Positions 1-64,000 of a stretch of 64,000 bases of DNA are shown here, piece after piece. A program made the translations under genes and the position numbers. The DNA comes from a virus. The first letter of the stretch is position 1; each line of letters starts with the position of its first letter. The DNA is taken from positions 87,360-151,359 of IMG/VR virus record IMGVR_UViG_3300020123_000589; one strand, written 5' to 3'. Under the pieces are notes generated by a model, which was given only the letters and a program-made list of their open reading frames with translations, was not told the DNA's origin and did no database searches.

Positions 1-1482
1 ACTGTTACGTTAGAAGCTCCAACTACCATTACAAGTTCGTATGTTCTTAAACTACCTACTTCTCAAAGTAGTGGCACACAGATTTTAACAAACGATGGAT
101 CTGGTAATTTAAGTTGGTCTACGAGTTCTGGTTCTGGAACCGTGAATAGCGGTACTGCTGGAAGATTTTCTTTATATTCTACATCAACAAATGCAGTTTC
201 TGATACGTATGTTCAGAATACACATAATATTACGTTAGCCATTGCTTCTCAAGGAAGCCGTTCAGCAGATTTAGCCATAACTATTCCAAATCCTGGAAAT
301 GCTGTTACGACAGCTAATATTTTATCTGATACGGATACAAATTCTTATACTTTATCTGGGACCTACACGTTGTCAAATGCCCTTACAATTACTCCAACAA
401 CTAACCAATTAATACTAGGTACTACACGAACAGCCACTATTTCAGCTGTTCAACCTGCGACGGCATCTCGTACTTATACTTTTCCAGATTTATCTGGAAA
501 TTATAATGTGGTAGGAGATAGCGGAACTCAAACTATTGGAGGAACCAAGACTTTCAGTTCTGCTTTGACCATTAATCCTACTACGAATCAATTAGTGTTG
601 GGTGGGTCTAGTGGCAATTCAAATACAATTTCTTCTACAGCTCCTGCTACAACCAGTAGAACGTGGACTATACCAGATATATCTGGAAATGCTACATTTT
701 CTGCATTAGAAGGCACACAGACATTCAGTGGCAGTAAAACTTTTAGTTCTACCCTTACAATGTCTGGTGCTACTATTGCGATGGGGTCCAATAAAATTAC
801 TGGACTTGCAGCTGCATCTGCTTCAGGAGATGCTTTATCGTGGGGTAATGCTTTTACAATTCCCGCTATTACAGTTAGTACGACCGCAGCTGCTGAAACT
901 GCAATACATTTTCAAGACAATGGGACAAATACTTTTGAATATTATTCACAAAGAGCTGGAGGTACTACAGACCATTTAAGGGTGTTTGGATATCTTAATA
1001 ATAAAATTCTTCTCGATATAGTAAACACAGCAACAACGTCTCAAGTGGCTATTACTGGAACTAATACAAATGATAGTGCTGCCTCTGGGAATGTTGGAGA
1101 ATATATTTCTGCCACAGTTCTTCGTGCCGCTGCAATTACTACTACTAATTCCACAGCATTCCAATCCCTAACAAGCATTTCTTTGACGGCAGGAGATTGG
1201 GATGTGACTGGTGTGGCTGCTGAGTTTGGTGGAACAGCTACGACAGGATTTGATTTAGAAGTATATGTTGGAACAAGTGCAACGGCAGCTGATGGTGCCT
1301 ATGCAGTTAATATTGGAGAAACTACATCTACTTCTAATGGTAATGGAGACAGTGGTACGTGTATTCCCAATGTTCGGATTTCTTTATCAACAACAACCAC
1401 AGTTTACATTATGGTGGTAACACAATTTACTACTGGAACGGGAAAAGTCTATGGACGTATTTCTGCACGGAGGATAAGATAA
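1..1482 (+). CDS. Tail fibre protein (5' end outside window)
   Basis: The frame is open from base 1, so the protein starts upstream; 493 residues are visible. It is rich in Ser, Thr, Asn and Gly with no charged clusters, as in beta-structured trimeric fibre shafts. A unit of about 70 residues recurs ('TTNQLILG', then 'SRTYTFPDLSGN', then 'GTQTIGGTKTFSS', with a second copy 'TTNQLVLG', 'SRTWTIPDISGN', 'GTQTFSGSKTFSS'). The last 150 residues switch to a compact beta domain ('LTAGDWDVTGVAAEF' to 'GRISARRIR') of the kind seen at the tips of many phage fibres, so host-receptor contact is inferred. The stop overlaps the next start (TAATG). Confidence 0.8.
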   Translation, partial: TVTLEAPTTITSSYVLKLPTSQSSGTQILTNDGSGNLSWSTSSGSGTVNSGTAGRFSLYSTSTNAVSDTYVQNTHNITLAIASQGSRSADLAITIPNPGNAVTTANILSDTDTNSYTLSGTYTLSNALTITPTTNQLILGTTRTATISAVQPATASRTYTFPDLSGNYNVVGDSGTQTIGGTKTFSSALTINPTTNQLVLGGSSGNSNTISSTAPATTSRTWTIPDISGNATFSALEGTQTFSGSKTFSSTLTMSGATIAMGSNKITGLAAASASGDALSWGNAFTIPAITVSTTAAAETAIHFQDNGTNTFEYYSQRAGGTTDHLRVFGYLNNKILLDIVNTATTSQVAITGTNTNDSAASGNVGEYISATVLRAAAITTTNSTAFQSLTSISLTAGDWDVTGVAAEFGGTATTGFDLEVYVGTSATAADGAYAVNIGETTSTSNGNGDSGTCIPNVRISLSTTTTVYIMVVTQFTTGTGKVYGRISARRIR

Positions 1483-1631
1483 TGCCAATACTTTATACTT
1501 CAGATGGTTGTATGTACGAAGGAATGGATTCAACTACTGTGATAGCATTGCGTACTGAGCTAGGGCATTCTACTACCTTTGTAGATAAAGCTACATTTGA
1601 TGCTTTCATAGCTGCAAATTCTGGTAGATAA
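1482..1631 (+). CDS. Small protein after the tail fibre gene
   Basis: A 49-residue protein (MPILYTSDGCMYEGMD...). The ATG at 1482 overlaps the fibre stop and has a GGAGG Shine-Dalgarno 8 bases upstream, which sits inside the last codons of the fibre gene. Translation is therefore probably coupled to the fibre. No family recognised. It could be a fibre chaperone or a minor virion part, but nothing in the sequence decides this. Confidence 0.65.
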   Translation: MPILYTSDGCMYEGMDSTTVIALRTELGHSTTFVDKATFDAFIAANSGR

Positions 1632-1694
1632 AAGAAACATTGCTGTATAAGTTTTCCAGACAAATTAAAAATATTAAACCGAGGTAAAAAAGTA

Positions 1695-2294
1695 ATGGGC
1701 CACATAATGGAAATTTTGCCAGATGTCACCAATAACGGGCCGACAAATTTTGAGTATTATTTTACCTCAATTCGTGATCGTTTAAAATGGTTGGCCGCAG
1801 CTGGGCATGAACGGGTATTGCTCTTGAAACGAAGATATGATGGCCAGCTTTGTCCATTTACTTCAACTATTCGCCACTCAAGTCAACAGCATGTGCAGGA
1901 TACTATTTGTTATGGAACAAATTTTATTAATCCAAATGTTGTTTTAACAAACACTCCAGGTTTTAATCCAGATAGTGCTACTTCAATCGCCCTTCCAGAT
2001 GGTTTAGGGGGTTACTATCATTCAATAGAAATAACAGCTTCATTAATGGCGGGTGGATATAATAACATTAACGATAAAGATCCAGGTTGGAAGAGGGAAT
2101 ATACTCCAAAATCGTGGACTTTGTGGGAACCCACATTAGAAAAAGGTGATGTTATTGTTCGTAGAAATGGGCAACGATTTATGATTACGCAGGTGGATCA
2201 GTGCCGTTGGAGGCATTTTGTTACACACCAAAAATTTGATATTACTTTACTCGAAACAAATCATCCAGTTTATCAGCTTCCTTTAGGACTTTAA
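1695..2294 (+). CDS. Neck or connector-type virion protein
   Basis: A 199-residue soluble protein without signal peptide or membrane segment. It lies between a fibre gene and the probable tail terminator and sheath, where contractile phages keep head-tail connector or neck proteins. The body has a conserved-looking stretch 'KRRYDGQLCPF' around residue 50 followed by Asn/Thr-rich beta sequence. GAGG lies about 10 bases before the ATG at 1695. The structural role is inferred from position only. Confidence 0.6.
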   Translation: MGHIMEILPDVTNNGPTNFEYYFTSIRDRLKWLAAAGHERVLLLKRRYDGQLCPFTSTIRHSSQQHVQDTICYGTNFINPNVVLTNTPGFNPDSATSIALPDGLGGYYHSIEITASLMAGGYNNINDKDPGWKREYTPKSWTLWEPTLEKGDVIVRRNGQRFMITQVDQCRWRHFVTHQKFDITLLETNHPVYQLPLGL

Positions 2295-2295
2295 C

Positions 2296-3294
2296 ATGGG
2301 TTATACACCAGATTATACAGTACGATCACAGATTGTCACGAAGATTCGTGATCAATTTATAAATAATATTCGTCGAATTCTTTCGACAGATTCAAAATAT
2401 ACATACGTTGAACTTCCTAATGGAGAGTATGACTTTTCTCAAACGAAGGTTATCATTTCAGATATTTTTCCCCAGGATCATGCTTTTTATCCGGCCATTG
2501 TGGTTGAGAATATTAGTGGGGCTGAAGAACGTTATTTAGGTCCAGAATCAGAACAGATAATTAAAAGTTTGCCTCCTTCAGCAGAAGATAATACAACATC
2601 CACCCCTTTTAATGTTACAGCCGTAATAGATTCTACTCATTTAGGTGTAAATTCCCTTACAGGTCTTAACATTGGGGATGTTATTACTCAAGGATCTAAT
2701 ACTACGACGATTGCTTTTGTTGGTTTACCAATTACTATCACAAGTATTCCAGATTCAACTCATATAGCTGTTTCATCAGTAGCAGGAATTAAGATTGGTG
2801 ATACAATTGTACAGGGAGTGAATAGCACTACTGTTGTTGTCGATTCACTGCCATTAGGTCCTAATGTTTTGCAGGTATCTAGTTCGGCTGGTTTTGTAGC
2901 CGGAATTGCATATGATACAAATGTTCCTAAGATTACAGTTGGAAGTACAGCAGGATGGGCAGTGACAACGACCAATTTAGCTGGTAATGAATCACTTTTT
3001 GCTAGTGTGGTTTCCACTGTAACAATCAATATTTATACAATCGATGACTCTATCCAGAGGGATGAGCTTACGGATTTGATATATAATGATTTTAAATATA
3101 CAACCACAGATTTAGCTAATTTTGGCATCGAAATCATAAAGACTTCTTTTCCAACTTTTACATCTGCATACAATGAAGGTCGTTGGTTTTTTGCAGGTAA
3201 ACTTATTATCGATGTATATAGTGAATGGGACGGAGTAGTTGCCCCAGCCGTGAACATAACAGCCAATAATGTTTCAATAAGTTTAAGTGAATAA
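2296..3294 (+). CDS. Probable tail terminator with beta-repeat insertion
   Basis: A 332-residue protein starting one base after the previous stop. The first 95 residues ('VRSQIVTKIRDQFINNIRR', then 'FYPAIVVENISG') and last 90 ('DELTDLIYNDFKYT', 'GKLIIDVYSEWDG') resemble tail completion or terminator proteins lying just upstream of sheath genes. Between about residues 100 and 245 there is an insertion of Gly/Thr-rich repeats of the form 'DSTHLxVxSLxGxxxGDxIxQG'. The same repeat type occurs in the baseplate J-like protein at 14034-15698. The terminator role is an inference from gene order. Confidence 0.6.
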   Translation: MGYTPDYTVRSQIVTKIRDQFINNIRRILSTDSKYTYVELPNGEYDFSQTKVIISDIFPQDHAFYPAIVVENISGAEERYLGPESEQIIKSLPPSAEDNTTSTPFNVTAVIDSTHLGVNSLTGLNIGDVITQGSNTTTIAFVGLPITITSIPDSTHIAVSSVAGIKIGDTIVQGVNSTTVVVDSLPLGPNVLQVSSSAGFVAGIAYDTNVPKITVGSTAGWAVTTTNLAGNESLFASVVSTVTINIYTIDDSIQRDELTDLIYNDFKYTTTDLANFGIEIIKTSFPTFTSAYNEGRWFFAGKLIIDVYSEWDGVVAPAVNITANNVSISLSE

Positions 3295-3301
3295 AACCCC
3301 C

Positions 3302-3329
3302 TTAAAAATATAATAAAATCAGGTATTAT
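3302..3329 (+). promoter_or_regulatory. Conserved promoter-like element before GIY-YIG gene
   Basis: TTAAAA, 16 bases, TATTAT, with near-identical spacer (ATATAATAAAATCAGG). Almost the same block stands upstream of three HNH endonuclease genes at 28422-28449 (minus), 44282-44309 and 56956-56983. It reads as a promoter or phage-specific control site carried with the endonuclease genes. Confidence 0.6.
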
Positions 3330-3388
3330 TAGGGAGTAGTGTATTCTCTTTTAAAATAAACTATTTTAAATACTTAATTCGGTATGAA

Positions 3389-3420
3389 ACTGGTGGTAGA
3401 ACTAGAAGGCTACCACCAGT
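3389..3420 (+). promoter_or_regulatory. Perfect 11-bp hairpin in GIY-YIG leader
   Basis: ACTGGTGGTAG and CTACCACCAGT pair perfectly around a 10-base loop. It lies between the promoter-like element and the endonuclease start at 3449 and is not followed by a T-run, so it is more likely a leader structure or operator than a terminator. Confidence 0.55.
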
Positions 3421-3448
3421 GGAATACCACCTTCTAGGAGTTAAAGTT

Positions 3449-4063
3449 ATGAACAAGAATCGTTTTGGTATTTTAGCCAAACCCGCTATTTACAAGATTG
3501 TAAACACCTTTAATGGGTTGCTTTATATCGGTTCATCTTTGAATGCTTTAAAAAGATGGAATAATCATTTGTATGCACTTAGGCACAATAAGCACGATTC
3601 ATCTCTTTTGCAAAATGCATGGAATAAATATGGTGAAGAAGCCTTTATTTGTGAAGTCCTTGAATATGTAGAAAAACCAACGAAAAAGAATATGGTTGCA
3701 AAAGAACAACATTGGTTAGATTTTTACCAGAGCTATGAAAGAGCCAAGGGATACAACGCTTGTCGAAAGGCTGACAGCCCAATTGGTGTAGAAAGAACCC
3801 CAGAGCATCGAAAGAAAATTAGTGACACCCTAAAACGTAAGTATAGAACTGGAGAAATACAGGTAAATTTTAAGGGGCATCACCATACAAATAAAACCAA
3901 AAGAATATCTGGTAATAAAATTAGATTGTGGTGGGGACAGCCAGAGAATAGAGAAAAAATGAAAAAGATTTTTGCCTGTCCTGAAACTAGGAAGAAGAAG
4001 TTAAAAGCAGTTGCTAAAGCTAGAAAAGTTCAAAAAGATTTAAGAAATAAACGTAAGCAATAA
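3449..4063 (+). CDS. GIY-YIG homing endonuclease
   Basis: A 204-residue basic protein. N-terminal GIY-YIG nuclease fold: 'AIYKIVNTFNGLLYIGSS' holds the paired Tyr motifs, with 'ALKRWNNH' and 'NKYGEEAF' following as in phage homing enzymes, and a Glu in 'AKEQHWLDFY'. The C-terminal half is Lys/Arg-rich with a NUMOD-like DNA-binding segment ('ERTPEHRKKISDTLKRKY'). The start at 3449 is chosen because AGGAG lies 10 bases upstream; an in-frame GTG at 3419 falls in a hairpin. It interrupts the virion operon just before the sheath gene and brings its own promoter-like block, as expected of a free-standing mobile endonuclease. Confidence 0.85.
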   Translation: MNKNRFGILAKPAIYKIVNTFNGLLYIGSSLNALKRWNNHLYALRHNKHDSSLLQNAWNKYGEEAFICEVLEYVEKPTKKNMVAKEQHWLDFYQSYERAKGYNACRKADSPIGVERTPEHRKKISDTLKRKYRTGEIQVNFKGHHHTNKTKRISGNKIRLWWGQPENREKMKKIFACPETRKKKLKAVAKARKVQKDLRNKRKQ

Positions 4064-4084
4064 ATTTTTTAGAGGAGATCCAAA

Positions 4085-5782
4085 ATGCCTTCAATTAATA
4101 ATCAGCCAACTCTTCCTGGTGTGTATTCGCAAGTGCAGCAACAGCTACTCCCCTCAGTAACGGGCGGTATCCGTGTTGCAGCATTTATTGGAACAGGCCG
4201 TCTAACAAATTTAGTTACGGGCGAAGCCGTAACTCGCGGTTCTGGTAATAATGATGCTCTCGCCCACACTGCAACAATTCTTGATGGAACTACCATTACT
4301 GATCAGAATTTCGCTGTGTACGAATCAGGTGCGGATTATAATTCATCTCCTGTTTCAGGTGGAATAGGTTGGCTTACTGGTGCTGCTCAAATCACAGGGA
4401 CAACTTCCGCTCCTTATGCAGACCAAGCCACAAAAACTTTCTCGTTTAAAGTTGGAAATACTACACCTACCGTCGTAACATTCACAACTCCAGCTATTAC
4501 TCTTACTGAAGTTGTAACTCAAATTAATACCGCTTATGGTGACACAATAGCTTCTGCAAATGGTTCTAGCCTAGAACTTAGCACAGGAACATTAACTGTT
4601 CCAGTGTTATTTAATACATCAATCACAATCGAAAATGGAACAGCAGCATCTGCTCTAGGATTTACTCCTGGATCATTGGTTTCTGCTCCTTCTCGTCCAG
4701 CTCTTGGAGTTGTTTATTTTGTCAATTACGAGTGGGCCAAAGCAGTAGGCGATGGTCAAAACTCTTTTGAACCACAGTTTTTCTTTTTACAAAACTTCAG
4801 CACGATCACCAATGCTATGGGATCTGTTGGTGGTGGAGATTCTCAAACTGCTAATATGAACGGCGCGTGGACTCTTCCTGTTGCTGCTCAGCTTGCTCAG
4901 CAAAATGGAGCCAGCATTATTTGTTTGATGCAGATGAATCCTGTTGATGGTGCTAATGCTTCTCAAGTTCGTTCAGCACTTACAAAACTTTTTATTCCTA
5001 ATATTAACATTGTAGTTTCATTAGATGCAGCAGATAATGCGATGTTAATTCCTGATATTACGAATCATGTGGAAGAGGCATCTAGCACAATTAATCGATT
5101 AGAGAGAACAGCATTTATTGGATTCTCAGCACTTTCAAATCCAAGTGATGCTACTATGCTTGGATATGCAACGGCTGCTTCTAGCAATCGCGTTGTTGTC
5201 GTCAACCAAACAAATACCACATATACGATGTTTGTTGGTACTAATACACTTCCATCCACCGTTGATGGTACGATGATGGCTGCTGCTCTTGCTGCTTTAA
5301 GAACAAATCCAGCCTTTGATGTTGCCCAGCCACTTACTCGTGAAATAGTTTCTGGTATTGCCACTACGAATACGTTAGCACAATCAGAAAAGACTATCTT
5401 TGCAAATCAAGGTGTATTGGTTGTTGATAATATTTCAGGGTCAGCCAAGGTTGTATTTGGAACGACAACCGAGTTTGCCGATATTCTTGATCAGCTTTAT
5501 CAGGTTGTTGAGATTAGTGATTATTGTGCTCAAACTATTCGCGGATTGTTAGATCCTATTTTCATCGGACAAAAATTGCTTGCAAATACACCTTCACAGG
5601 TTGAGACAGTTACTTCAGCAATTCTATCGGATATTGAATCCAGTAATATTATTGAGTCATTTACACAACCAACGGCTACAGTAAATCCATTGCAACCTAC
5701 GCAGATCCTAGTTAATGTTGGAGTACAGCCTGTACTCGAACTCGATACTATTTTCATTACGTTAGGTTTGAATTTGGCATAA
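4085..5782 (+). CDS. Contractile tail sheath protein
   Basis: A 565-residue protein with the N-terminal 'PTLPGVYSQVQQQ' and 'RVAAFIGTGRL' typical of phage tail sheath proteins. A variable domain follows (about 80-210), then a core with 'NPVDGANASQVRSALTKL' and a C-terminal domain ending 'PTQILVNVGVQPVLELDTIF', which matches the conserved beta-strand tail that links sheath subunits. It sits directly before the tube gene, the universal order in myoviruses. Strong SD (GAGGAG) upstream. This gene identifies the virion as contractile-tailed. Confidence 0.9.
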   Translation: MPSINNQPTLPGVYSQVQQQLLPSVTGGIRVAAFIGTGRLTNLVTGEAVTRGSGNNDALAHTATILDGTTITDQNFAVYESGADYNSSPVSGGIGWLTGAAQITGTTSAPYADQATKTFSFKVGNTTPTVVTFTTPAITLTEVVTQINTAYGDTIASANGSSLELSTGTLTVPVLFNTSITIENGTAASALGFTPGSLVSAPSRPALGVVYFVNYEWAKAVGDGQNSFEPQFFFLQNFSTITNAMGSVGGGDSQTANMNGAWTLPVAAQLAQQNGASIICLMQMNPVDGANASQVRSALTKLFIPNINIVVSLDAADNAMLIPDITNHVEEASSTINRLERTAFIGFSALSNPSDATMLGYATAASSNRVVVVNQTNTTYTMFVGTNTLPSTVDGTMMAAALAALRTNPAFDVAQPLTREIVSGIATTNTLAQSEKTIFANQGVLVVDNISGSAKVVFGTTTEFADILDQLYQVVEISDYCAQTIRGLLDPIFIGQKLLANTPSQVETVTSAILSDIESSNIIESFTQPTATVNPLQPTQILVNVGVQPVLELDTIFITLGLNLA

Positions 5783-5824
5783 TAGTAGCAAAAATTTTAA
5801 AAGGTACTTTTAAGGAGAACCACC

Positions 5825-6355
5825 ATGGCAGAGCTTGGCAATACAAATGCGCGACTTAGTACTTCAGTATCACTTTTTCTATTACCACAGAGTCTAAATG
5901 CAACGACTTTGAATAATCCAGCTGCTCTTCTTTCTTTAGCGCAACAGTCTACGAAGATCGGAGCAGTTCAATCTTTTACACAAACTCAAAGACGAGATAC
6001 AGATTTTCGATTTGAGTTGGATTCTGATCAGCAAGGCAAGCCAGTTGAAAGATTGCCCCGCACAGTGAGTGAATACAGCCTTCGTGCTGACCGAGTTATG
6101 TTGTATCTATCAGATGCTCTTGAAGTGTTGGGTATTTCTGGTGATGACATTGTGAATAACAATGCTCCAATTGGTATTTTGAAACAGGAAATCGCACCTG
6201 CCGGATCTTCAGCTCCCACAAAGTCCACGATTTTTACGGGAGTGTGGATTCATTCAGTTTCTGCCACATACAATATCGCTGGTGGAGATTTAAGAATTTT
6301 GGAAGGTGTGGATTTTGGATATACATCGTCTACAGTGGTCGGAGAGCCAGTATAA
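5825..6355 (+). CDS. Tail tube protein
   Basis: A 176-residue protein immediately downstream of the sheath with a clear SD (AAGGAGAA). Size, position and beta-rich sequence ('TDFRFELDSDQQGKPVERLPR', 'IFTGVWIHSVSATYNI', 'GGDLRILEGVDFGYTSS') fit the inner tube subunit. No membrane segment. Assignment rests mainly on gene order. Confidence 0.75.
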   Translation: MAELGNTNARLSTSVSLFLLPQSLNATTLNNPAALLSLAQQSTKIGAVQSFTQTQRRDTDFRFELDSDQQGKPVERLPRTVSEYSLRADRVMLYLSDALEVLGISGDDIVNNNAPIGILKQEIAPAGSSAPTKSTIFTGVWIHSVSATYNIAGGDLRILEGVDFGYTSSTVVGEPV

Positions 6356-6402
6356 GATTAGTTCCTAGAATAGTAAAAAGATAAGAGAGTAAAGGAGTTA
6401 CA

Positions 6403-6750
6403 ATGGACTTGAAAAGCTTCGCAGCATTAGGGCTTGTTTCTAAGGAATTCGAGATTGTAAAAGATTTAAAAGTATCAATGCACACGCTTTCTGTTTTGCA
6501 GCAACAGCAAGCATTGTCTGAATTGATTGTTTCTCCCGCAGGACAAGATCCAGCCCTTCGCACTGTGGTTTTGCAGCAAGCCTTGTTGGTTTATGCTTTG
6601 GATACAATCAACGGTGCAAAAGTTACATTGCAAGAAGCAAAAGATTTCATTCAAAATTTACAAGCTCCAATCTTTAATGAAATTTACAATTGTTATGATT
6701 TGATGGCTCAAGAACAGGATAATACCCTTACTGAATTAAAAAAAAAATAG
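6403..6750 (+). CDS. Tail assembly chaperone, short (G-like) product
   Basis: A 115-residue helical protein between tail tube and tape measure, the standard place for tail assembly chaperones. The coding frame ends in Leu-Lys-Lys-Lys-stop encoded by TTA followed by ten A and TAG. The alternate frame is open from just before this A-run to 7115, so a fraction of ribosomes slipping back one base would make a longer GT-like product of about 237 residues. SD AAAGGAG upstream. Confidence 0.8.
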   Translation: MDLKSFAALGLVSKEFEIVKDLKVSMHTLSVLQQQQALSELIVSPAGQDPALRTVVLQQALLVYALDTINGAKVTLQEAKDFIQNLQAPIFNEIYNCYDLMAQEQDNTLTELKKK

Positions 6751-7115
6751 AAAATCCCTCTGATATACTTCCCTTCCGCGATCTCTGGATCGTAGCTAAA
6801 GCTCTCCGTGTTTCTCCCTTTTCTGAAACCATTTCTTCTCTTTCTCCAGCCGAATTTACATGGGTTTTAATGAATCATTCTAAAGATGAAGAAGAAGAAT
6901 GGAAAAAATTTGAATACCTTTGTCGATTTATAAATCCTCAAGCTGCTACCGAAGTATTTGATCAAAAAGTTATTGAAAAGACCGTTAGCACAGAAGATGT
7001 ACTCTTCGAGCAAATGAGCAAAGACCTTAAGGGTAAATACAGCCCTAAAGAATTGAAAGCAATAATGGAAGACCCAAAACATCATAGCGAATTGGATAGG
7101 ATTGAACGAGTTTAA
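6735..7115 (+). CDS. Frameshift extension of tail assembly chaperone (T part)
   Basis: This -1 frame is open from 6735 to 7115 with no start codon until an internal ATG at 6870. Residues continue sensibly from the slip: 'IENPSDILPFRDLWIVAKA', 'SETISSLSPAEFTWVL', then an acidic/basic helical tail. Open sequence upstream of the only ATG and the A-run at the junction indicate that it is made as a fusion to the 6403-6750 product. In the known lambda G/GT arrangement the T domain recruits the tape measure protein to tube subunits. Confidence 0.8.
   Translation: MKKKIENPSDILPFRDLWIVAKALRVSPFSETISSLSPAEFTWVLMNHSKDEEEEWKKFEYLCRFINPQAATEVFDQKVIEKTVSTEDVLFEQMSKDLKGKYSPKELKAIMEDPKHHSELDRIERV
6738..6747 (+). 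promoter_or_regulatory. Programmed -1 frameshift slippery site
   Basis: Ten consecutive A (A AAA AAA heptamer in frame) directly before the TAG stop of the chaperone gene. A one-base backward slip moves ribosomes into the open frame that ends at 7115. Such A-run sites are well known for tail chaperone genes. Confidence 0.75.
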
Positions 7116-7140
7116 CTTTTCTTTACATAAAATAAACCCC

Positions 7141-7169
7141 TTGACAAGTTCTCCTTTTTCTGCTAGACT
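7141..7169 (+). promoter_or_regulatory. Sigma70-type promoter
   Basis: TTGACA, 17 bases, TAGACT, preceded by TGC (extended -10). It drives the small membrane protein at 7194 and possibly the tape measure gene. Confidence 0.75.
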
Positions 7170-7193
7170 CATAGTAGAGAGGAGATAATTAAA

Positions 7194-7367
7194 ATGATTA
7201 TTGTAGGTATTATTTTTGTTCTATGTGTTTACATTGTTGCTCTTATTGGTAAGATATTTAATTTACGTGATGGAACTATGGCTGGTTTATGTATGTGGGT
7301 TTTTTTAGTAGTTTTAGGTTCAATATTTTATTTGCTATCTTCTGTACCTGTAGAAACATTTCGCTAA
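7194..7367 (+). CDS. Small two-helix membrane protein
   Basis: A 57-residue protein with two hydrophobic segments (residues 2-20 'IIVGIIFVLCVYIVALIG' and about 30-50) separated by a short polar loop 'KIFNLRDGT'. It has its own TTGACA/TAGACT promoter and an AGGAG SD 8 bases upstream. A separately promoted membrane gene inside the tail operon is out of place functionally, so it may be an early or accessory gene (for example superinfection or lysis related); this is a guess. Confidence 0.7.
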   Translation: MIIVGIIFVLCVYIVALIGKIFNLRDGTMAGLCMWVFLVVLGSIFYLLSSVPVETFR

Positions 7368-7422
7368 TTCGTACTGTTTTAGTAGTTCCAACCTAACGTA
7401 GTAAAATTCCGAGGATATTCCA

Positions 7423-9144
7423 TTGGCAGATATTTTAGGCCCTTCTGGGCAACCCTTACCTCCATCTAATCCATTTTTATCTCAGCAGGGCGTAAGTTCT
7501 ACTGCGTCTGTTAATACTACCCAAGCGCAAAAGGCTTTCGCTGAATTACAGCGAGTTTTAGATAATATTATGAAGTCCTTTAGTGGCAATTGGGACAAAA
7601 TGACCACGGATAGGCTTAAATCTGAGGAGCGTTTTTACCGTGCGGTAGGAGACAAAGCTAAAGAACGACAGGTAATGCTTCAGCGATATAGCAAGGAAGC
7701 TCTTGATTCCATAGAAGCTGAAAAACGTGCCGGATTAGAAGCTTTGAGTATGCAGGGATTGGCCAAAGAAGAACTTGAAAAACGAAAAACAGAAATTACC
7801 CGCAGAGCTTCTGAAGAACGAGCAAATATTGAAAAAGAAACGGCTAAAAAATTGGCGCAGGATCGCGGAGTTGGCGGAGCAATTCGAGGTGTAACATCTT
7901 TTGTAGGTGGGCAATTAGGTGGTTCTGTGGGGGGTCTTATTGCAGGAGTTGGTTCACTTATTGCAAATCCAGCCATGGCCATCCCCGCAGCTATCCTTGG
8001 ATCATTGTTGGAGATGGCGAATACTAAAGCAGCTTTTACTAAAACAGGTGCCCAACTTGCAGGAGCAGGTTTACGTCTTGGAGCTGGTGGTGGCGGTGGT
8101 TTAGGATTCGCTACAAGTTTATTTGGAGGTCCTTTTGGGGCTTTAGGACAGGCATTGGGAGCAGATCAACAGCGCGAGATTATTGGTATGATGGCTGGAT
8201 CTCGCACCATGATAGATCAAGCTCGTTCTGGGGGCGGTTTTGGGGCCATACGTGGCAATCTAGGGCTCTTTGCCAATATCCTTCCTGATGCTACAAAAGA
8301 GATGGAGTTGTTTACGGATGCTACTAAAGGCTTGGGAATGTCCCAACGCGATATTACAAATACTTTTGTTTCTTCCAGGGTTAATGCAGAACGGCTTAAA
8401 ATTACGCAAATTGATGCTATTAACACACAAATGGAAATGCAAAAAGCCCTTCGTAACATTACAAATGATGGGGCTGTTGCGGCCAATGTGCTTTCCAATA
8501 TTACAGGGTACTTAAATAAAATAGGTGCAAGTGAGGCTGAAAAGATTAGAATCGGCGGAGCTATAGGGCAAGCAGGAGCTAATCTTTCGTTTTCTTCTAT
8601 TGTTGGCATGTCTGCTTTTCTTAATAATGGAAAAATTCCAACACCAGAAGCAATGTTCGGCACAGGAGCATTTGGCGTGTCTGGAAGTAAAGTAGGTATA
8701 CTGCCAAATGTTTTTCAAACATTAGGTGGATTTTTAACTAAAGTTGGTGGTCAATTTCACGACCCAACTTCCAAAATGTTAGCGGCCTCTCAATTACAAC
8801 AAAATTTTCTCCCTGGCCTTCGTATGCAAGATATTCCACAATTTTTTAATCTTGCTAATTCAATGATGGGTGGAGGTAAGGGAATAGATTTTGAAAAACA
8901 ATTTAAAGCATTGGAAGGTAAAACTCCACAAGCGGCAATGGCTGATGGTATTGAAACATTAGCTTCTATTGTCGGCCCAATACATCGACTTGAAAATGTG
9001 TTTACTAATTTCTGGACCATGGTAGATGATAGGCTAAATAAAATTTTGGAAGCCTTGCATTTTCCTGGGCATATCGCGCATAGTTTTGGTCAATGGGTCG
9101 ATAAAAATATTATACACAAACCAAGCGGTCAATCAGGCAGGTAA
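7423..9144 (+). CDS. Tail tape measure protein
   Basis: A 573-residue protein starting at TTG with GAGGA 9 bases upstream. Residues about 30-140 are charged coiled coil ('EKRAGLEALSMQGLAKEELEKR', here abridged in meaning to a long helix). Residues 150-255 are Gly/Ala-rich and hydrophobic ('GGQLGGSVGGLIAGVGSL', 'RLGAGGGGGLGFATSLFGG'), the usual membrane-active core of tape measures. Position after the chaperones supports the call. By the usual rule of about 0.15 nm per residue this would give a short tail of roughly 85 nm (inference). Confidence 0.8.
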   Translation: MADILGPSGQPLPPSNPFLSQQGVSSTASVNTTQAQKAFAELQRVLDNIMKSFSGNWDKMTTDRLKSEERFYRAVGDKAKERQVMLQRYSKEALDSIEAEKRAGLEALSMQGLAKEELEKRKTEITRRASEERANIEKETAKKLAQDRGVGGAIRGVTSFVGGQLGGSVGGLIAGVGSLIANPAMAIPAAILGSLLEMANTKAAFTKTGAQLAGAGLRLGAGGGGGLGFATSLFGGPFGALGQALGADQQREIIGMMAGSRTMIDQARSGGGFGAIRGNLGLFANILPDATKEMELFTDATKGLGMSQRDITNTFVSSRVNAERLKITQIDAINTQMEMQKALRNITNDGAVAANVLSNITGYLNKIGASEAEKIRIGGAIGQAGANLSFSSIVGMSAFLNNGKIPTPEAMFGTGAFGVSGSKVGILPNVFQTLGGFLTKVGGQFHDPTSKMLAASQLQQNFLPGLRMQDIPQFFNLANSMMGGGKGIDFEKQFKALEGKTPQAAMADGIETLASIVGPIHRLENVFTNFWTMVDDRLNKILEALHFPGHIAHSFGQWVDKNIIHKPSGQSGR

Positions 9145-9149
9145 ATTAA

Positions 9150-9647
9150 ATGGCACAAACTTATCCAGTCCGTCTCAACAATTTAAATTTCTTCGTTAAT
9201 CCCCGCAATATGAAAATTACGAAAAATGTTAGTTACGGCACACTTCCAACTCAAGGTGGAGTTCAGTATCAGATTTGGTACAATACCCCCGAAACTCTTG
9301 TAATGACTGGGGCTTCTGCTGGACAAACCGCGTACCAAGAACTGTTATTTCTTAAACAACAGTTTGAAATGAACAACAAACTTTCAACTCTCTTTTACAA
9401 AACTCAAGTTTATCAAGGATTCATTACTTTATTAGATGTAGAAGCTTCCACAGGGCATCTGAATGAGTTTACATACACAATTAATTTTCAATTGTTATTT
9501 GGACAACAATTTGCGATTGAAGATTTCTCAATCTCAACGACAAATAATGGATTAGTTCAAGGTGCAATTGGGCGACTTCAAAGTATTTTAAATATTCCAT
9601 TAAATAAGGCTAGTGCGAATATTAGTAATTTGTTGCAAAAATTCTAA
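9150..9647 (+). CDS. Tail or baseplate protein after tape measure
   Basis: A 165-residue beta-rich protein ('VRLNNLNFFVNPRNMKI', 'GGVQYQIWYNTPETLVMTG'). It lies between the tape measure and the hub, where contractile phages encode small proteins that join tube initiator and hub. No catalytic motif. The stop and the next ATG (9651) are three bases apart, so it is co-translated with the hub. Confidence 0.65.
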   Translation: MAQTYPVRLNNLNFFVNPRNMKITKNVSYGTLPTQGGVQYQIWYNTPETLVMTGASAGQTAYQELLFLKQQFEMNNKLSTLFYKTQVYQGFITLLDVEASTGHLNEFTYTINFQLLFGQQFAIEDFSISTTNNGLVQGAIGRLQSILNIPLNKASANISNLLQKF

Positions 9648-9650
9648 ATT

Positions 9651-11981
9651 ATGGGAACCAACGATCAGGTAAGTCAAGAATATCTATACATAAAATGTTT
9701 TCTTTATAAATACACTCCACCTTTTACTCAGGTGACGTTGCCCCCTGCTGCCACAAGCCAATTTGCGCTTTCTACATTTAAGCCCTATTCAATACCGCTG
9801 GATGACACCAGTTATTTTACGAAATATGATATTTCACAATTTGTTACTTCCTATTCTTTTGAACAGAGTATTGACGAAACAACCTATTCTTGGTCAGTAG
9901 AGTTACAAGATTTGGCTTTGAGTTACGGAACCATTAATAGTAAGTTAAAAGTAGTTCCACCTCCAGGAAGTACTCTTAAAAATGGACTTTCTTTCTCACA
10001 AAGTACAAATTCATTAACTTTGCTATCTGAGTATGAAACTAACGCAAATACATTCAATAACAACAATCCTTCTACAGGACAATTACCAATTTTAGGTGCA
10101 AAATCAAACAGGGGTTTAACGCCAGGACCTCTCACGGTTCAAAATACAAACCTTACTACCGCATTATCTACGATCCACGGATTACGATTGAGTGATTTGA
10201 TTCAAGAATATGATTTTATTTCATTATTTCTTTATAAAAACCAAACTCCTTTAACTGATATTTATGGAGTTTTTACAGTTGATGATTCTTTAGACAACAA
10301 TCCATTACAGATTTTTACATATAAAATTACTTCTGACACGGTACCTTCTTTCCAAAATTTTCAAAACCCAGTAGATCCATTCTTGCAATATGAATCAGTT
10401 TTATTGACGAAAATGCCTAATGGACAAACATTGTTTTCAAATGAATTGAATGGATTTGTAATTAGAAAGAGTATTACAAGCTCAATAAATCAAGTAGATA
10501 AAGTAGTTGTGAGTGGAAATGGATGGAGCCGTTTATTTGGGTCTACTCGTCGTGCAGTTAAAACTTCTTTATTTGCTAATGCATTGTATCAGGCAGGACA
10601 AGTTACTGGTTTGAGTGACGTAACTCCATATGAAAATATATACGCTGGACAACCCATCTCACGAATTATACAAGATTTGTTCGACATCGTATATAAAATT
10701 AATTTTAATACGACAACAGATTCCAATGTTGCTGCGGCGGCAATTCCTATTAATCCTTTAAATTCTACTAATTTAAAAACTTCTACACAGGTACAAGCAG
10801 ATTTTTTTGCAAGTCCAAAAGGAATTGTTGGGCCTCAATTACCAACTCCCGTTGTTTTGGGTCCGACTCTTCCTCCCCTAGGGACTAGTTTTTACAATAT
10901 AACTTCTTTAATTGTTGGGAATTCGTACCCAGCCAATTTGTTTACATTGCCCCCGTATTTGCTTTCTACAGTTATGAAGTTTAGGCCATTTGCATATATT
11001 GAACCAATCAATTTTCCAGTATCTTCTAGTTTTATAAATGGAGCCACTTCAACCGCTTTAACTGCTTCTGGTGCTGGTAATGCAGGTCAAATTTCTCCTA
11101 CTACATTTCAACAAACGATCCAAAATTTTGATGTTGGACAGCAAGTTATAAATTATGGCAGCACAAGCCCAGTATTCATTGATCCTACTGTTCAAAATTT
11201 AAAAGCGTATTTTCAATTTTTGGATACTGTTTTTCTTGCGTATGCTCCACAATTACAAACACCCTACGAAATTTTGGATCAGATTCGAAGTATTGCATTC
11301 GTTGAAATTTACGAGCAGCCCAATGGCCAATTTATTGTTCGTTCTCCACAATACAATAACATGTCTACGACGCTTGCGTATAACAATGCGACTACTCCGA
11401 ATAATACACGTACTGACATTGGCTTGATTCGCAGCAACAATTTAAATATTATTTCCAGCAGTTATTCAACAACTGTGGAAAATTTGGTAAGTAAACTTCT
11501 TACTGGGTATTCTCCAAATATAACCCCAACTGATTTGTTAAAACAATTTGGATATTGTGATGGAAAACTTCTAATTCAAGACGGTTTGTTAGAGATGGAA
11601 ACTGCTGCTAATCCAAATGCAGCCACAGCTCCTTTGTCTAATACAACAACAAATAATAGTAGTACAACTGGGATTTTTGGATGGGCAGAATATTTTATGG
11701 AAATTTCAAATGCTAAATTGAAGACAGGTACGATTGTGTGCGATTTAGATAACACAGTACAGGTTGGGCAAACCTTTATTGACGAGACTAAATTTAAGTT
11801 TGGATATATTATTGGAATTAGTAAGCATACTTCAGTTACTGGCGTAGCTACAATGACTTTGAATCTTTCTTATGTGCGCGATGCTGTTCCTCTATATGCA
11901 ACCGATGGAACAATACAAAATATAAATGTGGATCTTGTTCCAGTTATGACAGATATTGAAAATTCATTTGCGAGTTCCTAA
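9651..11981 (+). CDS. Baseplate hub protein (gpD/gp27-like)
   Basis: A 776-residue protein. Its start has the hub signature of a beta domain with 'YDISQFVTSYSFEQSID' and 'TYSWSVELQDLAL', a common element of phage late control gpD or hub proteins. Middle region 'VDKVVVSGNGWSRLFG' and 'SRIIQDLFDIVYKI' and later 'YEILDQIRSIAFVEIYEQP' and 'GQFIVRSPQYNN' fit the same fold. Asn/Thr-rich linkers interrupt it and make it longer than P2 or Mu hubs. It precedes the spike gene by two bases. Confidence 0.75.
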   Translation: MGTNDQVSQEYLYIKCFLYKYTPPFTQVTLPPAATSQFALSTFKPYSIPLDDTSYFTKYDISQFVTSYSFEQSIDETTYSWSVELQDLALSYGTINSKLKVVPPPGSTLKNGLSFSQSTNSLTLLSEYETNANTFNNNNPSTGQLPILGAKSNRGLTPGPLTVQNTNLTTALSTIHGLRLSDLIQEYDFISLFLYKNQTPLTDIYGVFTVDDSLDNNPLQIFTYKITSDTVPSFQNFQNPVDPFLQYESVLLTKMPNGQTLFSNELNGFVIRKSITSSINQVDKVVVSGNGWSRLFGSTRRAVKTSLFANALYQAGQVTGLSDVTPYENIYAGQPISRIIQDLFDIVYKINFNTTTDSNVAAAAIPINPLNSTNLKTSTQVQADFFASPKGIVGPQLPTPVVLGPTLPPLGTSFYNITSLIVGNSYPANLFTLPPYLLSTVMKFRPFAYIEPINFPVSSSFINGATSTALTASGAGNAGQISPTTFQQTIQNFDVGQQVINYGSTSPVFIDPTVQNLKAYFQFLDTVFLAYAPQLQTPYEILDQIRSIAFVEIYEQPNGQFIVRSPQYNNMSTTLAYNNATTPNNTRTDIGLIRSNNLNIISSSYSTTVENLVSKLLTGYSPNITPTDLLKQFGYCDGKLLIQDGLLEMETAANPNAATAPLSNTTTNNSSTTGIFGWAEYFMEISNAKLKTGTIVCDLDNTVQVGQTFIDETKFKFGYIIGISKHTSVTGVATMTLNLSYVRDAVPLYATDGTIQNINVDLVPVMTDIENSFASS

Positions 11982-11983
11982 TC

Positions 11984-13051
11984 ATGGCCGATTACAGAAT
12001 TTTTCAAGCTCAAATTTTAGCAAAAGACCCCGTTACTCCAAGGCAGTATTCTGCTGTGGAAATTCCCAATGGCCAAAAATTAGTTGGAGTACAACTTGGG
12101 AATTCAATGCAAAATCAAAGTGCCCCCCTACTTGGGAGTATTGTTTTAGTGTTACAATTGGATGCCTACAGATCTTATATTTTAATGGTGTTACGCGAAC
12201 CATATAATTTTCTAACTACCAATAACCAATACCGTGGTTTTATTCCGTCAACAGGAAATGTAAGTCAGGATATTGCTAATGGTGCAAATCCTGTTCAAGA
12301 TGGAGAAATTTTTATGGAAGCAACAGGTCCTGCTTCTCCTACAGGACAAGGTGTTCCAGGGTTTGGTGCCCATTTATATCTTGGAAATAATGGGGTTGCC
12401 CAGATTGAATCAGGTTCAATGGGGGAACGACTTCTTATTGGCGGTGAAGGTTCTTCAGACGATCATGAAGTTATTTTGTCAGCTGATAATGGATTTTTTG
12501 AATCAAATACTGGCAGTGACAATATACAGAGTACTTTCAACTATACTACAAATTCAATAACGGGATTGACTGAGGGACTTCAAATAGCAGTTCAAACTTC
12601 AATTCCTACTGGACTTGTTACAGTTGAGACACCAATTTCTGAGTTTACAATGGATACTCTTGGAAATACGATTTTACGAAATACGACAGCTGGGATTGAT
12701 AAAGCGTTTCTTAAAATTAACACAACAAGCGATGTACAATTAGGAAATTTAACAAGCACGTTACAATTTGATCCTACTGGAAACATAACATTGACTGGTA
12801 CTACAATTAATTTGAACCAAGGTATTGAACCTGCGGCTAGAGTAAATGATTCTACTTTTTCCAGTGTTACACAAGATCCAGCCTTTTGGCAATTTATTCA
12901 GAACTTATTTATTATATTTAACTTGCATTCTCATGTTAGTGCTGCTCCAGGACAACCAACATCTCCACCTGTTACTCCGCTGACATCATTTCCTACGCAG
13001 ATGGCGGGTATTATTTCAAGTGGTTCATCCACTGTGAAAATAGGAGGATAA
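11984..13051 (+). CDS. Baseplate spike protein (gpV/gp5-like)
   Basis: A 355-residue protein. Residues about 1-75 read as an OB-fold ('YRIFQAQILAKDP' to 'GSIVLVLQLDAYRSYILMV'). Further on are short beta repeats ('DVQLGNLTSTLQFDPTGNI', 'TLTGTTINLNQG') suggesting a beta-helical needle. The hub followed by a spike is the standard order. No lysozyme motif is visible, so it is probably a non-enzymatic membrane-piercing spike. Confidence 0.7.
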   Translation: MADYRIFQAQILAKDPVTPRQYSAVEIPNGQKLVGVQLGNSMQNQSAPLLGSIVLVLQLDAYRSYILMVLREPYNFLTTNNQYRGFIPSTGNVSQDIANGANPVQDGEIFMEATGPASPTGQGVPGFGAHLYLGNNGVAQIESGSMGERLLIGGEGSSDDHEVILSADNGFFESNTGSDNIQSTFNYTTNSITGLTEGLQIAVQTSIPTGLVTVETPISEFTMDTLGNTILRNTTAGIDKAFLKINTTSDVQLGNLTSTLQFDPTGNITLTGTTINLNQGIEPAARVNDSTFSSVTQDPAFWQFIQNLFIIFNLHSHVSAAPGQPTSPPVTPLTSFPTQMAGIISSGSSTVKIGG

Positions 13052-13052
13052 T

Positions 13053-13535
13053 ATGGCAACCGTAACGCCAGCATCATTAGGTCTTTGTGCAGTTCAGTTC
13101 ATTAAGGCTGTGCTTTGCGGAAACAGTGTTTTAAAAGCTACATTTAAGACTTTTTTGAACAGCCAGATTTTGTTGGCCGATGAGCAAATTGCTATCCTCG
13201 GAGCCCAGCTTAATAGATTAGATATTTTAAACGAGTTTGCACGGTTGGAAATTAACACTTTAGCAGCGGTTCAAAATAAAATTCAAGCAGATCTTAATGT
13301 TGTTTTAGGTCCTATGCAGGGTGCTGCTACTTGTCCTGTAATTAGTCAATTTATGCAACAAGCGCAAAGCGGATCAACATTGAAAGCTTTAGCAGGTATT
13401 CAAAATTTAATATACACTTACAACCGAAGACAATATGTGGCAACAGCTATTTCTAACCAAGTAAAATCTTTGCAAAATTTCGTAAATACAGCACAGCAAT
13501 TTTTAATTTTAATTGATCAAGTTTGTGGTTCTTAA
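13053..13535 (+). CDS. Helical baseplate-region protein
   Basis: A 160-residue, strongly alpha-helical protein rich in Gln, Leu and Ala ('QILLADEQIAILGAQLNRL', 'EINTLAAVQNKIQADL'). Starts one base after the spike stop with SD AGGAGG. Family not recognised. Its place between spike and gp25-like wedge suggests a baseplate or hub-associated part. Confidence 0.6.
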   Translation: MATVTPASLGLCAVQFIKAVLCGNSVLKATFKTFLNSQILLADEQIAILGAQLNRLDILNEFARLEINTLAAVQNKIQADLNVVLGPMQGAATCPVISQFMQQAQSGSTLKALAGIQNLIYTYNRRQYVATAISNQVKSLQNFVNTAQQFLILIDQVCGS

Positions 13536-13546
13536 GGAGATAATAC

Positions 13547-14023
13547 GTGAGCGATCTATTTTTAGCAACGGCGAATACACCAGGGCAACCTCAAAGTGTT
13601 CCTCAAAAGAGTAATTCCCCATTTTATTTCGGTGAATCGTCAAATGATTTGATTATAGGTGCCAATCAAGATTTTGTACTTGTTTCAGGACTTGATGAGA
13701 CGATCCAAGATGTCCAAAAGATTTTGGTAACGGAGCAAGGAGCCAATACTTTGTTTCCACTATACGGGACAACATTGCAATCTGAAATTGGTAACAAGAT
13801 GAACCCCAATATAATCAGCGGCACAGTTCAGCAACAAATTGTTCAGGCTCTCCAGGTATTGTTTTTGCTTACCCAGAATAGAGCAAGTCCACAAGAAATT
13901 GTTCAGACGCTTTATTCTTTACAGACAAATGTACAAAGTGAAACTAATATTGCAGCCCTTTTAACAGTGATTGCAGCTTCAGGACAGGAAATTACAACTG
14001 GCGTGAACATAGGCAACATTTAA
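13547..14023 (+). CDS. Baseplate wedge protein, GPW/gp25 family
   Basis: A 158-residue protein starting at GTG with AAGGAG upstream. It has the gp25 hallmark 'EQGANTLFPLYGTTLQSEIG' after 'VSGLDETIQDVQKILVT', here as a two-part match. gp25-like proteins form the inner baseplate wedge and nucleate the sheath. The J-like gene follows, as in P2, Mu and type VI secretion clusters. Confidence 0.8.
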   Translation: MSDLFLATANTPGQPQSVPQKSNSPFYFGESSNDLIIGANQDFVLVSGLDETIQDVQKILVTEQGANTLFPLYGTTLQSEIGNKMNPNIISGTVQQQIVQALQVLFLLTQNRASPQEIVQTLYSLQTNVQSETNIAALLTVIAASGQEITTGVNIGNI

Positions 14024-14033
14024 GGAATAAATT

Positions 14034-15698
14034 ATGGCACTTCCAACATTTTCGCAAATCGTTTCTAGTATGCTTTCTTTCTTACAGTCAGAAAGACCAG
14101 ATATTAATACCAACACAGGAACTGTTGTAAATGATGTAGTTGTATCCACGGTTGCTAATCAACTTTCTGCTGAGGATGGAACTTCTCCAAGCGTGTATTC
14201 TAGTATTGCTTATGTGCAAGATGTTCAAGCTTTTGTGAACAATGCAGCTACTATAGTTCCGACCGATTTAGATAACATTGCATTGAATTATGGCTTGACA
14301 CGTCTTCCAGGAACACAATCTACAGGTATTATAACATTCCGTATTCGTAATTATACAACTTCTAGTGCGATAGTAACTGTTCCCTCTGGAACAGTTGTAA
14401 GTACTCTTGCTACTTCGCAATCTCCCGCTGTGTCATTTGCAACTACGGCCACAGTGACATTTTCACCGTCCCTTGCGCCCTCTTATTATAATCCTGTTTC
14501 TGGTTTTTATGAGCAATCCACAACCATTGTTTGTCAAACAATTGGCACCGTTGGTAATGTGGGTGCTGCAACCATTACTTCTCTTGTAGGATCAGTTATT
14601 GGAATTGATGCTGTAACAAATACAACAGCGACGACTGGCGGAACGAATATTGAAAGTAATACTGCCTTTGCAGCACGTATTCAAATTAAGCTAGAAGGTA
14701 ACAACGTCGGCACTCCAAATGGTATTATCAGCCTTGTTGAGACAAATCCAAATGTTATTCAAGCTATAGTTGTTGGACCAAATGATCCAGAAATGCAACG
14801 CGATCAATTTGGAGGTTCTGTTGATGTATATATTAGAGGGCAGGTACTTCTCACAGTTTCTGATACTCCAACGTATACTACCGCAGGTAGCCAGCAATTT
14901 ATCCTAGTTAATCAACCCGCTTTATCTGTAGGATCAGTTACTGGAATCCAAGGCGGTAATCCATATACTTTCGTACCTAATACTGACTATCAATTTGTAG
15001 AAAATCCCAATTTCTTATTTGCTGGAAGTGTGGAAGCGGCAAGTTATATAATTTTTGGTGTCGAAACATTTTTTATTATTACAATGGTAACTGATTTAAC
15101 TCATTTAGTTGTTAATACAACAGTTGGCATGAATCCAGGTGATACAATAACGCAAGGGTCTTTTTCTACCACTATTACCTCAGTTACAGATCTTACTCAT
15201 GTCGTTGTTGGAAGTACTTTAGGATTTACAACTGGTAATGCTTCTTTTACTGGATTTACTCCAGACAATAATACAATCATTACGATTACTTATACCTACG
15301 ACAGTTTAATTGCCACACTTCAAGCTCTGTTTAATGATAATTCTAATCATATTACCGCTTCAGATGTTCTCATACGAGAAGCTATTGAAGCTTTTGTAAA
15401 TTTAACGGCTGGAATTTTAATTGTTCCAGGTTATGTTGCTTCTTCGGTTGTAGCAAATGTTCAGACAGCTTTAACCGACTATATTAACGGTCTTGGTCTT
15501 GGTGCAGTATTGGTTTTAAGTGAATTGGTAACTATTATACAGAGTGTTGCTGGAGTGTCAGAGGTAGATCTTAGCAGCTTAGTAGTACAAACTGTTGAAA
15601 ATGGTATTACCACTACTATTCCACCTGGACAGCAAATAAGTGTTGGTAAAAATGCTTACACAGTTACAAATAGTTTAACTATTACAGTAGAATCATAA
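14034..15698 (+). CDS. Baseplate J-like wedge protein
   Basis: A 554-residue protein. The N-terminal half is typical of Baseplate_J proteins: 'GTVVNDVVVSTVANQLS', 'PTDLDNIALNYGLTRLPG', 'VPSGTVVST', and 'ESNTAFAARIQIKLEGNN' followed by 'GTPNGI'. Around residues 350-415 it carries two copies of 'VTDLTHLVVxxTxGxxxGDTIT' type repeats. These match those in the probable tail terminator at 2296-3294. The C-terminal part 'DVLIREAIEAFVNL' and 'VVANVQTALTDYINGL' returns to the family pattern. Confidence 0.85.
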   Translation: MALPTFSQIVSSMLSFLQSERPDINTNTGTVVNDVVVSTVANQLSAEDGTSPSVYSSIAYVQDVQAFVNNAATIVPTDLDNIALNYGLTRLPGTQSTGIITFRIRNYTTSSAIVTVPSGTVVSTLATSQSPAVSFATTATVTFSPSLAPSYYNPVSGFYEQSTTIVCQTIGTVGNVGAATITSLVGSVIGIDAVTNTTATTGGTNIESNTAFAARIQIKLEGNNVGTPNGIISLVETNPNVIQAIVVGPNDPEMQRDQFGGSVDVYIRGQVLLTVSDTPTYTTAGSQQFILVNQPALSVGSVTGIQGGNPYTFVPNTDYQFVENPNFLFAGSVEAASYIIFGVETFFIITMVTDLTHLVVNTTVGMNPGDTITQGSFSTTITSVTDLTHVVVGSTLGFTTGNASFTGFTPDNNTIITITYTYDSLIATLQALFNDNSNHITASDVLIREAIEAFVNLTAGILIVPGYVASSVVANVQTALTDYINGLGLGAVLVLSELVTIIQSVAGVSEVDLSSLVVQTVENGITTTIPPGQQISVGKNAYTVTNSLTITVES

Positions 15699-15710
15699 GA
15701 GGATTAAAAT

Positions 15711-17636
15711 ATGAGCATTCCATATGTCACACTAATAAATGAAAGATTAACTGGGCAATCAATTTCTAATGAGCCTCATATCATTGGTATTGTAAATACT
15801 TCAACTTATGAACCTGGATTTGTACGTTTGGTAGAGGTTCCACAAGCCCCTGCCCCACTCTCTTCTGTTTCTATTCCTGGGTATACAGAGATTATGAGTG
15901 GAACACCAACTGGAACTCAATTTTTAGTTAATTACACCACAGGTATAATTACCTTTGATACTTCTAATGATGGAAATAGTATTTTAGTTTCATATGTTGG
16001 TCTTGGGTCCGAATTTGCTGCTGAAGACGTTAATGAAGTACAAAATCCTCTAGGAACGATTGCTACTCAAACTATTGTTTATAATTGGCCAGCCGCTCCA
16101 ACAGTATCATGGTCTTTGGCAAATAATATCGTTTCAAACGCAAATGTAAGTCCCTCTGCCGCTATTGGATATAGCAAATTGAATCTTGTAGGTGATATCG
16201 TTAACGCCGATATTAATGCTTCGGCTGCAATAGCGTATTCCAAACTTAATCTTACGGGAGATATTGTAAATGCTGATATTTCTTCTAGTGCATCCATTTC
16301 TTATTCCAAACTTGCTCCATTGGGTGGAAGTACAAATGATGTATTGATTCAAAGTGGAGGTGGATTTGTAACTCCCTCATCAATTCTCTCTACCAACCTT
16401 TTCTTGGCCGATGGAAGCGTCAACGCTACTGGAGCTTTTAATTTAAATTCTCACCAAATTCATAACGTTACTGACCCAACATCCGCTCAAGATGCTGCTA
16501 CAAAGAATTACGTTGATGGACATACTACAACTCCAGGAGGATCTAATGGAGCTGTCCAATTTAATAATTCAAGCGTATTTGGTGGAGATGCAACTAATTT
16601 ATTTTGGGATAATTCTACTAAACGATTGGGTATTGATACAAATACACCAGCTTCCGCTCTTGATGTAGGTGGTGGAACAATTACAGCAGGAAGTTTAACT
16701 ACCTCTGGTACGATTCAATCCAATGGAGATTTACGTATTAATGGAGCCCTTGAATTACTGTATACAACACAAACTACAAGTTTGTCCTTATCCTCATCTG
16801 CTACATCAGTTCAATTAGTTGATGCTTCTGGAGGTCCTGTAACAATAACTCTTCCTTCTTTAGGAGTTTTCAATAGAGGTACTTATACCTTCGTTAAAAT
16901 TGATAGTTCTGCTAATGCAGTAATAATAACTGCCTTTGGAACTGATACGATTGATGGATTAGCTAGTTACACCTTGAATACTCAGTATGCTCCTTTAACG
17001 ATTATTAGTTCCAACACTGCTTGGTATATTAAAAGTTCCTTTTTAGCAGCTTCTGGAAGTACTGGATCAGTTCAGTTTAATTCTAACGGAATATTACAAA
17101 GTGACTCCTCTAATTTCTTTTGGGATTCTACTACCCATAGACTTGGTATAGGAATAAGTAGCCCATTAGCACCTCTAGATGTTCAAGGAGTAGGTGGAAT
17201 AGCTACTCGATCTGTTTCTGATCATGTGTACAATGAAATTTTGGATTTCACCAATTATTTAATTCTTACTCCTACGGGATCTCCAGCCATTCAATTTTCA
17301 TCCACGATACGAAAACTCTTCGCCCCACTGGGAGCACATGCAGCTACTGTAGATTATGGAAATCGATTACTTTTAGATAGTGCAGGAACATCAATCTTAG
17401 ATTGGTCTACAGCAGCAGTAGTAGCCATATCTGGACAAGTTGGAATTAATCAAACTACACCAGCTGCCTCAGCAGCATTAGATATTGTGTCAACTACTAA
17501 GGGTTTTCTCCCCCCAAGGATGACAACTACTCAAAGAGACGCTATCAGTAGTCCAGCCACTGGATTGGTTGTTTATAATACTACTGATAATCAATGGGAA
17601 GGTTGGAATGGTAGTAGTTGGAGTATATTGGGTTAA
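15711..17636 (+). CDS. Long tail fibre protein
   Basis: A 641-residue fibre. Residues 145-205 hold three repeats of 'NADINASAAIAYSKLNL', a motif very common in phage fibre shafts. Later come 'HQIHNVTDPTSAQDAATKNY' (a fibre trimerisation-type segment), repeated 'SNxFWDSTTxRLGIG' units, and the C-terminal 'FLPPRMTTTQRDAIS', 'GLVVYNTTDNQWEGWNG' ending found in many environmental fibres. The protein probably attaches near the wedge encoded just upstream and binds host surface. Confidence 0.8.
   Translation: MSIPYVTLINERLTGQSISNEPHIIGIVNTSTYEPGFVRLVEVPQAPAPLSSVSIPGYTEIMSGTPTGTQFLVNYTTGIITFDTSNDGNSILVSYVGLGSEFAAEDVNEVQNPLGTIATQTIVYNWPAAPTVSWSLANNIVSNANVSPSAAIGYSKLNLVGDIVNADINASAAIAYSKLNLTGDIVNADISSSASISYSKLAPLGGSTNDVLIQSGGGFVTPSSILSTNLFLADGSVNATGAFNLNSHQIHNVTDPTSAQDAATKNYVDGHTTTPGGSNGAVQFNNSSVFGGDATNLFWDNSTKRLGIDTNTPASALDVGGGTITAGSLTTSGTIQSNGDLRINGALELLYTTQTTSLSLSSSATSVQLVDASGGPVTITLPSLGVFNRGTYTFVKIDSSANAVIITAFGTDTIDGLASYTLNTQYAPLTIISSNTAWYIKSSFLAASGSTGSVQFNSNGILQSDSSNFFWDSTTHRLGIGISSPLAPLDVQGVGGIATRSVSDHVYNEILDFTNYLILTPTGSPAIQFSSTIRKLFAPLGAHAATVDYGNRLLLDSAGTSILDWSTAAVVAISGQVGINQTTPAASAALDIVSTTKGFLPPRMTTTQRDAISSPATGLVVYNTTDNQWEGWNGSSWSILG
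16141..16315 (+). repeat. Triplicated fibre shaft repeat
   Basis: Three in-frame copies of a unit of about 60 bases encoding 'NADIxxSAAIxYSKLxLxGDIV'. Copies differ at many third positions, so duplication is not recent. Confidence 0.6.
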
Positions 17637-17650
17637 AAGGTAACTAATTT

Positions 17651-19051
17651 ATGAGTTTTTACGGGGCAGGAATTTTTGCTGGTAGTGGAGCCTTTTATGT
17701 GGGACCTTTATCTTCCCCCACTGATGGCATTCCACAGAATTTAACTTTTTATAGAACTTCTCAGGACGGAATTTATGTATTCTGGTGGGGTTTTCTTCCG
17801 TCATTTATTACACCTTCTTTAGCTTCTGCTGGGTTTGATTTGGAACTTGATACGAGCCTTTCATTCTCGTCACCAGATCTTGTTACGTTTAATCAATTTA
17901 CTGCTACTACTTTTCAGAACGGTAATGTAGTAAAAGGTTTTGCAGTGCCTGTAGCAGCTAGACAGGAAGGAATAGTACAAACTTGGTATGCTAGGGTGAG
18001 AACTCATACTCCTTCTTATATTTCAGATTGGTCTTTACCACTTACTTGGACAATACCGCAAAAAGTTCAACAGCAATATGCCGAAGCATTGATGAATTCT
18101 TTGCCAGATCTTCATGCCTACGGTAAGGGAGATTTGTTAAAGCCAGTTAATCAGCGCGAATCAAATTTATATTTGGTAGATAATATGTATGGTAATCAAC
18201 TTGATCAAGTTTACTATGCTAATTTTTTAACGCAGACAGACAATTATATAACTTTATGCGTAGATGAAAATCTTTATCAGAATTTTGGGGTTCAGTTTGA
18301 TTTTCCAAAACCCACAAGTATGCAATTTGTGGATTATCGATGGATTTTGATTAATTTAATTAAGGCAGCTTTAGTCGGAAGTACGAACGAAGCTATAATT
18401 CTTACGATTCAATCATTCACTGGTGTTCCACCAGCTATTACAAATATTCGAGATGAAAACGATTTCTTTTTAAACACTATTCAAGATCCACCAATCACTC
18501 CAAGTGGGCCACAATCTGTGTTTCATACTTCGTATCCATATATTGATTCTTCATTAGTTGTGGAAGATATTACTACAGGTCTTTTAGTTCCAAGTAGTGC
18601 ATACACAACAGATGGCGTACAAGGTACTTGGACAATGAATTCGCCTACAACACATACATTACAGGCCATGTTCAATGTTGGAAACCCCGCAAGTCCTTTT
18701 CCTGTTGTATTTGATGCTCTTACAGGAGCGACCACTTTAACTGGATTAGTTACCTTTACAAATGCTAGTACTAATCTTGGGGGATTTGGGACATCATTTT
18801 TATCTCAATTGACCATTGGACAGGAAATTACAGATCCTAATGGAATTTATTTAGGTGAAATATCAGGAATTGCTGATAATACCCATGCAACATTATTAAA
18901 TCCGTGGAAAGGACCCACTGAAGTAGTTACAGCCTATAGACTTTTATATACGGATATTCAATTAGCACCACCCATTTTGTGGGATAGGTCTACTCTTGCT
19001 TGGGGAGTAATTATTACGATTTTTAACCCTGGAGGGTTTGCATTAAATTAG
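17651..19051 (+). CDS. Baseplate or tail protein with Fn3-like start
   Basis: A 466-residue protein. The first 150 residues look like a fibronectin-III type beta domain ('LTFYRTSQDGIYVFWWGF', 'QTWYARVRTHTPSYISDW'). Residues 160-270 are helical ('NLYLVDNMYGNQLDQVYY', 'WILINLIKAALVGSTNEAI') and resemble tail protein I-type baseplate parts that fix fibres. The C-terminal part is beta-rich. Order after J-like and fibre genes agrees with a fibre-attachment role, but family assignment is uncertain. Confidence 0.6.
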   Translation: MSFYGAGIFAGSGAFYVGPLSSPTDGIPQNLTFYRTSQDGIYVFWWGFLPSFITPSLASAGFDLELDTSLSFSSPDLVTFNQFTATTFQNGNVVKGFAVPVAARQEGIVQTWYARVRTHTPSYISDWSLPLTWTIPQKVQQQYAEALMNSLPDLHAYGKGDLLKPVNQRESNLYLVDNMYGNQLDQVYYANFLTQTDNYITLCVDENLYQNFGVQFDFPKPTSMQFVDYRWILINLIKAALVGSTNEAIILTIQSFTGVPPAITNIRDENDFFLNTIQDPPITPSGPQSVFHTSYPYIDSSLVVEDITTGLLVPSSAYTTDGVQGTWTMNSPTTHTLQAMFNVGNPASPFPVVFDALTGATTLTGLVTFTNASTNLGGFGTSFLSQLTIGQEITDPNGIYLGEISGIADNTHATLLNPWKGPTEVVTAYRLLYTDIQLAPPILWDRSTLAWGVIITIFNPGGFALN

Positions 19052-19061
19052 GAGAATTAAT

Positions 19062-19511
19062 ATGCCAGAATTAAATGACTCAGTAAAAGCAACAGGAAGT
19101 GTGCGAAAGCAACTATTCGACGAGAGTGGAGTTTGTATTTATGACCACACAGATTCTAATCTTATTGTAACTGTTGGCAAGGCTTTTTTAGCCACGTATT
19201 TAGCATCGGGGACCCCCCCATTTATGTCTTTTATTGGATTGGGAACGGGTTCAGCAGCACCAACTCTCGGTGATACAAATCTGCAAACTCCTTTGCCAAC
19301 TAGAGTGGCAGGAACTTTATCAAGTCCTTCTAGCGCAGTGTGGCAAAATGTTGCAACCTTCGGTGCTGGGGTTGACACAGGAGCCATTACGGAAGCAGGA
19401 CTTTTTTCAGCTTCTTCTGGTGGGACGATGTTTGCACGTAATGTATTTTCTGTTGTTAATAAAGGTGCAGGTAATTCATTAGTTGTAACTTGGCAAGTAA
19501 CTGTCAGCTAA
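19062..19511 (+). CDS. Small tail fibre-type protein
   Basis: A 149-residue protein with the pattern of short phage fibre proteins: 'SNLIVTVGKAFLATYL', 'MSFIGLGTGSAAPTLGDTNL', 'ITEAGLFSASSGGTMFARN', 'GAGNSLVVTWQVTVS'. Similar proteins sit among fibre genes in many phages. SD AGGAG upstream of the ATG. Confidence 0.75.
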   Translation: MPELNDSVKATGSVRKQLFDESGVCIYDHTDSNLIVTVGKAFLATYLASGTPPFMSFIGLGTGSAAPTLGDTNLQTPLPTRVAGTLSSPSSAVWQNVATFGAGVDTGAITEAGLFSASSGGTMFARNVFSVVNKGAGNSLVVTWQVTVS

Positions 19512-19522
19512 TAGGATAAAAA

Positions 19523-20839
19523 ATGGCCACCACGTTAATTCAACATGTAGGAGTTTTTAATTCTTCATCAATTGTTATCAATGGTGTTACCTCTGGTAAT
19601 GTTTTAATTGTAGCATTTGCTGATTTCGATGGCGTTGGTGCTGGTGTTAGTCACCCTGTTAATACTATAGTAGATAATATGAGCAATACTTATTTACAAG
19701 TTAGTGGGGCTCAAGCTACTGAAACTTCTACAGATAGAATTTTATCAGATTTATGGTATGCTACCAATGTAACAGGTGGAAATTTAACTCTTAATATTAC
19801 CTGGACTAATGGAAATCCTCAAACCCCCGTAATTTATGTGTTAGAGTTTTCAGGATTAAAGGTTGTTTCCCCCGTCTATGGAGGAAATGCTGCATCAGGC
19901 AGTGCTAGTGCCATTGTAGGTCCAAATTTGACTAATTCGATGTCTGCCGCTGATACGCTTTTAACTATTCTAACTCCCCGTACTTTTTCTGAAAATTTAA
20001 GTAATCCATGGATTACAGTTACTCCAGTTGTAGGTGGTAATCCAATAGGATACTATACTCCTGGAACAATAGGTACTTTTCATGCCGTAGGAGACGTAAA
20101 TTCTAATCAATCATGGTGTAGTTCAGGGCTTGTTTTATCTGCTGCTCCAGGCATACAAAATCCTGATTTTGAAAATTGGAATTTTGGAACTTCATTTGTA
20201 AATCCACCCAATGGAACACAAATTGCTGATAATTGGCATATACAGACTTTTTTTGAGGGAGATACAATCACTAGAGAATCCACAATTGTAGAACACGGTA
20301 CATATTCTTTAAAATGGCAAACGCCGAGTGATTCGGGAAGTATTTACCAACCTGACATAGATGTTGCAATATATGCAGGTCAAACTATTACAATAACAGG
20401 TTATGTTTATTCGCCGGATAGCACATCTTTCACAATATATGTTGATGATGGAACACTCCACCCTGGAACGTCTTTATCTGTTTTAAATGCTTGGGAACAA
20501 CTTGTGGTTTCTTATGCTGTTCCTGCTTCTCCCGTACCAATACAAGTGGAAATAGCTAAAGGGATAGGAGGTCCTACTCCTGTAGTATATTTAGATAATT
20601 TTGCCATTGTTTCCTCACTTCTAACTTTAAATTTATCAGATTCAGTTTCTTCTAGTGATTCAATGACAGATTCTTTTAGCATCCCATTATCAGATAGTAT
20701 TAATTCTTCAGATTCAGCCCCACAAGCATTTTCAGTAGAAAGTAGCTTTTTAGCTCCAGTAGTAACTCCAGCAGTAAAAACTCTAACGAATAAGCTTTTG
20801 CCAGCTAATGTTAAAGTTTATTATGAAATACAAGAATAA
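19523..20839 (+). CDS. Adhesin-like tail protein with carbohydrate-binding-type domain
   Basis: A 438-residue protein. Residues 1-160 form a beta domain ('VTSGNVLIVAFADFDGVG'). Residues about 205-375 ('NPDFENWNFG', 'ADNWHIQTFFEG', 'YSLKWQTPSDSGSIYQ', 'YAGQTITITGYVYSP', 'VYLDNFAIVSS') have the layout of a CBM4/9/22-like jelly roll, suggesting glycan binding. After it comes a Ser/Asp-rich linker 'LSDSVSSSDSMTDSFS'. It lies among fibre genes, so glycan recognition on the host surface is inferred. Confidence 0.65.
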   Translation: MATTLIQHVGVFNSSSIVINGVTSGNVLIVAFADFDGVGAGVSHPVNTIVDNMSNTYLQVSGAQATETSTDRILSDLWYATNVTGGNLTLNITWTNGNPQTPVIYVLEFSGLKVVSPVYGGNAASGSASAIVGPNLTNSMSAADTLLTILTPRTFSENLSNPWITVTPVVGGNPIGYYTPGTIGTFHAVGDVNSNQSWCSSGLVLSAAPGIQNPDFENWNFGTSFVNPPNGTQIADNWHIQTFFEGDTITRESTIVEHGTYSLKWQTPSDSGSIYQPDIDVAIYAGQTITITGYVYSPDSTSFTIYVDDGTLHPGTSLSVLNAWEQLVVSYAVPASPVPIQVEIAKGIGGPTPVVYLDNFAIVSSLLTLNLSDSVSSSDSMTDSFSIPLSDSINSSDSAPQAFSVESSFLAPVVTPAVKTLTNKLLPANVKVYYEIQE

Positions 20840-20861
20840 GGATAGATAAAAGGAGTAGGTT

Positions 20862-22772
20862 ATGTCATCAGTTTTCTTTGGTAATGCCGCAAGAATTATA
20901 AAGGCTGTATTTGATTGGGGACAGACAAGTTCTCAAGGTAAAACATCTAATCTTATTATCGACGCTTTTAAAAATGGCATCGATAATTCTACTTTAGCTG
21001 GAGAAGGCTTCACTCTTGTTCCAGGAACAAGTCCTCTTTCAGTAACTGTACAAGGCCAAGGAATTGCTTATGACAGCGTAGGAGCAAGAATTTTTCTTTC
21101 CTCTTCTGACACTACTTCATACAATCCAGCAAATGTTACACAGACAACTAACGATGGATTAGGCAATTTTATTTTAACCCCTCAATCTTCAGGTTGCGTT
21201 AATATACCTTTGACGGGTAGTAGCTTTAATTATTTATGGATTGATTATTTAGCCACAACGGATATTACTGCTTTTACTCTCAATGAAATTACAAACGCTA
21301 AAATATTTTATAAATTGACAGACGGATATAATATTACAGTTACAACGGTAAATACCCCTCCAGATAGTACCTCTATATTCTTAGGAACTATTGATCTTAC
21401 AAGTATTTCTAGTGGTATTATTCCCTCGTCTGTTATTTCCCAAATTGGAAGAACATATTTTAATATTCTTCCAAATATTGTTCCCATTACAACGGCCCAA
21501 GCTAATCGTTCAGATGCTACAACGATTTATAATCCCGCTAGTATGTACACGCTTGAAGCACATATTAAAGCAGTGGGTACAAGTCCTACAGGTGTAAGTC
21601 CTACAAATCCTCATGCAATGACATTAGCGGATTTGGGAATTAGTAGTTTAGATACGGTTGTTGGGCATAGACAATTGGAGCATGGAGTAGGCGGTGGACT
21701 TGCAGCAGCTAATGCTATTATTGCTGGAATTCCTGGTACTCCCTATCCCACTACATCTGCAATGGCAACGTCTATTAATATTGTAAATCCTGGAAGTGAC
21801 TACATTACGGTTCATCAACTTCTCTCGTCAGAATTTGCTCTCATTAATGGTACTGCTTTCAATGTCACAGATATCTTTGGTGCAATTCCAGTTAATGCCA
21901 ATGTTTTCTTTCCTAATACATCTGGTACATATAATGTATTTTATGATTCTATTGTAAAATCCTTTTCTTTATCGACATCGGATATCTCTTCAGATGCTAC
22001 TAAATTGTGGCTTTGTACTGTGACCTACACATTTGTAGGAACAGGTCCTTCAGATCATAACGCTCTTTCTGCTTTAATAGATCGAAGAAGGATTGGAAGT
22101 AGTACACATCTTCTTCAACGATGGTTTACAAATGCACGTCCTGGATCTGGAACCACTGCCGCAGTAGCAGGTGAATTTGGATTTAATCTTACTACAGGTT
22201 TAATGGAATTTTGGGATGGAAGTGCTTGGCAGTCTCCCATTACTGGAACTATAAATGGAGCAGTGCCTACAGGAACTATCCTTGAATTTGCTGGTAGTAG
22301 TGCGCCATTAGGATTTTTAATGGCTAGTGGTGGTGTTGTTAGTCAAACTACATATGCTAATTTGTTTTCGGTAATTGGTGTAACTTATAATACAGGTGGA
22401 GAAGGTGCTGGAAACTTCCGACTTCCAAATAAAATAGACAAAGTAGGTGTTGGAACTGGAGGTAGTATTGTTCCTACTTTGGGAAGTACTGCTGGGGCAA
22501 CAACTGAAACTCCTACAGAGGTTGCTCATGAACACGTTTCTCCCGTTAGTCATGCTCCAGGATCACTTACTACTGCAAATGGAGAAGCTGTTTCTGGTAC
22601 GTGGCCATATGGTTCAACGACTATTAATAGTGTTGATAGAATCTTTGTAGCAGCTGGCGATGGTGGTGTTGGTAACTATCCATTTTTAAATACTTCTCCT
22701 ACAGCGGCTACAATTAATCCTGTCAGTGTTGTTCAGCCCAGCATTGGATTAAATTATATTATTAAATACTAA
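20862..22772 (+). CDS. Tail fibre with phage tail-collar domain
   Basis: A 636-residue fibre. The N-terminal half is beta-structured ('TLAGEGFTLVPGTSPLSVTV'). The C-terminal 170 residues carry the tail collar signature: 'PTGTILEFAGSSAPLGFLMA', 'YANLFSVIGVTY', 'GNFRLPNK', then a His-rich insert 'AHEHVSPVSHAPG' (likely metal-binding, as in T4 short fibres) and 'NPVSVVQPSIGLNYIIKY'. Probable receptor-binding or short fibre. SD AAAGGAG upstream. Confidence 0.85.
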   Translation: MSSVFFGNAARIIKAVFDWGQTSSQGKTSNLIIDAFKNGIDNSTLAGEGFTLVPGTSPLSVTVQGQGIAYDSVGARIFLSSSDTTSYNPANVTQTTNDGLGNFILTPQSSGCVNIPLTGSSFNYLWIDYLATTDITAFTLNEITNAKIFYKLTDGYNITVTTVNTPPDSTSIFLGTIDLTSISSGIIPSSVISQIGRTYFNILPNIVPITTAQANRSDATTIYNPASMYTLEAHIKAVGTSPTGVSPTNPHAMTLADLGISSLDTVVGHRQLEHGVGGGLAAANAIIAGIPGTPYPTTSAMATSINIVNPGSDYITVHQLLSSEFALINGTAFNVTDIFGAIPVNANVFFPNTSGTYNVFYDSIVKSFSLSTSDISSDATKLWLCTVTYTFVGTGPSDHNALSALIDRRRIGSSTHLLQRWFTNARPGSGTTAAVAGEFGFNLTTGLMEFWDGSAWQSPITGTINGAVPTGTILEFAGSSAPLGFLMASGGVVSQTTYANLFSVIGVTYNTGGEGAGNFRLPNKIDKVGVGTGGSIVPTLGSTAGATTETPTEVAHEHVSPVSHAPGSLTTANGEAVSGTWPYGSTTINSVDRIFVAAGDGGVGNYPFLNTSPTAATINPVSVVQPSIGLNYIIKY

Positions 22773-22777
22773 TAGGC

Positions 22778-22806
22778 TTGTAGTCAAGAGTAAAATCAGG
22801 TATAAT
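22778..22806 (+). promoter_or_regulatory. Sigma70-type promoter for amidase
   Basis: TTGTAG, 17 bases, TATAAT, ending 11 bases before the amidase ATG, so the leader would be only a few bases. The -10 flank AAAATCAGGTATAATA resembles the element before the homing endonucleases. Confidence 0.65.
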
Positions 22807-22817
22807 AAAGAAAAGAC

Positions 22818-23408
22818 ATGAATCTGTTCGAAGAGTTATTTTATAAGCCCTGGGTTTCTCCGGCATTTTATCCGATGCCTGTGGAACACTGGGCTTTTTT
22901 TAACGAATATTTAGCGACTTTTCCTACCATTGAACTCCTTCCAGGATATCCCTCTTCCTCTCGGCGTACCAAGAAAATACAACTTATCATTTTACACCAC
23001 ACTGGATCACTCGAATTTGCTAAAGCTCTCAAATGGTTCGGTAATCTGAATAATTATTCTTCTACCCATTATTTAATCGGTCTAGACGGGCAGATTCAAC
23101 AGCTTGTGTCCGAGGAGAATGCTGCCTTGCATGTTACCAATGGAATTTATAAATACAGTCGTTTAGTTAACGAAATGAGTGTTGGAATTTCTCTTATTGG
23201 CAATTCGTCAGATCGTTTTACTGAAGCACAATATGAAGCTGTTGCAATGCTTTGTATTTATTTGAAACGAAAGTATGGATTGACGAATGAGGATATTTTT
23301 AAACATTCTGAAATAGAAGTAACAAATTCAGCATCTCCTGCAACAGATCCAAATCCTTGGAACAAGGAAAAGTTTAACGAACTACTTGAAAAATTTGATA
23401 ATTTGTGA
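22818..23408 (+). CDS. N-acetylmuramoyl-L-alanine amidase (endolysin candidate)
   Basis: A 196-residue protein of the amidase_2 (T7 lysozyme or PGRP) fold: 'QLIILHHTGS' gives zinc ligand His60, 'STHYLIGLDGQIQQLV' is the typical strand, 'MSVGISLIGN' follows, and 'KHSEI' (His163) with 'ATDPNPW' (Asp177) complete the metal site. It cleaves the amide between muramic acid and L-Ala. There is no signal peptide, so release would need a holin or similar; none is adjacent with certainty. Follows the last fibre gene behind its own promoter. Confidence 0.85.
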   Translation: MNLFEELFYKPWVSPAFYPMPVEHWAFFNEYLATFPTIELLPGYPSSSRRTKKIQLIILHHTGSLEFAKALKWFGNLNNYSSTHYLIGLDGQIQQLVSEENAALHVTNGIYKYSRLVNEMSVGISLIGNSSDRFTEAQYEAVAMLCIYLKRKYGLTNEDIFKHSEIEVTNSASPATDPNPWNKEKFNELLEKFDNL

Positions 23409-23414
23409 TAAAGT
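23386..23414 (+). promoter_or_regulatory. Promoter with leaderless spacing for MetAP
   Basis: TTGAAA, 17 bases, TAAAGT, inside the end of the amidase gene; the -10 ends 6 bases before the ATG at 23421, so the mRNA would start at or near the start codon. Confidence 0.5.
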
Positions 23415-23420
23415 AGAAGT

Positions 23421-24215
23421 ATGACGATTTTTCTGAAATCGCAGGAACATATAGAAAATATACGAAGAGCTGGTAAGATCGCCTCCACGGTTTTATCAGC
23501 TCTTCCTTTTTATTTAAAGGCAGGAGTTACAACCAAATATATCGATGGTGTTATTGATCAAATGATTAAAGATTTGGGCGGGACCGCGCCCTGTAAAGGT
23601 TATGTGCATGGAAACTTGCCACCATTCCCTGCGGCCAGCTGTATAAGCATGAATAGTCAGGCAGTACATTGTTGTCCCTCAGATCTGATAATTAAAGATG
23701 GAGATGTTGTAAAGGTTGATTTAGTTGTTGGTTTTAATGGGTGGTGTGCTGATACAGCAAGAACTTATATAGTCGGAACATTAAAGCCAGAAGTTAAGAA
23801 ATTTGTCGAAACTTGTTATTTGAGTATGTGGGAAGGTATAAAGAAAGCTGTAGATGGAAATAAGGTAAATGATGTTGGATATGCAATTGAAAACTTTGTT
23901 AAGCCCTTTGGATATGGAATTTCCAGGTTATTTGTTGGGCACGGTATTGGCCGTGATATTCATGAAGACCCACGAGTGCCATCTTTTTATTTAAAAGAAG
24001 CTGACCAGTTGATTTGTTCTGGAATGGTGTTGGCAATTGAGCCTATTATTTTTACAACACAAGATTCTGAAGTGGTTTTTGATGGGTGGAATACAACGTC
24101 AAAAACAGGTGCAAACGTAGCCCACTTTGAACACACGATTTTAATTACTGCTGGAAAACCTGAAATCCTTACCCTCCGCGAAGAAGAGAAAATTCACCTA
24201 TCAAATCTTCTCTAG
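23421..24215 (+). CDS. map: Methionine aminopeptidase, type I
   Basis: A 264-residue enzyme removing the initiator Met from new proteins. All family landmarks are present: 'ISMNSQAVHCCPS' with His83, metal ligands Asp100 ('VVKVDLVV'), Asp111 ('CADTARTY'), His174 ('GHGIGRDIHE', also His181), Glu207 ('LAIEPII') and Glu238 ('AHFEHTI'). Length matches bacterial type I enzymes. No SD, and the -10-like box lies 6 bases before the ATG. A phage-encoded copy suggests altered processing of phage or host proteins. No peptide deformylase is seen nearby. Confidence 0.92.
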   Translation: MTIFLKSQEHIENIRRAGKIASTVLSALPFYLKAGVTTKYIDGVIDQMIKDLGGTAPCKGYVHGNLPPFPAASCISMNSQAVHCCPSDLIIKDGDVVKVDLVVGFNGWCADTARTYIVGTLKPEVKKFVETCYLSMWEGIKKAVDGNKVNDVGYAIENFVKPFGYGISRLFVGHGIGRDIHEDPRVPSFYLKEADQLICSGMVLAIEPIIFTTQDSEVVFDGWNTTSKTGANVAHFEHTILITAGKPEILTLREEEKIHLSNLL

Positions 24216-24236
24216 AAATAGAGTAAAAATAGCCCT

Positions 24237-24265
24237 TGTAATTCATACTTTTTCCTGCTATACTT
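24237..24265 (+). promoter_or_regulatory. Sigma70-type promoter with extended -10
   Basis: TTGTAA, 17 bases, TATACT, with TGC before the -10. A leader with AGGGAGGG Shine-Dalgarno follows before the SprT-like gene. Confidence 0.75.
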
Positions 24266-24281
24266 TATTAGGGAGGGAATA

Positions 24282-24773
24282 ATGAATCTAAATTTTGCTG
24301 AAGAAATGGCTGTTACTGAATTAAAATATCACGGTCTTTTTCAACAAGGTTGGAGTTTTCGATTTGATAGATCGGTTAGAAGGCTTGGTTTATGCAGCCA
24401 TCGTAAACGCAGAATTTCTTTAGGACAACATGCCACTTTGGTAAATGATGTCGCTGTTGTACGGAATACAATTTTACATGAAGTAGCCCACGCTTTGTGT
24501 GGACCAAATGAGGGCCATGGGCCAGTTTGGAAAGCAAAGGCACTTGAGATTGGTTGTGATGGAAATCGTTTAGGTAATATCGCAGTAAAAGCTCCACACA
24601 AGTATCAACTTTATTGTTTGGATTGTTCTTATACGTGGAAATATTATCGTAAACCTAAGTTGGGACCATGCTATATTCATAAGTGTGATAAACTTTTAGA
24701 ACGTATTGGATATGTACAAGGCCAGCCTTGGATTCCCGTTTCATCTAATTTGAAAGTAGAGGCATTAATGTGA
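24282..24773 (+). CDS. SprT-like zinc metalloprotein
   Basis: A 163-residue SprT-like protein. The metal site is His66-Glu67-x2-His70 ('ILHEVAHAL') with a third His at 79 ('EGHGPVWK'), the classic SprT/WSS1 arrangement. Residues 113-135 form a zinc ribbon ('LYCLDCSYTW' ... 'YIHKCDK'). SprT domains cleave protein-DNA crosslinks in eukaryotes (Spartan); the phage substrate is unknown. AGGGAGGG SD upstream. The stop overlaps a GTG that starts a small Cys-rich gene. Confidence 0.85.
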   Translation: MNLNFAEEMAVTELKYHGLFQQGWSFRFDRSVRRLGLCSHRKRRISLGQHATLVNDVAVVRNTILHEVAHALCGPNEGHGPVWKAKALEIGCDGNRLGNIAVKAPHKYQLYCLDCSYTWKYYRKPKLGPCYIHKCDKLLERIGYVQGQPWIPVSSNLKVEALM

Positions 24774-24949
24774 ATGATAATTTAAAAGATCCTTATGTCG
24801 CAGCCCCAACATTGACGGCAGATGGAAAGCCTTGGGTTCAGCGGTGCCTGATTTGTTTGAAACCAGTTGATTTTTTGAAAATGACTCCATGGATAGAATT
24901 CGTGCGAGTAGGCCAGTACGTGCGACACAAGAAATGTTATCCCAAATAA
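24770..24949 (+). CDS. Small Cys/His protein
   Basis: A 59-residue protein beginning at a GTG that overlaps the SprT stop (GTGA). It has 'RCLICLKP' and 'RHKKC', a CxxC...HxxxC zinc-site pattern. The stop lies two bases before the next gene. Its short length hides it from simple ORF lists, but the overlap and Cys pattern support it. Function unknown. Confidence 0.6.
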   Translation: MNDNLKDPYVAAPTLTADGKPWVQRCLICLKPVDFLKMTPWIEFVRVGQYVRHKKCYPK

Positions 24950-24951
24950 AA

Positions 24952-25158
24952 ATGACTGAAATACCTTGTAAGTGTGGACATAGTAGAGAGTTACATCCAC
25001 AAAATGGAAAATTTCCGTTTATAGTTTGTGATGGGTGTTTTAAACGTAATCGTCCTAATGGTTTTCAACAAGTGAATTGTAAACAAGAATGTGTTAACTA
25101 TATTCCAGACAATCTTATGTTTATTGAACAACTTGCCAAGGTGCGAGGTTTAGTATGA
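24952..25158 (+). CDS. Zinc-knuckle/DNL-tail protein 1
   Basis: A 68-residue member of the dispersed family. N-terminal knuckle 'IPCKCGHSRELH', then 'CDGCF' and two further Cys; C-terminal tail 'PDNLMFIEQLAKVRGLV'. The ATG at 24952 is preferred over an upstream ATG that would overlap the previous gene. Its last codons give a GAGG SD and the stop overlaps the next start (ATGA at 25155). First of three family members in tandem. Confidence 0.8.
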   Translation: MTEIPCKCGHSRELHPQNGKFPFIVCDGCFKRNRPNGFQQVNCKQECVNYIPDNLMFIEQLAKVRGLV

Positions 25159-25340
25159 TTTGTTGGAGATGTGGGCATTCAGCTAAGGAACATGCTGAAT
25201 TTTTACTACCAGGTAACAATGTTTATGGTTGCAAGGAATGCTGGCGTAGCCGTTCGAACAATAGTGAATTTTGTAAGCATGAATTTGAAGATAATTTAAC
25301 ATTTCTAGAACGCAAAGCGAAGGAACATAAACTGGCATGA
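25155..25340 (+). CDS. Zinc-knuckle/DNL-tail protein 2
   Basis: A 61-residue family member: 'MICWRCGHSAKEH' knuckle, 'CKECW' second pair, tail 'EDNLTFLERKAKEHKLA'. AAGGA inside the tail precedes the next start, which overlaps its stop (ATGA at 25337). Sequence identity to its neighbours is confined to the knuckle and the tail, so the tandem copies are old. Confidence 0.8.
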   Translation: MICWRCGHSAKEHAEFLLPGNNVYGCKECWRSRSNNSEFCKHEFEDNLTFLERKAKEHKLA

Positions 25341-25522
25341 CATACCCTAAGTGCCTAACATGTGGGCATAAGAAAAGAAGTCATTTTAGTGGTACAACTA
25401 ATCTTAACGCAGACTGCGTTGAATGTATGCCAGGAGTAGTTGACGATTTTTGTATGTATAAGTATGTTCCAGATAACTTAGGACATATTGAGAAGTTGGC
25501 TAAAACTAAAGGATTAATATGA
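25337..25522 (+). CDS. Zinc-knuckle/DNL-tail protein 3
   Basis: A 61-residue family member: 'KCLTCGHKKRSH', 'CVECM', tail 'PDNLGHIEKLAKTKGLI'. The tail again ends AAAGGATTAATATGA, a SD plus ATGA. Here the ATG at 25519 leads only into tRNA-Asp nine bases later, so the coupling signal survives without an obvious partner gene; a gene may have been replaced by the tRNA block. Confidence 0.75.
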   Translation: MTYPKCLTCGHKKRSHFSGTTNLNADCVECMPGVVDDFCMYKYVPDNLGHIEKLAKTKGLI

Positions 25523-25531
25523 GCTTTTTAT

Positions 25532-25607
25532 GGAGGTATGGTGGAATGGCTAACACGCTTCCCTGTCACGGAAGAGATTACGGGTTCAATCCCCGTTACC
25601 TCCGCCA
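25532..25607 (+). tRNA. tRNA-Asp (GTC)
   Basis: 76 bases. Acceptor GGAGGTA pairs perfectly with TACCTCC, discriminator G and encoded CCA. Anticodon arm CTTCC-CTGTCAC-GGAAG gives GTC. T arm ACGGG-TTCAATC-CCCGT. All canonical. Confidence 0.93.
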
Positions 25608-25626
25608 AAAGCTTGAAGTTTTTAAT

Positions 25627-25703
25627 CGGGCCTTCGTATAACGCTGTACACGGTGCGCTTAATCCAGATAACCGAAGTGTAGGTTCAATCCCTACAGGCC
25701 CGA
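25627..25703 (+). tRNA. tRNA-like element with enlarged anticodon loop
   Basis: 77 bases. Acceptor CGGGCCT/AGGCCCG and T arm GTAGG-TTCAATC-CCTAC are perfect. The D arm is short (GTAT/GTAC around 6 bases, no GG). The best anticodon stem is CGGT/ACCG around 16 bases instead of 7, so no anticodon can be assigned and no CCA is encoded. The acceptor stem continues outward to 13 perfect pairs (25621-25708). It may be a decayed tRNA or a tRNA-mimic RNA. Confidence 0.55.
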
Positions 25704-25725
25704 TTAAAGATTTTGGAAGATGATA

Positions 25726-25798
25726 GCCCGAGTAGCTCAATTGGCAGAGCAATCCCTTTGTAAGGGAAAGGTTGTAGGTTCAACTCCTATCTTGGGCT
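25726..25798 (+). tRNA. tRNA-Thr (TGT)
   Basis: 73 bases. Acceptor GCCCGAG/CTTGGGC (two G-T pairs), D arm GCTC/GAGC, anticodon loop TTTGTAA giving TGT, T arm GTAGG-TTCAACT-CCTAT, discriminator T. CCA is not encoded. Confidence 0.9.
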
Positions 25799-25824
25799 GT
25801 GATCTTCTAAAGGAGATTATGTGA

Positions 25825-26088
25825 ATGTTTAAAAATTGTATAATGGTGGGATACCACCGTGTTAATAAACGCGGTGAGAGGATTTATGCAATTAAATTTC
25901 GATGGAGTAAATGGATCGAAACAAAGAACCCATTGAAAACCTTGAATCGGTGTGGGGACCTATTTTACTTTACCCCCGAGTATCTTGAGAAGAAAGGTTT
26001 GATTGATAATTTAGGTGTTATGGAGTTGCATTACTACAGACGAAAATATGGAAAGCTTAAGAAAGCTTGTATTTTGGAATTAAAATAA
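25825..26088 (+). CDS. Small basic protein after tRNA block
   Basis: An 87-residue Lys/Arg/Tyr-rich protein ('YHRVNKRGERIYAIKF'). Near the end is 'LIDNLGVMELHYYRRKYG', a weak echo of the DNL tail. AAGGAG lies 11 bases before the ATG at 25825. No family recognised. Confidence 0.6.
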   Translation: MFKNCIMVGYHRVNKRGERIYAIKFRWSKWIETKNPLKTLNRCGDLFYFTPEYLEKKGLIDNLGVMELHYYRRKYGKLKKACILELK

Positions 26089-26091
26089 TAG

Positions 26092-26262
26092 ATGAAAATT
26101 TGTAAACGATGTCAACACGATTTTGAAGAACACAATGATGATATGGCATGTAGTAATATAACATTTGGAAAGAAAAAAAGTAAACCTCACGATGGTTTAA
26201 TATTGGAAAGAAATTGCGGATATATTGATGTTGTCTGTCCATGCCCACATTTTTTGGCATAG
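26092..26262 (+). CDS. Small Cys/His protein
   Basis: A 56-residue protein starting 'MKICKRCQHDFEEH' (CxxCxH...H) and ending 'VVCPCPHFLA'. It starts shortly after the previous stop. The start of the sequence is like the knuckle of the DNL-tail family but the tail is missing. Probable zinc binder; function unknown. Confidence 0.6.
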   Translation: MKICKRCQHDFEEHNDDMACSNITFGKKKSKPHDGLILERNCGYIDVVCPCPHFLA

Positions 26263-26277
26263 ACATAGTGAATTAAA

Positions 26278-27735
26278 ATGATTTACCAAATTCTTATAAA
26301 TAATGTTTCTTCTCAAATAACTCCCGCCTTGGATCAGGCGGTCGTTAATGCTTTGCGTAATAAACTCTCATTTGAGATGCCAGGAATTTATTATATGAAG
26401 AAGATTAACCCTTATGCAGGTGTAAAATACTTTTTCACCCCAAAGACTCAAATTTTTCCTACTGGCTTAATCCATTACGTAAGGGATGTGTTGGATCTTT
26501 ACAAAGTCCCCTATGAACAGGTTGATATGCGTAAAGCTCCTGTTTTAGGCCCCGAAATCCCATTAAAAGGTGTCCAGCTTCGAGATTACCAAGAAGATGC
26601 CGTAAAACGAGCTGTAGAGCGTCAGCGGGGCATTATAAAGGCAGGTACGGGGGCTGGAAAGTCCATTACAGCAGCTAGTTTGATTGGAAAACTAAATGTC
26701 CCAACAATTTTATTCATCCACAAGACCGATGTTTTCTACCAGCTTATAAATACCCTTGAGGATACTCTTCAAGTCCCGATAGGTAAAATTGGTAATGGCC
26801 ATTGCGATATACAACGAATCAATGTTGGAATGATTCAGACAATCGCTCGTGCTTTTGATCCCACCCTTAAAGCGGAGGAGAAGGACAATGAGTTCTTGAA
26901 AGAGAAAGGCGATGTCATTAGAAAGGTTGTACAGGAAGCTGAATGTTTGGTGGCCGATGAGACACATCATTTAGCTTCGGATAGTTTTTGGACAGTTTAT
27001 AAAGCAGCAGAAAAAGCTTTTTATCGTTACGGATTTAGTGGTTCTCCTTGGCGGGATGACAATGCAACGATTATGATTGAGGGCGGAACGGCTAAACAAA
27101 TTATTGATATCCCAGCCAGTACTCTTATTGATCGAGGATATCTATCACCCGTAGATATTTACCTTTATGATTTTGAGCATGAGCGACAACCCAAGGGAAT
27201 TAAATATGCAACCCTCTATAATACTGAAATTATGCTTAAATTGGAGCGTAACAATTTTATAGTAAATTTAGCTTTAAAAGCTGCTAACTCAGGAAAGAGT
27301 GTTCTCATTGCGGTAACTAAAGTAGAACATGGAGAGTTGTTAGAAACCCTATTAAAAAAGCAAGATAAAAATGCTATATTTGTACATGGGGAATCTAATA
27401 ATGAATTACGCAGGAAAGTTTTAGATGGGTTAAGTAATCATACTCAAAAAATTGCGATTTGTACAACTATTTTCGGGGAAGGAGTTGATTCTCCTGGATT
27501 AGATGTTCTTATAAATGCTAAGGCAGGTGCATCTAGTGTTGATGCTTTTCAATTGGTAGGGCGTGTTCTTCGTAAAACGCAAGCTAAGAAAAAAGCTTAC
27601 GTTATTGATATAAGTGACTCTGGCTGTAGATTTTTTGGGCAACATTCATCTGAGAGATTAAAAATATATTCGACAGAGCCAAATTATAAACTTAAGTTTG
27701 TAAAAGACATTTCGCAAATTGTATTTGATGTGTAG
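26278..27735 (+). CDS. SF2 DNA helicase (UvsW-like)
   Basis: A 485-residue helicase. The N-terminal 90 residues may be a DNA-binding domain. 'LRDYQEDAV' is the Q-like motif, Walker A 'AGTGAGKSITAA', motif II 'VADETHHL' (DExH), motif III 'FSGSPWR', and the second RecA domain has 'CTTIFGEGVDSPGLD' and 'QLVGRVLRKTQ' (motif VI). The layout matches T4 UvsW and related phage branch-migration helicases, which process recombination intermediates and restart forks. Confidence 0.85.
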   Translation: MIYQILINNVSSQITPALDQAVVNALRNKLSFEMPGIYYMKKINPYAGVKYFFTPKTQIFPTGLIHYVRDVLDLYKVPYEQVDMRKAPVLGPEIPLKGVQLRDYQEDAVKRAVERQRGIIKAGTGAGKSITAASLIGKLNVPTILFIHKTDVFYQLINTLEDTLQVPIGKIGNGHCDIQRINVGMIQTIARAFDPTLKAEEKDNEFLKEKGDVIRKVVQEAECLVADETHHLASDSFWTVYKAAEKAFYRYGFSGSPWRDDNATIMIEGGTAKQIIDIPASTLIDRGYLSPVDIYLYDFEHERQPKGIKYATLYNTEIMLKLERNNFIVNLALKAANSGKSVLIAVTKVEHGELLETLLKKQDKNAIFVHGESNNELRRKVLDGLSNHTQKIAICTTIFGEGVDSPGLDVLINAKAGASSVDAFQLVGRVLRKTQAKKKAYVIDISDSGCRFFGQHSSERLKIYSTEPNYKLKFVKDISQIVFDV

Positions 27736-27736
27736 T

Positions 27737-28375
27737 TTAAGATTTTAATCTAATCTCTTCAAGAATTTGTCCATACCATTCGGAAATTTTTAGTAAATCA
27801 CATTTTTTGTTCTTTTTAGCATTTTCAGAGATAGTTAAATACTGAAGATTCCAACTAACATGTAAACCAGATACTAGTTTGCCTTGAAGAGGAATTATGT
27901 GATCCATGGCCATTCCTTTCGGTCTTTTTCTTTCAAATTCTTTTATTTTATCCCAATCTGCCCATGGAGGAATTCGTAATTTTCTTTCAGCATGATTTTT
28001 TATATTATTTAATCTCCAAGTTTCAGGTTTTCTGTTCTTTTTTATTTGTTCTTTATTCTTTTCCCAATATTCATGAGCATATTGGTATATTTCATTCTTA
28101 TGTTCTTCTCTCCACTGCTTCATAACTTCTGGATGAGTATTCCTAAATTCTGTATTACGTTCTTTACTACAATCTCTACAAAGTTTTTGTTTGGTTCTTC
28201 CACAAATAAAAGTATCATGTCCTCGTGGACAAAATTGAACTTTTGGTTTTGGATGTGGAATACGCCGTGCCTTGGCTTTCTCATTTTTACACTGTCTGCA
28301 CCCCCCATTTTTTGTACATCCTAAAATATCTTTATCGTGCCCATTTTTACAAAAACGCTCTTTTGGCCTAGCCAT
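27737..28375 (-). CDS. HNH homing endonuclease with two GH-type zinc fingers
   Basis: A 212-residue basic protein and the only minus-strand gene in the window. Two N-terminal repeats 'FCKNGHDKDILGCTKNGGC' and 'FCPRGHDTFICGRTKQKLC', each closed by CxxC, then a helical linker and a C-terminal HNH module 'MAMDHIIPLQGKLVSGLH', 'WNLQYLTISENAKKN'. AGGAG precedes the ATG and the shared endonuclease promoter-like element lies upstream (28449-28422). Inserted tail-to-tail against the helicase with one base between their stops. Confidence 0.85.
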   Translation of the reverse strand: MARPKERFCKNGHDKDILGCTKNGGCRQCKNEKAKARRIPHPKPKVQFCPRGHDTFICGRTKQKLCRDCSKERNTEFRNTHPEVMKQWREEHKNEIYQYAHEYWEKNKEQIKKNRKPETWRLNNIKNHAERKLRIPPWADWDKIKEFERKRPKGMAMDHIIPLQGKLVSGLHVSWNLQYLTISENAKKNKKCDLLKISEWYGQILEEIRLKS

Positions 28376-28421
28376 AATAAACTCCTAATTTTAGTTGTTT
28401 TATAGATATGAATACTCTCTA

Positions 28422-28449
28422 ATAACACCACATTTTATTACATTTTTAA
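28422..28449 (-). promoter_or_regulatory. Conserved promoter-like element before minus-strand HNH gene
   Basis: Read on the minus strand: TTAAAA, 16 bases (ATGTAATAAAATGTGG), TGTTAT. Matches the elements at 3302, 44282 and 56956. It is back to back with the + strand promoter at 28460. Confidence 0.6.
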
Positions 28450-28459
28450 ACATGATTTC

Positions 28460-28488
28460 TTGACAAGTTTATAAAAGTATGCTATACT
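28460..28488 (+). promoter_or_regulatory. Strong sigma70-type promoter
   Basis: TTGACA, 17 bases, TATACT with TGC extension. A 15-base leader with GAGG precedes the TTG start at 28504. Confidence 0.85.
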
Positions 28489-28503
28489 ACGAAGAGGTGA
28501 ACT

Positions 28504-28701
28504 TTGAAGAGTAATAGAATTCCTTGCTTATGTGGACATATTGAATCAGTTCATATTAAACATGGAGGCATATTTAACGCACCAGATGTTATGTGTGCCG
28601 ATTGTTTTTATAAACCCGGACCTGGAGGACACTGGCATTATTTTAGTCCAGATAATTTATCTTATGTGGAAACTCTAGCAAAGGAGCGGAAATTGATATG
28701 A
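28504..28701 (+). CDS. Zinc-knuckle/DNL-tail protein 4
   Basis: A 65-residue family member starting at TTG: 'IPCLCGHIESVH', 'CADCF', tail 'PDNLSYVETLAKERKLI'. The tail codons contain AAGGAGCGG and the stop overlaps the ATG of the phosphoesterase gene (ATGA at 28698). It is the first gene after a strong promoter, so it also acts as the leader ORF of this operon. Confidence 0.8.
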   Translation: MKSNRIPCLCGHIESVHIKHGGIFNAPDVMCADCFYKPGPGGHWHYFSPDNLSYVETLAKERKLI

Positions 28702-29363
28702 GTATAAAAATAGTTTGCATTTCGGACACACATCTTTCCCACAACCAAGTAGAAATCCCTGAATGTGACCTTTTAATCCATGCAGGGGATTTTTCATTTG
28801 TTGGAAAAATGGTTGACGTTATAGAATTGAATCAATGGTTTGGAAAGCTTAAAGAGAAAGGTACTATTAAACAGGCAATTTTAATCGCTGGCAATCATGA
28901 TTGGATAGCCCAAAAAAATCCTAGTTGGACCAAAGAAGCTTTTACCAACTGCATTTATCTTGACGAAGAACCTTGTGAAGTGTTTGGGCTTAAAGTATTT
29001 GGATCAGCTTGGACTCCTGAATTTAATAATTGGGCGTTCAATGCAAAACGTGGAAAAGAGATTGCTCGACACTGGGCCAAGATTCCTGATGATACGCAAA
29101 TCCTGGTAACGCATGGGCCTCCGCATGGGATTTTGGATATTAACACTGAGGAGATTTACAGCTTACCGTTAGGTCCAGATCATTTAGGTTGTGAAGAGCT
29201 TAGGAAGCGTGTAGATGAATTGAAAGAATTAAAATTGCACGTTTTTGGACATATCCACAGTTCATCAAATACTCAAACAATCAACGGTGTTCAGTTTATC
29301 AATGCCTCAGTTTTAAATGAATCTTATGAGGTAATTTATCCTCCAAGAATAGTTACGTTATGA
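28698..29363 (+). CDS. Metallophosphoesterase
   Basis: A 221-residue calcineurin-like phosphoesterase with all five motifs: 'ISDTHL' (Asp9, His11), 'HAGDFSF', 'AGNHDW', 'VTHGPP', 'FGHIHS'. Short length and lack of extra domains resemble small phage and bacterial phosphodiesterases or phosphatases; substrate unknown. Its start overlaps the preceding DNL-tail gene and its own stop overlaps the next start (ATGA). Confidence 0.85.
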   Translation: MSIKIVCISDTHLSHNQVEIPECDLLIHAGDFSFVGKMVDVIELNQWFGKLKEKGTIKQAILIAGNHDWIAQKNPSWTKEAFTNCIYLDEEPCEVFGLKVFGSAWTPEFNNWAFNAKRGKEIARHWAKIPDDTQILVTHGPPHGILDINTEEIYSLPLGPDHLGCEELRKRVDELKELKLHVFGHIHSSSNTQTINGVQFINASVLNESYEVIYPPRIVTL

Positions 29364-29533
29364 AATGCGAAGAAAAGAAACTCTACATCACCGAGCATGA
29401 AGCAATCCTTGGCAAACTGCGTACAGAGCGTAAAAGAAAGGTACGATTGCGTGTTTACAATTGCGATAAATGCAAAGGATGGCATCTCACTTCCCACCTG
29501 TTAATCTGGCAATCCCAAAAGCTCTATTTGTAA
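29360..29533 (+). CDS. Small zinc-site protein, YxCxxCxxWHLT type
   Basis: A 57-residue basic protein with 'YNCDKCKGWHLTSH' near the C-terminus. Starts by ATGA overlap with the phosphoesterase gene. A second protein of the same pattern is at 37184-37357. This CxxC...HLT pattern occurs in many phage small proteins of unknown role. Confidence 0.7.
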   Translation: MKCEEKKLYITEHEAILGKLRTERKRKVRLRVYNCDKCKGWHLTSHLLIWQSQKLYL

Positions 29534-29564
29534 AACCCCTCTAAAAATAGCATCAAATTATCCC

Positions 29565-29593
29565 TTGACAAAATACCCTTTTCCTGCTAAACT
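29565..29593 (+). promoter_or_regulatory. Sigma70-type promoter with leaderless spacing
   Basis: TTGACA, 17 bases, TAAACT. The -10 ends 6 bases before the GTG at 29600. Confidence 0.7.
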
Positions 29594-29599
29594 GTTTAT

Positions 29600-29776
29600 G
29601 TGGAAACAGAAGAAAAGCTCTGTGAATACTGCAAACACAAAGCAAGTGATCATCGTGTTGTTAATTCTGGTGCTTGTGGTGATCCCGAATGTTGTGGTAG
29701 CGAATATGAATGGTGTGAGGAATGCGGAGAATCTTGCAGCGGTTTTGATTTGAGAGAAAGGTGGTATGGAAGATGA
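29600..29776 (+). CDS. Cys-rich small protein, probable leaderless gene
   Basis: A 58-residue acidic protein with nine Cys ('LCEYCKHK', 'ACGDPECCG', 'WCEECGESC'), a likely double zinc site. The GTG at 29600 is favoured over a hydrophobic ORF in another frame because its stop overlaps the next ATG (ATGA) and the Cys spacing is regular. No SD is present and the -10 box ends 6 bases upstream, so translation would be leaderless. Confidence 0.6.
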   Translation: METEEKLCEYCKHKASDHRVVNSGACGDPECCGSEYEWCEECGESCSGFDLRERWYGR

Positions 29777-29937
29777 AATGTTCAAAATCCTTTAAGCAAG
29801 TTCTGCTTACATCTTGGGGTATGACTGAATTACAAAAAGGCAAACCCTATGATGAAGTGAAGCTTGAAATGAAGAAATTGAATCGACTAACCACTGAAGA
29901 GATTAAAAAGATTCGATCTGAGCAAGGAGGAAAATAA
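29773..29937 (+). CDS. Small basic protein
   Basis: A 54-residue protein ('MKCSKSFKQVLLTSWGM...'), helical and Lys-rich, coupled by ATGA to the gene before. Its last codons hold AAGGAGG, the SD of the next gene, whose ATG is at 29940. No family recognised. Confidence 0.6.
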   Translation: MKCSKSFKQVLLTSWGMTELQKGKPYDEVKLEMKKLNRLTTEEIKKIRSEQGGK

Positions 29938-29939
29938 CA

Positions 29940-30220
29940 TGGAAGAAAAACTTATCGTAACTATGGGTGACTTGAATACAGAACGATACTCTAATTTGTT
30001 AGAGGCGAAAGATCTTCTTGAAGTGTCAGGATTGAAATGGGAGAAGTTGAATACAATCATTGAAGAAGTTAAATCGTTAGCGCAAATTACCAACCCTAAT
30101 TGGATGGGTTGGTATGATCGAGATGTATTAGAGGATATGTATAAGCGTGGAAAAGTTGAATACGATTTGAATGGTGAAGAACCAACCATTGCTTTGGATA
30201 TTTCAGAAGATGGAGAATAA
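29940..30220 (+). CDS. Small acidic protein
   Basis: A 93-residue acidic protein ('MEEKLIVTMGDLNTERYSNL...', 'WMGWYDRDVLEDMYKRG'). Strong SD AAGGAGG. No domain recognised; the helical first half and acidic tail would fit a small regulatory or inhibitor protein, but there is no direct evidence. Confidence 0.65.
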
Positions 30221-30221
30221 C

Positions 30222-30863
30222 ATGGACCGTTACTATTTAAGCTGTACATACTGCGAAAGACCAATGGCTGTGAATGTGGAAGTTGGCAGTACAATTGAAG
30301 AGGTTGCCGAATCCGCCTGTCCTCTTTGTGGTGAAACGGCTCTTAGAATTATGGGCCGTGTTGAAAAAACAGATATCGTTCGAAGTAAAGTAAAGGCAGC
30401 TTGTGATTTGCGGTGTACCAATGCGGTTGGTCCTAAATGTAACTGTGAGTGTGGGAATGTCAACCATGGAACCCACAAGCTTGTAAGATATGATAAGTTC
30501 TTCCGTAAGCTTGAAATAGTTGAGAAGGATTTACTTAATAACAATGAAGAATACTTGGCCAGGATCAAAAGGATGGCCGCAGCTAAGGTTGACATCAAGC
30601 AGCGAGTGTTGGCTTTCTTGGAATGGAAAAATAAGAAGATTTTAGATTGGTTGCAGAAGCCTGGAAATAGTTCGTGGAGATTGGCAAACGAAGAATACAC
30701 AAGTTATTTGAAATACCTCGAACTAAAGAAAAGAATTGAAAAGATCGAGGATCTACGGTCGATTCAGCGCAAGATAAATCAGCTTGTCAAAATGATATCC
30801 CAAATTGGTCCAACACTCGACTATATTGAAGCCGTGGCGGAAGCGAGAGGACTTGTAAAATGA
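30222..30863 (+). CDS. Large zinc protein ending in DNL-type tail
   Basis: A 213-residue protein. Residues 8-40 form a zinc ribbon ('CTYCERP', 'CPLCGE'), residues 60-80 hold five more Cys ('CDLRCTNAVGPKCNCECG'), followed by a long helical region. The end 'TLDYIEAVAEARGLVK' is a divergent DNL-family tail. GAGAGG in those codons precedes the overlapping start of the next gene (ATGA at 30860). This is the largest family member, so the tail can be joined to quite different bodies. Confidence 0.7.
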   Translation: MDRYYLSCTYCERPMAVNVEVGSTIEEVAESACPLCGETALRIMGRVEKTDIVRSKVKAACDLRCTNAVGPKCNCECGNVNHGTHKLVRYDKFFRKLEIVEKDLLNNNEEYLARIKRMAAAKVDIKQRVLAFLEWKNKKILDWLQKPGNSSWRLANEEYTSYLKYLELKKRIEKIEDLRSIQRKINQLVKMISQIGPTLDYIEAVAEARGLVK

Positions 30864-31054
30864 CCCCTGAGAAACTCCTAACCAAAGAGGAACGCAAAGC
30901 CATTATAGACAAGCTTGTAGAGTACGATGCAGAGATGTATTTTAACATTGCGATTGGTAAAGGAGCAGGAGAGGCTGGTAGGATTAAGAAGAATATCCGA
31001 AGGCTTTACAATAAGTGGGATGATGCTAAGCTGTTGAGCGTGAGATTTAATTAG
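30860..31054 (+). CDS. Small helical protein
   Basis: A 64-residue charged helical protein ('EERKAIIDKLVEYDAEMYF', 'RIKKNIRRLYNKWDDAK'), coupled by ATGA to the zinc protein before it. No family recognised. Confidence 0.6.
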   Translation: MTPEKLLTKEERKAIIDKLVEYDAEMYFNIAIGKGAGEAGRIKKNIRRLYNKWDDAKLLSVRFN

Positions 31055-31055
31055 T

Positions 31056-31625
31056 ATGCCACATAGTACGTTTGCAAAACGAAGAGCTTATTATAAGAGA
31101 CGCAGAAAATACTTTAATAAGAAAAGTCTTGAATATTATCATGCTCATAAAAGAAGGATGAAGAAGCAACGTAAAAAGTGGAGAGATACTCCAAAAAATA
31201 AAAAGAAACTATTAAGAGAAAAAAGAAAATATTATCGAAAGCATAGAGCTAAATTTTTACGTTGGCATAAAAAATATTATAAGAAACATAGAAGGCGCAT
31301 AAGAGAACGAACAGCTTCTCCAACTATCAGGTACTCAAATTTTAGAACCAGTTCTAAAAGAAGAAAATTGGTTTGCAATATAAAATTGGAGACATATGTT
31401 AAATTAATTTCCAAACCCTGTTTTTATTGCGGTGGTAAATTAGAAAGATTTGGTATAGGACTTGATAGAATAAATAGTTTAAAAGGTTATATTGTTGGAA
31501 ATGTTGTGCCGTGCTGTCCTATGTGTAATACGATAAAATGGGATCTTACTGTAAAAGAATTATTAATACACATAAAATTAATATACAAACGATTTAAAAA
31601 AGGGTACTTTAAAAAATATTTATGA
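31056..31625 (+). CDS. HNH endonuclease (basic, CxxC type)
   Basis: A 189-residue, extremely Lys/Arg/Tyr-rich protein. The first 100 residues are repeats of 'xYYxxHRxxxxxxxKK' likely to lie in DNA. The nuclease module is 'PCFYCGGKLERFGIGLDRIN', 'NVVPCCPMCNTIK', with Asp-Arg-Ile-Asn as the active-site strand. It closely resembles the protein at 63392-63886. It has no own promoter and begins one base after the previous gene's stop. Confidence 0.8.
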   Translation: MPHSTFAKRRAYYKRRRKYFNKKSLEYYHAHKRRMKKQRKKWRDTPKNKKKLLREKRKYYRKHRAKFLRWHKKYYKKHRRRIRERTASPTIRYSNFRTSSKRRKLVCNIKLETYVKLISKPCFYCGGKLERFGIGLDRINSLKGYIVGNVVPCCPMCNTIKWDLTVKELLIHIKLIYKRFKKGYFKKYL

Positions 31626-32635
31626 ATAAAATCGTGGAAATAAAATTTGGAAGTCATTTATATGGGTGTGCTACACAATCTAGTGATTCCGACTTTAAGG
31701 GTATTTATTTACCAACGTCCAGGCAGATCGTTCTTGGGCAGGGAAAGCATAACGTCAGTACATCACGTCCGAAGAAAGAATTTGAGAAGAATAGTAAAGA
31801 TGATGTGGATTCCGAAACCTTCAGTCTCAAAGAATATTTAAAGCTGCTTTGTGAAGGACAGACGGTTGCGTTGGACATGCTTTTTAGTCCCGCCTCTTTT
31901 CATGTGTTCAAAGGGGAGCGGTATGATTTATTTCAGAACATTTATGAGAATAAAGATAAGTTGCTTTCTAAGGGGATTTTAAGTTTCATTGGATACGCCA
32001 GAAAGCAGAGCGCGAAATACGGGATCAAAGGATCTCGCGTTCGAGCAGTAAAGGATACACTTGAATTTTTGAATACAGCTGTTTCTAATGGTGTTAACAA
32101 CCAATTACTTTTAAAAGATACTAATGTAAAAAGTGGATTAGATAATTTTATTACATCGGTTAATTCAGAATTCATTAAATATGTAGAATTGCCAGATCCT
32201 AACGGAATAATAGTACCTTATTTTGAGGTGTGCAACCGAAAGTTTCAAATGACAAATTCTATCAAATATACGTTAGCGGTTTTAAATAAAATTTACGATG
32301 AATATGGGCAACGGGCTAAGTTGGCTGAGGTTAACGATGGAATAGATTGGAAAGCATTGAGCCATGCTGTGCGTGTCAACTTTGAAGGACAGGAACTATT
32401 GAAGACAGGATTTATTACATTTCCCTGTCCAGAAAGGAAGCTTCTTTTGGATATTAAGACAGGTAAACTTCCCTATAAAGAGGTTGAAATCCTAATTGAG
32501 AATGGATTAAAGGATTTAGAGAATGCCCAAAAAACCTCTAAATTACCACAAAAACCCGATCTCAAATGGGCTGAGGATTTTGTGTACGACGTTTATTCTG
32601 AGATTGTCAAAAATAAACCCTTGACAATTTTATAA
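31622..32635 (+). CDS. RlaP-like nucleotidyltransferase
   Basis: A 337-residue DNA polymerase beta-superfamily nucleotidyltransferase. Active site 'FGSHLYGCATQSSDSDFKG' gives Gly10-Ser11 and Asp22/Asp24; the third acidic residue is probably in 'DVDSETFSL'. The C-terminal half is helical. Such proteins (COG3541 type) are known from RNA-repair gene clusters and several large phages. The start overlaps the HNH gene (ATGA), and its 3' end contains the -35 of the next promoter. Confidence 0.8.
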   Translation: MNKIVEIKFGSHLYGCATQSSDSDFKGIYLPTSRQIVLGQGKHNVSTSRPKKEFEKNSKDDVDSETFSLKEYLKLLCEGQTVALDMLFSPASFHVFKGERYDLFQNIYENKDKLLSKGILSFIGYARKQSAKYGIKGSRVRAVKDTLEFLNTAVSNGVNNQLLLKDTNVKSGLDNFITSVNSEFIKYVELPDPNGIIVPYFEVCNRKFQMTNSIKYTLAVLNKIYDEYGQRAKLAEVNDGIDWKALSHAVRVNFEGQELLKTGFITFPCPERKLLLDIKTGKLPYKEVEILIENGLKDLENAQKTSKLPQKPDLKWAEDFVYDVYSEIVKNKPLTIL

Positions 32636-32649
32636 AATTCTGCTATACT
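32621..32649 (+). promoter_or_regulatory. Strong promoter with leaderless spacing
   Basis: TTGACA, 17 bases, TATACT with TGC extension, overlapping the end of the nucleotidyltransferase gene. The -10 ends 5 bases before the ATG at 32655. Confidence 0.8.
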
Positions 32650-32654
32650 AAATT

Positions 32655-32780
32655 ATGAAGACAAAACAAATGAAAGCTTTTATAAAAAATTACTGGATAG
32701 CACTTCTTGGAAGCGTTGTTATTATTGGAATGTTAATTGTTGATGGCTGGATGGTTTTCAGCCAATGTTCTCTTTGGTAA
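32655..32780 (+). CDS. Small membrane protein
   Basis: A 41-residue protein with a basic N-terminus and one membrane helix ('YWIALLGSVVIIGMLIVDGW'). No SD before the first ATG; a leaderless start or the second ATG (32670) are the options. First gene of an operon of three tiny genes. Role unknown. Confidence 0.6.
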   Translation: MKTKQMKAFIKNYWIALLGSVVIIGMLIVDGWMVFSQCSLW

Positions 32781-32786
32781 AATAAA

Positions 32787-32936
32787 ATGGATAATGGAAA
32801 TTTAAAACTTTTAATTTTGGGTATGTTGCTTGGGGCGATACTCTTGGCGAGTGGAATGGTTTTTAATTCCCTCTCAAATGTTCTTCATAACATTCAAGTG
32901 AAATCTACAAATGAAGGAGTGCTCCTTAAACTTTAA
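32787..32936 (+). CDS. Small membrane protein
   Basis: A 49-residue protein with one hydrophobic helix ('LLILGMLLGAILLASGMVF') and a polar C-terminus. The stop overlaps the next start (TAATG). AAGGAG in its C-terminal codons may serve the next gene. Role unknown. Confidence 0.6.
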   Translation: MDNGNLKLLILGMLLGAILLASGMVFNSLSNVLHNIQVKSTNEGVLLKL

Positions 32937-33109
32937 TGAATATTGAGTTTACTGATTATTTTGAAGATGCTGTATCTTGTTGGGAACTGTCTAACAAGAC
33001 GAACATTTCAAATTTAATAAAACGTTGCCTGTTTAAAAAAATTATAAAGAAGGAAGCTTTTGAATTACTGATGGTTGAAGTAGACAATTGGAATGGGAGA
33101 AAATTATGA
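32936..33109 (+). CDS. Small soluble protein
   Basis: A 57-residue protein with acidic start ('MNIEFTDYFEDAVSCWEL') and basic middle. Coupled on both sides (TAATG before, ATGA after). No family recognised. Confidence 0.55.
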   Translation: MNIEFTDYFEDAVSCWELSNKTNISNLIKRCLFKKIIKKEAFELLMVEVDNWNGRKL

Positions 33110-33354
33110 AGTTGGTAAAATGTTTGCATTGCAAAGTGTTCCTAATCCACAATAAAGAAGAGTATAAACGGCATGAAACGAAGCACCATGCTTATCATGC
33201 TTCTAAATATGAACCACATCATCATCGCCCTTTGAGCAATGAAGAATTTAATAGCATAGTGGCAAAAGGTGAAGAGCGGTTTAAACAGGCCCTTTTTGTA
33301 CCAGATAATCCAATTAATTTACGCAGCAGAAGTACTGGCTACGGCCAGCAATAA
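33106..33354 (+). CDS. C2H2-type zinc finger protein
   Basis: An 82-residue protein. 'VKCLHCKVFLIHNKEEYKRH' with 'ETKHH' gives Cys-x2-Cys-x12-His-x4/5-His, a C2H2 finger, followed by a His-rich run and 'LFVPDNPINL'. The ATG at 33106 is favoured as it overlaps the previous stop (ATGA). Possible small DNA-binding regulator. Confidence 0.65.
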   Translation: MKLVKCLHCKVFLIHNKEEYKRHETKHHAYHASKYEPHHHRPLSNEEFNSIVAKGEERFKQALFVPDNPINLRSRSTGYGQQ

Positions 33355-33380
33355 CAACACCCGAAAGGAAAGGAACGAAA

Positions 33381-34811
33381 ATGAAAAAGCTAATTGTTGT
33401 ACTCGCTCTTGTCATGAGTGTTGCTACTCTGGCCAAAGCGTCAAACGTAACGGATACGGGACCAGGAAGTGCAGGAGATGTTCTTTATTTCACAGGTCAA
33501 GCAGGAAATGATCAAGGGACTTGGAGCAATTTGCCAAGTCTGGTACAGACGATTGTAAATAATAACATCACAGTTCCAGCGACTGTTGGTTCTGGAGTTA
33601 ACGGAGCTACCCCAGATACGGTTGGTAATTTGAATTTTGTCGGTACAGGATTGACATCCTCTGTATCAGGTTCAGGTTCTACAGCCACATCTAACATTGA
33701 CTTCAGTAATTTGTCAACCGTTGAGGGTCAGACGAATGCAACAAACATTACAAACGTAAGCAACTCACTAGATACAACGAACAGCAATGTTACGAACTTA
33801 ACAAATACGGTTAACAGCAATTCTACGGATATTAGTGGATTGCAAACGACTGTCAATCAACACACAACGCAAATCAATCAGAATACCTCTGATATCAGCA
33901 CCTTGAATAGTGGATTGAACACGACTAATACGAACGTGACCAATCTATCCAACAAGGAAGCCGGAGATGTTGCTTCTATTAATAACATGTCTGATCCAAG
34001 CACTATCTTGAATCAAACTGTTAATGCCAATACACAAAACATTGCCGCTGAAACTATTCGTGCAACAGGTGCAGAAAGCGTCCTCCAAAGCAACATTAAT
34101 GGGGAAACAGCTCGTGCTACTGGTGTTGAAAGTGGAATTCAGAACATGACGGATGGTAGTTTGTTGAGCAATACCGTTAATACCCATACTCAACAAATTA
34201 GTGCGTTGAATACGGGATTGACAAATGAAACAAATCGCGCAGAAGGTGCTGAAGGAGTTTTGCAGAACAACATTAACAACGAAGCTTCTACACGCGCTTC
34301 GGCTGACCAAGCGTTGCAGAATCAGATTAACAATGTGAATGCTCAAGCACAAGACAATACCAATCGCATTGATCGTTTGGAACAGACTAAGTATTTGTTG
34401 GAGCCTACCGTTCGAATCTATGATGGTAAGCTTTTTCAAGTGCAAGCGTTTGATTCTTATGATGTTCGACACGGTACTAACTTTGCTTTGGGTGCTCGTG
34501 TAATGTTGAAACTTGGAAAGTCTTATGAAGAGAAGCTTCTTGCTAAGACGAACCCTGAGATTGCTCGTCTTCTTTCAGCTAATGTATCCCATGACATTGC
34601 AGAACGGGATGCTATTCGTCAGCAGCTTGCTGAAGACCGCGCTCTTATTCAAAAGCAAAGTGAGCTTCTTGCTAAGTTGACTACGCCACAAGCCACTGTT
34701 CTTAGTGTTCCAGTTGTATCTTCAGATCATGTCTTTGGAACTCCTTCTAAGGCTGATGAAGATCTTCTTCAAGCCTTGGATGCAAAGAATGAGGCGTTCG
34801 CAGCCAAGTAA
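33381..34811 (+). CDS. Secreted coiled-coil (trimeric adhesin-like) protein
   Basis: A 476-residue protein with a clear signal peptide ('MKKLIVVLALVMSVATLAKA'). Residues 110-345 are heptad repeats rich in Asn, Thr and Gln ('QTTVNQHTTQINQNTSDIS', 'NETNRAEGAEGVLQNNINN'), like trimeric autotransporter stalks. Then comes a short beta module ('PTVRIYDGKLFQVQAFDSY', 'FALGARVMLKLGKSYEEKLL') and a helical end. The same module is in the collagen-like protein downstream. SD AAAGGAA. Export by the host Sec system and display on the infected cell, or use as a secreted factor, are inferences. Confidence 0.75.
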   Translation: MKKLIVVLALVMSVATLAKASNVTDTGPGSAGDVLYFTGQAGNDQGTWSNLPSLVQTIVNNNITVPATVGSGVNGATPDTVGNLNFVGTGLTSSVSGSGSTATSNIDFSNLSTVEGQTNATNITNVSNSLDTTNSNVTNLTNTVNSNSTDISGLQTTVNQHTTQINQNTSDISTLNSGLNTTNTNVTNLSNKEAGDVASINNMSDPSTILNQTVNANTQNIAAETIRATGAESVLQSNINGETARATGVESGIQNMTDGSLLSNTVNTHTQQISALNTGLTNETNRAEGAEGVLQNNINNEASTRASADQALQNQINNVNAQAQDNTNRIDRLEQTKYLLEPTVRIYDGKLFQVQAFDSYDVRHGTNFALGARVMLKLGKSYEEKLLAKTNPEIARLLSANVSHDIAERDAIRQQLAEDRALIQKQSELLAKLTTPQATVLSVPVVSSDHVFGTPSKADEDLLQALDAKNEAFAAK

Positions 34812-34825
34812 CGAATCTACACTGC

Positions 34826-34847
34826 AAGGGCATCGAAAGGTGCCCTT
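34826..34847 (+). promoter_or_regulatory. Intergenic 7-bp hairpin
   Basis: AAGGGCA and TGCCCTT pair around an 8-base loop between the two secreted-protein genes. No T-run follows, so it is not a typical terminator; it could stabilise the upstream mRNA end. Confidence 0.4.
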
Positions 34848-34884
34848 CAGCGTATATTCAAACTAAAAAAGAGAGGGAAACGAA

Positions 34885-35400
34885 ATGAACAAGAAAACAG
34901 TAATGGCCATTCTGTTAGCTAGTTTGTTTATTGCCCCGTTGGTATCAGCCAACTGCGGTAATGGCAACGACAATGGAAATGGTTGTAGTGGTGGCAACAC
35001 AGGATCACAGGGACCACAAGGGCCACAGGGAAATCCTGGACTAAATGGTTCTAACGGCGCAAATGGAACCAATGGTTCTAATGGAACAAATGGAGCTGCC
35101 GGATTAAATGGAACAAATGGGGCCAATGGACTTAATGGCGTAGACGCAGTAAATCAGTCTCGTCTTTTAGGGGAATTGGATCTTCGCGTTTGGGATACAA
35201 AGCGCACGTCTTTTTATGCCTTTGATTCCTATGGATTCAATGATGCTCCAGGAAATGATGTTGTTATGGATGGCCGCAATGCATTCTATGGATTCAAGTT
35301 TGTTGTTAAGCTTGGCTCCTCCTATGAAGAACGATTGTTGGATAAACAAGCAGGACAGATCAAAGCATTAGAAGCAGCATTAGCAAAGTTGTCTAAGTAG
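34885..35400 (+). CDS. Secreted collagen-like protein
   Basis: A 171-residue protein with signal peptide ('KTVMAILLASLFIAPLVSA'). Residues 45-95 are Gly-X-Y triplets ('GPQGPQGNPGLNGSNGANG' and on), enough for a short triple helix. The C-terminal module 'SFYAFDSYGFNDAPGN', 'FYGFKFVVKLGSSYEERLL' matches that of the coiled-coil protein upstream. Two trimeric scaffolds with the same head suggest related surface or secreted trimers. SD GAGAGGG. Confidence 0.8.
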   Translation: MNKKTVMAILLASLFIAPLVSANCGNGNDNGNGCSGGNTGSQGPQGPQGNPGLNGSNGANGTNGSNGTNGAAGLNGTNGANGLNGVDAVNQSRLLGELDLRVWDTKRTSFYAFDSYGFNDAPGNDVVMDGRNAFYGFKFVVKLGSSYEERLLDKQAGQIKALEAALAKLSK

Positions 35401-35406
35401 TCTTTA

Positions 35407-35459
35407 GCTTGTTCCTGGGGTGTTTTGACCTTTAGGCATTACATCGAGCGGGAACAAGC
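35407..35459 (+). promoter_or_regulatory. Long-loop stem in mRNA leader
   Basis: GCTTGTTCC and GGAACAAGC form a perfect 9-bp stem around 35 bases, ending 12 bases before the next ATG. It may be a structured leader or attenuator. Confidence 0.4.
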
Positions 35460-35471
35460 ATAAGGATTAAA

Positions 35472-35717
35472 ATGCCAATACTAGCTCTTCTTTTAGCAGT
35501 AGCCAGTCCTAAAGTGCAAGATCCAGAAACGATTGTGCATAAATATGATAATTTTGATTTTGGAAAAATCAATCTTTCTATTAAAGGATTGAATACTGTG
35601 GAATTGAATAAAGATATTTATAGTGGCAAACATCTTCAAATTGAAAGTGACGGATCTTGGAATGTTTCCACCCGTCAGCAGGAAGCTACATTGCAAGTGG
35701 CTTGGAAATTTAAATAA
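35472..35717 (+). CDS. Small exported or beta-type protein
   Basis: An 81-residue protein with a short hydrophobic start ('MPILALLLAVASPK') and alternating beta sequence to the end ('LQIESDGSWNVSTRQQEATL', then 'WKFK'). It follows the two secreted-protein genes and its 'SGKHLQIES' region faintly resembles their shared module. The stop overlaps the next start (TAATG). Confidence 0.55.
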   Translation: MPILALLLAVASPKVQDPETIVHKYDNFDFGKINLSIKGLNTVELNKDIYSGKHLQIESDGSWNVSTRQQEATLQVAWKFK

Positions 35718-35881
35718 TGTCCAATTTTGAAGTAACACCTCCGCAGGTAGTGAATTTAATTTGTCCTCGGTGTAAACTTACGTGGATGAATAAAAATGGA
35801 AATGAAAACTTCTATTTTTGCTATGCTTGCAGTTTTATACTCTTTGATAGACAGGTAGAAGAGTTTAAAAAGGGATCTTGA
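35717..35881 (+). CDS. Small zinc-ribbon protein
   Basis: A 54-residue protein with 'LICPRCKLTW' and 'FYFCYACSF', two CxxC pairs about 20 residues apart, a zinc ribbon. The stop lies in the TTGACA of the next promoter. Function unknown. Confidence 0.6.
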   Translation: MSNFEVTPPQVVNLICPRCKLTWMNKNGNENFYFCYACSFILFDRQVEEFKKGS

Positions 35882-35906
35882 CAAAGTATTAATTTGGTGG
35901 TATAAT
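35878..35906 (+). promoter_or_regulatory. Consensus promoter with near-leaderless spacing
   Basis: TTGACA, 17 bases, TATAAT (full consensus). The -10 ends 7 bases before the ATG at 35914. Confidence 0.85.
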
Positions 35907-35913
35907 AAAGTAG

Positions 35914-36063
35914 ATGAAAATAAAACTTTATAATTCTCTTGACAACCCGTGGATCGCTTTTCCCTTGATGATCCTTATGTTCGTAATATTTATGTGGGGT
36001 GCCTTAAAGATCACGGGGCATATGCAAAAACCTCATAGTGTGGAGATTGTTAATGGAAAATAA
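35914..36063 (+). CDS. Small membrane protein
   Basis: A 49-residue protein with one hydrophobic helix ('WIAFPLMILMFVIFMWGAL'). No SD; the start is where transcription should begin. It precedes the ClpP operon. Unknown role. Confidence 0.6.
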   Translation: MKIKLYNSLDNPWIAFPLMILMFVIFMWGALKITGHMQKPHSVEIVNGK

Positions 36064-36190
36064 TGGACACAAATACAAAAATCAATGTAAAGCGCAAGTA
36101 GGACATTGCCCCTGGTGTACGCGCTGTGAAAATTGTGGTGAGATTTGGATTAACAGTGTAGATCGAGAATGTTCGAAAAAGGATAATTAA
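36053..36190 (+). CDS. Small Cys-rich protein
   Basis: A 45-residue protein ('GHCPWCTRCENCGEIW') with clustered Cys and His likely to bind zinc. It overlaps the previous gene by 11 bases and ends one base before the ClpP start. Function unknown. Confidence 0.55.
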   Translation: MENNGHKYKNQCKAQVGHCPWCTRCENCGEIWINSVDRECSKKDN

Positions 36191-36191
36191 A

Positions 36192-36809
36192 ATGAATATT
36201 ATACCCACTGTCGTAGAAAAAATGCAGGGTGCAGGTTCCATGGTGAGTTATGATCTTTTGTCTCGTTTGATGCAGGATAGGATTTTGTTTGTAGGTGGTA
36301 ATCATGGGGCTATCAGTTTAGATGACGCTAATATTCTAATCTCCCAGCTTTTGTATCTTGATTCAATAGATCCAGGTAAGAAAATTGAAATGTACATAAA
36401 TTCTCCTGGTGGAGAAGTATCGGCGGGCCTTGCTATTCTGGATACGATGAATCATATTCAGAGTCCGATTACAACCATTTGTTTGGGAATGGCGATGTCT
36501 TTTGGAGCAGTGCTGCTAAGTGCTGGAGAACCTGGAAAACGTTTTGCTCTTCCGAACGCTCGTATCATGATTCATCAACCCTTGATTTCTGGCGGTGGAA
36601 TTTCTGGCCAAGCCACAGATATTGAGATTGAAGCCAAAGAAATGACACATTGCAAAACCTCTCTTACAAAGATCCTAGCAGCAAATTGTAATCAGAAGTA
36701 TGAGAAAGTACTTAAGGATTGTGAACGCAATTTTTATATGTCGGCTGAAGAAGCAAAAGAGTATGGTTTGATTGACAAGGTTATTTTGCCTAAGAAGCTG
36801 GAAAAGTAA
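36192..36809 (+). CDS. clpP: ClpP-like serine protease subunit
   Basis: A 205-residue ClpP homologue over its whole length: 'MYINSPGGEVSAGLAILD', catalytic Ser103 in 'GMAMSFGAVLLSAG', His128 in 'RIMIHQP', and 'CERNFYMSAEEAKEYGLID'. In that last motif the usual catalytic Asp (in 'ERDRF' of E. coli) is Asn180. Subunits of this kind form tetradecamers fed by Clp ATPases; no ClpX or ClpA is seen here, so it would depend on the host unfoldase, act alone on peptides, or poison the host ClpP by mixing. Confidence 0.88.
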   Translation: MNIIPTVVEKMQGAGSMVSYDLLSRLMQDRILFVGGNHGAISLDDANILISQLLYLDSIDPGKKIEMYINSPGGEVSAGLAILDTMNHIQSPITTICLGMAMSFGAVLLSAGEPGKRFALPNARIMIHQPLISGGGISGQATDIEIEAKEMTHCKTSLTKILAANCNQKYEKVLKDCERNFYMSAEEAKEYGLIDKVILPKKLEK

Positions 36810-36818
36810 GGAACTGCC

Positions 36819-37181
36819 ATTTTAAATGTTACTCGTATTATTTACGTTTACATTCTCCTTGTATTTTTTATCGTAGGATCTTATTTATTTAATAAAGGGA
36901 TCGTAACAGGAAGAGAAAAATACAGACACAGTAGAAACATGGAGTTGGCTTTGAAAAGTGCCTATCATTTTGGATATGTTGATGCAAAAGCTGGTAAGTC
37001 CGAAGATTGGGAAAATGGTGAAGAACAAGTGCCGCAAGTTTATTGTACAGATTGTCAACAAGTAGATATGTGCCTTGGGATTATAGAACCAACACATATA
37101 CAAATATCTTTGACTAGACCGAGTAAAATTTGGTTTAATTTATACTGGATGACATTGGATGGTAAGAAGGAGTGTAAGTAG
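36819..37181 (+). CDS. Single-helix membrane protein, apparent ATT start
   Basis: The frame is open and looks coding well upstream of its first ATG (36939): 'ILNVTRIIYVYILLVFFIVG' is a membrane helix, then 'KGIVTGREKYRHSRN', then a soluble part with 'VYCTDCQQVDMC'. The only start that fits the helix and has a SD (AAGGA, 7 bases upstream) is ATT at 36819, giving 120 residues. If the ATG were used the protein would lose its membrane anchor (80 residues). Confidence 0.55.
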   Translation: MLNVTRIIYVYILLVFFIVGSYLFNKGIVTGREKYRHSRNMELALKSAYHFGYVDAKAGKSEDWENGEEQVPQVYCTDCQQVDMCLGIIEPTHIQISLTRPSKIWFNLYWMTLDGKKECK

Positions 37182-37183
37182 AG

Positions 37184-37357
37184 ATGAAGCCCAACGCATT
37201 AACACAGTGTCAAATTAAAAAATCCTACCCAACCAAAGAAGCTGCGGATAAAACTGGGGCTTACTTGTACTTAGAAAAGCAAGTAGAAGTTGAAAGCTAT
37301 CATTGTAACATCTGCTCCCAATATCATTTAACCAGGAGTAATAAACGTGACAGATAA
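37184..37357 (+). CDS. Small zinc-site protein, YxCxxCxxxHLT type
   Basis: A 57-residue protein ending 'SYHCNICSQYHLTRS'. It is the second copy of the pattern seen at 29360-29533; both have about 40 helical residues before the motif. The next gene starts inside it at GTG 37347. Confidence 0.65.
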   Translation: MKPNALTQCQIKKSYPTKEAADKTGAYLYLEKQVEVESYHCNICSQYHLTRSNKRDR

Positions 37358-37505
37358 ACAATGGAAAGCTAATATTCGTAGAATTAAAGATCCCAAGAAA
37401 CTCTTAGCGATTATTGGGGCTGATGATTTTATGTTGGGGACTGATCCTTATTACAACGATTTGTGGACAGTTATTTTTGAAAAGGCTAAGGAGCTTTCAA
37501 AATGA
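37347..37505 (+). CDS. Small protein of unknown function
   Basis: A 52-residue protein starting at GTG ('VTDKQWKANIRRIKDPKKLL...'). AGGAG lies 11 bases upstream within the previous gene, and the stop overlaps the next ATG (ATGA at 37502). Confidence 0.6.
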   Translation: MTDKQWKANIRRIKDPKKLLAIIGADDFMLGTDPYYNDLWTVIFEKAKELSK

Positions 37506-37849
37506 CGAATAAACAACTTGAAGCAGTAAACGTAAAGATAGCTAAGAAGATGGGATGGAAGCGTTTTAGAAAAGAACGGTTGCCAGATCCATTACAGAAA
37601 GAATCACGTATGACAGGGCTTGCTCCAGGGAATATACGTAACCAGTTTGTTCCAGCTTTTACAAACAATCTTGCTTATGCTACGCAGCTTGTTGATTGGG
37701 CAAATGAGCATGGGTATTATTTTGAACTAGTAAAAAGTGCTACGATGGAATTTTATGAAGTTTGTTTTAGAAAGTTAGATGATGAGTCTGTTGATTTTGG
37801 AACTCTTCCCTCAATGGCGATTTGTATGGCTTTTTTAAAGATTAAGTGA
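37502..37849 (+). CDS. Phage ABA-sandwich-type protein
   Basis: A 115-residue protein. 'AVNVKIAKKMGWKRFR', 'PAFTNNLAYATQLVDWANEH' and the end 'LPSMAICMAFLKIK' match the pattern of small phage proteins known as ABA sandwich domains, whose role is unknown. Coupled by ATGA before and GTGA after. Confidence 0.6.
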   Translation: MTNKQLEAVNVKIAKKMGWKRFRKERLPDPLQKESRMTGLAPGNIRNQFVPAFTNNLAYATQLVDWANEHGYYFELVKSATMEFYEVCFRKLDDESVDFGTLPSMAICMAFLKIK

Positions 37850-38130
37850 AAATCTATTGTTCGCATTCTGACAAAATTTTCACTAAAGCTTCAAATTACT
37901 ACCAATGTCGTTTTTGCCTTTTCTCGTGGTACGATAAAGATCCAACTCCCATGATTGTAATTGGGTTTACGGATGTAACAGAAGTTGATCCAAAGTATTT
38001 TGAAAAACTTGAAGCAAAAGAAATTTCAAATAAAAAATTTGTTAGATGCCTTACGTGTAAGGATGTAGTTGAAAAAAGAAAACATATTCTTTGCACCGTG
38101 AAGAATTGGATTAAAAAAGCAGGTTTATAA
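37846..38130 (+). CDS. Zinc-finger protein
   Basis: A 94-residue protein starting at GTG overlapping the previous stop. 'IYCSHSD', 'YQCRFCLFSW', then 'VRCLTCKDV' and 'ILCTVKNW' supply six Cys, a likely zinc ribbon. Function unknown. Confidence 0.6.
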   Translation: MKIYCSHSDKIFTKASNYYQCRFCLFSWYDKDPTPMIVIGFTDVTEVDPKYFEKLEAKEISNKKFVRCLTCKDVVEKRKHILCTVKNWIKKAGL

Positions 38131-38131
38131 T

Positions 38132-38335
38132 ATTCTATTATATTTAATAGCTTGGACGTATCTATCGGAATATAACCGTTTCCATAACTTTACTGTTCAT
38201 GGAAACAGTCCCTACTGTGCTGTAAATTACAAAACCAAAGAAATTAATTGTGTATACCAAACAATGGATGCATGTCGAGATACCCTACAAAATTACGATA
38301 TGACTGTTTGTTATCCAAATAAATTTACTAAATAA
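38132..38335 (+). CDS. Small membrane-anchored protein, apparent ATT start
   Basis: Coding-like frame between the zinc-finger gene and the transporter: 'ILLYLIAWTYLSEYNRFHN', then 'NSPYCAVNYKTKEINCVYQ', 'MDACRDTLQNYDMTVCYP'. There is no ATG, GTG or TTG between the preceding in-frame stop and an ATG near the end. ATT at 38132 has AGG 8 bases upstream and would give 67 residues with an N-terminal hydrophobic stretch. Four Cys may form disulphides outside the membrane. Confidence 0.5.
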   Translation: MLLYLIAWTYLSEYNRFHNFTVHGNSPYCAVNYKTKEINCVYQTMDACRDTLQNYDMTVCYPNKFTK

Positions 38336-38343
38336 GCTTTTAT

Positions 38344-39510
38344 ATGAATTCACTTTATCTTTTAGCCATTCTTATTTTCTTTAATCAGGGTATTGGCGGA
38401 TTAGCTGCACAACCACTGTATTACTTTTTGCGTGAAACTTTGGGCATGGGTGTTCCAGCGATTATGGTCCTTGGAGCCCTTGCGAACCTTCCATGGTTGA
38501 TTAAGCCTGTCTGGGGATTTCTTAGTGATTCAATAAGTATCTTTGGGTACCGTAGAAAAAGTTATATTGTTTTATTTGCGCTTTTAGGCACCATAGCTTT
38601 TCTCGCTATCGGCTTGTCACCATTTATTTCTCTGTCTATTCTTATCGGCTTGATGATTGTTGGGTCCATTGGGGAAGCTGGTGGAAATGTAGCTGTAAAT
38701 GGCATGGGGATAGAAGAGGGTAATAAGGATGGAACTACAGGACGTTTTCAATCCATAACCTGGGCGGCTTTAGGTGTTGGTTCTGTCCTTACAGGCGTTT
38801 CTGGTGGTTATATTGCTGAAAAGGCTTCCTATCATCTCGCTTACGTAATTCTCGCTATTTTCCCTATCCTAATCGCTATAATGGCCCTCAGACATCCAGA
38901 AGAAAGGGCAGAAGGTTCTAAAAAGAACGTGGGGCCAATAATTAAGGATTTCCTATTAAAATTAAAAAATAAACAGATCCTTTTGTGTAGCCTTTTTGTA
39001 TTTTTCCTTTGGTTCAGTCCTTCTTTTGGAACTCCACTTTTGGACAGAATGCGAACGGTTTTACATATGTCCAAAGTGTGGATTGGATGGCTAGATACAA
39101 TTGGATCAGCTTGTGGAATTATCGGAGCTATGGTATACTTTAAAGTGAGCAAGAACATCAATATGAAGCGTTGGTTGTATTACGGAACCATCTTAAGTGC
39201 TTTGGCAACATTTGCTTATTTGTACCTAACGCCGACTACTTTGCTTTGGTATACGATTGTATTTGGAGTGGCAACACAGTTCATTCATTTGCTGATGCTT
39301 AACTTGATGGCGATGACTTGTCCAGAAGGAACTGAGGCAACTACGTATGCTTTGTTGTGTTCGTTGGTGAATTGTGCATCTTTCTTTTCGAATATCGTTG
39401 GAGCTAAGTGTTTCGCTTTGTTTGGATATAATGGGCTGATTATTATTTCAGGCGTTACTACCTTTATGTGTTTGGGATTTATTCCGTATCTTGAGGTAAA
39501 GAATGTTTGA
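38344..39510 (+). CDS. BT1-type (folate-biopterin family) MFS transporter
   Basis: A 388-residue polytopic membrane protein with 11-12 hydrophobic segments. It carries the marks of the BT1 family: 'LGALANLPWLIKPVWGFLSD', 'ISIFGYRRKSYIV', and 'GRFQSITWAALGVGSVLTG'. Family members move folates, biopterin or amino acids. It ends in the ATG region of the next gene (8-base overlap). Complete and without frame breaks, so probably functional. Substrate is unknown; a folate link to dTMP synthesis is a possibility only. Confidence 0.82.
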   Translation: MNSLYLLAILIFFNQGIGGLAAQPLYYFLRETLGMGVPAIMVLGALANLPWLIKPVWGFLSDSISIFGYRRKSYIVLFALLGTIAFLAIGLSPFISLSILIGLMIVGSIGEAGGNVAVNGMGIEEGNKDGTTGRFQSITWAALGVGSVLTGVSGGYIAEKASYHLAYVILAIFPILIAIMALRHPEERAEGSKKNVGPIIKDFLLKLKNKQILLCSLFVFFLWFSPSFGTPLLDRMRTVLHMSKVWIGWLDTIGSACGIIGAMVYFKVSKNINMKRWLYYGTILSALATFAYLYLTPTTLLWYTIVFGVATQFIHLLMLNLMAMTCPEGTEATTYALLCSLVNCASFFSNIVGAKCFALFGYNGLIIISGVTTFMCLGFIPYLEVKNV

Positions 39511-39805
39511 AGTGGGAGATGTTATTGAATATGGTGGAGAAGGTTCTGAAGCATATATAGTTGATATTAATAGGAATAGTTTGTGTATATTATTTTTTGA
39601 TGGTTCAATAGGTTGGCACGATATTCAAGATAGTAATTTTAAACGGACTTCAAAAAATTGGGATTCCAATAAATTGAGAAATATTATCGAACTTGGTTTT
39701 TCCAAAGGATGTCGAGTAAAAAGGGCTGGTTATATCGATAATCTTACTTACATTGAGTTACTAGCCTGGACAAAAGAATATGCAGAACAAAGAACTCGAA
39801 TATAA
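39503..39805 (+). CDS. SH3-like small protein with DNL tail
   Basis: A 100-residue protein. The start 'FEVGDVIEYGGEGSEAYIVD' reads as a small beta barrel. The second half has 'GYIDNLTYIELLAWTKEYA', a DNL-family tail extended by 12 residues. It overlaps the helicase start by 26 bases, so coupling is kept though the geometry differs from other members. Confidence 0.65.
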   Translation: MFEVGDVIEYGGEGSEAYIVDINRNSLCILFFDGSIGWHDIQDSNFKRTSKNWDSNKLRNIIELGFSKGCRVKRAGYIDNLTYIELLAWTKEYAEQRTRI

Positions 39806-41171
39806 TTTCCTGAAGCATGTCCTTACCGATCCCAAATGTATCCTGAAAGTACAGGAACATGGAATTGATGAGAACTTCTTCAATATTCCCACAGTATCAA
39901 AACTCTTTGGTATTACCGTTCGTTATTACCAAGCTTACGGAGCCCTTCCCACTTCCGCTGATGTTGAGTTAGTCCTTTCCTCTAGCAAATATACTGCCAA
40001 TCTGGGTGATGATTTCAAAAAGCAAATAGCTGTCCTCTTCTCTGAAGTGTCAATTCTTTCCAATCCTCCCAACTTTGATTTGCTCCTTGATGAGTTGACC
40101 CAATACCACAAAACCAATTTATTCCAGCAATCTTTGTTTGCTGCCACTGAAGCTCTTACGAACAATAGCACAGATAAAGCGATTGAAGCCGTTAAGAAGT
40201 CGCTTGCGTCCATTGATAAGATTTTTGCTTCCAATTACGATTTGAATGGCAGTATTGAAACTAACGCCAAACCTTTGTGGGATCAGTTCCTGGATGCAGA
40301 ACAATATCCAGAAAAGTATAAGGGAATCAACGTGGGATTTGATGGGTTTGATAAATTAACAGGTGGATTGGTTGGAGGCACAGTTACCTTAATTATTGGA
40401 GGTTGGAAATCTGCTAAGAGTGTCCTTTCCATGAATATGGCACACAATGTTGCTACAAGCGATTTTGCTACTAAACGTGTTGGCAAAAGGGTTTTGTATC
40501 ACGTTAATGAGGGACGGTTTGAATTGAACCAAGCTCGTCTTGCATCTTGTGCAACAGGAATCAACTATACTCGTTTAAGCAGAGCACTCAGAGGGCGCGT
40601 TGTGTTTACCCAAGCTGAACGTGATCTTTATGAGAAGTATTTGAAAGGGGATGAATTCAAAGAGTTGCGACACAACCTCATTATCGATTCAGCACCTCCA
40701 ATTGTTTCCAGTGCTCGTTATATATCCGCAAAGATTAAAGAACACAATCCAGAGTTTGTCATCATCGATTATTTGGGGCTTTTGGGAACAGATCAGCGAG
40801 TGAAAGATGATAACGAGAAGCTTGGTAAGGTATCCTCTGAAGTGGTGTCGCTGGCCATTGAACACAACCTGCCTATTATCCTGATTGCACACGTTAACAG
40901 AAAAGCGAAACAAGCAGCCGATAAAAATAACGAGGATTATGACAGCGAAGATATGGGGCTGAGCATTGAACCAATTAAGAACGTGGATGCAGTTGTCTCC
41001 TGGAGAATTGAGGACCCCGAACAATTTAAACAAACACACAAGGGTATTGGAACATTGGCGATTAGGGATGCCAGGAACGTAGAGACGGGAACGTGTCAGT
41101 TGTTGGTAGATACCAACGTGATGGGAATAAAAAATATTATTTACGGTGGAATTGGTGGACAGCAACCGTGA
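39780..41171 (+). CDS. DnaB-like replicative helicase
   Basis: A 463-residue protein with a helical N-domain (1-150) and a RecA-type motor. Walker A is 'GGWKSAKS' (207-214), with Ala where the family has Gly before the Lys; Walker B 'PEFVIIDYLGLLG' (Asp330); 'LIAHVNRKAKQ' is the H4-like motif. Size and layout are like T4 gp41 and other phage DnaB helicases that unwind the fork. A primase zinc domain gene lies 1 kb downstream. Confidence 0.85.
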   Translation: MQNKELEYNFLKHVLTDPKCILKVQEHGIDENFFNIPTVSKLFGITVRYYQAYGALPTSADVELVLSSSKYTANLGDDFKKQIAVLFSEVSILSNPPNFDLLLDELTQYHKTNLFQQSLFAATEALTNNSTDKAIEAVKKSLASIDKIFASNYDLNGSIETNAKPLWDQFLDAEQYPEKYKGINVGFDGFDKLTGGLVGGTVTLIIGGWKSAKSVLSMNMAHNVATSDFATKRVGKRVLYHVNEGRFELNQARLASCATGINYTRLSRALRGRVVFTQAERDLYEKYLKGDEFKELRHNLIIDSAPPIVSSARYISAKIKEHNPEFVIIDYLGLLGTDQRVKDDNEKLGKVSSEVVSLAIEHNLPIILIAHVNRKAKQAADKNNEDYDSEDMGLSIEPIKNVDAVVSWRIEDPEQFKQTHKGIGTLAIRDARNVETGTCQLLVDTNVMGIKNIIYGGIGGQQP

Positions 41172-41344
41172 AGGTGTACATAGATCAGTGTTGTTTCAAT
41201 TGTAAACATGAGGCAGGATGGCACCGAGATTGTGGTCGTAAGAACGGGCATTGTTTTAAATGTGCAGATTGTCAAGAATTTGTTCCTTCGGACAATCTGG
41301 ATTATATTGAAAAAAAAAAAAAAAAGAGAGGATTAGTAAAATGA
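41168..41344 (+). CDS. Zinc-knuckle/DNL-tail protein 7 with poly-A tract
   Basis: A 58-residue family member starting at GTG overlapping the helicase stop. 'CCFNCKHEAGWH', 'CFKCADC', tail 'SDNLDYIEKKKKKRGLVK'. The usual 'LAK' is replaced by lysines from a run of 16 A (41310-41325). AGAGAGGA in the tail serves the overlapping start of the protease gene (ATGA at 41341). Confidence 0.75.
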   Translation: MKVYIDQCCFNCKHEAGWHRDCGRKNGHCFKCADCQEFVPSDNLDYIEKKKKKRGLVK

Positions 41345-42147
41345 GCGTAAAACACCGTTATTCATGGCTCCCAGATTTACCTGATTTTAGAGATTTTAAG
41401 TATGCCTTTCACAGTCTAAAATTTTCTCCAAATATGGGATTGAATTTAAATTTGCCAACACAAGTTGATTTACGTCCCTTTTGTTCTCCTGTATTTGATC
41501 AGGGACAGTATGGTAGTTGTACCTCACAATCTCTTGCAGGGCATTTAGAATTTTTGGAGCTTAAAGAAATCCGAGAAAAAACTACTGCCCCAGAAGAGTT
41601 TGATCCTAATACTTTTGTACCATTCTCCCGCCTTTTCATTTATTGGAATGAACGCGATCTGGAAGGTACTACGAGTCAGGATAGTGGAGCACAGATTCGT
41701 GATGGTATTAAATCCTTGGCTCAATACGGAGATTGTAAAGAGGGGAATTGGAGCTACCTACCACAGAATGTATTTACCAAACCATCTGATGTAGCATTCC
41801 AAGAAGCTGCAAGTCATAAAATTTCTACTTATATGCGCTTGGATAGTCTTTACGACGTAAAGCACTGTCTATCAAGCGGCTACCCAGTTTCATTTGGTTT
41901 TACTGTATTCGAATCTTTTGAATCTCCTGAAGTGGCCAATACTGGGATTGTTCCAGTTCCACAATCTAATGAAGAATGTGAAGGCGGTCATGCCGTCTTA
42001 GCTGTTGGATATGACGATGCAAAGCAATGTTTGATCGTTAGGAATAGTTGGGGTCCGACTTGGGGCGATAAAGGATATTTCTACCTTCCCTATGAATTTG
42101 TCACCAATCAGGATCTCAGCGACGATTACTGGTCAATTCGTAAATGA
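41341..42147 (+). CDS. Papain-like cysteine protease (C1 family)
   Basis: A 268-residue protein with a full papain active site: oxyanion Gln54 and Cys60 in 'DQGQYGSCTSQS', His217 in 'EGGHAVLAVGYD', Asn235 in 'VRNSWGPTWGDKGYFYLP'. The first 40 residues ('YSWLPDLPDFRDFKY') resemble bacterial and viral cytosolic C1 proteases. There is no signal peptide or long propeptide, so it acts in the cytoplasm or in the virion. Target unknown. Confidence 0.88.
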   Translation: MSVKHRYSWLPDLPDFRDFKYAFHSLKFSPNMGLNLNLPTQVDLRPFCSPVFDQGQYGSCTSQSLAGHLEFLELKEIREKTTAPEEFDPNTFVPFSRLFIYWNERDLEGTTSQDSGAQIRDGIKSLAQYGDCKEGNWSYLPQNVFTKPSDVAFQEAASHKISTYMRLDSLYDVKHCLSSGYPVSFGFTVFESFESPEVANTGIVPVPQSNEECEGGHAVLAVGYDDAKQCLIVRNSWGPTWGDKGYFYLPYEFVTNQDLSDDYWSIRK

Positions 42148-42344
42148 TTGAGTTTTGTATTTGTAGGCATTCTAAATTCGAACATAAAGAACCAACACCA
42201 TCTAGAAAAATACGATGCAGGGAATGTTGGAGTGAATGGGCTAATGGATGGAATGGAATTACAGAATCATCTTTAAGTCACGAATTCAAACTCGATAACT
42301 TGAAATTTATTGAAGATTTAGCTAAAGAGAGAAAACTGGTATGA
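42144..42344 (+). CDS. Zinc-knuckle/DNL-tail protein 8
   Basis: A 66-residue family member: 'EFCICRHSKFEH', 'IRCRECW', tail 'LDNLKFIEDLAKERKLV'. Overlaps the protease stop and the primase-domain start (ATGA both sides). GAGAG lies inside the tail codons. Confidence 0.8.
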   Translation: MIEFCICRHSKFEHKEPTPSRKIRCRECWSEWANGWNGITESSLSHEFKLDNLKFIEDLAKERKLV

Positions 42345-42859
42345 AAACTTGTTTGGAAATTATCGAAGAGTATGGAATCGAGCTTAAGGATCTTGGAAAG
42401 GATCTTGCTCGTGGATATTGTAAAATTCATGATGATAGAGCGGGTGGAAAACCTCAGTTCACCTACTACAAAAATAATGACAGTTGGTTCTGCTTCCGTT
42501 GTGGAATAGGTGGAGATGCAATCCGTCTAGTAGCGGAGATGGAACACATTTCATATAATGAAGCTAAGAAACGATTGGTAGGAACTGAACAAGAGCAACT
42601 TCAAGAAAATCTGGATGCTTTGGATAATCTCGATGTCGATATTGCTCAATCCTACAACCTACAACTTAATTTAACTCTTCGTCCAAAGTTTCGAGATTTG
42701 CTTTATCGATTCCCAGGCAAGCAACAAGATGTTTTAAACGCAATGAAAGCACTCGATGAAGAATTGAAGAACAAGATTAATTTTACAAAGATGAGCCAAC
42801 TCTTTGAACGTTTTAAATTGTTTAGTGAGCAGATAGTTGCAGAAAGCGTTAAAGTCTGA
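42341..42859 (+). CDS. Stand-alone primase zinc-binding domain (CHC2 type)
   Basis: A 172-residue protein. Residues 25-70 form a CHC2 zinc ribbon: 'RGYCKIHDD' (Cys, His), 'DSWFCFRCGIGGDAIRLV' (CxxC), as in DnaG-type primases. The rest is helical; no TOPRIM or polymerase motif is present and none is found elsewhere in the window. It may recognise priming sites together with a catalytic subunit encoded outside, or regulate the helicase. Confidence 0.75.
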   Translation: MKTCLEIIEEYGIELKDLGKDLARGYCKIHDDRAGGKPQFTYYKNNDSWFCFRCGIGGDAIRLVAEMEHISYNEAKKRLVGTEQEQLQENLDALDNLDVDIAQSYNLQLNLTLRPKFRDLLYRFPGKQQDVLNAMKALDEELKNKINFTKMSQLFERFKLFSEQIVAESVKV

Positions 42860-42865
42860 TATAGT
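42837..42865 (+). promoter_or_regulatory. Promoter with leaderless spacing
   Basis: TTGCAG, 17 bases, TATAGT, ending 6 bases before the ATG at 42872. The stretch TCTGATATAGTTGAA recurs at 62324-62338. Confidence 0.55.
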
Positions 42866-42871
42866 TGAAGT

Positions 42872-43075
42872 ATGAAAGATCTAAAATTACCATGTATTTG
42901 TGGGCATTTGAAAAGGGAACATAGATTAGGTTGTGCTGATTGTCATTATGATTTATTGGACAAAGATTACGGACCTACTAAATATTACCAAGAACGTCGA
43001 AAGATATTTCACGATTTCAAACTTGATAATCTTGCTTACGTCGAGCAAGTGGCTAGAGCACGGGGATTAGTGTGA
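42872..43075 (+). CDS. Zinc-knuckle/DNL-tail protein 9
   Basis: A 67-residue family member: 'LPCICGHLKREH', 'CADCHYD', tail 'LDNLAYVEQVARARGLV'. Starts near-leaderless behind a promoter; its stop overlaps the next gene's GTG (GTGA at 43072). GGGGA in the tail is the likely SD. Confidence 0.8.
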   Translation: MKDLKLPCICGHLKREHRLGCADCHYDLLDKDYGPTKYYQERRKIFHDFKLDNLAYVEQVARARGLV

Positions 43076-43281
43076 AAGAATTCACCATCACCAAACGGTT
43101 CACAAAGAAAGTGAGTTTCAATTATAACTCGCTGGAATGCAGCACGGAGCTTACCAATACTGTGAATGTTTCTTCTGGGGAAGAGCTTCTAGTTGAAAGT
43201 GACAAGCTATTCGAGCAAGCAAAGACATTAACAAACAACGATATAGAGAAAGTATTGAAAGAGAATGGGGTGACGAAGTAA
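43072..43281 (+). CDS. Small conserved-type phage protein
   Basis: A 69-residue protein starting at GTG. The beta-type start 'FTITKRFTKKVSFNYNSLEC' and 'TELTNTVNVSSGEELLVESDK' resemble small phage proteins found beside replication genes. Function unknown. TAATG overlap to the next gene. Confidence 0.6.
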   Translation: MKEFTITKRFTKKVSFNYNSLECSTELTNTVNVSSGEELLVESDKLFEQAKTLTNNDIEKVLKENGVTK

Positions 43282-43562
43282 TGTTAAATAAACTATTTGA
43301 TGTGTTAGATAAGAAATTATGCGGTGACGAATATGTTCCAGCTTCTGAAACAGATAAGGAATGGATCGTTAAACTGTTAAAAGAAAATATTAAATGGTAT
43401 CGAGATGTAGCTAACGATTTGGAATCTCTAATTACTGATGATGTGGTGACGAAAGCGACCAAAGCAAATGGACAACGGTTTATGCGCTTGCTGCAATATT
43501 ATGGACACAACGGAGCAGATAAATTGCACAATGCTAAACCTAAGAAAACGGAGGAAAAATAA
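43281..43562 (+). CDS. Small helical protein
   Basis: A 93-residue charged helical protein ('SETDKEWIVKLLKENIKWYR'). Its last codons hold GGAGG, the SD of the next gene. No family recognised. Confidence 0.6.
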   Translation: MLNKLFDVLDKKLCGDEYVPASETDKEWIVKLLKENIKWYRDVANDLESLITDDVVTKATKANGQRFMRLLQYYGHNGADKLHNAKPKKTEEK

Positions 43563-43563
43563 T

Positions 43564-44091
43564 TTGAAACTTTTAACCGAAGTAGAGATGCAGGAGCGTC
43601 TTGGTGAAGTAGCGACATGTAGGGTTGCTTTGGACCCAGATCCCACAGCCAATGGAGTTCTTTCGCTTAATAAGAAATTGGCCGAGATCCAGCTTTTTAA
43701 AGACCGTTTGAGTTATTTAATTACCGAAGCTTTGCATAATTCAAATACAGCCGAAGTGGTTTACGAAGAACTTAAGGGCGATCACGACCGTCAGTTGGAA
43801 GTGCTTCTGGCGACGGATTCCACAGTTCAGGCTCAGAAATCGGCAGAGATGCGAAATGCCACTGCGAAGCAAAAGATTGCTGAGCAGGTGCTCCGTCTCC
43901 ATCACGCTGAAATTGATTTGCTCAAGGCCCAGGGATATTTGAAGGTACTACAGTCGATTCATTTGAATTTGGAATCGTGTAATTCCAATTTATCTCGACA
44001 AATCACCGTGATCCAGCTTGCAACTGGAATGGGTGAAGTACAAAGAAGTGCAAATGGACAACCAACAGGAACACTAACAAAAACATATTAA
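43564..44091 (+). CDS. Coiled-coil protein
   Basis: A 175-residue protein starting at TTG 43564 with GGAGG 9 bases upstream; the frame is open further upstream but only over the preceding gene. Sequence is long helix with heptad character ('QIAEQ'-type segments, 'LLKAQGYLKVLQSIHLNLES'). No catalytic motif. Possibly a replication or recombination accessory factor by location only. Confidence 0.6.
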   Translation: MKLLTEVEMQERLGEVATCRVALDPDPTANGVLSLNKKLAEIQLFKDRLSYLITEALHNSNTAEVVYEELKGDHDRQLEVLLATDSTVQAQKSAEMRNATAKQKIAEQVLRLHHAEIDLLKAQGYLKVLQSIHLNLESCNSNLSRQITVIQLATGMGEVQRSANGQPTGTLTKTY

Positions 44092-44093
44092 AC

Positions 44094-44285
44094 ATGCCAA
44101 GATTGAAAGGCAGTAAAGATAAGAAGTCCAGGAAAAGTAGAGGCAAAAGTAGGTTGTGTTCTAAGGGACACAACATAGCTGTTGTAGGTCGTAACTCTTC
44201 TGGACATTGCAATGAGTGCCACAAGGAATATTACAAGAAACGTTGGGAATTTATCAAAGAACATTTCAATGAAAAACCTTCTTAA
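44094..44285 (+). pseudogene. HNH endonuclease remnant (single GH zinc finger)
   Basis: A 63-residue basic protein with one 'LCSKGHNIAVVGRNSSGHCN' finger plus a CxxC, and no nuclease module. The intact endonuclease genes at 44358, 57028 and 27737 carry two or three such fingers. It directly precedes the promoter-like element of the 44358 gene, so it is probably a truncated endonuclease, though a free zinc-finger protein is possible. Confidence 0.55.
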
Positions 44286-44309
44286 AACTATAATAAAATG
44301 TGGTATTAT
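44282..44309 (+). promoter_or_regulatory. Conserved promoter-like element before endonuclease VII-type gene
   Basis: TTAAAA, 16 bases (CTATAATAAAATGTGG), TATTAT. Followed at 44313-44327 by the inverted repeat GACGTA-CTA-TACGTC, a possible operator. Confidence 0.6.
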
Positions 44310-44357
44310 TGAGACGTACTATACGTCCCATTATTATAATTTTAAGGAGATACCAAG

Positions 44358-45068
44358 ATGAAAAAACCTAAGAAACAATTTTGTGTACACGGCCACGATA
44401 CCTTTGTTACTGGCAGAAACAAACAGAATGCTTGTATGGAATGCTTACGAATTCGTGATCGTGAGGAATATGTTGCACATCCACGGCCTAAAACACAGTT
44501 CTGTCCAAAGGGGCATGATACCTTTGTTGTAGGCAGAGACGAAAGTGGATATTGTGTAACCTGTAAAATTATAAGACGGCGTATTGACGAAACAAAAGAT
44601 TCAAGGATTAAAAATATTTGTCCACAGGGACATGATAAGAATGTGGTTGGCCGAGGTAAAAAAGGTGTTTGTAAGGAATGTAGACGAATTAACAGCTTAA
44701 AGTGGGCAAGAGAACATCCAGAGCAGGTATCACAACGAAAGCAAAAATACTACCAAGAAAATAAAGAGAAGAGCAAGAACAACAATCTGATTTGGAATTA
44801 TAATATCACGCTAGAAGATTACAATAAAATGTTAGAGAAACAAGGCGGTGGTTGTGCTATTTGTGGAAGTAAAGAGATTGGAGTTGCTAGAGCAATTTAT
44901 TTTTATGTGGATCACAATCATACTACAGACGAAGTTAGAGGATTATTGTGTAATCCATGTAATTGTTTAGTGGGTTTTTCTAGGGAAGACATAAAAATTT
45001 TGTTAAAAACAGTAGCGTACATCAAAAAACATAATAAACAAACTAATAAAATAAGGAGACATAACTAA
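44358..45068 (+). CDS. Endonuclease VII-type HNH enzyme with three GH zinc fingers
   Basis: A 236-residue protein. Three N-terminal fingers: 'FCVHGHDTFVTGRNKQNAC', 'FCPKGHDTFVVGRDESGYC', 'ICPQGHDKNVVGRGKKGVC', each ending CxxC. The C-terminal module 'GGCAICGSKE', 'YVDHNHTTDEVRGLLCNPCN' and 'LVGFSRED' is the recombination endonuclease VII (T4 gp49) fold. It may act as a homing enzyme or as a junction resolvase. SD AAGGAG. Confidence 0.85.
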   Translation: MKKPKKQFCVHGHDTFVTGRNKQNACMECLRIRDREEYVAHPRPKTQFCPKGHDTFVVGRDESGYCVTCKIIRRRIDETKDSRIKNICPQGHDKNVVGRGKKGVCKECRRINSLKWAREHPEQVSQRKQKYYQENKEKSKNNNLIWNYNITLEDYNKMLEKQGGGCAICGSKEIGVARAIYFYVDHNHTTDEVRGLLCNPCNCLVGFSREDIKILLKTVAYIKKHNKQTNKIRRHN

Positions 45069-45069
45069 C

Positions 45070-45738
45070 ATGCTTACAACAATCACAAAAGGTTCCTATG
45101 ATAACACGCCAATTCCTGACAACGTGTATTTGGCTAAGGTAGTTCGAGTAAAAGAAAAGGCTCCACCCGCAAGTCATCCTGAGTGGTTTCCTAGTTTACA
45201 GTGGCAATTTCAGATTTTAACTGATCCATTTAAAAATCGATATGCCTTCGGCAAGACCCCAACAAATTGGGTGGCACAAAAGAAATTGGACAACTGGTTA
45301 GTCGCGGTTGGTATTAATGCGTCCAAGGGCCAGAGTGTGAAGATTGAGGATGTAAAAGATCTATACGTGAAGATCCTCGTTAAGGGTAAGAAATACAATG
45401 ATAAGCAAACTGGTGAAGAGAAGATCTTTTCAGAAGTAACCGAGCTTCTTCCTTTGGATAGTTTGGATCAGATTAAGATTCGGGAATTGGCCGTTGGAGT
45501 TACTACAACGGCGGCTCAACCAACCATAGGTGGTCCAGGTAATCCCGCTATTGGAACTGGTAATGTTCTGTTGACGACTCCTACAAATGGTGGTACAACC
45601 GCAGGTGGATATGTTCCTATGACTACATCGGCTCCTAATCCTCCACCTCCGTACATGCCTCAGAATCCTATGGGAACGCCAACATTCACACCAGCACCTA
45701 ATGTAACAGGTACGCCGAGCAGAACCATACCATTCTAA
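45070..45738 (+). CDS. Single-stranded DNA-binding protein (SSB-like)
   Basis: A 222-residue protein. Residues 1-140 fit an OB-fold ('GSYDNTPIPDNVYLAKVVRV', 'WQFQILTDPFKNRY'). The rest is a flexible Gly/Pro/Thr-rich tail ending 'SRTIPF'. SSB proteins end in an acidic 'DDDIPF' peptide that binds partners; here the IPF tip is kept but the acidic part is not. It lies next to RecA and replication genes. SD GGAG in the endonuclease end. Confidence 0.7.
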   Translation: MLTTITKGSYDNTPIPDNVYLAKVVRVKEKAPPASHPEWFPSLQWQFQILTDPFKNRYAFGKTPTNWVAQKKLDNWLVAVGINASKGQSVKIEDVKDLYVKILVKGKKYNDKQTGEEKIFSEVTELLPLDSLDQIKIRELAVGVTTTAAQPTIGGPGNPAIGTGNVLLTTPTNGGTTAGGYVPMTTSAPNPPPPYMPQNPMGTPTFTPAPNVTGTPSRTIPF

Positions 45739-45742
45739 AAAG

Positions 45743-45922
45743 ATGGAAGAAATTTGTATCTGTCATCATACAAGATCCAATCATGATGACGCAATTTGTT
45801 GGGCTTGTTATGATGGTCGGAATATGTACAAAAGAGGCGATTGGATACGGAGCAAGCACTCATTCAAACTCGACAATCTTAAGCTGATCGAGGACTTAGC
45901 TAAAGAGAGGAAATTGATATGA
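45743..45922 (+). CDS. Zinc-knuckle/DNL-tail protein 10
   Basis: A 59-residue family member: 'EICICHHTRSNH', 'ICWACYD', tail 'LDNLKLIEDLAKERKLI'. AAAGAGAGG lies in the tail, and the stop overlaps the next ATG (ATGA at 45919). Its tail is almost identical to that of the member at 42144-42344, showing shared origin. Confidence 0.8.
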   Translation: MEEICICHHTRSNHDDAICWACYDGRNMYKRGDWIRSKHSFKLDNLKLIEDLAKERKLI

Positions 45923-46197
45923 CGTTGCGCGAGAAAGCAATTAAGCAGTTAAGAAAGAGCATTCCGATTGAAGCAAATGAATATACGGAATCTAGAATCC
46001 AAAAGCTTATTAAATTATGGAAAAGTAAAAAAGAATGGGTTGTAAAAAGTAAAGAAGAAGGGCATACTTTTACCATTCTCAAAGGTGAGGATTGTTATGA
46101 AGTGTACAATGCATCTAATGAGTTAGAAGGAACAGCAGATACTTTGGCTGATGCTAAAGCCATTGCTCATCAAGATGGAGAACGAGTAGGTTATTAA
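45919..46197 (+). CDS. Small protein before RecA
   Basis: A 92-residue charged protein ('MTLREKAIKQLRKSIPIEAN', 'GHTFTILKGEDCYEVYN'). Coupled to the DNL-tail gene. A short C-terminal alpha/beta part, no known motif. Adjacent to recA but no functional link is visible. Confidence 0.6.
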   Translation: MTLREKAIKQLRKSIPIEANEYTESRIQKLIKLWKSKKEWVVKSKEEGHTFTILKGEDCYEVYNASNELEGTADTLADAKAIAHQDGERVGY

Positions 46198-46218
46198 TTT
46201 AGGCAACAGGAGAATCTA

Positions 46219-47196
46219 ATGAGTGAACAAGCCGAACTTAAAAAGTTTCTAGCCACATTATCCAAAACCCATGAAACGGTTATCAGCCAGATTAAAGATA
46301 TGGAGCGACCTGAGATTGAAGCACTTCCTTCTGGCAGCTTTACAATCGACCGTGCTTTAGGTGTTGGTGGTTATCCTCGTGGACGTATTATTGAAATTTA
46401 TGGTCCTGAAGCTTCTGGTAAAACTACGCTTACACTGCTTGCCATTGCTGAAACTCAGAAGAATGGTGGGACGTGTGCATTCATCGATGTTGAACATGCT
46501 TTGACAATGAGTTGGGCCGAGAAACTTGGAGTGAATGTTGGGAACCTTATTTTTACCCAGCCGGATAGTGGTGAACAAGCTTTGGCGTTGGTAGAGGAAC
46601 TTGTCGCTTCCAATCTTGTTGATTTAATTGTAATTGACTCTGTAGCGGGACTCCTTACGAAAGCAGAGATTGAAGGAGAGATGGGGCAACAGTTTATGGG
46701 TGCCCAAGCCCGTCTTTTAAGTCAAGGACTTAAAAAGCTTACTCCCGTAGTGGGTAAGAGTAAAGCAACGGTTATTTTCATCAACCAGATTCGTCAGAAG
46801 ATTGGGGTTATGTATGGTAATCCAAATACGACACCTGGAGGATTAGCTTTGAAGTTTTACAGTAGTGTTCGTCTAGCTGTTAAGAAAGTATCTGGATCTG
46901 ATATTAAGAATGAACAGGGTGCTTATGTTGGGCATCGTTTGGAAGTGGATGTAATTAAAAACAAAGTGGGAGCCCCACATACCTCCGCTGAATTCTCGCT
47001 TAACTTCCTTACAGGGGTTGATCGTGTTGATGAGCTTTGCACCCTTGGATTACTTAACGGAGTTATTATCCAAGCGGGACCTTCTTATACCTTTGAGGAA
47101 ACAAAAGCCAAGGGTTATGACAATCTCGTAGAAATTGTTCGAGCGGATAAGAACCTTCAGGATGCTATTTGGAAAGCGATTAAGGAGAAGAAATAA
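46219..47196 (+). CDS. recA: RecA recombinase
   Basis: A 325-residue RecA of bacterial type. Walker A 'GPEASGKT' (62-69) is identical to bacterial RecA; catalytic Glu92 in 'FIDVEHAL'; 'LIVIDSVAGL' Walker B; 'EMGQQFMGAQARLLSQGLKK' loop L1 region; 'INQIRQKIGVMYGNP' and 'PGGLALKFYSSVRLAV' L2 region. It lacks much of the bacterial C-terminal domain. Drives strand exchange in phage recombination-dependent replication. No intein. Confidence 0.93.
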   Translation: MSEQAELKKFLATLSKTHETVISQIKDMERPEIEALPSGSFTIDRALGVGGYPRGRIIEIYGPEASGKTTLTLLAIAETQKNGGTCAFIDVEHALTMSWAEKLGVNVGNLIFTQPDSGEQALALVEELVASNLVDLIVIDSVAGLLTKAEIEGEMGQQFMGAQARLLSQGLKKLTPVVGKSKATVIFINQIRQKIGVMYGNPNTTPGGLALKFYSSVRLAVKKVSGSDIKNEQGAYVGHRLEVDVIKNKVGAPHTSAEFSLNFLTGVDRVDELCTLGLLNGVIIQAGPSYTFEETKAKGYDNLVEIVRADKNLQDAIWKAIKEKK

Positions 47197-47197
47197 T

Positions 47198-48511
47198 ATG
47201 AGTGAATCAAAACTTGTTAAAGATATTATCAAACAAATTGAGCACATTGCTGAGAAACTTCAAATTGAACCTTATCAGCTAACCAAAGCTCAATTCATGG
47301 AATTTGCCAATATGAATGAATGGCAACTCCGTAAAATTGGTGGGTATCAGACACTCCTCTCAACCTACTTCCCAATCCCAGATAAATCGTTGAAAGATAT
47401 TGAATTGCTATCACAACGTCAAAGTTACTTAGCTAAACTTGAGAAGAAGTACGGATCATGGGAATTGTTTGCTGAACAGCTTACTGCATCTCTCGTTAAG
47501 AATTTGGGGAATATGAAAGTAGAACCAAAGATTCTAAATGAGAAAGCAACACGCGAATATATAAAAAGTATTGCGAGAACTGAATTGCATGATTCAAGTC
47601 CTCGTTCCATTTGTGTTGCTCTTACCGATCTCCACTTTGGAACTAATGTTGATTCTGCGGAACTAGGTGGAAAGAATGAATTCAACTGGACAATTGGTGC
47701 TCGTCGCTTTGGGTTTATTATGGAACAATTGCGTACATATAAGATGGAACTTCGTCATTTACATGAAGAAGTTGTTCTTTTGCTTGGCGGAGATTTGATT
47801 GGTGGTGTGATTCATAATCAGGAGGGGCCGGATTATGATTTGATTACGTTTCAAGTGAATGGAGCATTGAATTATTTTATTCAAGCCTTCAATCATTTAA
47901 AGAGTTGGTATCCCAAAGTTCGTGTGATTTGTCAACCAGGAAATCATGGTAGGGTGATGCATAAAATGTCTAAAGACCGTGCTCTCTCGCAGAAGTACGA
48001 TTCTTTTGAAAATATCGTATTTTATTCTTTGTCTGAACGTTTTAAAAATGACCCAAAGGTTGAAATTATTGTACCCAAGACTCCTTATGCTGAAGCGACT
48101 GTTCAAGGGCATAGAATTTATATGACCCACGGCGATGGAGTTTTTACAACAGGCAACCCTGGCAAGAGTATCAATACAGATAGTATTGATAAGCAGGTAA
48201 ACCGAGTCAATGAAGCAGAACGTAATAAGCATCGAGCACCATTTGAATTGTTTGTATTTGGGCATGTTCACCAGCCAGCACATTTCCAAGTGAGCAGCGG
48301 AGCGCACATTATTATTAACGGAAGTATGATTGGAACGGATTCATTTGCTCAGGGTGTGGGAATTATGAGTAACAACCCCGTACAGGTGATTTGGGAAATG
48401 AATAAAAAGTTTGCTGTTGGCGATAGTCGTTGGTTATTCGTTGCGGAAGCAGACAAGCAGAAACGTCTTGAAACACTCATCAAACCTTACAATTACCAAC
48501 TATCAGCTTAA
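47198..48511 (+). CDS. Large metallophosphoesterase
   Basis: A 437-residue protein. The N-terminal 130 residues are helical and may bind DNA. The catalytic part has 'LTDLHFG', 'LLGGDLIGG', 'QPGNHGR' (Gly-Asn-His with Gly instead of Asp), 'MTHGDG' and 'FGHVHQP'. Similar proteins are known in large phages next to recombination genes. Starts one base after recA with AAGGAG, so co-expressed. Nuclease or phosphatase activity is not decided by sequence. Confidence 0.75.
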   Translation: MSESKLVKDIIKQIEHIAEKLQIEPYQLTKAQFMEFANMNEWQLRKIGGYQTLLSTYFPIPDKSLKDIELLSQRQSYLAKLEKKYGSWELFAEQLTASLVKNLGNMKVEPKILNEKATREYIKSIARTELHDSSPRSICVALTDLHFGTNVDSAELGGKNEFNWTIGARRFGFIMEQLRTYKMELRHLHEEVVLLLGGDLIGGVIHNQEGPDYDLITFQVNGALNYFIQAFNHLKSWYPKVRVICQPGNHGRVMHKMSKDRALSQKYDSFENIVFYSLSERFKNDPKVEIIVPKTPYAEATVQGHRIYMTHGDGVFTTGNPGKSINTDSIDKQVNRVNEAERNKHRAPFELFVFGHVHQPAHFQVSSGAHIIINGSMIGTDSFAQGVGIMSNNPVQVIWEMNKKFAVGDSRWLFVAEADKQKRLETLIKPYNYQLSA

Positions 48512-48520
48512 GGAGTTATT

Positions 48521-49906
48521 ATGTCACGACCTCGTGCTCTTTCAACATCTAATTCAGAATTTCCACTTCCCCCAAAATCTGCGTCATCTTTAACAGATAA
48601 AGATTGGGAAAGGGTTCTTAAGGAATCCAAATGGAATGGTAATTTCAATACGCATGTTTTTCAAACATTCCTTAATGCCAAAAGTCCAGATGAGATTCAA
48701 TATGATGAACATCAGGTAAGCGAATCATATAGCATCGTTCCTCGTTTTTGCCTTGAAGATTTTCTAAAAGAGGAGAAACTGAAAGTTGAGCGTTTAGCAT
48801 GGGTTTTAGAAGATTCTACATATAGCGTGGAATGGAGTTTGATCGAGATTGACGTAGATAAGAAAGTTAATAGGGTAAATAATGGGCAATTCTTTATCTC
48901 AAATGGGATTGACAAATACATTATTGAATCGAAGCAGGGATACCACGATAATTATTTCTTCAAGTTTATTAGTCGAAAGGACGCAAAAGTAAGCGGTAAA
49001 GATCTTCTAGAGAAGTTTCTTAAATATACAGAAGCACATAATTTCCTCCGAGGGAAGAAGATTGACCCTAATTGTTCTTTTGTACGTTTGGACCATAAAT
49101 ACACATGGGATGACATCATTCTTTCAGAGAAACTTAAAACAGACATTCGCCAAAACCTTTCGAACTTAATTGAGCATCGAAGCATCTACCGAGATAATGG
49201 ACTTAAGGTTCGACGTGGGCTAATCTTTTCAGGACCTCCAGGAGTAGGAAAGACTAATTTGGTTAAAATTCTCTGTGCCACAATTGATTGGACTTTAATT
49301 TGGGTTAGCCCAAAGCACTTAGAGAACCCTCGTAGAGTATCCATGATTATGCAGCTTGCAAAGGATCTAAGCCCGTCCATCATTGTTTTAGAAGATATCG
49401 ACCTTTATGGATCTTCTCGTGAAATGAATGGCAACCCTACCGTACTTGGTGAGCTAATGAATCAACTTGATGGAGTTGAAGGACTTGTTGATATTATCAC
49501 AATTGCTACAACTAATCGAGAAGAAGTATTAGAAAAAGCATTGCTTGATCGTCCTGGACGTTTTGACAAAGTTATTAAGTTTGGATTACCTGAAGTGGCA
49601 GAACGTTTGCGAATGTTGGAGTTGTTTTCTTCTACTGTTGGGAAAGACAAAAGCTTTACATGGGAAGAGCTTGCAGACAAACCAACGAAAGGTATGTCAG
49701 GCGCACAGATTCGTGAAGTTATTTCACAAGGAGTTATTCAGGCAGTGGATGATGGAAGTGTTGTTAAAGGAAAAATTGTATTAAAGTACAAACATTTGAA
49801 AGCAGCAATGGTAGCGATTAAGGGAAAAGATTTTACAAAGATTGGTATTCAACCCACAAGTAGCTCTCTTCCTGGAAGTTTGCTCGACGATATAGACCGC
49901 TGGTGA
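48521..49906 (+). CDS. AAA ATPase (Bcs1/FtsH-type motor)
   Basis: A 461-residue protein. Residues 1-200 are a unique N-domain. The classical AAA motor follows: Walker A 'GPPGVGKTN' (238 on), Walker B 'IIVLEDID' (287-294), second region of homology 'TIATTNREEVLEKALLDRPG' with Arg fingers 'RPGRFD'. No protease domain, no ClpP-binding loop, and the C-terminus 'DDIDRW' is not an HbYX motif. Probably a hexameric remodeller of protein or nucleoprotein. Sits between RecA/phosphoesterase and SbcC. Confidence 0.8.
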   Translation: MSRPRALSTSNSEFPLPPKSASSLTDKDWERVLKESKWNGNFNTHVFQTFLNAKSPDEIQYDEHQVSESYSIVPRFCLEDFLKEEKLKVERLAWVLEDSTYSVEWSLIEIDVDKKVNRVNNGQFFISNGIDKYIIESKQGYHDNYFFKFISRKDAKVSGKDLLEKFLKYTEAHNFLRGKKIDPNCSFVRLDHKYTWDDIILSEKLKTDIRQNLSNLIEHRSIYRDNGLKVRRGLIFSGPPGVGKTNLVKILCATIDWTLIWVSPKHLENPRRVSMIMQLAKDLSPSIIVLEDIDLYGSSREMNGNPTVLGELMNQLDGVEGLVDIITIATTNREEVLEKALLDRPGRFDKVIKFGLPEVAERLRMLELFSSTVGKDKSFTWEELADKPTKGMSGAQIREVISQGVIQAVDDGSVVKGKIVLKYKHLKAAMVAIKGKDFTKIGIQPTSSSLPGSLLDDIDRW

Positions 49907-49913
49907 TAGTGAA

Positions 49914-50939
49914 TTGATTTCCCAAGTCGTACTCGAAAACTTTCAAAGCCACAAACATTCAACTTTTAGTTTCGATAAAGGATTGAATTTAGTTGTAGGG
50001 TCGAGCAATCAAGGAAAAACTTCCTTGGTTCGCGCATTGTCGCTTGTGCTTTACAACCAATGGGATAAAAGTTGGACGAGGGTGGGTTCTGCGTTTTGTA
50101 AAATTACTTTGGTAATGGATAATGGTGTTACAATAATCCGTGAGAAAGGCGATAAGCAGAATAAATATATTTTGCAAGTTCCAGGTCAGCCTGAACAAAC
50201 GTTTACGAATTTTGGAACTGAAGTTCCTGAAACTGTAAGCAAAATATTACACATTGGAAAAATTGAATTGGACAAAGATGATTCGCTTACCCTTAATTAC
50301 GCTTCACAATTAGAACCGCTATTTTTATTCAATCGCAGTGGCGCACAGAAAGCGAAGGTATTTGGACGTTTATCAGGTGCTCATTACCTCGACCACGCTC
50401 TCCGCAATTTAAATGTCGAAAAACGCAGTATTAGTGTCGAAAAGAACCTCAAAACTAAAGAGTTGGTCGATTTACAAACTCAACATGTCGCTTTAAATGC
50501 CATTTTAGGGTTTCGTCCCAAAATTGAAGAGCTGGAAGGTAGAAATACCGCTTTAGATGCCGCTAAGCAGCGCGTAGAAGCCCTCAAATCGCTTCTTAAG
50601 CGGGTTCAAGATTGGAAACGACACTATGAGGCCGAGATAGTAAAAGAAACGCTACTGAGCCAAGCCAAGGCGGTGGAAATTGATTCTGTAACTGCTTCAG
50701 TACAGCGATTGAAAGCATTGAAACAGCTTTTTAATTGGAACAACGACCTTTTAAGCAAAGAAAATTCATTAAATACTGCTAAAACTGAATTATCCCTGGA
50801 ATTTGAGGCTACCACCAGTGAATATGCATCTGTTTTAGGAGAAAATAAGGTGTGCCCAACGTGTTTTGGACAATTAAATAATGAAAAATTGCGAGATATT
50901 AAAAACTCCTTGACTGGGAAAGAGAAATGCTCTATTTAA
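49914..50939 (+). CDS. SbcC/Rad50 N-terminal half with zinc hook
   Basis: A 341-residue protein starting at TTG. 'LENFQSHKHSTFSFDKGLN' and Walker A 'VGSSNQGKTSL' (29-36) are the N-terminal ATPase lobe of SbcC. A coiled coil follows (160-300), ending in the hook 'VCPTCFGQL' (Cys314, Cys317). The gene then stops 24 residues after the hook, so the returning coil, signature motif and Walker B are missing. Those parts are found in separate genes at 53069-53323 and 53301-53936. Confidence 0.85.
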   Translation: MISQVVLENFQSHKHSTFSFDKGLNLVVGSSNQGKTSLVRALSLVLYNQWDKSWTRVGSAFCKITLVMDNGVTIIREKGDKQNKYILQVPGQPEQTFTNFGTEVPETVSKILHIGKIELDKDDSLTLNYASQLEPLFLFNRSGAQKAKVFGRLSGAHYLDHALRNLNVEKRSISVEKNLKTKELVDLQTQHVALNAILGFRPKIEELEGRNTALDAAKQRVEALKSLLKRVQDWKRHYEAEIVKETLLSQAKAVEIDSVTASVQRLKALKQLFNWNNDLLSKENSLNTAKTELSLEFEATTSEYASVLGENKVCPTCFGQLNNEKLRDIKNSLTGKEKCSI

Positions 50940-51481
50940 TTATAATTTTATTAGCTGGTGCACTAATTTATTTATTGCCAAAATATTTTAAATTGACAAA
51001 CAATTTTTCCTCACAACTTTTGATATACAAAGAAACTGAATTGGAAAAAGAATTGGAAAAATACAATTTGGCAGTGAGAGAAGAAATGGATAGACGAATG
51101 ACACAAAATGCAGAAGCGGCAAAAGCCGAAGCGTTAGCGATGGTAGCAGAATGGCAAGTAAAATACGAAGAAGCAACCAGACAAGATGCGATAAATAAAT
51201 CCCAAGCGATTATGATGGGTAAAACACTCGAACATCTTATCCCATTTTTCCCAGAGTTTAAATGGAACCCAAGAGATGCGAGATTTTTGGGTTCACCTGT
51301 TGATTTGGTTGTGTTCGATGGGTTGAGTGAAGGGAAACTTAGACAAATTGTTTTTGTTGAAATTAAAACAAACACGTCGCAATTAAATGCGCGAGAAATA
51401 CAAATCCGTGATATAATTAAAAGTGGGAAAGTGACGTGGGAAGAAATTCGGCACATGATAAATTCAGGGATAGTAAAATAA
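50927..51481 (+). CDS. Membrane-anchored Holliday-resolvase-related nuclease
   Basis: A 184-residue protein. N-terminal membrane helix ('MLYLIIILLAGALIYLLPKY'), then a charged coiled coil, then a nuclease-like domain with 'FPEFKWNPRDARFLGSPVDL' and 'QIVFVEIKTNTSQLN'. This is the pattern of endonucleases related to archaeal Holliday junction resolvases (PD-(D/E)XK core Asp...Glu-x-Lys). It lies inside the split SbcC locus and overlaps the SbcC N-half by 13 bases. Confidence 0.78.
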   Translation: MLYLIIILLAGALIYLLPKYFKLTNNFSSQLLIYKETELEKELEKYNLAVREEMDRRMTQNAEAAKAEALAMVAEWQVKYEEATRQDAINKSQAIMMGKTLEHLIPFFPEFKWNPRDARFLGSPVDLVVFDGLSEGKLRQIVFVEIKTNTSQLNAREIQIRDIIKSGKVTWEEIRHMINSGIVK

Positions 51482-51694
51482 ATGGGATTTTTTAATCCAC
51501 CTTCTAAAATTGTCGCACAAGAAGTGTTTCGTCAGACTCGTCCCTCGGCAAAATTTTGCTTGGTGTGCCAGAGAGTGTTAGGTAAATATCTGTGTGCAGT
51601 ACAAGCACCAATTTGCAAAGAGTGGGGAATTTGGACAGTGTGCAGTATTTCGTGTAAAAACAATATAAAACGCAACGCCATATTTTATAACTAA
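51482..51694 (+). CDS. Small Cys-rich protein
   Basis: A 70-residue protein directly after the previous stop: 'KFCLVCQRVLGKYLC', 'PICKEW', 'VCSISCKN', two CxxC/CxxxC pairs that should bind zinc. Function unknown. Confidence 0.6.
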   Translation: MGFFNPPSKIVAQEVFRQTRPSAKFCLVCQRVLGKYLCAVQAPICKEWGIWTVCSISCKNNIKRNAIFYN

Positions 51695-51695
51695 A

Positions 51696-51992
51696 ATGAA
51701 ACTTCGATTTTTTATTTATAGTAGTTTGTTGTTTGTAACTTTGGCATTGCCTGTTGTTTATAAAACAATTGATTACAATCTTCAACAACAGGAAATCTTA
51801 ACGAGACGGCAAAAAGAAAATTGGCTCAATGATGCAGCAGATACGGAAATTGTTTTAATGCGTTTAGCACAAGCTCTTCACAATCATGAAGCATTTTGGG
51901 ATCATTTTGACAAATTTCTAGAATATCAGCTTTTGCGTTGTAAAATGATTAAAGAAGATTTGAACCAAATATTGGGAAGTTTCAACTCTTGA
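51696..51992 (+). CDS. Membrane-anchored small protein
   Basis: A 98-residue protein with an N-terminal hydrophobic helix ('FFIYSSLLFVTLALPVVYK') and a helical cytoplasmic or periplasmic remainder. It might be a spanin-like or anchor protein but has no lipobox. The stop overlaps the SbcD start. Confidence 0.6.
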   Translation: MKLRFFIYSSLLFVTLALPVVYKTIDYNLQQQEILTRRQKENWLNDAADTEIVLMRLAQALHNHEAFWDHFDKFLEYQLLRCKMIKEDLNQILGSFNS

Positions 51993-52918
51993 AATTTTTA
52001 TTCTTCACCGATTCCCACCTACGCGATTCTCGCCCTCGAAATCGTATCGACGATTTTTATAAATCGCAATTTGAGGAACTCGGGGAATTGGCGAATCTTG
52101 TGTTGGAGCATGATGTTGATGCTTTGCTTTGTGGAGGCGATCTTCTACACGTTCCAAAACCCTCTCACGAACTCGTTCGAGATTTGATTGGTTGGGCAAA
52201 ATATATAAACGTTCCAATTTATTCTGTAATCGGCAACCATGATACGGTTGGATACCAGATGGATGCAATTGGTTCAAACGGAATTGGCGTTTTATTTGAA
52301 TCTGAAGCTTTCCATGAGTTAACTGAGAAAGTGTTCGAAGAAGAGAAAATTATAATTAGAGGAATTAACGCAAAGGTTCAGGAAGATGGGTACGGGTATG
52401 AGTTTGAACCAAAATATGCTGGGTACACAAGGTTGATTGTTTCCCACAACTACATTATCGATGCTGAAAGTATGATGTTCGATTTTATGCAACCCAAGAA
52501 TGTTCCGACAAATGCTGATTTAATCCTTTTGGGTCACTACCACCACCCATTCCAAACGCAGGTAAAAAACACGCAATTCATTAACCCTGGAGCCCTTTCA
52601 CGCTGGGGAATTGACGAAGCAAATAGAATTCCAACAGTCTTGTTAATTGAGATAGCCAATGGTATAGTTGATGTGAAGCATATTCCCCTTGCTTGTGCAA
52701 AGAAGGCAGAAGAGATTTTTGATTTGAATAAAGTGGGGGTAGAAAAAGATAAAGAGGATCAACTTAAAAGCTTTATGGATTCGCTTGAGAATACGTCCTT
52801 TGAAACAAACGACATTGAAGCTTTAGTTTTGGCAGCAGGAAAGAATCAAGGAGTCGAAGAGAGAATCCTGAACAAATCGCTTGAAAAGATTCGAGAAGCG
52901 AAAGAGATCCTGAAATGA
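51989..52918 (+). CDS. sbcD: SbcD/Mre11-like nuclease
   Basis: A 309-residue protein starting at TTG. Full nuclease motif set: 'FTDSHLRD' (Asp8, His10), 'CGGDLLHVP', 'VIGNHDTVG', 'VSHNYII', 'LLGHYHHPFQ', then 'INPGALSRW'. It is the Mre11-type partner of SbcC/Rad50 and corresponds to T4 gp47. It lies between the two halves of the split SbcC. The end overlaps the next start (ATGA). Confidence 0.88.
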   Translation: MKFLFFTDSHLRDSRPRNRIDDFYKSQFEELGELANLVLEHDVDALLCGGDLLHVPKPSHELVRDLIGWAKYINVPIYSVIGNHDTVGYQMDAIGSNGIGVLFESEAFHELTEKVFEEEKIIIRGINAKVQEDGYGYEFEPKYAGYTRLIVSHNYIIDAESMMFDFMQPKNVPTNADLILLGHYHHPFQTQVKNTQFINPGALSRWGIDEANRIPTVLLIEIANGIVDVKHIPLACAKKAEEIFDLNKVGVEKDKEDQLKSFMDSLENTSFETNDIEALVLAAGKNQGVEERILNKSLEKIREAKEILK

Positions 52919-53079
52919 ACTCAAAAATTAACTGCTCTAAGCACGATAGAAATTTTATACCGAACCAATGCAGAGAATGTGAGAAAACAGTCGCATTCGA
53001 AAAATTATATAGACAGGCTGAAGGATATTTGGAAGAATACAAATTGTTGATTGATGAGGTTAGAAAAAATGAACATTGA
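52915..53079 (+). CDS. Small Cys/His protein
   Basis: A 54-residue protein: 'INCSKHDRNFIPNQCRECEK' supplies Cys, His and CxxC, then a short helix. It overlaps SbcD (ATGA) and the following coiled-coil gene by 11 bases. Function unknown. Confidence 0.6.
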   Translation: MNSKINCSKHDRNFIPNQCRECEKTVAFEKLYRQAEGYLEEYKLLIDEVRKNEH

Positions 53080-53323
53080 AGACACACTTTCATCATTAAA
53101 GAAAAAGATCGACTTAATCAACACAAAGAAGATCGAGAATGCTACGAAGTTACATGCTTTGGAAGAAGAAAAGGCTAAACTTCTTCAAGAATGCCGAGCT
53201 TTAGGAGTTGATCCAACCAGTCTTGAAAAAATTGTTGTGGATGAAGAAACTAAGTTGAATAATGAGATTCAAACGCTCCAAAATGAAATAGGACAGGTTT
53301 ATGAGCAGCTTAGCAAATTTTAA
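53069..53323 (+). CDS. Coiled-coil segment protein of split SbcC
   Basis: An 84-residue, entirely helical coiled coil ('LSSLKKKIDLINTKK', '[19 protein letters not shown]'). It lies between SbcD and the SbcC C-lobe and overlaps the latter by 23 bases. It may supply the returning arm of the Rad50 coil, as neither flanking gene contains it in full. The start at ATG 53069 has GAGG upstream. Confidence 0.6.
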   Translation: MNIEDTLSSLKKKIDLINTKKIENATKLHALEEEKAKLLQECRALGVDPTSLEKIVVDEETKLNNEIQTLQNEIGQVYEQLSKF

Positions 53324-53936
53324 TAATTTAAAAAATCTCTTTAACCAGAAACTTGGTAAGTTGGATGCCGTTACCAACTCTTTGAATATTTGCGAGAAGA
53401 GAATTAACGAGCTTACTTTGAACGAAGATACGGTTTCTAAATCCAGTTTGTTCCTTCAATCCTTGAGCGATACCGCACGTATCCAAGTAATAGAAAAGAT
53501 TAGTGGGCTCGTCACTGAAGTGTTACAAGCAGTGAAAGACAAGAATTTAACGTTTAAGATGGAACTTGGGAACGAGCGTGGCCAGCCGGATTTAAAATTC
53601 TTTGTTGTAGATAGTTTGACAGGTAAAGAGATGGACGTACTTGAAAGCTGTGGTGGAGGAATTGCCGATTTGGTTAGTTTCGCTTTGCGCGTGTCGCTTC
53701 TTTTAAAATGGCAACCAAGGCTTGAGCGTGTTTTGATTTGCGATGAAAACCTGAAATTCATAAGCGTAGCCGACCAAGAATTGGCAGGAGAATTTGTACG
53801 AAAGCTTTCTGAACAGTTGGGATTACAGATTATTTTTATTTCACATTCAAAAACACTGGCAGAGAAAGCGCACCGTACCTTTGAGGTAATGAAAGAAAAT
53901 GGAATCAGCAGAGTCCAAGAAACAGCTTCTCTTTAG
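53301..53936 (+). CDS. SbcC/Rad50 C-terminal half
   Basis: A 211-residue protein. After a short coil (1-65) come the signature helix '[16 protein letters not shown]' (115-130), Walker B '[10 protein letters not shown]' (144-153) and the His-switch '[18 protein letters not shown]'. These are the C-terminal ATPase lobe motifs of SbcC, with Cys-Gly-Gly-Gly in place of Ser-Gly-Gly. Paired with the N-half at 49914-50939 it can form the composite ATPase. Confidence 0.85.
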
Positions 53937-54303
53937 TATTACACGAAAAGACTTCCGTGTTGATACTTTTCGCTCAGGCGGAAAGGGAGGCCAGAACCAG
54001 AATAAGGTTGAATCTGGTGTTCGCATCACACATTTAGAATCTGGTGCCGTAGCAGAATCTAGAGAAGAACGAGATCAGATTCGAAATAAAGAAAGAGCTT
54101 TTCAAAAACTTATTAACACCTCAAAGTTTAAAGCTTGGCATAAAGTAAAGACTTCTTTTATGTTGCAAGGGATTCAAGATGGAGAAGTAGAGCTTGAACG
54201 TAGAGTTAACGAAGCAATGAAACTTGAGAATTTAAAAGTAGAAGGTAAAGACGAGAATGGACGTTGGAGTAAAGAAGCGGTTGAGGAAAATGAGCGAGAA
54301 TAG
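53899..54303 (+). CDS. Release-factor-like (GGQ) protein
   Basis: A 134-residue RF domain: '[20 protein letters not shown]' carries the catalytic Gly-Gly-Gln (30-32), followed by '[16 protein letters not shown]', the strand-helix typical of RF1/RF2 domain 3. Codon-recognition domains are absent, as in PrfH, ArfB and ICT1, which free stalled ribosomes. The C-terminal part is charged helix. Overlaps SbcC-C by 38 bases and the cREC gene by 14 bases. Confidence 0.85.
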
Positions 54304-54652
54304 AGATTTCAAACTCTTTGTGGATGATACTCGTGAAATCCCAAAAGGATGGATGGGAGCAAGAACCGTTTCTGATACGCTCAGGTTTCTTCACATGTTC
54401 AGCCCTATTGCCGAAATCAGTTTGGATCATGACATTCTGTTTCCTCAGCATGGAATTGACAGGTATACGATGTATGCAGCCGAGAATTATACTGGAGTCG
54501 CTTACTACATTGCACGAATGCCCGAAGAGTTGCGACCAAAGATAATACGCATTCATTCTTCTAATTCTGGGGCTGCAATGACGATGTGTGAAATTATGGG
54601 GTTGAATTTTGATACAACGTACAAGCTTTATGATCCAAAGAATTATGAGTAA
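54290..54652 (+). CDS. cREC-type cyclic-phosphate receiver domain protein
   Basis: A 120-residue protein with the cREC pattern: '[20 protein letters not shown]' start (Asp12, Asp13), then 'ISLDHDI' and '[15 protein letters not shown]'. These receiver-like domains are predicted from gene neighbourhoods to process cyclic phosphate ends during RNA repair. The adjacency to a release-factor-like gene, and an RlaP-like gene elsewhere in the genome, fit such a setting. Confidence 0.75.
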
Positions 54653-55286
54653 AATGAAAAAATGTATTAAATGTGGTGAAAGTAAGCCAGAAGAAGTTTT
54701 TGACAAAACTAAAGACAAGATTGGTAGAATAGATACTTGTAAGCTATGTAAATTTAACTGGGATGCTGTAGTACGTTCTGCCATTCGAAGATCTTTTGCC
54801 CGATCCCCAAAAGTAATAGAAGTAATGTTAACGGGTCGTAGAGTTGTTCCACGTTATACCAAAAGTGGGGAAAGGCATAAAGTTGATGCAGTAGAGTTTC
54901 AATGCCAAACTTGTAATGGTTGGTTTATTAGAAAATTTATTTCTGTTGATCATTTTGTACCTGTAGTGAGTGTTGAAGAGGGCTTTCAGACCTGGGACAT
55001 TTTTATTGAACGAATCAATTGCGATAGAAAGAATTTAAAACGAATATGTGAAAATTGTCACCAAGCCAAGTCGAATGTAGAGCGTGATAAACGCAATGCA
55101 ATTCAAGATGGAGTTGCACTTAGTAACTTGGAAATTAACATTCAAAGTGTTTGGACAATTCCAGAATTAAAAGAACTTAAAAAGCAAGTATCCAAATTCT
55201 TAACTAAAACCAAAGCCCAAGAAACTCGTGAACGTGCTTTGAAATTAAAACAAATTATCATAGACAAGATTGAAAAGGAAGATTGA
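54645..55286 (+). CDS. HNH endonuclease with zinc ribbons
   Basis: A 213-residue protein. N-terminal 'CIKCGESKPEEVF' with 'CKLCK' is a zinc ribbon; centre 'FQCQTCNGWF', 'ISVDHFVPVVS' and 'ICENCHQAKSNVERD' form the HNH site (His-x-Pro after Asp-His). The C-terminal part is helical and basic. The start overlaps the cREC stop; ATG 54654 is an alternative. A probable free-standing homing enzyme inserted after cREC. Confidence 0.8.
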   Translation: MSKMKKCIKCGESKPEEVFDKTKDKIGRIDTCKLCKFNWDAVVRSAIRRSFARSPKVIEVMLTGRRVVPRYTKSGERHKVDAVEFQCQTCNGWFIRKFISVDHFVPVVSVEEGFQTWDIFIERINCDRKNLKRICENCHQAKSNVERDKRNAIQDGVALSNLEINIQSVWTIPELKELKKQVSKFLTKTKAQETRERALKLKQIIIDKIEKED

Positions 55287-55759
55287 TGAAATTATTTAAA
55301 CAGATCCTATCAACTGTCCTAATTTTATTTGTAAGTGTTTCTACATTTGCCGTAGATCGAGCATATTATGACGGATATTTTGTCAGCTATATTATTGATA
55401 ATACAACAACCTTGTTTTTACGAAAGAATCTATTAGATCCTGACTCAAAGGAAATGGCCAAATGGGACAAATATTGGAATGACACAGTAATACAACAGTC
55501 ACAAGGATTTCTTCCAGCGTTTCCATTTATGGATTTTGAAAATTCTTTGCTCAATTATTGTGTGATACAGGACCTTATTACGTACAAACAAGCAAATGCA
55601 GCAATAGAAAAATCCAAGCATGTAGGTGGAACGACAATCAATGGATACAATCTGCTTTATTTACACGCCGAAGTATTATGGGATTTGGTTTTAAATAAAC
55701 ATATAACGAAAGAAGAAGCGAAGAATTTGTTAGATGCTTCTTATAAAAAGGCAAAATAA
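55286..55759 (+). CDS. Secreted (periplasmic) protein
   Basis: A 157-residue protein with a signal peptide ('QILSTVLILFVSVSTFA' then 'VDRAYY'). The mature part is mixed alpha with 'YWNDTVIQQSQGFLPAFPF' and 'ITKEEAKNLLDASYKKAK'. No lipobox, no known fold. Its stop overlaps the ATG of the SemiSWEET-like gene, so the two are likely made together. Confidence 0.65.
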   Translation: MKLFKQILSTVLILFVSVSTFAVDRAYYDGYFVSYIIDNTTTLFLRKNLLDPDSKEMAKWDKYWNDTVIQQSQGFLPAFPFMDFENSLLNYCVIQDLITYKQANAAIEKSKHVGGTTINGYNLLYLHAEVLWDLVLNKHITKEEAKNLLDASYKKAK

Positions 55760-56007
55760 TGGAATTTTTTGGATGGGTAGCAACTCTTTTATTTGGAGCT
55801 TGTTATTGGCCTCAGCTTTATCGCAGCTATAAAAGAAAGAGTGTTGGGGATATCAGCTTTTGGAGTTGGTTTATTCAGATGCTGGCATACATATTTGGTT
55901 TAGTTTATGGATTTCGTTTGAATGAGTTACCATTAGAAATCGGATATCTTCATGGACTATTTTGTACGGTGGTGTTGTTAATTATGTACTTTGAATACCG
56001 AGAATAG
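55759..56007 (+). CDS. SemiSWEET/PQ-loop membrane protein
   Basis: An 82-residue protein with three membrane helices. The first carries the PQ-loop motif 'GACYWPQLYRSYKRKSVGDI', the second 'FWSWFIQMLAYIFGLVYGF', the third 'GYLHGLFCTVVLLIMYF'. This is the size and layout of bacterial SemiSWEETs, which dimerise to pass sugars. Function in a phage is unknown. It follows a secreted protein with one-base overlap. Confidence 0.78.
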   Translation: MEFFGWVATLLFGACYWPQLYRSYKRKSVGDISFWSWFIQMLAYIFGLVYGFRLNELPLEIGYLHGLFCTVVLLIMYFEYRE

Positions 56008-56018
56008 GATAACAAACA

Positions 56019-56480
56019 ATGTACAGAATAAGTGAAGAAGTGGCTCGTAAGATATTGAGAAATGTTCGAAGTCCTGAAATTGGCCCAATGAATATTACAA
56101 CTAAAGATCCTTTTACACCAAAGAATTTGAACAGCCTTGGTTTCATTGATCCTTATGCTGCGATAGGAACTGACTTTCATTACCTTATAGAGATTCCATA
56201 TCCATGGATAAATCCAAACCTTCCACCAATTCCTGGACTTGATGGATATTGGCTGTATCGCCGTGAAGAATTGTTATCACCAACTGAACCTTTTAGCGTT
56301 CCTCGCTATCTTGCAGATCCTAATATCTTGGATGGAGAGCAACAATTAGATGTAACTGATTGCTCAATAGTTTTGCCGACTGAAGTAGAGAAGTTGACAT
56401 GTAGGAGCATTATGACATTTGAACAGCTTGTAAAATTTGAGCCGCTAATACTTGATTGCATTTCAAAGGATTTAAAATGA
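56019..56480 (+). CDS. Unknown protein
   Basis: A 153-residue Pro-rich soluble protein ('IEIPYPWINPNLPPIPGLDG', 'DGEQQLDVTDCSIVL'). No motif recognised. The stop overlaps the next start (ATGA at 56477). Confidence 0.6.
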   Translation: MYRISEEVARKILRNVRSPEIGPMNITTKDPFTPKNLNSLGFIDPYAAIGTDFHYLIEIPYPWINPNLPPIPGLDGYWLYRREELLSPTEPFSVPRYLADPNILDGEQQLDVTDCSIVLPTEVEKLTCRSIMTFEQLVKFEPLILDCISKDLK

Positions 56481-56935
56481 CCGACGAAATTAAAGAAGTT
56501 TCTAAACCTCCTGTGGATGACATGGTGCCTTTAAAGACTCCTACAGTTCCTTTGTTTCAAATACCAGATGCCGTTCTTAACAGTATGAGTAAAGAAGTTG
56601 CCCCAGACATTGCTCAAATGACTAATCCCGTAGAATGGATCATGAAACAAAGAAAACTTGCAGAAGCTCAAGTATCGGGACCCAAAGAAACCGAAGGATT
56701 GGCTCCATTACCACCAACAATTATGAGTACTCAACCCTCAGTACAAACAGTTCCAGTACGAAAAACTAATGTTCCAAAGATTGCATGGGCAGGTCAAGAT
56801 TTGAATGAGGAAGCTTTAACGATGTTATTTTACATGGTGGTAAAAGAAGTGTCAAAAGATAAAAAGATTAAGAAGTATTTGAAGGATTTACAGATTGAAA
56901 TTTACGATATAAATAACACACTTTTATGGCCGTAA
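56477..56935 (+). CDS. Unknown protein with disordered start
   Basis: A 152-residue protein. The first 110 residues are rich in Pro, Val and Thr and look disordered ('KTPTVPLFQIPDAVLNSMS'), the last 45 are helical ('EALTMLFYMVVKEVSKDKKI'). May be an interaction or virion-associated factor; unrecognised. Confidence 0.6.
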   Translation: MTDEIKEVSKPPVDDMVPLKTPTVPLFQIPDAVLNSMSKEVAPDIAQMTNPVEWIMKQRKLAEAQVSGPKETEGLAPLPPTIMSTQPSVQTVPVRKTNVPKIAWAGQDLNEEALTMLFYMVVKEVSKDKKIKKYLKDLQIEIYDINNTLLWP

Positions 56936-56955
56936 GGTTTGCAATTAACACACCC

Positions 56956-56983
56956 TTAAAAATATAATAAAAAGTGGTATTAT
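56956..56983 (+). promoter_or_regulatory. Conserved promoter-like element before HNH gene
   Basis: TTAAAA, 16 bases (ATATAATAAAAAGTGG), TATTAT. Fourth copy of the endonuclease-associated element; a GTGGCCAC palindrome lies about 10 bases downstream. Confidence 0.6.
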
Positions 56984-57027
56984 TAGGAAGTATGTGGCCA
57001 CCTATATTAATTTAAAAGGACAATAAT

Positions 57028-57939
57028 ATGAGACAGAAGAGTAAGAAATTTAGGCGTTGGGCAAAGCAACATAAAGATACCATCCTAACCGTATCATTAA
57101 GTGTGTTGGCAAAAAAATTTGGGTTATCCACCGTTGGTGTTTGGAAAATAAATAAGGAATTTAATATAAAAACCTCTCCAATCTTAGTAAAGAAATTCTG
57201 TATTCATGGGCATGAAATTGCTAAAGTTGGTCGCACTAAAGATGGCAAATGCAGAGAATGCAAAAGGGTACAAAGGAAAAAAACTTATATACCACATCCC
57301 CGCATTAAGAAGCAATTTTGTCCTAAAGGACATGATACTTTTATTTGTGGTAGAAGCAGCAGTTACCAATGCAATCAATGTTTAGCTGAGTATTATATGA
57401 ACAACAAATCTATAATTTCGAAAAAAGCAAAAAAGTATAAAACTGATAACAAAGAACACCTTTCTCAAAAACAACATGAATATTATTTAGAACATAAAAT
57501 AGAATTGTTACAAAAAAACAAAGAATACATTAAAAAGAATAAGAAAACCCTCGCTCCAAAGCGTAGGGAATACGAACGTAATCTCCGTAAAACAGATATT
57601 CAATATAGATTGGGTAAGAATTTACGAAGGAGACTTAAATTGGCTTTAGAAGGAAATTTTAAGGCAGGTTCCGCAGTTCGAGATCTCGGATGTACAATTG
57701 AATTCTTAATTGCTTATTTACAAGATAAATTTTATGGAAAAATATCTTGGGATAATTATGGAACTTATTGGGAAATTGACCACGTAAAAGCTTTATGGAA
57801 GTTTGATTTAACCCAACGCAGTGAGTTTTTAAATGCCGTTAATTTCACAAATCTACAGCCACTTACTAAGCCAGATCACAAAAAGAAAACCGTCAAAGAA
57901 ATGGTGGAAAGAAATAAAATGTATGCTAAATTTAAATAA
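57028..57939 (+). CDS. HNH homing endonuclease with HTH and two GH zinc fingers
   Basis: A 303-residue basic protein. Residues 15-45 are a helix-turn-helix ('VLAKKFGLSTVGVWKINKEF'). Two fingers follow: 'FCIHGHEIAKVGRTKDGKC' and 'FCPKGHDTFICGRSSSYQC', each with CxxC. Then comes a charged helix and a C-terminal nuclease 'YWEIDHVKALWKFDLT' with 'NFTNLQPLTKPDHKKK'. The gene lies just upstream of DNA polymerase and overlaps its start, a favoured site for homing endonucleases. Confidence 0.85.
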   Translation: MRQKSKKFRRWAKQHKDTILTVSLSVLAKKFGLSTVGVWKINKEFNIKTSPILVKKFCIHGHEIAKVGRTKDGKCRECKRVQRKKTYIPHPRIKKQFCPKGHDTFICGRSSSYQCNQCLAEYYMNNKSIISKKAKKYKTDNKEHLSQKQHEYYLEHKIELLQKNKEYIKKNKKTLAPKRREYERNLRKTDIQYRLGKNLRRRLKLALEGNFKAGSAVRDLGCTIEFLIAYLQDKFYGKISWDNYGTYWEIDHVKALWKFDLTQRSEFLNAVNFTNLQPLTKPDHKKKTVKEMVERNKMYAKFK

Positions 57940-60484
57940 TACAAATTGTCAAAAATGTCCTGCTTTGTGTAAAAGTAGGAAACAGGTCGTAAATGGGCAA
58001 GGGCCAATAGAAAATGTAAAAATTATGATAGTTGGTGAAGCTCCTGGTCCAGACGAAAACGATTCTGGACAACCCTTTGTTGGAAGGGCGGGTCAGATGC
58101 TCACAAGGCTTTTGGGCATGGCTGGTATTGATCGTTCTCATGTTCGAATCTCTAATGCTGTACGTTGCTTTCCCAAGAACGAAGATAAAAGTATTATGTC
58201 ATCTTTCAGAGCCCCAACATTTGAAGAGATTACAGCTTGCCGAGAATATTTGAAGCAGGAGATTGAAGCGATTAAGCCCAACGTGATTGTTCCTGTTGGG
58301 AGTGCTGCGTTAAGTGCCATTTTAGGTTCAAAAGCCGCAGCAGCTTCTACAAAGATTACAAAAGTACGGGGCACAGAGTTTTGGTCCGAAGAATTAAACT
58401 GTAAAATTATGCCGACTTTCCATCCCAGTTTTGTAATGAGAGATCCCAACAAGGAACCCATCGTAATTCAAGATTTTGTTCGTATTCGAGAATCCTCACA
58501 ATACAAAGAACTTTCCAAAGGTGACGAGGGAAACTACATTACGCTGGATACAATGGAGAAAGTAGATGCTTTTTTTGAACGAATGAAAGATGTGCCAAAT
58601 TTTGTGTTCGACATTGAAACAAACTCCTTGGATTGGCAAGTGGGAGAAATACTTGAAATAGCTTTTAGTTGGAAAGCAAAAACAGCTTGTGTGCTTCCCC
58701 TTACAAAATACATCGGAATTCCTTACCAAGAACTTGAAATAAGAAAAAGAAAAAGTAAGAAAAAAGTAGATGGAAAGGTTCAAGTTATGGAAGTAGAAAA
58801 GCAGGTAGCTGTAGATAAGGTGCGGGATACGTATCAACCATATTGGGGTGATAAGCAGGAATATATTTTGGGCAAGCTTAAAGAACTCCTACAATCTGAA
58901 AAAGGAAAGATTGGACAGAACCTCAAATTTGATGTGAAATGGTTCATGCAGAAAGGCTGGCAAGTGAACAATGTTATTTTTGATACGATGTTAGCTGCTC
59001 ACTTGTTGAATGAGAATAACAAGGGTGGTTTGAACCTCACAGCCCTTTCGATGCAGTACACAACGATGGGTGCATATGACGGACAAATTGAAGCGTGGTT
59101 CAAAGAAAATAAAGTGTCAGAAGCGAAACGAAACTACGCTCACGTTCCTGACGAAATTCGTTTACATTACGCTTGTATGGACGCTGATGTAACGTGGAGA
59201 CTCTTTGAAAAATTTGTTCCCCTTCTAGCTAATGAAAATCTTACCGATATTTTTAACCGTTTAATTATTCCGTTAAGTGTCACATTAACCGAAGCCGAGT
59301 TCCGTGGGGTTAAGATTGATACGACTTATTTGAAAACACTTAAACAAGAACTTGAGACGGATATTGCCGCCCTTGAAAAAAGAATTAAAGATGTTACGGG
59401 GGAGATTAATTTAAATTCCCCAGATCAACTTAGAAAGCTTTTATTCAAAGATCTTAAGTTGCCAAAAATTAAAAAGACTAAGAAAGGTGAAGATTCGACA
59501 GATGTGGAAGTATTGGGAATTTTAGCGGATATGAATCCCATTCCGCAGTTGATCCTTGATTATCGTAAGTTGGAAAAGCTTTACACAACCTACGTTGTTG
59601 GTATTGAAGAAGTATTGGACAAAGATGGGTATTTGCATGGATCGTTTAATATTACAGGAACAGAAAGTGGGAGACTTTCCAGCAGTGATCCGAACCTTCA
59701 AAATATCCCAAAGAAAGACAAACGTATTAAAAAGATGTTTCGAGCTGAAGAAGAAAATGTAATGGTGGAAGGCGACTTGTCGATGGCTGAGATAAGGTTC
59801 TGGGCTGAGTTTTCCAGGGACCCTCAACTCCTTCAGGATCTTTATAATGGGTTGGATATGCACCGAGAAGTAGCAGCTAGGATATTTAAAATTCCACCTG
59901 AACAAGTAACCGACGAACAGAGGACGTTTGCAAAGAGAACTGCTTTCGGACTATTGTATGGAATGTCGAACGACAAGTTCAGTAAGCAGAATAAATGTAG
60001 CTTGGATGATGCAGAGAAAGGCCGACAAGCATTCTTTGGTCGTTATCCAATTGCCAAACAATGGCTGTTTCATATTTCTAGAGAAGCTAGAATGAATCAG
60101 TATGTTACAAACTTGTTTGGCCGTCGAAGACATTTGCCAGGAATTAACAGTCAAGACGAAATGGTTAAGTATGAAGCAGAAGCCGCCTCAAGGAATTCTC
60201 CAATTCAAGGAACTGCTTCAGATTACGCTTGTAATGCAGCTAATCGAATTGTTCAGAAATTTAAAGAGTTGGGATTGAAAGGTAAGCTTCGAATCCTTGT
60301 ACACGACGCTATCATTATGGATATTCCAAAAGTAGAATTTGAACAGTCGATTAATATTATGCGAGAAGAGATGCAGCGTCCCGTTTGTAATATGGTTGTG
60401 CCCATGGTTGCTGATTTTTCATACGGACCAAATTGGGGAGAAATGAAAAAGTACGAATTTAAAAAGGAGACAGCAAATATATGA
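57923..60484 (+). CDS. polA: DNA polymerase I fused to family 4 uracil-DNA glycosylase
   Basis: An 853-residue protein. Residues 1-190: UDG4 domain with Fe-S Cys 9, 12, 82, 106, 'GEAPGPDENDSGQPFVGRAG' and 'FHPS'. Residues 225-470: 3'-5' exonuclease ('FDIETNSLD', 'GQNLKFDVKWFM', 'HYACMDADVTW'). Residues 470-853: family A polymerase ('TESGRLSSSDPNLQNIP', 'EGDLSMAEIRFWAEF', 'FAKRTAFGLLYGMS', 'NSPIQGTASDYACNA', 'VHDAIIMD'). Motif C has Ala796 where most have Glu. The start at ATG 57923 follows from overlap with the HNH gene. SPO1-type phages have comparable fusions. Confidence 0.92.
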   Translation: MLNLNNTNCQKCPALCKSRKQVVNGQGPIENVKIMIVGEAPGPDENDSGQPFVGRAGQMLTRLLGMAGIDRSHVRISNAVRCFPKNEDKSIMSSFRAPTFEEITACREYLKQEIEAIKPNVIVPVGSAALSAILGSKAAAASTKITKVRGTEFWSEELNCKIMPTFHPSFVMRDPNKEPIVIQDFVRIRESSQYKELSKGDEGNYITLDTMEKVDAFFERMKDVPNFVFDIETNSLDWQVGEILEIAFSWKAKTACVLPLTKYIGIPYQELEIRKRKSKKKVDGKVQVMEVEKQVAVDKVRDTYQPYWGDKQEYILGKLKELLQSEKGKIGQNLKFDVKWFMQKGWQVNNVIFDTMLAAHLLNENNKGGLNLTALSMQYTTMGAYDGQIEAWFKENKVSEAKRNYAHVPDEIRLHYACMDADVTWRLFEKFVPLLANENLTDIFNRLIIPLSVTLTEAEFRGVKIDTTYLKTLKQELETDIAALEKRIKDVTGEINLNSPDQLRKLLFKDLKLPKIKKTKKGEDSTDVEVLGILADMNPIPQLILDYRKLEKLYTTYVVGIEEVLDKDGYLHGSFNITGTESGRLSSSDPNLQNIPKKDKRIKKMFRAEEENVMVEGDLSMAEIRFWAEFSRDPQLLQDLYNGLDMHREVAARIFKIPPEQVTDEQRTFAKRTAFGLLYGMSNDKFSKQNKCSLDDAEKGRQAFFGRYPIAKQWLFHISREARMNQYVTNLFGRRRHLPGINSQDEMVKYEAEAASRNSPIQGTASDYACNAANRIVQKFKELGLKGKLRILVHDAIIMDIPKVEFEQSINIMREEMQRPVCNMVVPMVADFSYGPNWGEMKKYEFKKETANI

Positions 60485-60807
60485 AAGCGTCTGATTACCA
60501 GTTATGGACGGAAAGAACGGCGATTTACCCAAAGAATGAAAGCATCATTTATACCACCATTGGCCTTGCCAATGAAGCAGGTGAGTGTTTGGGGGTAGTA
60601 AAGAAAATGATGCGGGATGATAATAACGTTCTGACAGAAGAAAAGCGTACAAAGCTGATCGCTGAAGTTGGCGATGTATGTTGGTATTTGGCGCGTGTAT
60701 GTACCGAACTCGGTGTTTCTATGGAAGATGTATTTGAAATGAATATGGAAAAACTTGAAGACCGCCTAAAGCGAAATGTGATTCAAGGATCTGGGGACAA
60801 TCGTTAA
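60481..60807 (+). CDS. MazG-like nucleotide pyrophosphohydrolase
   Basis: A 108-residue protein with the MazG helix pattern: 'GLANEAGECLGVVKK' (Glu-x-x-Glu) and 'LIAEVGDVCWYLARV' (Glu-x-x-Asp), which bind Mg and hydrolyse NTP or dNTP to NMP. Coupled to DNA polymerase by ATGA, suggesting dNTP pool cleaning or ppGpp modulation as proposed for other phage MazG proteins. Confidence 0.85.
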   Translation: MKASDYQLWTERTAIYPKNESIIYTTIGLANEAGECLGVVKKMMRDDNNVLTEEKRTKLIAEVGDVCWYLARVCTELGVSMEDVFEMNMEKLEDRLKRNVIQGSGDNR

Positions 60808-60947
60808 TGCTTATTTGTGATAAATGCCACATAGCAAGTGCAGACGTTCAGAAAACAGTAGATCCTTATTCCAGCGATGTAAATAATGAAACGATTGAAA
60901 TAAACCTTTGTGATGCTTGTTATTGTGAGAGGGTTTGGGATATTTAA
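60807..60947 (+). CDS. Small zinc-ribbon protein
   Basis: A 46-residue protein: 'LICDKCHI' and 'LCDACYCE', two CxxC pairs about 30 residues apart. Starts by TAATG overlap with MazG and ends directly before the next ATG. Function unknown. Confidence 0.6.
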   Translation: MLICDKCHIASADVQKTVDPYSSDVNNETIEINLCDACYCERVWDI

Positions 60948-61487
60948 ATGTTTGATTGGCTCCATAAAATAAACGTAAGAGTGTATCTTTGCCAGGCAAT
61001 GACGGGCATTAGACAGAACGTCATATATCAAAGGAATGCGTATTGCACTCGCGTCTTAGAAAAGTACGGAATCGAGGTTTGGTCCCCCGTAACCGAAGAG
61101 GGTGTAAGCCCTTCCAATAGAAAACTTGATCAGCCTTCCCAAGAACAGCTTCGAAAATTTTGGCGCAGAGATAAGTTTTTGATAAAGCACAGTCACATTC
61201 TTTTGGACATAACAGGTCCTTCACGCTCACAAGGCAGTTTGCATGAAATTGGATTGGCGCGTTATTTTATTTTCCAACCTGTAGTGAGAGTCATGAAGCT
61301 TCGTGGACCTTCAGTAGTAATTGAACAAGAAGATATTGTAACAAGTACCGTAGAACAGGCTGCGAAACTAATAGTCCAGGAATTTGGGACACCTTGGAAA
61401 AGATTGAAATGGAAATTTAAATTGTTTGGACGATGCTTCCCTGGGTATTTGAAAACACGAATAATGTGGTGGATGGATTGGATTTAA
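60948..61487 (+). CDS. Nucleoside deoxyribosyltransferase-like protein
   Basis: A 179-residue protein. 'VRVYLCQAMTG' is the nucleotide-binding start, 'CTRVLEKYGIEVWSPV' the second strand, 'KHSHILLDITGP' a third, and 'RSQGSLHEIGLARYF' holds the likely catalytic Glu. This is the pattern of nucleoside 2-deoxyribosyltransferase-like enzymes that swap bases on deoxyribose. The C-terminal 50 residues are basic and extra. Next to MazG and polymerase, it fits nucleotide salvage or modified-nucleotide handling. Confidence 0.7.
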   Translation: MFDWLHKINVRVYLCQAMTGIRQNVIYQRNAYCTRVLEKYGIEVWSPVTEEGVSPSNRKLDQPSQEQLRKFWRRDKFLIKHSHILLDITGPSRSQGSLHEIGLARYFIFQPVVRVMKLRGPSVVIEQEDIVTSTVEQAAKLIVQEFGTPWKRLKWKFKLFGRCFPGYLKTRIMWWMDWI

Positions 61488-61633
61488 ATCCTAAATTTGC
61501 TCAGGGCGTAATTCAATTAGTTAAAGACGGAATTTTAACTAAAGGGTACGTTCAGGGATATTTAAAAAGCAGATTGGAAATGGGGAAAATAGATAACCTT
61601 TCGTATATTGAAATTATGGATGCAATAAAATGA
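61433..61633 (+). CDS. Small protein with DNL-type tail
   Basis: Up to 66 residues; the ATG at 61433 overlaps the previous gene by 55 bases, so a GTG at 61466/61469 or TTG at 61478 may be the true start. The body lacks the zinc knuckle ('PKFAQGVIQLVKDGIL'), but the end is 'KIDNLSYIEIMDAIK', and the stop overlaps the nuclease start (ATGA at 61630). Confidence 0.6.
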   Translation: MLPWVFENTNNVVDGLDLNPKFAQGVIQLVKDGILTKGYVQGYLKSRLEMGKIDNLSYIEIMDAIK

Positions 61634-62334
61634 CAAACATTTTCAAACACGAACCAGGACAATTTAGAGGGTTCTTTTCAGAAACTTTGGACAGTTTTTT
61701 GAAATCCATTCAGGCTCCGTATACAAACACGAAAGTTATAAGGCCCTCTCAGATCCATTTATGTCAGCGTTGGATTGTTGGGGATCTTCTAGGCAGAATT
61801 CCATTTGAACCAAATAGTGCTGTGCAGCAACGAGTGTTGGATAATGGAAGCTATGTACACAAACGAATCCTTCAGAAGTATTTGCCAAGGATGGGGATTG
61901 TTCCGTACATCTTAGATATTAAGAAAGGTGAACTTAAACAGTTTATCGAGGTCAGCCTAAGAGACGATTCTTTATGGTTGAAGGGTAGCCCAGACGCTTT
62001 AATTTTAAATCCTAACGATGGGCTTGTTTACGTCTTTGAATTAAAAAGTATGCGGGATGGAGAATTTAAAATACTTGAAGATGCTAAGATTGAACACATC
62101 ATGCAAGTGCATCTCTACATGTGGCTCACAAACATTCCCAGAGCAATTTTATTTTATGAAAACAAGGATAGCCAGCAGACTAAAGAGTTTGTTATCCAAA
62201 AGAGCGATATTCTTATGAATAAAATTTTAAATAAAATTAGTTTGATACAGAAGGCCGCGACAGAAAGTAATTTAAATATTCCATGCGAAAATACTTCAGT
62301 AAATGCTTGTAAATGCAGCAAGATTCTGATATAG
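61630..62334 (+). CDS. PD-(D/E)XK exonuclease with Fe-S-type cysteines
   Basis: A 234-residue nuclease of the Cas4/RecB type. 'GSYVHKRIL' supplies the His; 'LKGSPDALIL' the Asp; 'VYVFELKSM' the Glu-x-Lys; 'HIMQVHLYMWL' the Gln-x-x-x-Tyr motif. One Cys near residue 45 ('IHLCQRW') and three at the end ('PCENTSVNACKCSK') match the Fe-S cluster layout of Cas4 and AddB. Probably resects DNA ends in phage recombination. Confidence 0.82.
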   Translation: MTNIFKHEPGQFRGFFSETLDSFLKSIQAPYTNTKVIRPSQIHLCQRWIVGDLLGRIPFEPNSAVQQRVLDNGSYVHKRILQKYLPRMGIVPYILDIKKGELKQFIEVSLRDDSLWLKGSPDALILNPNDGLVYVFELKSMRDGEFKILEDAKIEHIMQVHLYMWLTNIPRAILFYENKDSQQTKEFVIQKSDILMNKILNKISLIQKAATESNLNIPCENTSVNACKCSKILI

Positions 62335-62335
62335 T
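62307..62335 (+). promoter_or_regulatory. Promoter with leaderless spacing
   Basis: TTGTAA, 17 bases, TATAGT, ending 7 bases before the ATG at 62343. TCTGATATAGTTGAA is identical to the promoter region at 42854-42868. Confidence 0.55.
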
Positions 62336-62342
62336 TGAACAT

Positions 62343-62450
62343 ATGAAGCTCTTCCATCAATCCCGTAAACTCGTATACGATACAGAGACGAAAGAAATCC
62401 AAACATTCGAAGAGTTTGAAAAGCAACAGGAGAAGAAAGAAAATGAGTAA
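62343..62450 (+). CDS. Very small acidic/basic helix protein
   Basis: A 35-residue protein ('MKLFHQSRKLVYDTETKEIQ'...). It sits at leaderless distance from a promoter and its codons contain CAGGAG, the SD of the following gene, which starts inside it. May act as a leader peptide. Confidence 0.5.
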   Translation: MKLFHQSRKLVYDTETKEIQTFEEFEKQQEKKENE

Positions 62451-62874
62451 AAAGATTTCAAAAGTGTATCTCGATTGGTCACGTTATCTTAAGCTGATTG
62501 ATATTCTCGCAGAGAAGATTGATTGGAAGGATGAACAGTTCAAAAGTATTGTGTCGATTAATCGTGGTGGAAATATTATTGGAACAATTCTTTCCCACAA
62601 AACTGGAATCCCTTTAGTTGTGTTGAACAAAGCTGGAATTATTTATGAACGTGAGAAGTTTCTTGTCGTCGATGATATCGCTCACACAGGCTCTACTCTC
62701 GCCAATACCATTTATCTTTCCCAGGGAGCTAGGCTGGAATATCATCCTTTGGAATACGCTAACAAAGATTTCAAGATTGCAACGCTGCATTACAGGAAAG
62801 AATCAAAAGTGATGCCGGACTTCTTTGTTGAAACAGTTAACAAATGGATCGTCTATCCCTATGAATGTGCTTGA
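62443..62874 (+). CDS. Phosphoribosyltransferase-like protein
   Basis: A 143-residue protein. 'VSINRGGNIIGTILSHKTGI' is the first loop and 'EKFLVVDDIAHTGSTLANT' the PRPP-binding motif of type I phosphoribosyltransferases. The start at ATG 62443 has AGGAG upstream. Likely purine or pyrimidine salvage, in line with MazG and deoxyribosyltransferase genes nearby; base specificity cannot be read from the sequence. Confidence 0.82.
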   Translation: MSKKISKVYLDWSRYLKLIDILAEKIDWKDEQFKSIVSINRGGNIIGTILSHKTGIPLVVLNKAGIIYEREKFLVVDDIAHTGSTLANTIYLSQGARLEYHPLEYANKDFKIATLHYRKESKVMPDFFVETVNKWIVYPYECA

Positions 62875-63064
62875 TATTTTGTGTAAGTGTGGGCATTCTT
62901 TTTCACAACATCAAAGGGAACAGGATAGTAGCAGTTGCGTTTGTATTGTTCCTTCTATGGGAAAATCAAGTGATTGGGAACAATGGGCAGATAAGTGTAT
63001 GAAGTATGTTCCAGACAATCTCACCCACATTGAACAATTAGCAAAACAGAAAGGACTTGTATGA
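62861..63064 (+). CDS. Zinc-knuckle/DNL-tail protein 12
   Basis: A 67-residue family member: 'ILCKCGHSFSQH', 'CVCIV', tail 'PDNLTHIEQLAKQKGLV'. The start (ATG 62861 or GTG 62867) overlaps the previous gene. AAAGGA in the tail and the ATGA overlap serve the next gene at 63061. Confidence 0.78.
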   Translation: MNVLDILCKCGHSFSQHQREQDSSSCVCIVPSMGKSSDWEQWADKCMKYVPDNLTHIEQLAKQKGLV

Positions 63065-63402
63065 AAAAAATCTATAACACAACCGTTAAAACCAAAGCCA
63101 AATATTATAAGAAATTTTCGGACTTAGTTGGCAAACAATTTTTACATGGGGGAGATAAATACAAACTTGAAGGCTTTTCTGACCGCGAGGCGACGGATGT
63201 TATTAGTTCCGTATTTGGTGGAGAGCTTGGGGATCAATGGATTTTGGGCACCATTTTAAAATATTTATTTCGATGGAACAATTTTCATCGAGAGAAAGAT
63301 ATTTTAAAGATGGCGACTTATTTGTATCTTCTTTGGGTCAAGCAAGGATTCCACTTACAAAAAATACACGATGAAGATATAAAGAAAAACAATGAACGCT
63401 AA
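63061..63402 (+). CDS. DUF3310-like nucleotide-metabolism-type protein
   Basis: A 113-residue protein. 'FGGELGDQWILGTILKYLFR' and 'REKDILKMATYLYLLWVKQG' match the helical pattern of small phage proteins often annotated as nucleotide kinases or DUF3310. Coupled to a DNL-tail gene before and overlapping the HNH gene after. Assignment is tentative. Confidence 0.6.
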   Translation: MKKIYNTTVKTKAKYYKKFSDLVGKQFLHGGDKYKLEGFSDREATDVISSVFGGELGDQWILGTILKYLFRWNNFHREKDILKMATYLYLLWVKQGFHLQKIHDEDIKKNNER

Positions 63403-63886
63403 TTACGTTAAATATTTTAAAACTTACAAAAGATACCGTAAGAAAAATGCCAAAATTCGAGCGGCCAAACAACGGGAATATTATCGTAAACATACAAAAC
63501 GAATTTTAAAACAGCATAAAAAATATAACGAAACTCATAAACGTTCTTACAAGCAAACTAAGAAAATTTTGAAAAAATATAGGGTAACAATTAAAGGCCG
63601 CTTTGCGACATTAAAATCTCAGGCTAAGAAAAAGAACTTAAAAGTTAAATTAACTTTGGAACAGTACGCAAAATTAATAAGCCAGTCATGTTATTATTGT
63701 AAAGGACCTCTAAACGAAACTGGATGTGGGTTAGACCGTATAAACAATTCTAAAGGATATTTATTAAACAACGTTGTTCCTTGTTGCAGAAATTGTAATA
63801 TTATGAAAAATAGCTTTTTAACTTTTGAAGAAATGATCGTAGCTATGAAAGCCGTTTTGAAACTACGAAAATCGAAAGAAGGATAA
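63392..63886 (+). CDS. HNH endonuclease (basic, CxxC type)
   Basis: A 164-residue, very basic protein. After Lys/Tyr-rich repeats ('KQREYYRKHTKRILKQHKKY') the nuclease module is 'SCYYCKGPLNETGCGLDRIN', 'NVVPCCRNCNIMKNS'. It is closely similar in plan to the protein at 31056-31625, so the two are relatives at different sites. No own promoter is seen. Confidence 0.8.
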   Translation: MNANYVKYFKTYKRYRKKNAKIRAAKQREYYRKHTKRILKQHKKYNETHKRSYKQTKKILKKYRVTIKGRFATLKSQAKKKNLKVKLTLEQYAKLISQSCYYCKGPLNETGCGLDRINNSKGYLLNNVVPCCRNCNIMKNSFLTFEEMIVAMKAVLKLRKSKEG

Positions 63887-63889
63887 AAA

Positions 63890-64000
63890 ATGAGTGTGAA
63901 TGTAGGATGGTTTTTTATTGCGGCAGCAATATTTCTTTTTGGGGTTGCAGCAGGGATTTTAATACGTTCCTGCGGAACAGATGAATTTTGGAAATCCTAA
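63890..64000 (+). CDS. Very small membrane protein
   Basis: A 36-residue protein with one membrane helix ('WFFIAAAIFLFGVAAGILI') and a polar end. It starts just after the HNH gene and ends with the last base of the window. Role unknown. Confidence 0.6.
   Translation: MSVNVGWFFIAAAIFLFGVAAGILIRSCGTDEFWKS

Follow-up and report, generated by a model that had tools for sequence, protein, structure and literature searches.

A phage family of release-factor-like GGQ proteins that keeps company with tRNA arrays and RNA ligases, and a possible role for it in ribosome rescue

The repair of cut tRNA by phages is well known. We know of no account of how a phage deals with ribosomes in which a broken tRNA or mRNA is already lodged. 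Several described systems contain a release-factor (RF) fold. PrfH, encoded in the bacterial RtcB2-PrfH operon, is a GGQ factor linked to an RNA ligase and keeps part of the decoding-site domain (PMC9223846, PMC6514570). ArfB (YaeJ) and mitochondrial ICT1 are single RF-1 domains of ~130 residues that lack codon recognition, and ArfB ends in a basic C-terminal tail; mtRF-R (C12orf65), which acts in mitochondrial split-subunit rescue, is likewise a short GGQ protein without codon recognition. In mycobacterial tRNA arrays an RF-1-domain gene occurs with Pth and tmRNA, and extra ribosome rescue has been suggested (Morgado & Vicente 2018, PMC5966550). On the side of RNA repair, the consulted passages of PMC7824862 and PMC9503650 tie the cREC domain to RNA ligases in jumbo phages and treat cyclic-phosphate hydrolysis by cREC as a prediction only; we found no GGQ factor paired with cREC there.

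The gene described here lies in the last 64 kb (the window) of a 151,359-base viral contig, IMGVR_UViG_3300020123_000589, with a GC content of 38%. Its product had been described, from the sequence alone, as an RF domain of 134 residues with a GGQ motif and no codon-recognition domain, and this description stands. The RF-1 profile PF00472 matches at 2.7e-20 (72.9 bits, cut-off 35 bits) but spans only profile positions 5-68 of 116, and no other part of the 134 residues gave a profile match to a codon-recognition domain. Only 29 residues precede the GGQ triplet, which is encoded within a 15-residue stretch, and the catalytic domain is followed by a family-specific C-terminus of ~50 residues. Since the protein has no codon-recognition domain, it is unlikely to read stop codons. 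Nor is there any sign that recoding of stop codons explains why a phage would carry such a gene: the phage uses all three stops of the standard genetic code (TAA 120, TGA 56, TAG 20), and no suppressor is present among its four tRNAs (ARAGORN).

Features of the phage record. G000 coordinates refer to the whole 151-kb record and L003 to its early region; all others refer to the 64-kb window.
Feature	Position	Strand	Evidence
GGQ release-factor-like protein, 134 aa	53899..54303	+	PF00472, PHROG 3122, AF2/Foldseek, dN/dS
GGQ catalytic codons, residues 30-32	53986..53994	+	Sequence; alignment of 46 homologues
cREC (cyclic-phosphate processing receiver-like) protein, 120 aa	54290..54652	+	PF20274; Foldseek receiver fold
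SbcC-like C-terminal ATPase fragment	53301..53936	+	PHROG 15167 ATPase 1.6e-28; PHROG 77 SbcC 1.1e-5
RlaP-like nucleotidyltransferase	31622..32635	+	PF10127 3.2e-15; PHROG 388 1.4e-84
T4 Rnl1-type RNA ligase	G000:11171-12298		PF09511 4.2e-26; T4 Rnl1 structures 8e-14
HD + AAA_33 P-loop kinase fusion (polynucleotide-kinase-like)	G000:19483-20667 (L003:483-1664)		Kinase half matches Clostridium Pnkp kinase structures

An AF2 model of the GGQ protein (pLDDT 84.5) finds its best Foldseek matches in the GGQ domains of RF1 and RF2, followed more weakly by PrfH, mtRF-R and ICT1; the fold match to mtRF-R (7a5h) is weak and the sequence identity low. A comparison with the closest relative of the phage, IMGVR_UViG_3300005542_000007 (88% amino acid identity), gives a dN/dS of 0.04 in the GGQ gene and of 0.10 in the cREC gene that follows it. 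Both genes are thus under purifying selection, and these low values mark them as real, constrained genes rather than chance open reading frames.

Profile and motif evidence places the GGQ protein in the phage family PHROG 3122 ('RF-1 domain peptide chain release factor'; 2.9e-25), which is characterised by a near-invariant ten-residue motif, its own C-terminus of ~50 residues and no basic tail. Among 46 aligned members, D18, G30, G31, Q32, N35, H45, R58 and N63 are invariant and the C-terminus follows the pattern M.PENLK.E....G.W. The mycobacteriophage members (clusters C, M and related) have the same length and the same motif and also lack a codon-recognition domain. Named phages with the family are mostly mycobacteriophages and carry the gene under the label 'RF-1 peptide chain release factor', which comes from annotation; the phage studied here differs in having cREC, not a tRNA array, beside the gene. 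A search of 2.9 million IMG/VR viral contigs gave 56 loci, and the same kind of pattern search in 84,980 bacterial and archaeal GTDB genomes gave eight. Two members (L072 and L074) come from contigs assigned by binning to Saccharibacteria and Pacearchaeota and may belong to phages that infect ultra-small hosts.

The PrfH-like identity put forward in the sequence-only reading is not borne out. NCBIfam release_prfH gives 54.5 bits (cut-off 166.65), and membership of PrfH was ruled out by this score, by the complete absence of the decoding-site domain that PrfH retains in part, and by the lack of RtcB in the 151-kb record; RtcB does adjoin the GGQ gene in some phage relatives, as in RtcB2-PrfH. 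Membership of ArfB was ruled out in the same way, by score (28 bits, cut-off 100) and by the missing basic C-terminal tail, the last 30 residues having a mean charge of -2.3 in the family compared with +9 in E. coli ArfB. Could the gene instead be an ordinary truncated host RF2 or RF1, recently captured and possibly non-functional? The best NCBIfam matches are indeed prfB (72.9 bits) and prfA (70 bits), far below the cut-offs of 370 and 400; the GGQ domain stands alone at 134 residues, unlike a full-length RF1 or RF2 with its codon-recognition domain. A tree of the GGQ region that includes RF1 and RF2 of E. coli and Acinetobacter and PrfH and ArfB of E. coli splits the phage proteins off as a separate long-stemmed family with a support of 0.96, in an alignment of ~100 columns that leaves the deeper order unresolved. 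The tree therefore contradicts a grouping with RF2, which had been named as an outcome that would weaken the link to RNA repair. Together with the family's own motif and C-terminus, the low dN/dS and the recurrence of the exact DNA pattern encoding the motif in 54 IMG/VR contigs, all within the same set of relatives, it leads us to reject a truncated host factor, an explanation to which we give almost no credence.

The second gene of the pair had been read as a cREC-type receiver protein of 120 residues whose gene overlaps the GGQ gene by 14 bases, and both points hold. The overlap covers 54290-54303, with the cREC start ATG at 54290 preceded by GAGGAAA, and PF20274 (cREC_REC) matches at 7.5e-15 (55.8 bits, cut-off 27). 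The top Foldseek matches of the model are receiver domains (TM ~0.58, E ~0.01), so that the structure does not place the protein outside cREC, the other outcome named beforehand as damaging. The active-site aspartates are conserved: D12, D13 and H47 are invariant in an eight-row alignment and D12, D13, D46 and D48 in a six-row alignment. The idea that GGQ and cREC form a recurring unit fared less well. The two genes adjoin in 2 of 50 carrier records, namely this phage and its 88%-identical relative, and single-sequence searches of named phages and IMG/VR with cREC returned close relatives only. A conserved pair was therefore ruled out; the pair is real in this lineage, yet by itself is no strong evidence of a system. 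The gene behind cREC (54630-55286) is zinc/HNH-like (PHROG 1985 HNH endonuclease, 2e-12) and possibly encodes a homing endonuclease.

The wider setting of RNA repair, in contrast, was upheld. The RlaP-like nucleotidyltransferase noted earlier is well above its profile threshold (PF10127, 56.9 bits, cut-off 23), and by prediction it replaces missing nucleotides before the RNA is ligated. The suggestion that a ligase, RtcB or a polynucleotide kinase might be found elsewhere in the record proved correct for a T4 Rnl1-type ligase and a kinase-like fusion and incorrect for RtcB. The fusion, of an HD domain and a P-loop kinase, resembles the HD-Pnk enzymes that heal RNA ends. A second cREC sits 1.6 kb behind the Rnl1-type ligase, an arrangement that fits the link between cREC and RNA ligases in the parts of the jumbo-phage literature consulted (PMC7824862, PMC9503650). 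Ligase, second cREC, HD-kinase fusion and RlaP would together make up a complete heal-refill-seal set. The GGQ gene of this phage is located away from them, with the ligase 129 kb off on the linear record and the nearest tRNA at 28 kb. The early region and the window also encode peptide deformylase, Clp proteases, an M50 peptidase and Thy1, and the window contains a match to a BT1/MFS-type transporter.

Across the family the association with RNA ligases is seen in gene content. Rnl1, Rnl2 or RtcB is present in 19/32 carriers, taken as records of at least 40 kb, compared with 3/35 controls (p=9e-6), these being size-cut contigs that were picked for a DNA polymerase A motif; none of the 35 controls contains an RF-1 domain. 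Many carriers are related and the records are often fragments, and kinship was handled by simple dereplication only, after which the counts are 15/27 and 2/34 (p=2e-5); among records of at least 100 kb they are 11/14 and 1/9 (p=0.0025). Neighbouring genes were called by profile searches and ARAGORN, because clustering of open reading frames tends to pick wrong frames in high-GC contigs and was unreliable there. Matches from antisense query frames (cREC in L007/L144 and some RlaP queries) were set aside, and of that search the RtcB matches and one Rnl2 match on the sense strand were used. Three lineages show positional linkage. In L039 and L041 the GGQ gene shares 11-19 nt with an RNA ligase gene; L027 and L030 have RtcB immediately upstream of it; and in prophages of Mycobacterium abscessus RtcB comes directly downstream, with one tRNA in between. 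We conclude that the link of the family to RNA repair is general at the level of gene content and positional in three lineages. In L039 (5336-8576) and L041 (5356-8650) the row runs on from GGQ gene and ligase to a gene resembling ribose-phosphate pyrophosphokinase, an identity that Pfam confirms in L039, and a NAMPT-like gene; this order sets RNA repair beside an apparent NAD salvage pathway. A macro-domain-like protein noted by eye ahead of the GGQ gene in L021 was dropped after Pfam gave no match.

The strongest positional pattern of the family is with tRNA. Within ±5 kb of the gene, 328 tRNAs were found in 525 kb, compared with five in 497 kb at control loci (6.2 and 0.10 per 10 kb), and whole records hold 416 tRNAs in carriers and 49 in controls, with ten or more in 14/32 and 1/35 respectively. 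Among ten tRNA-rich lineages examined in full, the gene lies in or near a tRNA array in seven, the nearest tRNA being 0-24 nt away in six and about 1.2 kb in the seventh, and it is closer to tRNAs than are random positions in the same genomes (combined p=0.001). In L015/L016 (1-10372) the gene is embedded in an array of about 29 tRNAs. A phage tmRNA shares the array with the gene in the M. abscessus prophages, and three lineages encode a PTH2 peptidyl-tRNA hydrolase no more than about 2.5 kb from the gene, with one of these matches falling slightly short of the Pfam threshold. Our search of the open-licence literature turned up neither the ligase link nor the wider distribution of the gene over unrelated phages.

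These patterns could also be produced by a general ribosome-rescue or recycling factor that serves phage translation with the phage tRNAs, tmRNA and PTH2 and has no special tie to RNA damage, the ligases being fellow travellers in translation-rich phages. The primacy of the tRNA arrays, the tmRNA in the same array, the proposal of extra rescue factors for mycobacterial arrays and the borderline, non-significant distance between GGQ gene and ligase within genomes when all carriers are combined (p=0.058) all suit such a factor. Against it stand the ligase-overlapping and RtcB-adjacent arrangements in three lineages, and the full repair kit of the present phage in the company of only four tRNAs; we regard it as unlikely, though still to be reckoned with.

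The immediate neighbourhood of the gene in this phage is of a different kind. The 3' end of the SbcC-like fragment overlaps the start of the GGQ gene (53899-53936) and belongs to an SbcCD/Rad50-Mre11-like set (49914-50936, 51989-52918 and 53301-53936) in which SbcC looks split: an N-terminal AAA_23 half is followed by an SbcD-like phosphoesterase, a separate C-terminal ATPase half and then the GGQ gene. Genes like SbcD or SbcC are also the direct neighbours of the GGQ gene in L024, L026 and L042, where it sits near locus position 5000, and cluster C mycobacteriophages have the gene flanked by DnaE and UvsX. Such neighbours, and the neighbourhoods of Cane17 and Sebata, could suggest that the RF-1 fold has been co-opted for a different substrate, for instance with RNA as its target or recombination proteins as its partners. 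The catalytic GGQ is strictly conserved, however, and the genes around the GGQ gene vary greatly from one lineage to the next, which would be expected if it were a mobile accessory gene in an early block, so that we find co-option very improbable. The position in an early or replication block in several phages, the phage-specific distribution and the lack of a codon-recognition domain have also to be set beside host takeover, in which a GGQ domain freed of codon control would abort host protein synthesis by releasing nascent chains non-specifically. This too we think improbable, if a shade less so: the gene travels with tRNAs, RNA ligases and PTH2, which sustain translation, and a non-specific releaser would also harm translation of the phage itself.

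We favour, with moderate confidence, the view that the protein is specific to phages and rescues ribosomes as a GGQ peptidyl-tRNA hydrolase that works independently of codons, and that this rescue is coupled to RNA repair by the phage. This view is suggested by the invariant GGQ, the RF-1 fold, the repair kit in the record, the association with ligases and RtcB, the closeness to tRNA arrays and the presence of PTH2. A GGQ domain that cannot read codons should act in release only where something besides a stop codon recruits it, and its company of tRNA arrays, ligases and PTH2 suggests that the place is a stalled ribosome, in phages for which damaged tRNA is to be expected. The likely task of this stripped-down GGQ factor is thus to release ribosomes that are blocked after host defences have cut RNA. 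Several observations count against this view: the protein has neither the basic tail that ArfB places in the mRNA channel nor the decoding-centre domain of PrfH; the gene here lies behind SbcC, far from ligase, kinase and tRNAs, and is paired with cREC in two related phages only; and there may be other reasons why phages rich in tRNAs hold many translation genes.

In a mechanism of this kind, host nucleases, perhaps anticodon nucleases, would cut tRNA or other RNA and so stall ribosomes. The GGQ protein would enter the A site or peptidyl-transferase centre of stalled ribosomes or split large subunits and hydrolyse peptidyl-tRNA, freeing the nascent chain so that ribosomes and tRNA could be re-used. 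From their family membership, cREC would open 2',3'-cyclic phosphates, the HD-kinase fusion would remove the 3' phosphate and phosphorylate the 5' end, RlaP would refill lost nucleotides and the Rnl1-type ligase would then seal the RNA. We infer this order of steps, in which the GGQ and cREC proteins might also be direct partners.

For the family as a whole, we see an even chance that phages own a class of GGQ rescue factor separate from both PrfH and ArfB, that this class accompanies tRNA arrays, RNA ligases or RtcB, and PTH2, and that it forms the peptide-release arm of a counter-defence against RNA-cutting immunity, a viral parallel to RtcB2-PrfH. The finding raises the structural question of how a GGQ domain with neither decoding domain nor basic tail finds a stalled ribosome, and the conserved C-terminal module is the obvious candidate for docking. 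The ribosome-clearing step would come from a phage GGQ factor found alongside tRNA arrays and ligases, and this can be tested in cultured mycobacteriophages.
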